Source: an uncultured Lachnospiraceae bacterium
GTDB lineage: Bacteria > Bacillota > Clostridia > Lachnospirales > Lachnospiraceae
Direction of reading: 5' to 3'
Assembly (NCBI GenBank): GCA_947063675.1
Contig: CAMSTM010000015.1
Span: 1 to 36,933, forward strand
DNA length: 36,933 nt
The notes under the pieces were generated by a model. The model was not told the DNA's origin, did not search any database, and worked only from the letters and a program-made list of their open reading frames with translations. This document shows positions 1-36,933 of this stretch, piece by piece; the first letter of the stretch is position 1; every line of letters begins with the position of its first letter. Position numbers and translations under genes: made by a program.

Positions 1-251
1 ATTGCCTGCCAGCATGGGGCATCGTCAAAAGTCGATGCATTGGTAATACCTCCCATCTCCGGGTCAATCCAGTAAGTAACGCTTTTTCCTGCGGAATCTT
101 CCGTTACCTTCGTCTCCTCTTCCACAGCCCCGCCGGATGAATTCGGGGTATTCCCGTCGTTTTCCACGGTACTTGAAGAATTTCCACAGGCTGTCAGTGA
201 TATCGTAAGCGCGCCTGCCAGTAACATAGATATGATTCGTTTCTTTTGCAT
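1..251 (-). CDS. Lipoprotein, probable extracellular solute-binding protein (N-terminal fragment, runs off window)
   Basis: Manual reverse-strand translation: MQKKRIISMLLAGALTISLTACGNSSSTVENDGNTPNSSGG...; signal peptide with LTAC lipobox and Ser/Asn-rich linker; lies downstream of an AraC-type regulator. Confidence 0.7.
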   Translation of the reverse strand, partial: MQKKRIISMLLAGALTISLTACGNSSSTVENDGNTPNSSGGAVEEETKVTEDSAGKSVTYWIDPEMGGITNASTFDDAPCWQA

Positions 252-435
252 AAAAAACTCCTTTCTGCTATCGCTGTCTGCTATCTCTAAGCAGAATATT
301 TAATACAGCCATCATAAAAGGAGTTTGTACAAAAAATCTATATTTATTTTTTTACGCTTCTATATTTTGTGCGTTTTTCCCACAAGTCAGTGATATCCAA
401 TTTTTTACCTTTCGCGTTTCTTTTACTTTTCCCTT

Positions 436-2712
436 CTAATCCTTTTCCAGAAAAAGCCCCGGCGTTCTTCCTTCGAATTTTTTAAAAAGCCTGATAAATG
501 TATTCTGGTTTTCAAAACCGGCTGCCTTCGCTGCTTCCGCCACCGTAATATTCTGTCGTCTCATGAGCTGCTTGGCATAATCAATCCTGACACCGTTAAT
601 GTAATTAAGGAGCCCTATCCCCGTATGTTCCTTAAAATACCGTGAAAGATAGGTGACATTCATATTCAGATATTCCGCCGCTTTAGATACATTAAAATCA
701 CACTCTTTATAATGTTCTTCCACGCAGTCCGTAATTTTTTCCACAGCAAAACCCTTTGCCGCCCTGTCTCTTTTCCTGCTTCTTTCGCATTCATCGGAAA
801 GCGCACCTGCCAATTCATCCACGAGATTCATGAGAGCCTCCCGTCCGCTTGTCTTCCGCAGGACATCCAAGGTATGGCCGATGCGTTCAAGTGCACTTTC
901 ACTTAAACAATTCTCCTCCGAGAGAGCTTTCATCATGCCGATGACAATATCCTCCATCAGGCACCAGGCGACCGGCAGAGAAATTCTCTGTTCCTGGAAA
1001 TTATTATCGTATATCATGTGAAGCAATTCTGTTGCGTCCGTTTTGTTTCCCGCAAGGACATAACGCACAAGAAGTTCCTCCTGAACCAGTGAATAGCGGA
1101 TTTGTCCATGCTCCGGCACTCCTGCCTCGTCGGAAACCTCACGGTTCTTCCTGCCAAATTTAAAGTATTTATAATCTAAAAGCTCACAGGCCTCCAGCCA
1201 GGCAAGATGAATCTCTGAAAAGCCTCTGTGGGGAGAACTAAAAGCATAGATTACCTCCCACCGATACTGCTCGGACAGAAAATGAAGCTTTTCCTTAAAG
1301 TGCTTAATAATCTCCTCTTTTCCCTCCCCATCTTTCAAATAAAAAAGCATTACCGGAAGCTCATTTTTTACCAGCATGGAACAACTGCCGTATTCTACAA
1401 ACTCCCGCCCTGAAAAAAGCTGTCCAAACACATCGGCAATATCATTCACTGATAAAAGCAACTCGGCATCCTCAATACTCACGTCAAAAATAGCCGTCAG
1501 AAAATACCCGTTATGGATTTTAACCCCAAGGCTTTCAATAATTTTCAGCAGGCTGCTCTCATCCAAATCAATACTGTTTTCCAGACAGAAACGTAGAAAT
1601 TCCAGTTTCAGCTGCTCTGCCTGCGCATTCTGCAAAATCTGAATAGATTTCAGCTCCGTATGCATATCCTGGAGGGCAAACCGCAGCTGCTCAAACTCAT
1701 TTTTAAGGCTCGTCTCGTGATTTCCCGCGGGGAAAGCTCTACTGAGCCTGCGAAGAGGAACGTAATTCACATAAACACCGCTGACTGCCACCAGAACGCC
1801 AAAGAACAGGGCTGCACATAAAATGGGAATTATGGTTTTAGGAACCCAGTCCGTCTTTGCAACGATGGACGACATTGGAAGAAGCGTAATCAGCTCCCAG
1901 TTTTCCACATTCAGACTTTCTCCTGCAATCCAATACTCTTCTCCTTCAATTTCAATCTCCGCTTCGTGGTTGTGATGCAGTCCGGCAAGCGCAAAAGCGG
2001 ATATCAGCTCTTCGTCTCCGTTACTGCAGAGAATTTCCCCCTTCTCATCCATCAGTATCATAGTACTGTCGGCAATCACTGTCCCGCTCTCAAGAATATT
2101 TTTCAGCACCTGATTGTCAAGTATCTGAATAAACATTCCTTTTGCTTTTTCACCCGCCCCTGCCATCGGTACGCCTGTCAGCATCGCAACCGTCTTTCCT
2201 CTGGCATCTCCGGCATCCAGAGCCAAGACACTGTTAAGGTATTTTCGGTTTAAAAGTTCCCTGTATTTATCTTGGCTCAATTCGCAAAAATTACCAAGTT
2301 CCCTTTTAAATGCAGCATTGTCATAAATCGTATAGGCAGAAATTGCTTTGTCAATATTCCCCAGATACAGATACAGGGCAATCTCATCCTGAACCGTAAG
2401 CATCTGATTAAGCAAACGTTCCTGCAACAATATCAAAGTATGATAATTAGCGCCATCAGGCTGTGAAGACAGCGCATAACTGACTACACCGGAGTCATTG
2501 CATATTTCAATTGCTCTGTTTTTCATCTTGTCAAAATATGACTGAATCGATTCGTTTGCCTGTTCCTGAAGGGTATCTGTGATATCTTTATACTCTTCTA
2601 TCAGCTTTCTGATTGCAAGCTTTTCCATAACAAAGCCCGATACAATAATCAAAACAAGCATCAAAACATAGGAAAAAATCCAACTGTATATTACACTGTG
2701 TTTTTTCTGCAA
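436..2712 (-). CDS. Membrane-anchored AraC family transcriptional regulator (N-terminal TM and sensor region, C-terminal AraC HTH)
   Basis: ORF 436..2742; C-terminal NVSKAAEYLNMNVTYLSRYFKEHTGIGLLNYINGVRIDYAKQLM...FENQNTFIRLFKKFEGRTPG is a typical AraC double HTH; two TM segments. Start at 2712 (TTG after GACGAGG) proposed; no nearby ATG. Confidence 0.88.
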   Translation of the reverse strand: MQKKHSVIYSWIFSYVLMLVLIIVSGFVMEKLAIRKLIEEYKDITDTLQEQANESIQSYFDKMKNRAIEICNDSGVVSYALSSQPDGANYHTLILLQERLLNQMLTVQDEIALYLYLGNIDKAISAYTIYDNAAFKRELGNFCELSQDKYRELLNRKYLNSVLALDAGDARGKTVAMLTGVPMAGAGEKAKGMFIQILDNQVLKNILESGTVIADSTMILMDEKGEILCSNGDEELISAFALAGLHHNHEAEIEIEGEEYWIAGESLNVENWELITLLPMSSIVAKTDWVPKTIIPILCAALFFGVLVAVSGVYVNYVPLRRLSRAFPAGNHETSLKNEFEQLRFALQDMHTELKSIQILQNAQAEQLKLEFLRFCLENSIDLDESSLLKIIESLGVKIHNGYFLTAIFDVSIEDAELLLSVNDIADVFGQLFSGREFVEYGSCSMLVKNELPVMLFYLKDGEGKEEIIKHFKEKLHFLSEQYRWEVIYAFSSPHRGFSEIHLAWLEACELLDYKYFKFGRKNREVSDEAGVPEHGQIRYSLVQEELLVRYVLAGNKTDATELLHMIYDNNFQEQRISLPVAWCLMEDIVIGMMKALSEENCLSESALERIGHTLDVLRKTSGREALMNLVDELAGALSDECERSRKRDRAAKGFAVEKITDCVEEHYKECDFNVSKAAEYLNMNVTYLSRYFKEHTGIGLLNYINGVRIDYAKQLMRRQNITVAEAAKAAGFENQNTFIRLFKKFEGRTPGLFLEKD

Positions 2713-2716
2713 AGAA

Positions 2717-5700
2717 TTATTCCTCGTCCTTCCTCTTAACAATCAGGTAAACTGCAATTCCAACCGCCGCGCTGGCGAGCAGAATAATCGCAATGATTGC
2801 CGCCGCCTTTACCGGTTCTTTCGCCGGCGTTTCCTCCTTTGCCAGGGCCATCGTCTCGATATCCTGTATTCTGGCCTGTTCAAATTGTTCAGCCTTTTCC
2901 GCAAGCAGATTTTCTTTCGTGTTATTGCTGATGATAATCACATAATCGGAAGCATGTGAAAATGCAAAAGCCGCTTCCTTTGTGCTGCTGATTTCAGAGG
3001 CGCACATAAATTCAAAAGCCTCCGCATCTTCATTATAATAAAACAGGTTCGCATACTGGCCGACTTCCGCATCCTCTAATTTTACGGAAAGCTGCATCGT
3101 AAATCCGAATTCGCCGTCATGGGCAAGGGCCATTTCTACATATTGCTCATTTTCAGTCAGTATTTTCAGCTTGTCTTTCGGTATCCGGCTGTCGCCTAAT
3201 GTCACTTTCAGGTCGATATCGCTGAACTCCTCTGCATTTATTTCGCTTCCGTCAATTGTCCAGCTTGCATTATCGCTGACCTTAAGAACAACCTCCGTTC
3301 CCTGTTCGCTAATCTGCTTTAGGGTCTCCGCATAAATCATTCCTGTCTTGCTCATATCCATGATAACGCTCTCCCCGTCGTCAGAAAGAGTATGAGGCTT
3401 TGGCGTTTGAGCTGTTATCCTGATACCGGAAGACGAGGTGTTGCCAGCCGCATCTGCTGGAGAATTTTCAGAACTGCCGGCCGGAGGATTCTCATCAGTG
3501 CCTGTCATTGCCGCGGGTGTTGACGGAATCTGCTGTCCGCTGCCGCCCTGTCCGTTATTATTATTGTTTTGTTCCTGGTTCTCATTGCCGTTCTGACTGT
3601 TATTATTGTCCGGGTCATTATTTTCATTTTGTTCCGGTCTGTTTTCAGGCGCCGGGTCCACAGGCTTATTCTCAGAACCTCCCGCTGCGGTCGGCGCTGC
3701 CGTCGGTGTTGCTTTTGGCGTAGCCGTAACCGAAGGGTTTGCCGTGGACTCCGGCTTCGCTGTTGCCTCTGCCGCAGGAGTATTTGTCGGCTTAACCGTC
3801 GGCTTTGATGTGGGCTTTTCGGTCGGTTTCAACGTCGGTTTTACAACAGGCTTCTCAGTGGCTTCAGGCTTTTCAGACGGTTTGACCGTTGCAGTCGGCT
3901 TTGCCGTTACAGCCGGCGTTGCCGTTGCCGCAGAATCATTATCCGGAACTGCCGTTGGTTTCTCCGTTGGCATACCTGTCGGCCTTGTTGTCGCAGCCGG
4001 CTTTCCCGTTGGCGTTGCCGACGGCCTTGTTGTCGCGGCCGGTTTTTCTGTTGGTGTCGGTTTTAATGCTGGCGTCGATGACGGTGTCACGGCAGGCTTC
4101 GTCGTCGGCGTTAATGTCGGTGTCGCTGTAGGCTTTAGTGTGGGCGTCGCTGTAGGCTTTACCGTAGGTGTCGCCGTGGGCCTTTCTGTCGGCGTCGCTG
4201 TAGGTTTTACCGTAGGTGTTGCCGTGGGCTTTTCTGTTGGCGTTGCCGTGGGCTTTTCTGTTGCTGCACTTTGACCGGGCACAGGGCATGCCGCCGACGG
4301 CATATTGTCGTAAACCGGAATCTTAAACACAAAGGAATTGTTCAGGGAACCGGTTTCCACATAAGCCCTTCTCACCATGGAAGATTCCGTTTCGGGAGCC
4401 GAAATGTTCTGCATATATTGATGGGTAAATAAAGTACCGTCGCTGTTGTCCACATCAAATTTCTGCAGATACAGCGTATCCTGTCCTCTCAGGATATAAT
4501 TTTTTGCGATAATCCCTGCTCCGCCCTTCAAAGACGCATAGTGGGAGTTCCACCCTTCCTTGACGGCCCTTGCCAGCCCCGATTCAATTACCTGTTTTGT
4601 TGTTGTACCGGAAGCTCCGATATTGTAATAATTATAATAGCCCTTATATGCCGGCACTTCCGTATAATTTCCGGAAATCAGAGGAGACTTTCCCTCTCCC
4701 TGCTCCTGATAAACACGGCACGCCAGATGAAAGGGGCTTACCTTTAAGGACACGCCTATCTGGAAAAAGGCCTCCGCATAGGACATGCCGGCACCCGGCA
4801 CCTCCCCTTTCATAAAAGTGCTCTTTAATATATTCTGCACCGCCGATTTGGAATGATAGGAAGGATTATAAGTCAATTGTTCAAACTGAAAAACTCTGGT
4901 CTCGTCCAGAAAATTTCTGGGATCCAGATAGTATTTTACCGCCTGCTCGGAAGCATAATACCACCCGGGGCTGTGCCGCTCCTTGCGGTATGCTTCCCCC
5001 TTACTGCTGTGAACCAGGCTTCTGTCCTTATAGCATTCTTCCTTAACCACTCTTGACCAGTCGAGTTTTGTGTTTTGTCTTACAAAAATCCAGTCGGGGT
5101 GGGCCTGTTTTAATCGAATCAGCTTATCCTGATAGGAGGCTGGAAACTGCTCGATATCAGGGTATCCTCCTGTGGCGGCAAACACAGACGTTTTGGGGAA
5201 ATAGGTATCCTCCCATTCCAGAAAATGCTCGTTGGAATAGGCCAGATAATCCCGCAGCACATAGCCTTTGAAAGCCGTCCCGCCTTTCTCAAAAGCCACC
5301 TGATACCAGAGGTTGAATTCATCATCCACTTCTACCCCTTTGATAACTGTCATTGCACCTGAAGGGATACTGGCCACTGTCTCTCCGTCAAAGTCCGCCG
5401 CGTCCTTCACATCGTAGCTGTCGCAGAGATAGACAAGCGCCATCAGAGTTTCCTCACCGGCAAGATTTTCCAAATCTTCCTGCGCCTGCCTTATGTATGC
5501 CCAAAGCTCCTCGTCCTCTTCGGAATCCATTTCAGGCGCCGATTCCTCTCCGTCTTTTTGGCTTCCGTCTTCTTCAAATTCCTCTTCATTTTCTATATCT
5601 GTATCCTCTTGACCATCCTGGTCATCTTCTTGACCGGCCTCCTCATCTTCTGTTCCTTCAATAGAAACCGTGTCGTCCGTCTCTGATGCCCATGCCACAA

Positions 5701-5770
5701 AACCTGACTGCAAAAAAATAACCATGCACAACAGAAACGCTAAAATACTTTTTAATCTTCTTTTGTTCAT
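2717..5770 (-). CDS. Secreted/anchored N-acetylglucosaminidase (GH73-like) with TPT-rich repeat linker and C-terminal TM anchor
   Basis: Signal peptide, acidic region, SH3-like segment, glucosaminidase-like core (HPDWIFVRQNTKLDWSRVV..., YYNYYNIGASG, SGLARAVKEGW), TPTxKPTA repeats, C-terminal TM plus KRKDEE. Confidence 0.82.
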   Translation of the reverse strand: MNKRRLKSILAFLLCMVIFLQSGFVAWASETDDTVSIEGTEDEEAGQEDDQDGQEDTDIENEEEFEEDGSQKDGEESAPEMDSEEDEELWAYIRQAQEDLENLAGEETLMALVYLCDSYDVKDAADFDGETVASIPSGAMTVIKGVEVDDEFNLWYQVAFEKGGTAFKGYVLRDYLAYSNEHFLEWEDTYFPKTSVFAATGGYPDIEQFPASYQDKLIRLKQAHPDWIFVRQNTKLDWSRVVKEECYKDRSLVHSSKGEAYRKERHSPGWYYASEQAVKYYLDPRNFLDETRVFQFEQLTYNPSYHSKSAVQNILKSTFMKGEVPGAGMSYAEAFFQIGVSLKVSPFHLACRVYQEQGEGKSPLISGNYTEVPAYKGYYNYYNIGASGTTTKQVIESGLARAVKEGWNSHYASLKGGAGIIAKNYILRGQDTLYLQKFDVDNSDGTLFTHQYMQNISAPETESSMVRRAYVETGSLNNSFVFKIPVYDNMPSAACPVPGQSAATEKPTATPTEKPTATPTVKPTATPTERPTATPTVKPTATPTLKPTATPTLTPTTKPAVTPSSTPALKPTPTEKPAATTRPSATPTGKPAATTRPTGMPTEKPTAVPDNDSAATATPAVTAKPTATVKPSEKPEATEKPVVKPTLKPTEKPTSKPTVKPTNTPAAEATAKPESTANPSVTATPKATPTAAPTAAGGSENKPVDPAPENRPEQNENNDPDNNNSQNGNENQEQNNNNNGQGGSGQQIPSTPAAMTGTDENPPAGSSENSPADAAGNTSSSGIRITAQTPKPHTLSDDGESVIMDMSKTGMIYAETLKQISEQGTEVVLKVSDNASWTIDGSEINAEEFSDIDLKVTLGDSRIPKDKLKILTENEQYVEMALAHDGEFGFTMQLSVKLEDAEVGQYANLFYYNEDAEAFEFMCASEISSTKEAAFAFSHASDYVIIISNNTKENLLAEKAEQFEQARIQDIETMALAKEETPAKEPVKAAAIIAIILLASAAVGIAVYLIVKRKDEE
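3930..4275 (-). repeat. Degenerate 24-bp coding tandem repeat (KPTATPTx units)
   Basis: Protein ...TEKPTATPTEKPTATPTVKPTATPTERPTATPTVKPTATPTLKPTATPT...; DNA shows repeating gtaggctttaccgtaggtgtcgcc-like units. Confidence 0.85.
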
Positions 5771-5871
5771 CGTTTTTCACCCTGTGTAATATTAATATAC
5801 TTCACCTTACCGGTATTAAGCCCCCTTTGTCAAGAGGTAAATTATGAAGTATCGGGAAAAGGCCTCCTGCA

Positions 5872-6867
5872 TTATCTCTCCCCCGGAAAATAAATGCCCG
5901 CTCCTTTTCTTGCCTCCTCAAGAACCTCCACCGTCTGCTCCATAACGGCAAGCCCCTGATAAACAGCCCCGTAATCGTCATTCAGCAAAAGCTTTGTCAG
6001 TGCCGAAACCTCGTAAAACCATCTGTCAGGATTCGTCTGCCGGTTAATGGTTTTCTCTGAATCCTTCGTAACAATACGGACTTCGGCGATTCCGTTGCTT
6101 CCGTCTTTTATATAAATGTAGCCCTTCTCCCCTTCAATCTGAAAGGAATTTACCCCAAAGGTGTCCTTCGCCCCCGCCGACTCACTCACAAAGCTGTCGT
6201 ATTGCATCACTAAAATTCCTGACGTGTCCGCCAGATTTTCATAAATATTAGGGAAATACACCACCTTTTCCGGTTTTCCAAAAAGGGCGACATTCAGGTA
6301 CACATTATAATAGTTAATGTCCATCAAAGCCCCGCCGCCATACTGCGGGTTGAAAACGTTAGGCACCTCTCCTGCCTTAAGCCGGTCATAACGACCAGAA
6401 TACTGACTGTAATTGCCCAGCACAAGCTTCACTCTGCCGATTTGCAAAAGCGCGCTTTTTATCGCCTCAAAATTAGGAAGAAAGTATGTGGGCGTGGCGT
6501 CTGCCAGAAGCAAATGCTTTTCTTTTGCCAGGGCGCTGAGCTCCCGGGCCTGCTCTGCTCTGGTGCAGAAGGGCTTTTCACAAATTACGTGCTTTCCCGC
6601 CTGCAGCGCCTTTTTCACCTGCTCATAGTGCAGGAGATTTGGCGAGGCAATATAAACTGTATTCATTTCCTCATCCGCCAGAAAGGCGTCAAAAGCCGTA
6701 TATACCTTATTATTATCCAGCCCGTATTCCGACGCAAGCATACATCCCTTTTCCATGCTCCTTGAATACACCGCCGCCAGACGGATGCCCTCTGTGATTT
6801 TTACGTTGTCGAGTATGGAATGTACGATAGCGCCGGTACCGACGGTTCCTAATCTGATTTCTTTCAT
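5872..6867 (-). CDS. Gfo/Idh/MocA family oxidoreductase
   Basis: N-terminal RLGTVGTGAIVHSIL Rossmann motif; GKHVICEKPFCT motif typical of the family. Confidence 0.92.
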   Translation of the reverse strand: MKEIRLGTVGTGAIVHSILDNVKITEGIRLAAVYSRSMEKGCMLASEYGLDNNKVYTAFDAFLADEEMNTVYIASPNLLHYEQVKKALQAGKHVICEKPFCTRAEQARELSALAKEKHLLLADATPTYFLPNFEAIKSALLQIGRVKLVLGNYSQYSGRYDRLKAGEVPNVFNPQYGGGALMDINYYNVYLNVALFGKPEKVVYFPNIYENLADTSGILVMQYDSFVSESAGAKDTFGVNSFQIEGEKGYIYIKDGSNGIAEVRIVTKDSEKTINRQTNPDRWFYEVSALTKLLLNDDYGAVYQGLAVMEQTVEVLEEARKGAGIYFPGER

Positions 6868-7031
6868 TTTAATATTGCTCCTTCCGTATTTTTCTAGCAG
6901 ACCGCAAAGCCCCGCTTTCAGAGCTGCTGGGAAGTTATATCTGCGCTTTGAAATCTAATATGTATGACCTATTATATCACGTTTTCAAATTTTGTCTGTC
7001 ATTTTATCAATCCTTCCTCCCAATCTCCAAG

Positions 7032-7060
7032 CAAAAAAGCAGCCCCTTTCAAAGCTGCCT
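7032..7060 (-). terminator. Rho-independent terminator after sigF
   Basis: Minus strand GCAGC-TTTGAAAGGG-GCTGC-TTTTTT directly downstream of sigF stop. Confidence 0.8.
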
Positions 7061-7079
7061 TAACGCAAAATCTTTCCTG

Positions 7080-7808
7080 TTAACTTCTCTCCCCCATCTT
7101 CTGCCGCATATCCAGCAGAATCTTCTTCTCCAGTCTGCTCACCTGAACCTGGCTGATGCCCAGCACCTTCGCCACCTCGGTCTGGGTCTTATCCTGATAG
7201 TAGCGAAGCTTAATCAGCTTCTGCTCCTTTTGCGGCAGACCGCTGATAAGCTGACTGAGCACCATATGATTTAAGACCAGCTCCTGTTCGTTCTGCTTTT
7301 CGTCCGCAAGCTGGTCAACGAGAAAAATTTCATTGCCGTCATTCTGGTAAACCGATTTATAGATGGATTCCACCTGCACGTTGGCTTCCATGGCCATCAC
7401 CACTTCCTCGTCGGTGAGCGCGGCTTCCCTTGCCACCTCCGCAAGGGTAGGCTCACGGTTCAGCTTATTGCCCAGCCGCTCCGTTGCATACCTGACCTTC
7501 ATTCCGTTTTCCTTTAAGGTCCGGGACACCTTCACCATCCCGTCATCCCGGAGGAAACGTTTGATTTCCCCGGTAATCAGGGGAACGGCATAGGTGGAAA
7601 ACTTCACGTCGTAGCTGGTGTCAAATTTATCTATGGATTTTATCAGTCCAATCACGCCAATCTGAAACAAATCCTCCGCATCATAGCCCCTTCCCAGAAA
7701 TCGCTTTACAATATGATGCACCAGCCCCAGATTCTGTTCTATCAGTACTTCTCTTGCTTTCTTTTCTCCTGACTGTGCTTTCCTGATAAGTACTGCATTC
7801 TCCGACAT
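7080..7808 (-). CDS. sigF: RNA polymerase sporulation sigma factor SigF
   Basis: Sigma-70 family regions (AEDLFQIGVIGLIKSIDKFD, FSTYAVPLITGEIKRFLRDDG, QTEVAKVLGISQVQVSRLEKKIL); third gene of spoIIA operon. Confidence 0.96.
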   Translation of the reverse strand: MSENAVLIRKAQSGEKKAREVLIEQNLGLVHHIVKRFLGRGYDAEDLFQIGVIGLIKSIDKFDTSYDVKFSTYAVPLITGEIKRFLRDDGMVKVSRTLKENGMKVRYATERLGNKLNREPTLAEVAREAALTDEEVVMAMEANVQVESIYKSVYQNDGNEIFLVDQLADEKQNEQELVLNHMVLSQLISGLPQKEQKLIKLRYYQDKTQTEVAKVLGISQVQVSRLEKKILLDMRQKMGERS

Positions 7809-7811
7809 AGG

Positions 7812-8330
7812 CTATTCCTCTTGTTCAATCCATGACGTAACACCCATTTTCTTTTTCATCAGTATCACTGTGCCGCAGCCCGGCTTTGAAATAACCTCCA
7901 AATCATCCATGAACGCCTCCATAAAGGAAAATCCCATTCCCGACCTTTCCATATCCGGCCTTGAGGTATAAAGCGGCTCCATTGCCTGCTCGATATTCTC
8001 TATCCCCTTGCCCGTGTCCCTGACCTCTATGTGCAGCACATCCTCCTCTATCAGACAGTGCATGTAGATTTTTCCCGGGCCTTCTATCTGATTACTTTTC
8101 ATAAATTCATCGTCATAGCCGTGAATGACGGAATTTGTCACCGCCTCCGAGACTGCTGTCTTGATATCTGAAATTTCTTCCATCGTAGGGTCTAAAGGCG
8201 CTACAAAGGCAGCCGCCGTGACTCTGGCAAAGGACTCGTTTTCCGAAAGCGCGTCAAAGGTAATTTCCATTTCATTTCTCTGGCTTGTCCTCTTAATCTT
8301 TTTCTTTTCCATTTTCTGTCCTGTCTTCAT
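7812..8330 (-). CDS. spoIIAB: Anti-sigma F factor SpoIIAB
   Basis: EMEITFDALSENESFARVTAAAFVAPLDPTMEEISDIKTAVSEAVTNSVIHGY, RSGMGFSFMEAFMDD; GHKL serine kinase. Confidence 0.96.
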   Translation of the reverse strand: MKTGQKMEKKKIKRTSQRNEMEITFDALSENESFARVTAAAFVAPLDPTMEEISDIKTAVSEAVTNSVIHGYDDEFMKSNQIEGPGKIYMHCLIEEDVLHIEVRDTGKGIENIEQAMEPLYTSRPDMERSGMGFSFMEAFMDDLEVISKPGCGTVILMKKKMGVTSWIEQEE

Positions 8331-8367
8331 TTTCTTTTCCTTTCATTGTTTTTTAAGTAAAATTTTC

Positions 8368-8676
8368 TCATTCCATGATTTCTATTACCTTATGTAAGCC
8401 GCAAATCATCAGAGTCCTCTTAATTCTTGCATCGGTGTTAATGGCAAATACTTTTCCCCCGAAATAGGATATCTTTTTGTACCGCCCGATAATAATTCCA
8501 ATTCCGGAGCTGTCCATAAAGCGTGTGTCCTCAAAATCAAAAACCACGTTTCCCACGCCCTCTTTCATTATGTACTCATCGGCCGCCCTGCTGATAAAAA
8601 CTGATTTGTGATGGTCTACCTCCTCGGGCATTTTCACCATCAGATAATTGTCAATCACCTTAAAATTTTCTTCCAT
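8368..8676 (-). CDS. spoIIAA: Anti-anti-sigma F factor SpoIIAA (STAS)
   Basis: STAS motif VVFDFEDTRFMDSSGIGIIIGRYK; first gene of spoIIA operon. Confidence 0.95.
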   Translation of the reverse strand: MEENFKVIDNYLMVKMPEEVDHHKSVFISRAADEYIMKEGVGNVVFDFEDTRFMDSSGIGIIIGRYKKISYFGGKVFAINTDARIKRTLMICGLHKVIEIME

Positions 8677-8698
8677 AATTAATTCCCCTTTTTCATAT

Positions 8699-8910
8699 AC
8701 TCGCGCCGCGCCTCATGGGAATGCAGGCAGTCCCGCGCGGCTCATTGCTCGCGCCGCTCGGCTGTCGCCTCGCTGTACGCGGCATTCGTCAGATGCGTGT
8801 GCAAGCAGTCCCGCGCGGCTCATTGCTCGCGCCGCTCGGCTGTCGCCTCGCTGTACGCGGCATTCGTCAGATGCGTGTGCAAGCACCCGCGCCTGACTCA
8901 TTGCTCGCGC
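8699..8910. repeat. GC-rich tandem repeat, 78-bp period: two complete copies (8727-8804, 8805-8882) flanked by degenerate partial copies
   Basis: gcagtcccgcgcggctcattgctcgcgccgctcggctgtcgcctcgctgtacgcggcattcgtcagatgcgtgtgcaa occurs twice identically; partial copies at 8699-8726 and 8883-8910. Confidence 0.93.
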
Positions 8911-8947
8911 AAAAAAGAGAACAAACCCGTTGTTTGTTCTCTTTCGT
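8911..8947 (-). terminator. Rho-independent terminator of the TPR gene (possibly bidirectional)
   Basis: Perfect 13-bp stem aaagagaacaaac/gtttgttctcttt (8914-8926/8932-8944), minus-strand T run. Confidence 0.85.
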
Positions 8948-8956
8948 GTTTTATAC

Positions 8957-10378
8957 CTATTGTTCCATATTATTAATTTCCGCCAGGTAAGTTCTTGACT
9001 GGCTTGCGCTGTTTGTGGTCGGGAACTTGTCAATCACCTCTGCAAAAGCCTCCTTTGCTTCGCTGTAATGCCCGCTTCTGTAGCAGCTAAGTCCCATGTA
9101 AAACAACGCGTTCACATTCCTGTCGTCGTTCTGGTAGGCTCTCTGGAGGTTCGGAATGGCCGCCTCGTAATCCCGGGCGGTAAAGCTCTCGTATCCGGCG
9201 TCATAATAATAGTCCGCCAGTTCGCCGCTCACGGCGTCGCTAAGGCTCTTATACAATGCCGAATAGGCTTCCGACTTGTATTGCTCCTCTCCTTCTCCTG
9301 CCGCTTCCATCTGCTCCAGATATTCGGTAACGGTCTTTAAATCCTCGGGATTTTCCACATATGCCGCCACAGCCATCATCAAATCATCCGTGGCTTTCAG
9401 CTCGCCGTCCGTTACCTGGTAGGTGGAAATTTCCTCTGTAAGGGTTTTATTTTCTTCCTCTAATTTTTGTACCTTTTGTTCCAATTCGTCAATGGTTGCC
9501 GATTTTGCGTCAGACTGTTCGCTGACTGCCCGCAGCTCGTCGTTGATATCCGCCTGGGCGCTCTGAATCTGCCCCGGCAGAATCAGAAAGCAGGCAATCG
9601 CCACACCGATAATCACTCCGATTCCCAGGTTTACCAGAGAAGAAACTCCTTTTGATTCCCTGGTGTTCACCGGCTGGATAATTATTTCGTTTCCGCTCTG
9701 ATAACGCACGGATTTGCCCGGGGAAAGCTCTTTCCTCGGCGCGCTCTTTCCGGTCTCCTCCGGCATCAGCATACGTTCCACTTCCCTCTGGTAACGGAGC
9801 GTCGTGGTGTTATTGGTATCAATCTGGCTGCATTTGAAAAGCTCTCTCTGAGCCTTGTCCCATTCTTCGGAATTGATGTACAAAAGCGCAAGCAGCTGAT
9901 GCGCCTGCAAAAATTTGGGATTGTAGGAAAGCACCTTCTTCAGCTGTATTACAGCCAAATCCGTACTGTCCTGATAACAGTAGGCCAGCGCCTGATTGTA
10001 TTTTTTTATGGTCTGGTTTATCGCATCAAGCCTTGTGGGGTTGCTCTGAACCATACTGATATAGTCGTTTGCAATGTTCTTTTTGGGGCGCAGGTTCTGG
10101 CTGGTGACCCACTCCTTTAAGGCGGCGACCACTTCTCCCATTTCATAATAAACAAGGCCCAGAAGATTCCTCGCTTCAATATGATTTTTGTTATATTTCA
10201 GGCAATGCCTAAGGCTGACAATCGCCCCGGACAAATCCCGTACCGCGGCCTTTTCCAGACCGTCGTTGTAAAAGTGGTTGGACATATGCATAATTCGTTT
10301 ATAAAAAGCCACGTCCGCCCCGCATCCCGTGCAAAAATCGTACTCCGACAAACGGCATCCGCACTTATAACACTCCAT
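8957..10378 (-). CDS. Zinc-ribbon TPR-repeat membrane protein
   Basis: N-terminal CYKCGCRLSEYDFCTGCG; TPR-like repeats; single TM (IGVIIGVAIACFLIL); coiled coil; C-terminal TPRs. Confidence 0.85.
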   Translation of the reverse strand: MECYKCGCRLSEYDFCTGCGADVAFYKRIMHMSNHFYNDGLEKAAVRDLSGAIVSLRHCLKYNKNHIEARNLLGLVYYEMGEVVAALKEWVTSQNLRPKKNIANDYISMVQSNPTRLDAINQTIKKYNQALAYCYQDSTDLAVIQLKKVLSYNPKFLQAHQLLALLYINSEEWDKAQRELFKCSQIDTNNTTTLRYQREVERMLMPEETGKSAPRKELSPGKSVRYQSGNEIIIQPVNTRESKGVSSLVNLGIGVIIGVAIACFLILPGQIQSAQADINDELRAVSEQSDAKSATIDELEQKVQKLEEENKTLTEEISTYQVTDGELKATDDLMMAVAAYVENPEDLKTVTEYLEQMEAAGEGEEQYKSEAYSALYKSLSDAVSGELADYYYDAGYESFTARDYEAAIPNLQRAYQNDDRNVNALFYMGLSCYRSGHYSEAKEAFAEVIDKFPTTNSASQSRTYLAEINNMEQ

Positions 10379-10389
10379 GCCCTCGCTCC

Positions 10390-10536
10390 TTATTCTTCTT
10401 CCGTCCTGGTTTTTTTCATTGTCTTCATCATAATATCTACCATATCCACCAAATCCTGTCCGTTAATTGCTTCTTCCGCATCTTCAACCTCCAGGCTCGG
10501 CCTGAATTTTTTTAATTCTTCTTCAAAATCAATCAT
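10390..10536 (-). CDS. Small acidic protein (48 aa), overlaps the folC 3' end
   Basis: Manual translation MIDFEEELKKFRPSLEVEDAEEAINGQDLVDMVDIMMKTMKKTRTEEE-stop; start overlaps folC stop (10529-10536); GGAGAATACGG RBS-like sequence upstream; below the size cutoff of the ORF track. Confidence 0.75.
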   Translation of the reverse strand: MIDFEEELKKFRPSLEVEDAEEAINGQDLVDMVDIMMKTMKKTRTEEE

Positions 10537-11878
10537 TCCGTATTCTCCTTGTAAGGGACCTTATCTGCCCTATCAAATATAATGAACCGGCTACGTAGAC
10601 AACATCCTTCTCTTTCTTTTCCGCCAGCAGATACCGGTAAGCCCTTTCGGCGTCCTCATAAAAGCTGCAGCGCATTTTCTTCTGCCCGCCAAAGGCTTCC
10701 TCAAGCTCCCGGACCGAAGCGCTCCTCTCCGTTTCCACAACGGTCCCCACAACCTCGTCAAAGAGAGCCGAATCCGCCACCATCTGTATCATTGCCTTAA
10801 AACGTTTATCGGTAAGAGCGCCAAACAGTAAAAGCCGCCTGCCTTCGCAACAGCTGTGCCCTGCCGTATTTAAAAACGCTTCTATTCCATCCTCGTTATG
10901 GGCGCCGTCCAGATAAACTCCCGGCAGAACCTCCTCCATCCTGCCCGGCCAGAAAGCCTCCCACAGTCCCCGCCTTACCGCTTCGAGGGTGACTCTTTCC
11001 TCCCTGAGCGCATGTGCTGCCGCAACTGCAAGAGAGGCATTTTCCGTCTGATACAGCGCCGTCGTGTTCAGGGAAAGACTAACATAACTATAATAACCAG
11101 AATGCAGCGAAAAATCAATGCTTTTATGATTTATATTCACATTCAAAATACTTTCTTTTCCGATGATAATCGTCGGGCTTTCCGCTTTTTTGGCATATTC
11201 GGCCAAAACCTCCGTGCTCTCCTTCCGCTTATCGACAAAGACCACCGGAACGCCCTTTTTGATAATTCCGGCTTTCTCGCCGGCTATCTCGGAAATTGTA
11301 CTGCCAAGGTATTGCATGTGGTCATACCCAATCTCGGTAATCACGCACACCGCCGGTTTTTCCACACAGTTTGTGGCGTCAAGCCGCCCTCCCATTCCCG
11401 TTTCCAGTATTACATATTCCGGCTTTTTTTCCTTAAAGTAAACCATTGCCATCAGGAAAAGGAACTCAAAAAAAGAGGGGTGAAATTTTTCCTTCGAAAC
11501 GGCCAGCCGCACCTTTTCAAAGACCCGAAGAAAATCCTCCCCGGAAATCATGTCGTTTCCCAAACAAATCCTCTCCCGCATGGTTTCAAGATGGGGGGAA
11601 ATAAACATTCCCACGCTGCACCCGCCCGCCAGAAGCATGGAGCGCAAATAGGCACAAACGGAACCTTTTCCGTTTGTGCCTGCGATATGAATAATCTTGC
11701 TTCTTATGCCGAAAGCTTCCCGGGAGCCTGCTGCCGTTTCACCTCCGACATCGCCGCCTGATGCTGTGTCCTCCTCCGTAATCCGCCGAAGAAGCCCTTT
11801 TGTGTCTTCAAGGGTATGCTTCCCGGCAAACCTGGGGATAGAAAGTATATATTCTTCCGCTTCCTTACAGGTATTCAT
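10529..11878 (-). CDS. folC: Bifunctional folylpolyglutamate synthase/dihydrofolate synthase
   Basis: KIIHIAGTNGKGSVCAYLRSML, FISPHLETMRERI, YVILETGMGGRLDATN; start proposed at MNTCKEAEEYI. Confidence 0.93.
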   Translation of the reverse strand: MNTCKEAEEYILSIPRFAGKHTLEDTKGLLRRITEEDTASGGDVGGETAAGSREAFGIRSKIIHIAGTNGKGSVCAYLRSMLLAGGCSVGMFISPHLETMRERICLGNDMISGEDFLRVFEKVRLAVSKEKFHPSFFEFLFLMAMVYFKEKKPEYVILETGMGGRLDATNCVEKPAVCVITEIGYDHMQYLGSTISEIAGEKAGIIKKGVPVVFVDKRKESTEVLAEYAKKAESPTIIIGKESILNVNINHKSIDFSLHSGYYSYVSLSLNTTALYQTENASLAVAAAHALREERVTLEAVRRGLWEAFWPGRMEEVLPGVYLDGAHNEDGIEAFLNTAGHSCCEGRRLLLFGALTDKRFKAMIQMVADSALFDEVVGTVVETERSASVRELEEAFGGQKKMRCSFYEDAERAYRYLLAEKKEKDVVYVAGSLYLIGQIRSLTRRIRND

Positions 11879-11975
11879 ATGCCCGTTTTCACCTTTCCGC
11901 CTTTCTTTACAGGTTTTCATGCCGCTTCCGCAGAGCCGGCATACCTGTCTTTTGTGCGCCTGCCGCACGAAAGCA

Positions 11976-13538
11976 TTATGATGAGTAGGCGATAACGCTG
12001 CTCTCGATTACGCCGTTCTGCTGATAATATTTCATAAAGCATGTATCCCGCTCGATTGGCATCTGCGCCTGGGCGAGGCACACCACCGTCCCACGGTAGA
12101 CATTGCCGTTCACCACTATCTCGGAATTGCGTCCCGCCTCTAAAAGGTCGTTCATTTTCTTGATTTCTTTCCTGTTCTGCTCTAACTCCTTCTTCAGTGT
12201 AACCGCCTTGGATTCCAGAGTTTTTAAGGTAAGCTCCAGGCCGTCCGGGACTTTCTCCATTTTTTTCGTTCTCTGGCGGATGGAATTGATTTTATCCGAA
12301 ACCTCGGACATTTCTTCCACCTGGGTCGCCTCAAGCGTTCTGGCGTTCTGTATCTTCTGGTAGGTTTCCTTCTCGCATCCCACATGGACCACGGTTCTGG
12401 TCTCCGCCACATTCCCGATTTCCGTGGCTGTCACTCCCCGCATGGCATGGGTGTAGCCGCCAATCACGGCGCCCTTTTTCCCCGTAAGGATAATCTCCCC
12501 GTCGGCGGAAATTCTGGAATTTAAAATAGTATTCGCCTGCACATTGCCGCCGGCCATTGCTACCGTATGCTCGATAAAATCGGCGTAAATATCGCCTCTT
12601 GCGGAAAGCTTCGCTCTCTGTGCACCCTGAATTCCCCGGGCCAGAATAATGTCGCCGCCGGCAAACAGGTTAACCGCCTCCACGTTGCCCCGGATTTCAA
12701 TGTTTCTTCCCGCCCGGATTACCACGCCGGCCTCCACGCTGCCGGTAATCACCACGTCGCCGTAAAACTCAACCTTTCCGGTAATCAGCGTCACGTCGCC
12801 GTTAATCTCGTGGAGCGCCCGGATATCCACCTTTCCGTTTTTGAATTCAATCTTGCCGTCCTGCTCCGCCAGATACACATCGGGATTATCCTCCTCGCAG
12901 TAAACCTGGCCGGAGAGAGGCTCAATCTCCTTGACCGTCTTGGTCAGCATCGTCTTTCCGCGGACGTCATAGCCGTCCTGACCGTCCTTTGCATGATGAT
13001 AAACCGCCACCACATCGCCCTCATAAACATTCTGAAGGGAACTCATGTTGGTGTAATCCACCCGGCCGTTGGCTAAAACCTTCGGCGCTTTCCGGGGATT
13101 CATATCAAACATATATTCATAAAAACCGTTGTTGCCTTCTATAGCCGGCTGTCCCTGAGCCGCCACAATCTCTCTCTCATAGACATGCTTTTTTATCATA
13201 GCCGCAAGATTGGAGCGGTGATATCCGGTAACCACGCCGTTTTTTTTCAGAAATCCCATCAGCTCATCCATGGTATAATTGCCCCGTTCCTCCCCGGGCA
13301 CCGCAAGATAGAGCCAGGCAACCATGCTGTCACTTGAAATTTTTACATAAGAGCCGTTTTCTTCAATGCTGAGAAGCTTGGAATTTGTCTCTTCAATGAT
13401 GTCGCTTAAAATCTGGCTGTCTGTAACCTCCGGTTCCGCAGCCTCCTCCTCCGATACCTTTTTCCTTCTTCCCAGCCCCTCTAATTCCTTTCGAAGCTCA
13501 TCCCGCTCCTCTTCCGTTAAAAAGTCGTTATAAGCCAT
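11976..13538 (-). CDS. FapA family protein (DUF342)
   Basis: Beta-helix polymer-like repeats INGDVTLITGKVEFYGDVVITGSVEAGVVIRAGRNIEIRGNVEAVNLFAGGDIILARGIQG; start at MAYNDF preceded by GGAGGAG. Confidence 0.9.
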   Translation of the reverse strand: MAYNDFLTEEERDELRKELEGLGRRKKVSEEEAAEPEVTDSQILSDIIEETNSKLLSIEENGSYVKISSDSMVAWLYLAVPGEERGNYTMDELMGFLKKNGVVTGYHRSNLAAMIKKHVYEREIVAAQGQPAIEGNNGFYEYMFDMNPRKAPKVLANGRVDYTNMSSLQNVYEGDVVAVYHHAKDGQDGYDVRGKTMLTKTVKEIEPLSGQVYCEEDNPDVYLAEQDGKIEFKNGKVDIRALHEINGDVTLITGKVEFYGDVVITGSVEAGVVIRAGRNIEIRGNVEAVNLFAGGDIILARGIQGAQRAKLSARGDIYADFIEHTVAMAGGNVQANTILNSRISADGEIILTGKKGAVIGGYTHAMRGVTATEIGNVAETRTVVHVGCEKETYQKIQNARTLEATQVEEMSEVSDKINSIRQRTKKMEKVPDGLELTLKTLESKAVTLKKELEQNRKEIKKMNDLLEAGRNSEIVVNGNVYRGTVVCLAQAQMPIERDTCFMKYYQQNGVIESSVIAYSS

Positions 13539-13606
13539 TCTCTCCTCCATACCGAAGCGTTCCTGCATAGGAAAGATTCCTACTGCTACCCCCGCTTCCC
13601 GGGATA

Positions 13607-16279
13607 TCAACCCTGCAGCTGCTCAAGCCGCACCTTTACCTGTTTCATCATCTGGGTGTATTTTTCCAGCTTTTCTTTCTCCTCGGCAATCTTCGCCTCC
13701 GGCGCCCTGGAAAGAAATCTTTCATTGCTCAGCATCCCGTTTACTCTGGCAAGCTCGCCTTCAAGACGCTTCTCCTCCTTCTCAAGACGGGCAATCTCCT
13801 GGGAGATATCCACCAGCTCCGCAAAAGGAATATACAGCGTGGCGTTTGCAATCACAACAGACACCGCATCCTGCGCAATCCCTTCCTTATCTTTCTGAAT
13901 CATTGTCTCCGACGCGTAAGCCAGGGACTGGAAAAAGAGCTTTCCTTCCGTAAAAGCGGATAAAGTCTCCTCATTTTCGCTGACCACAAACACCTTGGCC
14001 TTTCTGGCTGGCGGAACATTCATTTCCGTGCGCACATTGCGGATACCCCTCACCGCTTCCTTTATGATTTCAATTTCCTTTTCTTCCTTTATAAAGCTTC
14101 TCTCTTCCAGATAAACGGGCCATCCGGAAATCATAATGGACTCCTCCGCAGACTGAAGTGTACAGAAAATTTCCTCTGTGATAAAAGGCATATACGGGTG
14201 AAGAAGCTTTAACGCGTCTGTCAGCACGTTTTGCAGCGTCCAGAGAGCCGCCTTTTTGCTTTCGCCATCATCGGAGCCATAAAGCCTTGGCTTCACCATC
14301 TCGATATACCAGTCGCAGAATTCGTCCCAGATAAAATCGTAAATCTTGGACACCGCAATCCCCAGCTCAAAGCTGTCCATGTTGTCGGTCACGTCCTTAA
14401 TCAGAGTGTTCAGCTTTGAAATTATCCATTTATCCACCGGCTCCGGACGCACATCGGCAAAAGCAGTCTCAGATAAATTCATATCCTCCGGCATGTTCAT
14501 CATGATAAACCGGGAGGCGTTCCAGATTTTGTTGGCAAAATTCCTGCTTGCCTCCACCCGCTCGTAGTAAAAGCGCATATCGTTTCCCGGTGCATTGCCG
14601 GTAATCAGTGTAAGGCGCAGAGCGTCCGCACCGTACTTTTCAATAATTTCAAGGGGGTCAATGCCGTTGCCGAGAGACTTGCTCATCTTCCGCCCCTGGG
14701 AATCCCGGACAAGCCCGTGGAAAAGAACCGTATGGAACGGCTTTTCCTTCATCTGCTCATAGCCGGAAAAAATCATCCTGATAACCCAGAAAAAGATGAT
14801 ATCGTATCCCGTAACCAGCACGTCCGTGGGATAAAAATATTTCAAATCCTCCGTCTGCTCCGGCCACCCCAGAGTGGAAAACGGCCACAGGGCGGAAGAA
14901 AACCAGGTATCCAGCGTGTCGGGGTCCTGGGTAAAATGCTCATGTCCGCATTTCGGACATACCGCCGGTTCCTCTTTACTTACCACCGCTTCCCCGCATT
15001 TATCGCAGTAATAAGCGGGAATCCTGTGCCCCCACCAGAGCTGTCTGGAGATACACCAGTCTCTGATATTATCTGTCCAGTTATAATATGTCTTTTCCAT
15101 TCTTTTGGGAATCAGCTGAATATCTCCGTTCTTAACGGCCTCCACCGCCGGCTTTATCAGCTCATCCATCTTTACAAACCATTGCTGCTTAATCATAGGC
15201 TCGATGGTCGTCTTGCAGCGGTCGTGAGTGCCCACATTATGGGAATAATCCTCAACCCGTACCAGAAGCCCCATCTCATCCAGCTCTTTTACAATGGCTT
15301 TCCTCGCCTCGTAGCGGTCCATTCCGCAGAATTTACCGCCGTTTACGTTAATCGTTGCGTCGTCGTTTAAAATATTGACCTCAGGCAGATTATGGCGCTT
15401 TCCGACCTCAAAGTCGTTGGGGTCATGAGCCGGTGTGATTTTCACCACGCCGGTGCCGAATTCCATATCCACATAGGAATCCTCCACCACGGGGATTTCC
15501 CTGTTTACAATGGGAAGCATCACCTTTCTGCCGATAATATCCCGGTATCTTTCATCATCAGGATTTACCGCCACCGCCGTATCTCCCAGCATGGTCTCCG
15601 GCCTGGTGGTTGCAAATTCCAGGAATTTTTCAGAGCTTACGCTGCCGTCTTCCTCAATCAGCGGATACTTGATATGCCAGAAATGCCCCGCCTGCTCCTC
15701 ATACACCACCTCCGCATCGGAGATAGAGGTGTTGCAGACCGGACACCAGTTGATAATCCGGCTTCCCTTGTAAATCCAGCCTTTTTCGTGCATCTTGCAG
15801 AAAACTTCCGTTACCGCCTTATTGCACCCCTCGTCCATGGTAAAACGCTCCCTGTCCCAGTCACAGGAAGAGCCCAGCTTCTTTAACTGGCCGATAATAC
15901 GTCCGCCGTATTCCTTCTTCCATTCCCATGCCCGCTCTAAAAAGCCCTCGCGTCCAAGATCCTCCTTGTTAATTCCTTCTTCCTTCAGCTTTTCAATAAT
16001 TTTAACCTCTGTGGCGATACTTGCATGGTCCGTCCCCGGCTGCCAGAGAGCGTTATATCCCTGCATTCTCTTAAAACGGATTAAAATGTCCTGCATGGTG
16101 TTGTCCAGGGCATGCCCCATGTGAAGCTGTCCCGTAATATTCGGGGGCGGAATCACAATGGTAAAAGGCTTTTTGTCATAATCCACTTCCGCATGGAAAT
16201 ATTTTTTTTCCAGCCACTTCTGATATAATCTGTCTTCAATCCCCTTGGGGTCATAAGTCTTTGCAAGTTCTTTACTCAT
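13607..16279 (-). CDS. valS: Valyl-tRNA synthetase
   Basis: Class I aa[18 protein letters not shown] (HIGH), KMSKSLGNG (KMSKS), C-terminal coiled coil. Confidence 0.97.
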
Positions 16280-16335
16280 GGTTTCTCTCTATACTTTCTT
16301 ATTTATTTTATTCTGTCTCTTTTCCCCATACCCGG

Positions 16336-17253
16336 CTATACGGTAATCCTGTAGGCAGCCTTCCAGACCTCCCCGGAAGCCACAGTATTTCCCCACTCGC
16401 GCTCCTTCAAATCGCCTGCAAAGCCCTCTCTGTCGCACCTGCCGTACCATGGCTCAATACAGATAAAAAGCGCTGCGTGAGCCGGCGTCCAGATGCCGTA
16501 AACGGGCGCATCCATGGTAACGGTAACGTAGGGCTTTTTATCCGCGCCGCATAGCGCCACCTTACCCACCTGATAATCCTCAAGCAGCAGCGTATCGCAG
16601 TCAAACAAATGCTCTGTCACCGCCAGATAACCGGCTTCCAGTTCATAAGTGTCCTTCTCGTTTATCACCAGCCCGTCATGAATCCTGGTGCTTGCAAAGC
16701 TGTCCACAGCTCCGTCCGGCCCGCCAAAATAAATAAAGCAGTCCGACTTTTCCTCTCCCGGCGCTATCGGACAGTTAAATGCCGGGTGCGCGCCAATGGA
16801 AAACGGCAGCGCTTCTTCGCCGGGATTTTCCACCTGCCAGAGAACCTCCACCCCCTCAGGCAAAAGACGGTAACCGATTTTTAACACAAATTTGAAGGGA
16901 AACTTTGCCCTCGTCTCCTCATTGTCATTTACCGCAAACCAAATTTCATCGTCCGTCTGCGAAACCAGCTCAAACTCCATATCCCTTGCAAAGCCATGCT
17001 GGTTCATGGAGTAGGTTTTCCCCCCTGTCCGGTACTCCTTTTGGTTCACCGAGCCCACAAAAGGAAACAAAACCGGCGCCGTCCTTCCCCAAAATATTGG
17101 GTCGGCCTTCCACATATACTCTGCGCCCGTGCTTAATTTCTTAAGGGATTTCAGTTCCGCTCCCTTTGAATGAATTTCAATTGCTATTGATTCGTTTTTC
17201 AGACTGTATACTGCCATAATGCCCCCTTCAACCTTCCTGCGTTTATCTTTCAA
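16336..17253 (-). CDS. Aldose 1-epimerase family protein (LacX-like)
   Basis: GAELKSLK, YMWKADPIFWGRTAPVLFPFVG, GAHPAFNCP motifs; start likely at internal MAVYSLKN. Confidence 0.87.
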   Translation of the reverse strand: MKDKRRKVEGGIMAVYSLKNESIAIEIHSKGAELKSLKKLSTGAEYMWKADPIFWGRTAPVLFPFVGSVNQKEYRTGGKTYSMNQHGFARDMEFELVSQTDDEIWFAVNDNEETRAKFPFKFVLKIGYRLLPEGVEVLWQVENPGEEALPFSIGAHPAFNCPIAPGEEKSDCFIYFGGPDGAVDSFASTRIHDGLVINEKDTYELEAGYLAVTEHLFDCDTLLLEDYQVGKVALCGADKKPYVTVTMDAPVYGIWTPAHAALFICIEPWYGRCDREGFAGDLKEREWGNTVASGEVWKAAYRITV

Positions 17254-17257
17254 CTTT

Positions 17258-17290
17258 CAAAAAAAGCTGCCTAAAACCTTAAGCAGCTTT
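17258..17290 (-). terminator. Rho-independent terminator
   Basis: Minus GCTGC-TTAAGGTTTTAG-GCAGC-TTTTTTT downstream of the 17308..17874 ORF. Confidence 0.8.
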
Positions 17291-17307
17291 TCCGTTATTC
17301 TTTCTTG

Positions 17308-17874
17308 CTACGCCGTCATATTCATCTGATAGGCCTCAATCGCCCGCTGTATCTGAAACAGGTTCCTCTCCGACTGCCCGCCGAACATCTCCTCCCGGCT
17401 GTCAGCTACCCCGTTCGCCACCCCCTCAGCCGCTTTGTCCATAGCGCTGACCGGTTTAAAATCCGCCTTAGTCTCCGCAGCGTTTAATTCCTTTGCAGAG
17501 TTTCTTACACCTGCCGCTGCCGCCCTGACCTCGGCTTCCTCCGGGTTCTTCGTTCTGCCGGCTTCCTCAGCCGCATCAGAATCGTTGAGCATCTCTCCCG
17601 CTTCCTCAAGATTTTCCATTACTTCGTCAGGCTTCATGATTCTGGAGGCATTCTGCCGTCCTTCCCACATCTGCCTTTCCAGAACATCGCTGAAATTGAC
17701 GGTCTGTCCTTTTTTCAGCGGATTTTCATTCAAGCTTTCATCTGATAATGCGGAAAAATCCGTCCTGCCCGAAATCAAATCGTCGCCAATCGACGATATC
17801 CGGGAAAGGCTGCCCGCATTTACCATGTTTGCATTGTAAATATACGGTCTGAAACTCACCGCTCCTATCTGCAT
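17308..17874 (-). CDS. Hypothetical protein (188 aa)
   Basis: Complete ORF with GGAGCAGT-type upstream and terminator downstream; no recognised domain. Confidence 0.7.
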   Translation of the reverse strand: MQIGAVSFRPYIYNANMVNAGSLSRISSIGDDLISGRTDFSALSDESLNENPLKKGQTVNFSDVLERQMWEGRQNASRIMKPDEVMENLEEAGEMLNDSDAAEEAGRTKNPEEAEVRAAAAGVRNSAKELNAAETKADFKPVSAMDKAAEGVANGVADSREEMFGGQSERNLFQIQRAIEAYQMNMTA

Positions 17875-18034
17875 GACTGGACTGCTCCTTTCGTACTGTG
17901 TAATCCTTTTTGTGTGTTTCTATTATAATGTACATAAGGGGCAAAGTCAATAATCGGGGGAGGGGGAAATGAAATTTCAAAAACTGAAATTTTCTTTACT
18001 TTAACGCCGCCGTTTCCGCATATCAAACGGAAAA

Positions 18035-18619
18035 TCACTCCTCCACGTCCACATAATCCACGTCAATAATTTTTTCCTTATCCCGCTTCACCTTGAACAC
18101 CCTTGACAATATCCAGATATCGGACACGCCGTCATAGATAAGAAAAATTCCGATAAACCGCACCACGGTTTCCGCCACTTCAAAGGGATTATAGACAAGA
18201 ATCCCTCCAAGAACCACCGTAAGCGCTCCAAAGAGAAAAGCAAGCCACCATCTGTCATAACTGTCCTTCTTAAGCGCAATCGCCTGCACCACGTTATGTA
18301 CCCCGTGTATGACTATCAGAACCCCCACAATCACGGGAACTGCCATGATAATCATTTCGGGACTCGTCAAAATCCAGATTCCGATTACTGCCAGGACAAT
18401 GCCAAAGACCATCATTCCCTGAGAAAGCATGGTTCTTTCCTTATTTATCAGATATAATACCATCTGCACCAGCCCGTATATGAGCAGCATACCCCCAAGC
18501 AGCGTGCAGACAATCCGCATGGTTGTGCCCGGCCAGATAAGAAGCACGAGCCCAAGCAGCGTGCACAGCCCCGCCGAAATCGTATAATTTGCTTTCAATC
18601 CTTTTAAAAAATCCGACAT
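18035..18619 (-). CDS. DUF308/HdeD-like membrane protein
   Basis: Six hydrophobic segments with repeated ...GLVLLIWPGTT... and GGILVYNPFEV patterns typical of DUF308. Confidence 0.83.
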   Translation of the reverse strand: MSDFLKGLKANYTISAGLCTLLGLVLLIWPGTTMRIVCTLLGGMLLIYGLVQMVLYLINKERTMLSQGMMVFGIVLAVIGIWILTSPEMIIMAVPVIVGVLIVIHGVHNVVQAIALKKDSYDRWWLAFLFGALTVVLGGILVYNPFEVAETVVRFIGIFLIYDGVSDIWILSRVFKVKRDKEKIIDVDYVDVEE

Positions 18620-18637
18620 GTCATTTACTCCTTTTTC

Positions 18638-19126
18638 TTATTTCTGTCTTTTTTCATACCGCTTTTTTAAAGCTTCATATGCCCTGTAAACCAGATAGCC
18701 CAAAACCGCCCCGAAACAGTTGAGGAGAATATCGTCCACGTCAAATGCCCCGAAAGCGCTGAAAAGCTGGAAAACCTCTATACCCACCACAAGAAAAAAT
18801 GCCTGAAACAGCATCACCCAAAAGCATTTCTCCCTTTTTATCACATAGGGCAGAAGAAAGCCAAAGGGGACAAAGGCAACTATATTTCCCACCAGATTTT
18901 CAAAGCTGTTTAATTTATAGGAATAATCTATATACATACGTATGGTTTTAAACAACGTAAAATTAGCTGTATCAAGCCCCTCCAGAATCACTTCCTTCCG
19001 CCAGGAGGCTGCAATCGCCTGCAGCTGTTCCAGAGGGTATTTAAAAATAATCACTTTAATCAGCACCAGCAGATAAAGAAAAAAAATGAGTCTGACATGT
19101 TTCCCAAGAAACTGTCTGATATTCAC
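18638..19126 (-). CDS. VanZ family protein
   Basis: NLVGNIVAFVPFGFLLPYV, GIEVFQLFSAFGAFDVDDILLNCFGAVLGYLVY; GTG start overlapping truA stop. Confidence 0.88.
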   Translation of the reverse strand: MNIRQFLGKHVRLIFFLYLLVLIKVIIFKYPLEQLQAIAASWRKEVILEGLDTANFTLFKTIRMYIDYSYKLNSFENLVGNIVAFVPFGFLLPYVIKREKCFWVMLFQAFFLVVGIEVFQLFSAFGAFDVDDILLNCFGAVLGYLVYRAYEALKKRYEKRQK

Positions 19127-19935
19127 TAATAACGAACCTCCATCAATGTAAGTCCTTTCGCGGGAACCAGTTCCCCGGCGTTTTCGCGCCGGCCCGACCT
19201 GAGAATCTCCGCGATATCCTCAGGTTTTCTCTTGTGTAATCCCACTTCCAGAAGTGTTCCGGTCATAATCCTGACCATATGGTACAAAAAGCCGTTTCCG
19301 CTGTACCAGAAACGAATTTCATCCTGTACCCCCGCTGTTTTCATGGATGCGCTCGCCGCCTGCTCTATCCGAATTTCATCAATTGTGCGGACCGTAGACT
19401 TTTTCCCCTTTTTCGCGGAGGTAAAAGCCTTGAAATCATGAGTCCCGATAAGGCAGGGCAGAGCCTTTTCCATGGCTTCAATATCCGGCCTCTCTTCCAG
19501 AATATGCACATACCGTCTGTCAAATACATGGGGAATACTGGAATTTACCACCCGGTAGCAGTAGGTCTTTCCTTTTGCGTTCAGGCGGCTGTGAAACCGC
19601 TCCGGCGCCTCATCTATGGAAATCACCGCAATGTCCTCGGGAAGATAAAAATTCATATATTCCATTATTTCCCCGGCGCTTTTTATTTTATTCGCCGGGC
19701 TTTCTCCGCCGTCCGCCCCGTTCTTCTCTGTATTTATGTGAAAATTCGCCACCTGCCCCAGCGCATGGACGCCGGCGTCCGTTCTTCCCGATGCGTCAAC
19801 CTCGATTTTCTGTCCCGTCATTTTGGACAATACTGCTTCCAGCTTTGCCTGTATGGTGTTGTCCGTGTTCCCCTGTTTCTGCCAGCCCTGGTATCTTGTC
19901 CCCTCATACTGCAAAATTATTTTATAGTTTGCCAT
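19126..19935 (-). CDS. truA: tRNA pseudouridine synthase A
   Basis: YKIILQYEGTRYQGWQKQ, DASGRTDAGVHALGQVANF, HDFKAFTSA; start at MANYK with GGGAGG RBS. Confidence 0.95.
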   Translation of the reverse strand: MANYKIILQYEGTRYQGWQKQGNTDNTIQAKLEAVLSKMTGQKIEVDASGRTDAGVHALGQVANFHINTEKNGADGGESPANKIKSAGEIMEYMNFYLPEDIAVISIDEAPERFHSRLNAKGKTYCYRVVNSSIPHVFDRRYVHILEERPDIEAMEKALPCLIGTHDFKAFTSAKKGKKSTVRTIDEIRIEQAASASMKTAGVQDEIRFWYSGNGFLYHMVRIMTGTLLEVGLHKRKPEDIAEILRSGRRENAGELVPAKGLTLMEVRY

Positions 19936-20100
19936 TATACCTCCCAGGGATTTTCCCTCATTCCAGTTCCGCAAGCTCCCTTCCGGCACCGTTTCGGCGG
20001 ACAAAACTTCCGTCTGTTTGCACTGCCGTAAGTTTGTCCGGGCACCGTCCGGGCGCTTGCTGTTCCTGTTCCGTATCTACACTTCCCAGGGATTTTCCTT
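19936..20100. repeat. Dispersed structured element copy A (core 19964-20054) bracketed by a 23-bp imperfect direct repeat (19936-19958 and 20078-20100)
   Basis: Direct repeats tatacctcccagggattttccct / tacacttcccagggattttcctt (20/23 identical); inner stem ggacaaaactt/aagtttgtcc; shared blocks with copy B near 31376-31465. Confidence 0.75.
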
Positions 20101-21060
20101 CCCCTCCACGAAATACTTACAGCCCATAAGGGAATCCCTCACCACCGTGTTCACGCAGTCGTCAGTGTAAAATGCCATGTGGTGGCTTACCGTCACATTG
20201 GGAAAGCCCCTCAAAACCGCCAGTTCCCTGTTATTCAGTATATCTGATTTATGATCGTAATAATACAGCCCGAATTCATTTTCCACCACATCCAGTCCCG
20301 CGCCGCCGATTTTGCCGCTCTCGATTCCTGAAATCAAAGCCTCCGAGTCAATCAGAGCGCCTCTTGCTGTGTTGACAATCATGACGCCGTCCTTCATCTT
20401 TGAGACGGTCTCCGCGTTTATCATATGGAAGTTATCGTCTGTAAGCGGCGCATGCAGAGTAATCACATCCGCCTGCCTCCAAATCTCGTCCAGCGTCACG
20501 TAGGGTACTTTCGACGCTTTCACTTCTTCATTTTCATACAAATCATGGGCAAGCAGCCTGCAGCCGAATCCGGAAAGATTTTGAAGCACCATCCGTCCTA
20601 TTCTTCCGGTGCCGATAACGCCCACCGTCAAATCCTTCAGTTCCCTCCCCTGTATTCCCTTAAGGGAATAATCCTGTATGTTCGTGCGTTCCATGATACG
20701 CTTCATTTTACGAATCGTCATGAGAATCAGCATTACCGTATAATCGGCGACGCCGCAGGGGCCGTAGGGTGCGTTGGCAACCGTTATTCCAAGCCTTTTT
20801 GCCGCCTTCACATCAATATGGTCGTAGCCTATGGTTCTCGTAGTGATATACTTTACGCCATAACCGGCAAAGACCTTGAGAAGCTCCTCCGGCATTCTGG
20901 ACGTGAGAATGTCTATGCACTGTGAGTCCTGTGCCAGAGACGCATTTTCCTCATCCGGCGCATCGGGGCAGAGTACCAGCTCTATCCCCAGCTCTTTTCC
21001 GTATTTTTCAAACAAAGCCTTCTCGTCAAAGGCTCTGCAGTTATAAACCGTAACCTTCAT
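20077..21060 (-). CDS. D-isomer 2-hydroxyacid dehydrogenase (D-lactate dehydrogenase-like)
   Basis: TRTIGYDHIDVKAAKRLGITVANAPYGPCGVADYTV, GVIGTGRIGRMV, VNTARGALIDSEAL. Confidence 0.92.
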   Translation of the reverse strand: MKVTVYNCRAFDEKALFEKYGKELGIELVLCPDAPDEENASLAQDSQCIDILTSRMPEELLKVFAGYGVKYITTRTIGYDHIDVKAAKRLGITVANAPYGPCGVADYTVMLILMTIRKMKRIMERTNIQDYSLKGIQGRELKDLTVGVIGTGRIGRMVLQNLSGFGCRLLAHDLYENEEVKASKVPYVTLDEIWRQADVITLHAPLTDDNFHMINAETVSKMKDGVMIVNTARGALIDSEALISGIESGKIGGAGLDVVENEFGLYYYDHKSDILNNRELAVLRGFPNVTVSHHMAFYTDDCVNTVVRDSLMGCKYFVEGKENPWEV

Positions 21061-21085
21061 GTTTCCCCTTTCTTCTGCGCCGCAA

Positions 21086-22318
21086 TCAGCGCATGGTTCT
21101 ATCCTGTTCGTTTCTTTGAAGCTGCATCATTTCCTGCTTCTTCTTGCGCTGCTTTTCCATTTCCCTGTAAATGCGCACAGCCTCCATATCCTCGTCATTT
21201 AAGTGTCTGAAATTACTGATGCTGGCATACAGAATTTTCAGACTGTTTATTGTGGTGTCAAAAACGCCTTCCCCGTACATATTCAGCACGATAATTCCGA
21301 TGGGAACCGCAATAATCATCCCTGCAACGCTCCCCACCTTGTAGCCCACAAACAGTAAAATCAGCGTGGGAATCGGCGCAAGCCCCATGGAATCTCCCAT
21401 AATTTTGGGCTGAATCAGCTGTCTTGCCATCTGTCCAACTCCCCAGATTATCAGCAGTCCTATCACCATGGTGTAATCGCCGTTTAAAAATTTGATAATC
21501 GCCCATGGAACCAGAACCGTTCCCGTTCCGAAAAAGGGCAGGAAGTCAAGAAACGCCACGCCAATGGCAATAATGAAAGCATATCTCACCTTTAAAACGG
21601 TAAACCCGATTCCCAAAAGCAGGTACATCCAGATTTCAATTTTAATCTGCGCCTTGAAATAGCCGCCTACCGCATGGCGCAGTCCTCTTTTTATCATGTT
21701 CCACCGCTCGGTAATCGCCTCCGGAACCACCTTCGACAGCAGATTCGGCAGATAATCCTTATCCGCCACAAAAAGGTAGGAGGATAAAAGACACATGATA
21801 ATCCCGATGAGAATGGAGGGCAAATCCATGGCAAAACGTCCCAGAGCTTCAATGGTCGGCTCGCTGAGTCCCCCGAAAAAATCCCCGAGGTAAGTCTCGA
21901 TATTCTCTGTGACTTTTTTAAAGGTCGTCTGGAGGCTTTCGGGAAAATACTTTCCCGCCGTCTCAAAGGCTTCTCCCACCTCCTCAAAATCTTCCAGTGT
22001 GCTCTCCCACATTTCAGGAAGCTCGCTGACAAAGTTCGTGGTCTCCTCTATCAGCTTTGCCCCCAGAAGATATCCGGCGAGAATTACCAGCGCAATAACC
22101 GAAATAATCACAAAGGCTGCGCCGGCCTTTCTTTTAATCTTTAATTGCTTTTCAAAAAACTTTACCAGTGGGCTGGCTATCAGCGCAATAATCCAGCCAA
22201 TGATAAAAGGCATAAAACAGACGATAAATCTGGGAAGTATAAAAATGCATACCAGCAAAAAAGCCAGCATAATGCTTAAGTTTACAAAAACTTTAAGATA
22301 AATTCTTTTATTTCCCAT
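21086..22318 (-). CDS. AI-2E family transporter
   Basis: Multi-TM protein with FLDFLPFFGTGTVLVPWAI and QPKIMGDSMGLAPIPTLILLFVGYKVGSVAGMIIAVP. Confidence 0.92.
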   Translation of the reverse strand: MGNKRIYLKVFVNLSIMLAFLLVCIFILPRFIVCFMPFIIGWIIALIASPLVKFFEKQLKIKRKAGAAFVIISVIALVILAGYLLGAKLIEETTNFVSELPEMWESTLEDFEEVGEAFETAGKYFPESLQTTFKKVTENIETYLGDFFGGLSEPTIEALGRFAMDLPSILIGIIMCLLSSYLFVADKDYLPNLLSKVVPEAITERWNMIKRGLRHAVGGYFKAQIKIEIWMYLLLGIGFTVLKVRYAFIIAIGVAFLDFLPFFGTGTVLVPWAIIKFLNGDYTMVIGLLIIWGVGQMARQLIQPKIMGDSMGLAPIPTLILLFVGYKVGSVAGMIIAVPIGIIVLNMYGEGVFDTTINSLKILYASISNFRHLNDEDMEAVRIYREMEKQRKKKQEMMQLQRNEQDRTMR

Positions 22319-22937
22319 CCTCGCATCCTTCTTCCAGATAAGTATCCAGCAGCCTGTAGATTTCCTCGCGTCCCTGTTTTGTCATTGCCGACCAGGGAAT
22401 TATTGTTGTATTTTCTTTGCAGCCCAAACCGTCAGACACCATTTTCAAATGCTTTGCCAGCTGGCTTGGTTTGATTTTGTCCGCCTTTGTGGCAACGATA
22501 ACAGGACGGAAGCCGTAGCTTAAAATCCAGTCATACATCATTTTATCATTTTCCGACGGCTCGTGACGAATGTCGATTAAAAGAAAAACCGCCCTGAGCT
22601 GACGTGAGGTGTAGAGGTAATTTTCCGTCATGACGCCCCACTTTTCCTTTTCCTGTACATTAACCTTTGTATAACCGTAACCGGGCAAATCCACAAAGTA
22701 CATCTGGCCGTTAATATTATAATAATTAATGGTCTGCGTTTTTCCCGGGGAAGCGCTGGTTCTGGCCAGAGATTTCCGATTCATCAGCCCGTTAATCAGG
22801 GAAGATTTACCCACGTTGCTCTTGCCGGCAAAGGCAAACTCCATATGAATGTTTTCCGGCAGCTTGCTGGTGATGCCGCAGACGGTTTCCAGACTTACAT
22901 TCTTAATTACCATTTTAACTCCTGTTCTTTTGCGCAA
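22308..22937 (-). CDS. engB: Ribosome biogenesis GTP-binding protein YsxC/EngB
   Basis: GKSNVGKSSLINGLMNRKSLARTSASPGKTQTINYY, DLPGYGYTKV, ATKADKI; located after lon as in many Firmicutes. Confidence 0.96.
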   Translation of the reverse strand: MRKRTGVKMVIKNVSLETVCGITSKLPENIHMEFAFAGKSNVGKSSLINGLMNRKSLARTSASPGKTQTINYYNINGQMYFVDLPGYGYTKVNVQEKEKWGVMTENYLYTSRQLRAVFLLIDIRHEPSENDKMMYDWILSYGFRPVIVATKADKIKPSQLAKHLKMVSDGLGCKENTTIIPWSAMTKQGREEIYRLLDTYLEEGCEDGK

Positions 22938-22938
22938 A

Positions 22939-25350
22939 TCACATCAGTGCGTGTTTAAGAACTTCCTTCATATTTTTTACATAGGTGACGGCGAGTCCGT
23001 CCTTAATCTCTTCCGGGATTTCTTCAATGTCCTTCTTATTTTCATAGGGCACAAGGACTTCCTTTAACCCGGCCATCCGGGCCGCCAGTATCTTTTCTTT
23101 CAGGCCGCCGATGGGAAGTACTCTCCCCCGCAGCGTCACCTCTCCTGTCATGGCAAGGTCGCTTCTGACCATTTTTCCGGTAATCGCCGAATACAGGGCT
23201 GTTGCCATGGTGATTCCGGCGGACGGGCCGTCCTTGGGAACTGCGCCCTGGGGAATATGAATGTGAAAATCATTTTCCTTGAAAAGCGCCGGCGAAATAC
23301 CCGATTCCTTTCCCACGGAGCGCACGAAGCTCATTCCAATCATGGCCGATTCCTTCATCACGTCGCCCATCTGGCCGGTGAGCTCGATTTCGCCTTTTCC
23401 CGGCATCATATTTACTTCAATTTGAAGGGTATCTCCGCCCACACTGGTCCAGGCAAGTCCCCGCACAATACCTGCCTGCGGTTCCTTGTTTGCCTTATCC
23501 AGACTGTATTTTCTCTTGCCCAGATATTTATCCAGATTGGAGGCGGTCACCTTTATCTTTTTCAGGCTTCCGGCTTCTCCCTTTTCAGTCCTGTCGGAAG
23601 CTTCACAGACTTCGCCGCCCTCACCTCTGTCATATTCCTCGCCTGCCTCAAGAATTTCCTTTGCGGACTTCCGGCAGATATCTCCGATTTTTCTCTCCAA
23701 CTCCCGGACGCCGGCCTCCTTTGTATAATATGTAATGATATTCTTCAGCGCGCCGTCCTGAATGGAAAGCATTTTATTCGTAATGCCGTTGCGGGCCATC
23801 TGTTTTTTCAAAAGGTGTTCCTTTGCAATATGGAACTTTTCATTTTCCGTATAGCTGCTGACCTCAATGACTTCCATACGGTCCAGAAGCGGCCTCGGAA
23901 TGGTCTGGGTGGTATTGGCAGTGGCAACGAAAAGCACCTCGGACAAATCCAGAGGAATCTCCACATAGTGGTCCCGGAACCTTACGTTCTGTTCTCCGTC
24001 AAGCACTTCCAGAAGGGCGGAAAAAGTATCACCCTTGTAATCATTGCTCACCTTGTCAATTTCATCAAGCAGCATCAGCGGGTTCTTCACTCCCGCCTGC
24101 TTTAATCCCGCAGCAATCCTTCCCGGCATGGCGCCCACATAGGTCTTTCTGTGGCCTCTGATTTCCGCCTCATCCCGGACGCCGCCCAGGCAAATCCGCA
24201 CATACTTTTTATTCAAAGCCTCGGCCATGCTCTTTGCAATGGAGGTTTTTCCCGTTCCCGGAGGTCCTACCAGACAAATGATGGGGCTTTCTCCCTTTTT
24301 CGTAAGGCACCGCACCGCCAGAAATTCCAGAATGCGCTCTTTTACCTGCTCTAAGCCGTAATGCTCTCTTTCAAGAATCTCGCCGGCATGCTTCATGCTC
24401 TCGTTATCTTTAGAAGCTTTATCCCAGGGCAGATCAAGCAGCGTCTCGATATACGCGCGCTCCACCGCTCCCTCCGAGCTGTTTCCCGCAAACTTTTTAA
24501 ATCGGGTAATTTCCTTCTGGATTTTGGCCCTGACCTCCCCGGAAGCCTGCAGCTTTGAAAGAGCCTCCTCAAACTGGTCCGAATCGGAAAAAGAACCTTC
24601 TTCTCCCAGCTCCTCCCTGATGTAGTGGAGCTGTTCCCGCAAAAGATACTCTCTCTGGTTCTTGTCCACCCTGTCCTTCATTCTGTGCGCCAGTTCTTCT
24701 CTTGCTCTGGCAATTTCTATTTCATTCAGCAGATGCCCGCACAGAATATCGTACCGCTCTTTGATATCGAGAGCCTCAAGAACCTCCTGCTTTTTCTCAT
24801 AGCCGATGGGCAGATTCATGGCAATCTGATCCATCAGTATTCCCGGTTCCTTCACCTGGGAATACCTTTGAAGCGCATTTTTGTCCAGCTTGGGAAAATG
24901 GGATGCGAATGCGGTAAAATATTTCTTTATCTGCCGAAGCAGCGCTTCTTTTTCTATTTCATTTTCTTCATTCCCGGAGGAAACGTCAAATATTTCTTCC
25001 ACATACGCTTCAAGGAATTTTGAATTTTCTTCGTGAATCCCCATAAGCCTTCCCCGGCTGATTCCCTCCACGAGAACCCTGACTATCTGGTTGGGCAGCT
25101 TGGTAATCTGTTTCACCACACAGATGGTTCCCACAGGATAAATCTGTTCCCCGGCAGGGTCTTCAACGCCGGCGTCCTTCTGGGCTGCCAGAAAAAGCTT
25201 TCCACCGCCCGTCATGGCATACTCGAGAGCCTGCAGGGATTTTTCCCTGTTTAAATCAAAATGGATATTAATTCCCGGCAGGACTGTCATCCCCCGTAAA
25301 GGAATCACAGGCAGCATAATGAACTGCCCTTCCGCTTTCTTTTCACACAT
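22939..25350 (-). CDS. lon: Endopeptidase La (Lon protease)
   Basis: [52 protein letters not shown]; catalytic [15 protein letters not shown]; start at MCEKK preferred (AGAGG RBS). Confidence 0.97.
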
Positions 25351-25368
25351 AAATTTATCCTCTGTCAC

Positions 25369-25394
25369 AAAATGCCGCCTACCGGCGGCATTTT
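25369..25394 (-). terminator. Perfect hairpin between clpX and lon (probable terminator/attenuator)
   Basis: aaaatgccgcc-tacc-ggcggcatttt perfect 11-bp stem. Confidence 0.7.
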
Positions 25395-25407
25395 ACTTAC
25401 AAAATAT

Positions 25408-26667
25408 CTATCTTGCTCTGCGCATTACCTCACGGTGAATCAACAAAGGCTCGCTGGTACCCTCTATTGCCCCTTTGGTAATCACGCACTCTTCAATGGT
25501 ATCGTCCGACGGAATCCGGAACATCACATCCATCATTGCCTTTTCCATGATGGAACGCAGTCCTCTCGCCCCTGTCTTGCGCTCAAGGGCCTGCTTCGCA
25601 ATGGTTCTGACCGCGTCCTCCTCAAAGGTGAGCTCCACGTCGTCAAATCCAAAAAGTTTCTGGTACTGCTTAATCAAAGCGCTTTTCGGCTCCTTCAAAA
25701 TCCGTACAAGGGCGTCCTCGTCCAATCCCTGAAGGGAAACGGTAATCGGGACACGGCCCACAAACTCCGGTATCAGACCGAACTTCATCAAATCCTGAGG
25801 AGTGGCTTCTTTCAGCACCTCTCCGATATCGCGGCTGCTCTTACTCGCAATTTCCGCGTCAAAACCAATAGAATTACGGTTTAATCTGTTCTCGATAATC
25901 TTTTCCAGACCGTCAAAAGCGCCTCCGCAGATAAATAAAATATTGGAGGTATCAACCTGAATTAACTCCTGGTGGGGATGCTTTCTTCCGCCCTGAGGCG
26001 GAACGCTTGCCACCGTTCCCTCCACGATTTTCAGAAGAGCCTGCTGAACGCCTTCACCCGAAACGTCTCTGGTAATAGACACGTTCTCGCTTTTCTTGGT
26101 AATTTTATCTATCTCGTCAATGTAAATCATGCCGAGCTGGGCGCGCTCCACGTCGTAATCCGCCGCCTGTATCAGTTTAAGGAGAATATTTTCAACATCC
26201 TCGCCCACGTAGCCTGCTTCTGTCAGTGTGGTAGCGTCCGCTATGGCAAAGGGCACGTTGATAATCCTGGCCAGAGTCTGCGCCAGATAGGTTTTGCCCG
26301 AGCCGGTAGGTCCAAGCATAATGATGTTGCTCTTTTGGAGCTCCACATCATCCATATCCTTCGGAGCCGTCACTCTCTTATAATGATTGTAGACGGCAAC
26401 CGATAAAACCTTTTTGGCTTCCTCCTGACCTACCACATAATCGTCCAGAAAATCCTTGATTTCCACAGGCTTAAGGAGATTGATGTCGAATTCCTCTTCC
26501 GCCGTCTCTTCCTCTTCTTCATAGCCCTCTTCCACAATATCGGCGCAGATTTCCACGCATTCGTCGCAGATATATACGCCTGACGGACCTGCAATCAGCT
26601 TTCGCACCTGGTCCTGTGTTTTATTACAAAAAGAACACCTGATATTATCAGAATTTCTCCCTGCCAT
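25408..26667 (-). CDS. clpX: ATP-dependent Clp protease ATP-binding subunit ClpX
   Basis: Zinc-binding [60 protein letters not shown]. Confidence 0.97.
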
Positions 26668-26705
26668 TTTCTTTCCCCTTATCAATTAAAAAGATTCCGC
26701 CAAGT

Positions 26706-27299
26706 CTACTGGCTGTCCGTCCGTTTGGTATAAATTCTGTCAATCAGACCGTATTCCTTTGCCTCCTCCGCAGTCATCCAGTTGTCCCTCTCCGTGTCGG
26801 CCGCAATCACATCATAATCCCTGCCGGTATTTTCCGCCAGAATTCTGTTCAGTTTTTCTTTGGTCTTAAGTATATGCTTTGCTGCAATTTCAATTTCCGT
26901 CGCCTGTCCCTGAGCGCCCCCAAGAGGCTGATGAATCATAATCTCGGCATTGGGCAGGGCAAGCCTCTTGCCCTTTGTTCCGCCTGCAAGAAGGAAAGCG
27001 CCCATGCTGGCAGCCATTCCCATACAGTTGGTTGCCACATCGCATTTGATATACTGCATGGTATCATAAATCGCCATACCTGCCGTCACGCTTCCGCCGG
27101 GACTGTTGATGTAAAACTGGATATCCTTCTCCGGGTCCTCGGCTTCCAGAAACAAAAGCTGGGCCACAATCAGACTGGCTGTGACATCGTTCACTTCCTC
27201 GCCTAAAAATATAATCCTTTCCTTTAAAAGTCTTGAATAAATATCGTAAGAGCGTTCCCCCCTGCTCGTCTGCTCTATGACGTAAGGCACTAAACTCAT
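26706..27299 (-). CDS. clpP: ATP-dependent Clp protease proteolytic subunit ClpP
   Basis: [68 protein letters not shown]. Confidence 0.97.
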
Positions 27300-27329
27300 T
27301 TACTTAAACCTCCCTGAAACCTGTTGCTG

Positions 27330-28616
27330 TTATTTTTCCTTCGCGTTTGCCACTGCAAATTCAGCAGCCTTTCTTACCGCGATATCTTCCTTAATCTGGG
27401 CCGCGTTCTTCTCGGGAAGCATTTCCCTTACTTTATCGACTTCCATCTGATAAGTCTCGGCCATAACCTTTAATTCGTCCTCGTAATCTTCCTCGGAAGC
27501 CGTGATATTTTCAGCCTTTGCGATGGCCTCAAGAACGAGCCTTGCTCTGATTCTCTTTTCGGCCTGTGGCTTTACCTGCGCTATCAGACGCTCCCTTGAA
27601 GCTCCCGTAAACTGATAATACTGCTCCGGCGTAAGTCCCTGCATGGTAATACTCTGCATAAACTCGTCAACCATCTGCTTTTGCCGGGTCTCAACCATAG
27701 CCTCCGGGATTTCCATATCGGAATCCTTAACAATCGCTTCAACCACCGCTTCTTCCCTTAAATTTTTCGCTTCCTTTTCCTTTGTCTCTGTCAGTTTAGC
27801 CCTGACATCCGCTTTGTATTCTTCCAGAGTGTCAAATTCTGATACCTCACCGGCAAATTCGTCGTCCAGTTCGGGAAGCTCCTTCTCCCTGATTTCCCTG
27901 ATTGTACATTTAAAGACAGCGTCCTTGCCTTTCAAATCCTCTGCCTGATAATCCTCGGGGAACGTTACATGGATTTCCGTTTCCTTATCAATTTCCGCGC
28001 CGATGAGCTGCTCCTCAAATCCCGGGATAAATGCGCCGGAACCGATGGTTAAGGAGTAATTTTCACCCTTTCCGCCCTCAAAAGCCACGCCGTCCACAAA
28101 GCCTTCAAAGTCTAAAACAGTCATATCTCCGTCCTTTACCGGCCTGTCCGTCACCTCAATATTTCTGGCGTTGCGCTCTCTTTCACGGTTAATCTCCGCG
28201 TCCACGTCCTCCTCCGTAACCGCGGTTTCAACCCTGTCAATCTCCACGCCCTTATACTTGCCCAATTTCACGTCGGGCTTAAGCGCCACTTCCGCAGTAA
28301 AGATAAAGGGCTTGCCCTTTTCAATCTGAGTAACGTCAATGACAGGAGAAGATACGATATCCTCCCCGCACTCGTCAGCCGCTTTCTCGTAGGCATCGGG
28401 AATCATCTCGTTTACAGCGTCCTCATAAAATATTTCCGGCCCGTACATCTTTTCTATCATCTGGCGAGGCACCTTGCCCTTGCGGAATCCCGGAACGCTA
28501 ATCCTGTTTTTATTTTTTAAGAAAGCATTCTGTAATGCTTTTTCCACTTCTTCCGCCGGAACTTCAATGGTAAGCTTTGCCATGTTCTTTTCTAATTTTT
28601 CCACCTGTACGCTCAT
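27330..28616 (-). CDS. tig: Trigger factor
   Basis: VPGFRKGKVPRQMIEKMYGPEIFYEDAVNEM signature; PPIase-like domain; upstream of clpP/clpX. Confidence 0.96.
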   Translation of the reverse strand: MSVQVEKLEKNMAKLTIEVPAEEVEKALQNAFLKNKNRISVPGFRKGKVPRQMIEKMYGPEIFYEDAVNEMIPDAYEKAADECGEDIVSSPVIDVTQIEKGKPFIFTAEVALKPDVKLGKYKGVEIDRVETAVTEEDVDAEINRERERNARNIEVTDRPVKDGDMTVLDFEGFVDGVAFEGGKGENYSLTIGSGAFIPGFEEQLIGAEIDKETEIHVTFPEDYQAEDLKGKDAVFKCTIREIREKELPELDDEFAGEVSEFDTLEEYKADVRAKLTETKEKEAKNLREEAVVEAIVKDSDMEIPEAMVETRQKQMVDEFMQSITMQGLTPEQYYQFTGASRERLIAQVKPQAEKRIRARLVLEAIAKAENITASEEDYEDELKVMAETYQMEVDKVREMLPEKNAAQIKEDIAVRKAAEFAVANAKEK

Positions 28617-28721
28617 TCTAGTACATCCTCCTTAAATAAGTTACCTGATTCCAAACATACTCACAGTCATTTTACGATTATAGCATATCCGAAAAAAAAT
28701 TACCAGATTTTTTGCAGGATA

Positions 28722-28749
28722 TTGTATTTTTATTTTTTCGCTTTATACT
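28722..28749 (+). promoter_or_regulatory. Putative sigma-A promoter (TTGTAT-16-TATACT) for the ECF S-component gene
   Basis: Boxes at 28722-28727 and 28744-28749, 25 nt ahead of ATG at 28774. Confidence 0.5.
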
Positions 28750-28773
28750 GGAAAACAGCAAAGGAGGTAACTT

Positions 28774-29352
28774 ATGAAATTATCAACCAGACAACTGGCC
28801 CAGACGGCCCTTTTGCTTGCCATCTGTATTGCAAGCCAGTTTTTCAAAAATCTTTCCGTATATATTACGGGACCTGTAGTGAATACGACAATCATTATTG
28901 CCGTTCTTGCCGTGGGCTTGTGGAGCGGGCTTTTTATCAGCGTTATCGCTCCCGTTACTGCCTTTTTTATATCCGGCTCGCCCATCATGGCCGCAATTCC
29001 CCTGATGTTCCCGGCGGTTATGGGCGGAAATATGATTCTTGCAGTATGTACATGGTATGCCACGCGGTATTTTCAGAAGAAAATGAAATTTATAGGAAGC
29101 CTCCCGGCCGGGCTGATTGCCGGTTCGGTTTTAAAGGCTGCTTTTATGGGAATCGTGATTGTACTGATTCTTCTTCCTGCATTCGGCGGCAATGTTGCCG
29201 CAAGGCTTCCGAAACCGGAGGCTCTGCCCGGGGTTCTTGCAACCGCAAAAGTCACGTTTTCCGTTACCCAGCTGATTACGTCTCTTACAGGGAGCCTGCT
29301 TGCTTATGTAATATGGATGCCGCTGAAAAAGTATCTGAGAGCGGAAAGCTGA
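28774..29352 (+). CDS. ECF transporter S component
   Basis: Small six-TM protein MKLSTRQLAQTALLLAICIASQFFKNLSVYITGPVVNTTIIIAVLAVGLWSGLFISVIAPVTAFFI...; GGAGG RBS. Confidence 0.85.
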   Translation: MKLSTRQLAQTALLLAICIASQFFKNLSVYITGPVVNTTIIIAVLAVGLWSGLFISVIAPVTAFFISGSPIMAAIPLMFPAVMGGNMILAVCTWYATRYFQKKMKFIGSLPAGLIAGSVLKAAFMGIVIVLILLPAFGGNVAARLPKPEALPGVLATAKVTFSVTQLITSLTGSLLAYVIWMPLKKYLRAES

Positions 29353-29363
29353 AATGTAGTAAG

Positions 29364-29402
29364 AGAAATGACCCGGCTGCTTTTTGCAGACGGGCCATTT
29401 CC
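29364..29402. terminator. Convergent (bidirectional) terminator
   Basis: gaaatg a cccg g ctgc ttttt gcag a cggg c catttc nested stem between convergent genes. Confidence 0.8.
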
Positions 29403-29426
29403 TTTATCCGGTCTTATCCGAATGTG

Positions 29427-29636
29427 TTATTTCATAGCTTCTTCTTGCTTCTTAATCATTCTACGAACCATCTCGCCACCGATAGAGCCGGCTTCCTTAG
29501 ATGTTAAGTCACCGTTATAACCCTCTTTCAGGTTAACACCAAGCTCAGAAGCAACTTCTGTTTTAAAGCGGTCCATAGCTTCCTTAGCTTCAGGAACTTC
29601 TACTCTATTAGATTTGCTGCTTGCCATCTTTTTCAC
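29427..29636 (-). CDS. Alpha/beta-type small acid-soluble spore protein
   Basis: ALDRFKTEVASELGV-like KEAMDRFKTEVASELGVNLKEGYNGDLTSKEAGSIGGEMVRRMIKKQEE; SASP signature. Confidence 0.97.
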   Translation of the reverse strand: MKKMASSKSNRVEVPEAKEAMDRFKTEVASELGVNLKEGYNGDLTSKEAGSIGGEMVRRMIKKQEEAMK

Positions 29637-29808
29637 CTCCGTTATTTTATTTGACTGCTGATGCAGCCATTCTTCAAGATAAGCGCCAAGTGTATTCGCT
29701 TATCCTGAAGTTTCCTCCGTTCAAAGCGTTTTCTTAATCACTTATCTTGTTCATAGTATTAACGGTACTTGTGAAAATATTATGGTAAGTTTTTCCGTTT
29801 CTTTTATA

Positions 29809-30312
29809 TTAAAAGCTTCGTATTTTGTCGCTGCCGTCGTCAACCGTATTTTCTATGGACTTCACCTTCAGATAATATCCATAGTCCCCGTTGACCTGCA
29901 CATAAACCCGCTCGCCCGCCTTATGGCCGAGAAGAGCCTTTCCAATAGGAGATTCTATGCTGACAAGACCCTCCAGAGAATTTCCCCGCATGGTGGTCAC
30001 GATTTTGTATTTCTGCACGGAACCGTCGTCCTCGAACTCCACTTCCACCGTGTTGTTGATACCGATTTCGTCTTCCTTCGAATCGTCGGGAATGACCTCC
30101 GCCGTCTTAATCATTCTCTCTAAAAAACGGATTCTGCTCTCATTTTTATTTTTTTCTCTTTTGGCGGCATAGTATTCAAAATTTTCACTTAAATCCCCGT
30201 GGGCTCTGGCCTCCTTCACCGCCTCCAAAAGCTTCGGGCGGATGACCAGCTTTCTTTCCTCTATCTCAGCCTCCATGGCGTCGATATCCTTTTGCGTCAA
30301 CTGATTGAACAT
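29809..30312 (-). CDS. greA: Transcription elongation factor GreA
   Basis: LTQKDIDAMEAEIEERKLVIRPKLLEAVKEARAHGDLSENFEYYAAKREK; SPIGKALLGHKAGE; start at MFNQL. Confidence 0.95.
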   Translation of the reverse strand: MFNQLTQKDIDAMEAEIEERKLVIRPKLLEAVKEARAHGDLSENFEYYAAKREKNKNESRIRFLERMIKTAEVIPDDSKEDEIGINNTVEVEFEDDGSVQKYKIVTTMRGNSLEGLVSIESPIGKALLGHKAGERVYVQVNGDYGYYLKVKSIENTVDDGSDKIRSF

Positions 30313-30353
30313 TTTAAAACCTTTCCGTAACAGACTCCCGCGCTCCGCAGATA

Positions 30354-30794
30354 TTAACTGATACTCATCCCGCCGGCTTCCAGCTCGACAGTGACCAGCT
30401 TTTTGCACAGATACTGAATCAGATCCTTTCTGGTAATGATGCCTATGAAGCGCTTTCTGTCGTCGATTACCGGGACAAAATTCTGACTCATGGCCTTATT
30501 CAGCAGATGCTCCATGTCAACGTCGACATCGACAGGCTCATTATCGCGCCTGCGGTTTAATACTGTCATGGGTATCTTTTCCGCCCCTTGCAGGGATAAG
30601 TTGTTTTTGTCCTTAATATACCAGAGCAGATCTCCCTCTGTAAGCGTCCCTATGTATCGTCCGTCCTCCTTCCGAAGAACCGGAATGGACGAATATTTGT
30701 GGTTTTCCATTTTTTCCAGCACCTGCCGGAGCGTATCTGTATCGTAAACGTATGCCACCTCGCTTTTAGGTGTCAAAAAAAACAATATATTCAT
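30354..30794 (-). CDS. CBS-domain protein
   Basis: Two CBS motifs: YSSIPVLRKEDGRYIGTLTEGDLLWYI and NFVPVIDDRKRFIGIITRKDLIQYL. Confidence 0.92.
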   Translation of the reverse strand: MNILFFLTPKSEVAYVYDTDTLRQVLEKMENHKYSSIPVLRKEDGRYIGTLTEGDLLWYIKDKNNLSLQGAEKIPMTVLNRRRDNEPVDVDVDMEHLLNKAMSQNFVPVIDDRKRFIGIITRKDLIQYLCKKLVTVELEAGGMSIS

Positions 30795-30804
30795 TTGTAT
30801 GCGG

Positions 30805-31356
30805 TTACCTCGTATATATAATTTTTTCCGCCATGGCGTCGCCGGCTTCTTTATCTTCCAGATATTCAAGAATCATCAGTCCGAAATCAATTGCGCATCC
30901 CATCCCCCGTCCGGTAATGATATTTCCGTCTCTTACCGCCGACTCATAAGTGACCTCTGCTCCGGTAAGCTCCTCCTCAAAGCCCGGATAGGCAATCGCC
31001 TTTTTTCCTTTTAAAAGACCTCTGTGCCCGAGAATCGACGGTGCCGCGCAGATTGCGCACACGGTTTTCCCGACTGCCGCAAAGGCGTCCACCTGTTCCA
31101 TCAGCATATCGCAGGCTTCCAGATTCTTCGTCCCCGGCATCCCTCCCGGCAGGACAATCACATCCACTGCGCCAAAGTCCACATCTTCAATCAGGCAGTC
31201 CATCTGTACCGAAATCTGATGGGAACCAGTCACTGTCTTTTCGCCGGTAACCGATACCATCTGAGTGTCTATCTTCTGCCTGCGCAGAATATCCACCACT
31301 GTAAGCGCTTCTATTTCCTCGTAACCTGTGCCAAAAAATACACATACCCTGCTCAT
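30805..31356 (-). CDS. DJ-1/PfpI family protein
   Basis: GTGYEEIEALTVVDILRR, VIVLPGGMPGTKNL, CAICAAPSILGHRGLL. Confidence 0.94.
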   Translation of the reverse strand: MSRVCVFFGTGYEEIEALTVVDILRRQKIDTQMVSVTGEKTVTGSHQISVQMDCLIEDVDFGAVDVIVLPGGMPGTKNLEACDMLMEQVDAFAAVGKTVCAICAAPSILGHRGLLKGKKAIAYPGFEEELTGAEVTYESAVRDGNIITGRGMGCAIDFGLMILEYLEDKEAGDAMAEKIIYTR

Positions 31357-31367
31357 ATCGTAACCCT

Positions 31368-31488
31368 CCGATTATCAGTTCCGCTACAGCCCTCCCGGCA
31401 TCCCCTTGTCTGGAAGGATTTCCGGCCGTCTCAGCGTCCTGAAATCCTTCCGGCGCCGTCCGGGCTTTCGCCGATTATTAGTTCCGCT
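31368..31488. repeat. Dispersed structured element copy B (core 31376-31465) with flanking 18-bp direct repeat
   Basis: ccgattatcagttccgct (31368-31385) / ccgattattagttccgct (31471-31488); inner perfect 11-bp inverted repeat ggaaggatttc/gaaatccttcc; shared blocks with copy A. Confidence 0.75.
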
Positions 31489-31544
31489 TCGCCGCGGATA
31501 ATATTTATTTTACCATTAAATCACATGAATTTCCAATAAACGAT

Positions 31545-31573
31545 TTGTAAACTTTATTAAGAAAAGCTATAAT
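31545..31573 (+). promoter_or_regulatory. Putative sigma-A promoter (TTGTAA-17-TATAAT) for CYTH gene
   Basis: -35 at 31545-31550, -10 at 31568-31573, 17-bp spacer. Confidence 0.65.
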
Positions 31574-31604
31574 AAATTAAGAATCGGAAGGAGACCTGTT
31601 TTAT

Positions 31605-32102
31605 ATGGAAATAGAACGTAAATTTCTAATCAAAGAGCTGCCCGAAAATCTTTCCTCTTATAAGTGTCTTGTCATTGAGCAGGCCTATCTGTGTACGGAG
31701 CCCGTTGTCCGCATCCGCAGGCAGGATGAGGATTATTATCTGACCTATAAAGGAGGCGGGCTTATGTCAAGGGAGGAATACAATCTTCCTCTAAATAAGA
31801 AGGCATACGAGCATCTTCTCACAAAAGCCGACGGAAATATCATTTCCAAAAAGCGATACCTGATTCCCATTTCCAATCCTGTTTTCAGGAACGACTATAC
31901 AGTCCCTAAAAAAAACGTTGATTTAAAAATCGAGCTGGATATTTTTGAGCCACCCTTTGCCCCGCTCATCCTTGCGGAGGTAGAATTTTCGGATGAGGAA
32001 ATGGCACTGGCTTTTATTCCGCCGCCATGGCTTTGTAAGGATGTGACCGACAATCCCGAATACCATAATTCCAACATGTCGCGCAGGGTTTTCAGGCTAT
32101 AA
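31605..32102 (+). CDS. CYTH domain-containing protein
   Basis: MEIERKFLIKELP ... VVRIRRQDEDYYLTYKGGG ... ISKKRYLIP ... IELDIFEPPFAPLILAEVEFSDEEMALAF. Confidence 0.93.
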   Translation: MEIERKFLIKELPENLSSYKCLVIEQAYLCTEPVVRIRRQDEDYYLTYKGGGLMSREEYNLPLNKKAYEHLLTKADGNIISKKRYLIPISNPVFRNDYTVPKKNVDLKIELDIFEPPFAPLILAEVEFSDEEMALAFIPPPWLCKDVTDNPEYHNSNMSRRVFRL

Positions 32103-32177
32103 CTTCATAGCCGGCATGTGCGGCACTCCCGGCCCACACTCCTCTGCCGCCCGGTCCGTCGCCCTCTTATGTCAGTC

Positions 32178-32226
32178 AGGGGCTGCCTCTTTTACGACTT
32201 TTCATTCGTCGAAGCGGCAGCCCCTT
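32178..32226. terminator. Terminator between convergent CYTH and malQ genes
   Basis: ggggctgcc (32179-32187) / ggcagcccc (32216-32224) with nested cgac/gtcg. Confidence 0.75.
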
Positions 32227-32244
32227 AATAATTTTTTCAGTTTC

Positions 32245-33747
32245 TCATCTCACTCTTCCGTACAGCTTACACAAATCATAAATTTTTTCCGCGAGCCCTT
32301 CCGGAATCTGTCCCTTTGTCATTCTCCACTTCCAGTTTGTTCCAAGGGTGGAGGGCACGTTGATTCTCGCTTCGCTTCCAAGCCCCAGATAATCCTGCAT
32401 GGGAATTACGGCCGTATCCGAAACGCTTCCAAGAGCCGCCCGGATGAAATTCCACTCCAGCTCCCGGCTGTTTTTGATGTTCAGATATTTTCTGGCAAAG
32501 CTGCGGTCACGTCTGCTGATAGCCTGATACCAGCCAACCGTGGTATCGTTGTCATGGGTTCCGGTGTACACTACAGAATTTGCCGTATAATTATGGGGCA
32601 GGTAATCGCTTTCCTCCCTGGAGTCAAAGGCGAACTGCAAAACCTTCATTCCCGGATAACCGCTCTTTTTGAGAAGCTGATTGACTGTAGGAGTCAGGAA
32701 ACCCAAATCCTCCGCGATTACCGGTTTGTTGCCGATTTTCTTTTTCATAACCTTAAACAAATCGTATCCGGGTCCCTTTTCCCAGCGTCCGAATTCTGCC
32801 GTGGTATCCCCGAAAGGAATATTGTAATACTCGTCAAATCCTCTGAAATGGTCGATTCTCACTACATCATAGAGCTTATAACAGTAAGAAATTCTCTGAA
32901 TCCACCACGCATACTCCGTTTCTTTGTGATAATCCCATTTATAAAGAGGATTTCCCCAAAGCTGTCCCGTTGCGGAAAAAGCGTCCGGCGGACATCCGGC
33001 CACACCTGTGGGCCTGCGGTTTTCATCCAGCTGGAACAGCTCTGGATTTGCCCACGTGTCCGCGCTGTCAAGGGCCACATAAATCGGGATATCCCCGATA
33101 ATCTTCACGCCCTTGTCATTGGCATACTTTTTCAGTTTCCTCCACTGTGTATCAAACAAGTACTGCTGAAATTCATAAAAAAGTATCTCCTCTTTCAGCT
33201 TTTCCGCGTATTTTTCGATTGCTTCCGGTTTCCGGAGCCGGATGTCCCCGTCCCATTCCGACCAGCTTTTCCCCTTGTAAGAATCCTTCACCGCCATATA
33301 AAGGGAATAATCCGAAAGCCAGAACGCATTCTCCGCCACAAAAGCCTGAAAATCTTCGTTATCTCCAAGCCTGCTGTTATCAAAAGCCTCCTTCAATACC
33401 CGAAAACGGGACTTGTAAATTTTTTCATAATCCACATATGCTTCGCTTCCGCCCCAGTCGCACTCCTCACACTGTTCTTTCGTAAGTAAGCCTTCCTCAA
33501 TTAATTCCTCAAAATCAATGTAATAAGGATTTCCTGCAAATGTTGAAAATGACTGGTAAGGTGAATCGCCGTAACCTGTAGGCCCTAAAGGCAGTATCTG
33601 CCAGTAAGACTGACCCGCTTTCTCCAGAAAATCAACAAATTCATACGCCTCTTTTGAAAATGACCCGATTCCATAGGCAGATGGAATACTGGATACCGGT
33701 AATAATATGCCGCTTGCTCTCATCGTTTCTCTCCTACGTTTATTCAA
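32245..33747 (-). CDS. malQ: 4-alpha-glucanotransferase
   Basis: GILLPVSSIPSAYGIGSFSKEAYEFVDFL, SYWQILPLGPTGYGDSPYQSFSTFAGNPYYIDFE, VRIDHFRGF, GTHDNDTTVGW. Confidence 0.96.
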   Translation of the reverse strand: MNKRRRETMRASGILLPVSSIPSAYGIGSFSKEAYEFVDFLEKAGQSYWQILPLGPTGYGDSPYQSFSTFAGNPYYIDFEELIEEGLLTKEQCEECDWGGSEAYVDYEKIYKSRFRVLKEAFDNSRLGDNEDFQAFVAENAFWLSDYSLYMAVKDSYKGKSWSEWDGDIRLRKPEAIEKYAEKLKEEILFYEFQQYLFDTQWRKLKKYANDKGVKIIGDIPIYVALDSADTWANPELFQLDENRRPTGVAGCPPDAFSATGQLWGNPLYKWDYHKETEYAWWIQRISYCYKLYDVVRIDHFRGFDEYYNIPFGDTTAEFGRWEKGPGYDLFKVMKKKIGNKPVIAEDLGFLTPTVNQLLKKSGYPGMKVLQFAFDSREESDYLPHNYTANSVVYTGTHDNDTTVGWYQAISRRDRSFARKYLNIKNSRELEWNFIRAALGSVSDTAVIPMQDYLGLGSEARINVPSTLGTNWKWRMTKGQIPEGLAEKIYDLCKLYGRVR

Positions 33748-33771
33748 AACCCACTAAGGATTTCCACTATA

Positions 33772-33813
33772 AAAAGAATACCACTTGCGCCAATAATTGC
33801 AAGTGGTATTTTG
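33772..33813 (-). terminator. Rho-independent terminator downstream of thiT
   Basis: Perfect 12-bp stem aataccacttgc/gcaagtggtatt (33777-33788/33799-33810) followed on minus strand by CTTTTT. Confidence 0.75.
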
Positions 33814-33882
33814 ACAACAATTTAAGCCTTCGGAATGATTGTGCAATTTGTACGCGCAGGCCTGTTTCCCAAGGGCAAATTG

Positions 33883-34584
33883 TCAGACCTTCGCCATTTC
33901 CTTTACCCTCTGCAATCCCTGTCTGACCGGCGGAAGCTGCAGAATAATCACAGTAATCAGAGCCTCCGGTCCCAGATAGGAACCGTTATAAGTCAGCGAA
34001 TATACAGGAACGGACATGTTGTAGACGGCGGCATTGGTTCCGAAAAAAATCATCCCTGACAGGAACGAAAAGAAATATCTTCCCAACGCGCCCAGAAGGT
34101 AGCCTTTCGTCAGACCGTTCTTTTTCTCTGAAAATACCCCCGACAGCCCCAATGCCCCGAAGGCAAAAATATAATCGGTAAGCATCTGGGGAATACTGAT
34201 TATGTAGGGGTCTATTACAAGCTGTAAAAAGCCATAGGCCACCGCCCCAAGGAGCCCCGTCCGAAGACCGAACAGATAGCCGATGAGGCACACAAAAAGC
34301 ATACTGCACAGAGTAACGGAGCCTCCCATGGGCATATCCACCAGTTTGACCATACTGGTCACTGTTCCAAGTGCCATTGCCATAGCGGAAAATACCAGTA
34401 CCTTTGTGCTGATTTTTGCCCTGTCTTTGGCGCTGCCGGAGGCCGCATCTCCTGCATTGCCTATCATACACCCAATCAGAAAAACAGCCAGCATTAACGC
34501 CACAAGCACACCGTAGCCCGCACCGGTCAACTCAAAGTAATTGCCCCACTCCTCGTCAATAATTTCTCTCACAAAAACTTCCAT
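33883..34584 (-). CDS. thiT: Energy-coupled thiamine transporter ThiT
   Basis: Multi-TM protein with MAMALGTVTSMVKLVDMPMGGSVTLCSMLFVCLIGYLFGLRTGLLGAVAYGFLQLVIDPYI; preceded by TPP riboswitch. Confidence 0.94.
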   Translation of the reverse strand: MEVFVREIIDEEWGNYFELTGAGYGVLVALMLAVFLIGCMIGNAGDAASGSAKDRAKISTKVLVFSAMAMALGTVTSMVKLVDMPMGGSVTLCSMLFVCLIGYLFGLRTGLLGAVAYGFLQLVIDPYIISIPQMLTDYIFAFGALGLSGVFSEKKNGLTKGYLLGALGRYFFSFLSGMIFFGTNAAVYNMSVPVYSLTYNGSYLGPEALITVIILQLPPVRQGLQRVKEMAKV

Positions 34585-34717
34585 AAAAAAACCTCCTTTG
34601 AATTCATCACAGGAGGAGAGTTCAATTCTTATAAATGCGTGATTTTAATTATTAGAAGGTATGAAACAATTATAGAATAATAGTTTACAGTTATAAAATC
34701 ACGGCATTTACAAAAAT

Positions 34718-34812
34718 CTGCTTCCCTACGCCGGTATTATCCGGTTCAGGTAATGAGGGTCTGCATGCGACTTTTTCGTTCAACATGCCATCTCAGCGAA
34801 AGCTCCCCTAGC
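34718..34812 (-). ncRNA. TPP riboswitch (THI element)
   Basis: Minus strand TAGGGGAGCTTTCGCTGAGATGGCATG...GCATGCAGACCCTCATTACCTGAACCGGATAATACCGGCGTAGGGAAG: CTGAGA, ACCTGAACCGGATAATACCGGCGTAGGGAA core. Confidence 0.96.
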
Positions 34813-34832
34813 GACTTATTTAATTTTTAATT

Positions 34833-34861
34833 AAAATATACCTGTTTGGAGTATTTGTCAA
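34833..34861 (-). promoter_or_regulatory. Sigma-A-type promoter of the thiT riboswitch transcript
   Basis: Minus TTGACA (34856-34861), 17-nt spacer, TATTTT (34833-34838), just upstream of the aptamer. Confidence 0.75.
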
Positions 34862-34930
34862 GTTTTTTATGAAATTTTTATCCGAGCGGTGTCACTGTTC
34901 CGCCTTTGACTTCATAGCTACTGAGCGGTC

Positions 34931-35560
34931 TCATTCCTCCGACAGCTCCAGCTTGCTCACCGAAACCTCGTAGGCGATTCTCTTCTCGGCATCCTCCTCG
35001 GAAATTCTCTTCATATATTCCCTGCTCTGAATCCTTCCCCAGATTTCACATCTGGTTCCCACCGTAAAGTTACTGGCAAATCTGGCGTTCCGTCCCCAGC
35101 AGATGCAGGGTATGTAATCACTTTTTCCATAGGGCCTGTTTACGGCCAGCAGTAAATCAGCAATCTCCCTGCCAAGAGGCGTTTTCCGGTAAATAGGCTC
35201 TTTGCAGATATAACCATCCAGATAAATCTGATTTGTTTTCGAGCTTTCCGGCGTTTCATCCACAAATTCAATTTCCCTTGCAAACACGGAAAGCACCAGA
35301 CGATTTTTGCGCTCCTCGTGGCGGTTATAGGAACGGAACTGCCCCTGAACCATAATACTCAGCCCCTTATAATCATCCTCCACGTTTATAAGACGCTCCG
35401 ATACCATAAGAGGAATGATGTCGTTTGAGTCACTCAGTCTTGGCACATTCACGTCCACCATATAAAAGCCCTCGCCGAAAATCTCATGGCTGAATACGAA
35501 ATCGCTCACGATTTCCCCCATGATTACCACCTGGTTGTTTTCAATTACCTTATCTGTCAT
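34931..35560 (-). CDS. Single-stranded DNA-binding protein-like, two OB-like regions
   Basis: C-terminal half: NQIYLDGYICKEPIYRKTPLGREIADLLLAVNRPYGKSDYIPCICWGRNARFASNFTVGTRCEIWGRIQSREY resembles SSB OB fold; N-terminal half also OB-like. Confidence 0.83.
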   Translation of the reverse strand: MTDKVIENNQVVIMGEIVSDFVFSHEIFGEGFYMVDVNVPRLSDSNDIIPLMVSERLINVEDDYKGLSIMVQGQFRSYNRHEERKNRLVLSVFAREIEFVDETPESSKTNQIYLDGYICKEPIYRKTPLGREIADLLLAVNRPYGKSDYIPCICWGRNARFASNFTVGTRCEIWGRIQSREYMKRISEEDAEKRIAYEVSVSKLELSEE

Positions 35561-35640
35561 TTTTGTTCTCCCTTCTTACACGTTAAGAATTTTTTCCTGT
35601 CATGTATTACTATATATATGAAAAAATTCCGAAAGAAGAA

Positions 35641-35702
35641 CCTTTAGTGACCGCAGGTTTCGACACAGTAACGACTGTGCCCGAAAAAACCAGGTGTAAA
35701 GG
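35641..35702 (-). other. Long nested hairpin in the intergenic region
   Basis: cctttaGTGACCGCAggtttcgAcacagtAACGactgtgCCcgaAAaaaccAGGTGtaaagg: three consecutive paired segments. Confidence 0.7.
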
Positions 35703-35722
35703 ACCGCCGGTTAATTCACGTC

Positions 35723-36445
35723 TTACAGCAGTTCCTTAAAATAAGCAAGCAGCTTTGCGCCGTCAACTGCTTTCTCCTTTTCCGGCCGGGAGAACGGAAA
35801 TTCCTGCTGCGAGGCACACAGGCGCTGTGATATGCCACACTTTTGCTGCGCGCAAGAGCTCTGCGGAGTGCAGAGCCGCTCCGGGTGCCACTGTACGCCG
35901 AAAACCGGAAGATGGCTGTGGCACAGCCCCTCCACTACCCCGTCGTCCGCATACTGCACATACGCAATTCCCTGACCCGGACGGTCAAGGCCCTGATGAT
36001 GGGCACTGTTTACCACAAAGCTTTCACCGTATATGTCCTTTAAGAAGCCCTCCGGCGCCACCGTCATATGGAACCGGTCCCCTTCCTGATATTCGTGAGC
36101 CGCGCTCTCCGGAAGATGCTGTACCATATCCCCTCCAAAATAAATATTAATAAGCTGCATCCCCTTGCAGATGCCGAGCACCGGCTTTCTGTCGGAGACA
36201 AAGGCCCTTAGAATTTCCATTTGAATCCTGTCAAGCTCCGAATCAAAAAAACGGGTCCCGTTTGGAAGCTGTCCGAACAGTCTTGGGTCAATATCCCCTC
36301 CTCCCGGTAAAATCAGCCCGTCATAGGCGCAGGTACTCGGCACATGCAGGGAGGTTTTTGCATGCACCCCCAAATGCCTCATGGCGTTTTCGTAATTTGA
36401 TGTTTTTTCGGTTTCTCCGGCAATCAATACTTTTTTCAAATTCAA
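35723..36445 (-). CDS. Gamma-glutamyl-gamma-aminobutyrate hydrolase family (peptidase C26)
   Basis: YDGLILPGGGDIDPRLFGQ, VLGICKGMQLINIYFGG, NSAHHQGL, VQWHPERL. Confidence 0.93.
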   Translation of the reverse strand: MNLKKVLIAGETEKTSNYENAMRHLGVHAKTSLHVPSTCAYDGLILPGGGDIDPRLFGQLPNGTRFFDSELDRIQMEILRAFVSDRKPVLGICKGMQLINIYFGGDMVQHLPESAAHEYQEGDRFHMTVAPEGFLKDIYGESFVVNSAHHQGLDRPGQGIAYVQYADDGVVEGLCHSHLPVFGVQWHPERLCTPQSSCAQQKCGISQRLCASQQEFPFSRPEKEKAVDGAKLLAYFKELL

Positions 36446-36624
36446 TGACCTGCATCAATATCCATACACTTACAATTACATTTACTGTATGCAGGGGAGG
36501 CAGGGAATGATACATGATTAAAAATTTCTATCTCACTTGTATCTCCCCCGCAAATCAAATATACTATAAGCACCAGTCTGCCAAAAGCAGCAACATGCCA
36601 AATTAATTTACCGGAGGAAACGCC

Positions 36625-36897
36625 ATGCCCCTTACCAAGGACAGCTACGCTCACGAAATCATCAATGACGACACAAGACTGCAGCTCCACTTTTCACTGA
36701 TAAAAGACGGGCATTATTTTTATTCCCCTCCCCACTGGCATGGCCATCTGGAAATCGTTTATATTCAAAAAGGAGAAATGACCGCAAGAGTCAATGAACA
36801 GCAGTACCGCCTTTCGGACAACGATTTGCTGATTGTCAATTCCAGAGAGCTCCATTCCACCAAAAGCTCCGAGAACATAGAGGATCTGCCAGGTTGA
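36625..36897 (+). pseudogene. AraC family regulator, N-terminal cupin fragment only; truncated at the right edge
   Basis: FSLIKDGHYFYSPPHWHGHLEIVYIQKGEMTARVNEQQYRLSDNDLLIVNSRELHS is a typical AraC-type cupin; stop after SSENIEDLPG, no HTH in the remaining 36 nt. Confidence 0.6.
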
Positions 36898-36933
36898 TGA
36901 AGAGAGAGAAGTCGGAGCATTAGGATAATATTT

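Follow-up and report, generated by a model that had tools for sequence, protein, structure and literature searches.

The locus studied here raises the question of whether a direct repeat on either side of an intergenic spacer is the scar of an insertion. It lies in a 36,933-nt stretch of DNA from an uncultured Lachnospiraceae bacterium (the window, i.e. the whole stretch analysed), in which the genes for a D-isomer 2-hydroxyacid dehydrogenase and a TruA-type pseudouridine synthase (both assigned by Pfam) are separated by a spacer with a 23/24-bp repeat at its ends. The features of the junction are as follows.

20077..21060, minus strand: 2-hydroxyacid dehydrogenase gene (Pfam PF02826/PF00389; 327 aa), ending ENPWEV-TAG with the stop at 20079-20077
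19126..19935, minus strand: truA (tRNA pseudouridine synthase; Pfam PF01416), ATG at 19935-19933
20078..20101, minus strand: upstream repeat copy GAAGGAAAATCCCTGGGAAGTGTA, the dehydrogenase C-terminus, with the former Shine-Dalgarno sequence (SD) degraded to GGGAAG
19936..19959, minus strand: downstream repeat copy GAGGGAAAATCCCTGGGAGGTATA, with the working truA SD GGGAGG at 19940-19945; missing in the sister genome G023

An earlier note on this DNA proposed that the two genes had once overlapped and that insertion of a "142-bp unit" had duplicated their junction.

The direct repeat

The dehydrogenase, on the minus strand, terminates at 20077 with GAAAATCCCTGGGAAGTGTAG. The two repeat copies, offset by 142 nt, are identical at 21 of 24 positions, share a 15-nt core (GGAAAATCCCTGGGA) and exactly abut the insert. 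Alignment confirmed that the three differences are all transitions, and the second copy does read ENPWEV-stop, overlapping the truA ATG as TATAATG. The best match between the flanks of the element within the spacer (copy A, below) scored 18, compared with a mean of 7.3 (sd 1.7, 99th percentile 12) for random flank pairs from the same genome, and so the repeat noted earlier is real and not due to chance. Over all element copies the own-flank mean (7.24) equalled the random mean (7.25), and the flank repeat of copy A is unique among the approximately 50 copies of the genome. Chance or convergent similarity might be entertained since both segments contain, or once contained, the SD GGGAGG; however, with 15 contiguous identical bases and a score far above that of random flank pairs, this origin is exceedingly improbable, and we regard it as refuted by the random-flank comparison.

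The spacer contains a copy of a dispersed hairpin element

When the spacer was used as a query in a genome search, dispersed relatives were recovered, including a second copy in the window (copy B).

19960..20064, minus strand: copy A of the element, 105 nt (covariance model R1, 84.9 bits, E 1.4e-22 in the window; covariation)
19960..19972, minus strand: conserved unpaired tail GCGGAACTGGAAT of copy A, formed by (near-)invariant columns of the 14-copy alignment
20065..20076, minus strand: degenerate tail-like remnant ATACGGAACAGG 5' of the copy A hairpin, like the family tail at 11 of 14 positions (TTGCGGAACTGGAA vs ATACGGAACAGGAA)
31372..31475, minus strand: copy B, directly before the SD CGGAGGG of another gene (model R1, 93.1 bits; ortholog in G023, L264)

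The ~105-nt alignment of 14 copies describes an imperfect hairpin with compensatory changes in 17 of 28 pairs; a further count for the 28-pair hairpin gave 21 pairs with such changes. Among 54 distinct rows, standard pairs make up 92.7% of the pair cells, and changes on both sides are present in 208 cells as against 58 in shuffles. The stem arms begin GC..GC near the element ends, and 5' tail repeats are present in 17 of the copies counted. The presence of 87 G-U pairs against 38 A-C mismatches, in a structure prediction that allowed G-U, is at most suggestive of strand-specific selection on the RNA. Exact matches to GCGGAACTGGAA number 32 in the genome and zero for the reversed control. Copy B itself bears 18-nt terminal direct repeats (AGCGGAACTRATAATCGG), and the orthologous G023 site is filled.

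Copies were counted with model R1, built on the aligned copies, which gave about 50 in the window genome (G000). The element was found in 10 of the 38 genomes of the genus and was missing from 28; among about 300 Lachnospiraceae genomes sampled, a further seven, all from different genera, also carried it. G002 (97% complete) carries at least 48 copies and G022 carries 10. A plasmid search for the element returned no match and a phage search one weak, unconvincing 34-nt match; two viral contigs show the tail-SD pattern in a surrounding context that is not the element. Spread on phages or plasmids thus has no convincing match in its favour. At Rfam gathering cut-offs the window gave no match to the element, the sole hit being a TPP riboswitch elsewhere (RF00059, 61.9 bits, 34706-34819, minus strand), and a search of five element loci gave sub-threshold chance matches only. 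Literature searches, which covered open-access papers, found no description of the family.

Other repeats were seen in the window and in related genomes. Three tandem GC-rich units of ~78 nt (GCAGTCCCGCGCGGCTCATTGCTCGCGCCGCTCGG...), the first two 95% identical, lie at 8715-8910 and belong to another repeat family of the genome, and degenerate 24-bp/6-bp tandem repeats at 3699-4267 form a low-complexity protein linker in a large minus-strand ORF (2717-5770). Many places in G023 and G037 bear a second dispersed repeat (GGGGCCCGCGAAGCGGGAGGATGCCTTATC...), which often occurs in pairs ~92 nt apart and neighbours the hairpin element at loci L219 and L223.

Element copies lie in sense orientation directly before SDs

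The element is sense to the downstream gene, and in nearly all copies 0-6 nt separate the end of its tail from the SD. Among the G000 copies, 47 were classed as terminal; 43 of these are followed at 4-24 nt (median 13) by the start of an ORF at least 60 codons long, and none is antisense to SD and start. The four exceptions comprise two tandem-internal copies mis-sorted by the simple rule (L214 and L283), one preceding an ORF slightly below the length cut (L213) and one with no ORF by the rule within 40 nt (L225). In other genera the element has the same SD-adjacent sense placement, and one of these copies precedes an rplF-like gene. The tail-to-start distance of copy A (24 nt, and 14 nt in G023) is the longest in the genome, as would be expected if a segment had been added there. 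The mean unpaired probability of the SD was 0.61 with the element and 0.55 without it, a difference that was not significant (p = 0.28).

Solo tails, i.e. GCGGAACTGGAAT directly before an SD without the full hairpin, were observed in G000 at C2:51451, C6:4094, C14:33827, C21:28796, C37:12959, C55:6400, C91:7829 and C101:7381. They are possibly remnants of the element, or its seeds.

The junction in related genomes

G000 belongs to the genus that includes Parablautia intestinalis. In the protein tree it is sister to G023 (Bacterium 1xD8-48), whose dehydrogenase is 99% identical to that of G000, and G037 is next, with support of 1.0 for both groupings. Across most of the genus, the C-terminus of the dehydrogenase is ENPWEV(K), and truA starts with TTG 3-4 nt after the stop, its SD being the E-V codons (GGGAGGTA) inside the dehydrogenase. 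Because the W-E-V codons read TGGGAGGTA, an SD, the truA SD sits within the upstream gene and the conserved ENPWEV C-terminus doubles as that SD. The two genes were therefore once packed end to start, as the earlier note had suggested, and the compact, element-free junction that it predicted for relatives is the state of most genomes of the genus. Unrelated longer spacers occur at this junction in several lineages (G014, G018, G026, G029 and G007).

In G023 the dehydrogenase stop TAG is followed by an element shrunken to 38 nt and then by AACGGAGGGGACAG-GTG (AACGGAGGGGACAGGTGGCAAAC), with no second ENPWEV copy. This remnant is detected by the covariance model and preserves the stem by a C-G to T-A change (CAGCAAGC/GCTTGCGG vs CAGTAAGC/GCTTACG). 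The G037 junction, TAA-GACGGAGGCGCTAA-GTG, has no element, and has a separate SD and GTG start like those of G023 (GACGGAGGCGCTAAGTGGCAAA). The spacer is indeed an insertion: it belongs to a dispersed family and is missing from the outgroup G037; the "142-bp unit" holds as an inserted unit and, more specifically, contains the ~105-nt hairpin, but its reading as the source of an insertion scar is not supported. G023 has the element without the repeat, and so the element predates the split of G000 and G023 and occurs independently of the repeat. The same spacer beside a different flank had been named in advance as the observation that would count against duplication of the junction by the insertion itself, and this is the case in G023, where the element occupies the identical position with a different 3' flank and no repeat.

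We compared the G000 sites with those of G023 and G037 stretch by stretch. About 18 of the G000 element sites are also filled in G023. The sites empty in G023 are L193 (GTTAACA followed directly by GGAGG) and L224 (CAGATGAG followed directly by GGAGG), the tail alone is present at L284_1383, L227, L249, L248 and L233, and a shrunken hairpin is present at L245, L250, L257, L222 and the truA site. In tandem arrays, which comprise 2-3 units, the number of units differs between the species. Apart from copy A, no flank duplication of ~20 bp was found at the filled/empty pairs or at other element sites, where own-flank similarity equals that of random pairs; the target-site duplication of a MITE is thus absent from the other copies and is rejected as a rule of the family.

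Origin of the direct repeat

The repeat probably arose by a later local duplication, which overwrote the truA SD segment beside a family element that had inserted without target-site duplication. We infer the template switch, the order of the last steps and the mode of mobility in the following model. A mobile palindromic family (~105-nt hairpin with a single-stranded tail) would insert directly 5' of SDs, in sense and without target-site duplication, and would then expand in tandem and contract between its tail repeats. Before G000 and Bacterium 1xD8-48 diverged, one copy would have entered between the dehydrogenase stop and the truA SD. The hairpin would have shrunk to 38 nt in Bacterium 1xD8-48, and in G000 the SD segment that follows the element would later have been overwritten by ~22-24 nt copied from the dehydrogenase end. 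A plausible cause of this duplication, and the mechanism that we hold most likely, is replication template switching at the hairpin via short GAGGG/GGAAAA homology. The duplication would have restored to truA the SD GGGAGG, which elsewhere in the genus lies mostly within the last codons of the dehydrogenase. The GAGGG right after the copy A tail occupies the resident-SD position of other copies, and the copied part may have been just GGAAAATCCCTGGGAGGTRTAR, joined at short homology; a copied part limited in this way would account for one of the three transitions. Selection for ATG over GTG could underlie the change from TAG to TAA, and one further change stays without explanation.

Alternatively, the insertion could itself have duplicated the junction in the ancestor that G000 and G023 share, either as a long target-site duplication or as a tandem duplication including the junction, with G023 later losing or overwriting the downstream copy. 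The downstream copy keeps GTA TAA, the common genus form, whereas both sister dehydrogenases end GTG TAG, which taken alone suggests a duplication older than their split. In addition, the downstream GGGAGGTATAA is nearer to the common genus form than the present dehydrogenase end of either sister, the repeat abuts the 3' side of the element exactly, as in a target-site duplication, and compact gene overlap is common in the genus. However, G023 has the element with another 3' flank, and the element-free G037 resembles G023 in its separate SD and GTG start. The occurrence of a separate SD and a GTG-GCA start in both sister and outgroup makes this the likelier ancestral state of the clade, with the junction polarised by one sister genome and the 3' flank similarity of G023 and G037 beyond the SD being short. 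Furthermore, no other family copy is flanked by such a repeat, and clean empty sites such as that of L193 show no duplication. An ancestral duplication is on balance somewhat unlikely, and we favour the later local duplication.

Relation to known repeats and route of mobility

ERIC/IRU and Correia (CE/NEMIS) elements are palindromic repeats of ~100 nt that may be part of transcripts and influence mRNA. The element is likewise a ~100-nt palindromic repeat, the comparison being by description; to our knowledge, those elements show neither an SD-locked one-way orientation nor solo-tail remnants. REP/REPIN sequences with RAYT transposases are short dispersed extragenic palindromes with hairpin transcripts, tandem clusters and excisions (PMC3116915, PMC3733652). 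The element resembles them in being a set of dispersed extragenic palindromes with hairpins, tandem clusters and excisions, and differs in its ~105-nt length, single long imperfect hairpin, one-sided tail, strict sense placement beside SDs and lack of a linked Y1 transposase, and no GTAG/CGTC tag is evident in it. BOX, RUP and SPRITE of Streptococcus pneumoniae are small, interspersed, lineage-restricted repeats with RNA structures and modular or tandem arrangement; for BOX and RUP, target-site duplications and an excess of copies between convergent genes have been reported (PMC3049150). By published description the element is similarly small, interspersed, structured, lineage-restricted and tandem in a Gram-positive genome; unlike BOX and RUP, it makes no target-site duplication and its copies lie only upstream of genes beside the SD.

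The strength of the covariation, the strictly sense orientation and the constant spacing to the SD would also suit a cis-regulatory RNA inherited by vertical descent, i.e. a translation-controlling leader and not a mobile repeat. This is very unlikely, as the element lies before unrelated genes, is lacking in most of the genus (28 of 38 genomes), is present, shrunken, tail-only or missing at orthologous sister sites, and forms tandem arrays of varying number, and as SD accessibility does not differ significantly with its presence. Elements of the IS200/IS605 type use single-strand HUH insertion 3' of a short target, and a one-sided junction at GGAGG (CCTCC on the other strand) suggests insertion of this kind. 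A REPIN or MITE moved by an IS200/IS605-type Y1 (RAYT-like) transposase with 5'-CCTCC, the SD complement on the opposite strand, as its recognition sequence would fit this fixed junction, the hairpin without target duplication and the single orientation. However, no Y1 transposase match was found in the carriers G002 and G022, and the element was present in 0 of 12 Y1 loci within the stretches examined. Y1 transposases do not track the family, and neither the family search nor linkage supports such a mobiliser, which we consider unlikely. The element may instead represent, as a tentative reading, an undescribed class of mobile hairpin repeat that targets the SD in a fixed orientation, leaves no target duplication and is mobilised by neither of the known routes (RAYT/IS200 and DDE-MITE).

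Implications

The SD-locked, orientation-locked hairpin repeat family is a larger finding than the 23-bp repeat from which the question arose. The junction shows the undoing of gene packing: an SD within the upstream coding sequence was separated from its gene by an insertion and, in the model that we favour, rebuilt by a local duplication. Dispersed bacterial palindromes usually lie anywhere outside genes. A family confined to sense sites upstream of SDs, with about 50 copies and with many filled, empty and remnant pairs across sister species, is a clean natural experiment on the movement of small repeats and on the tolerance of operons to insertions. If it is indeed a mobile repeat that targets SDs, it could enter compact operons, including those of ribosomal-protein genes, without breaking them.
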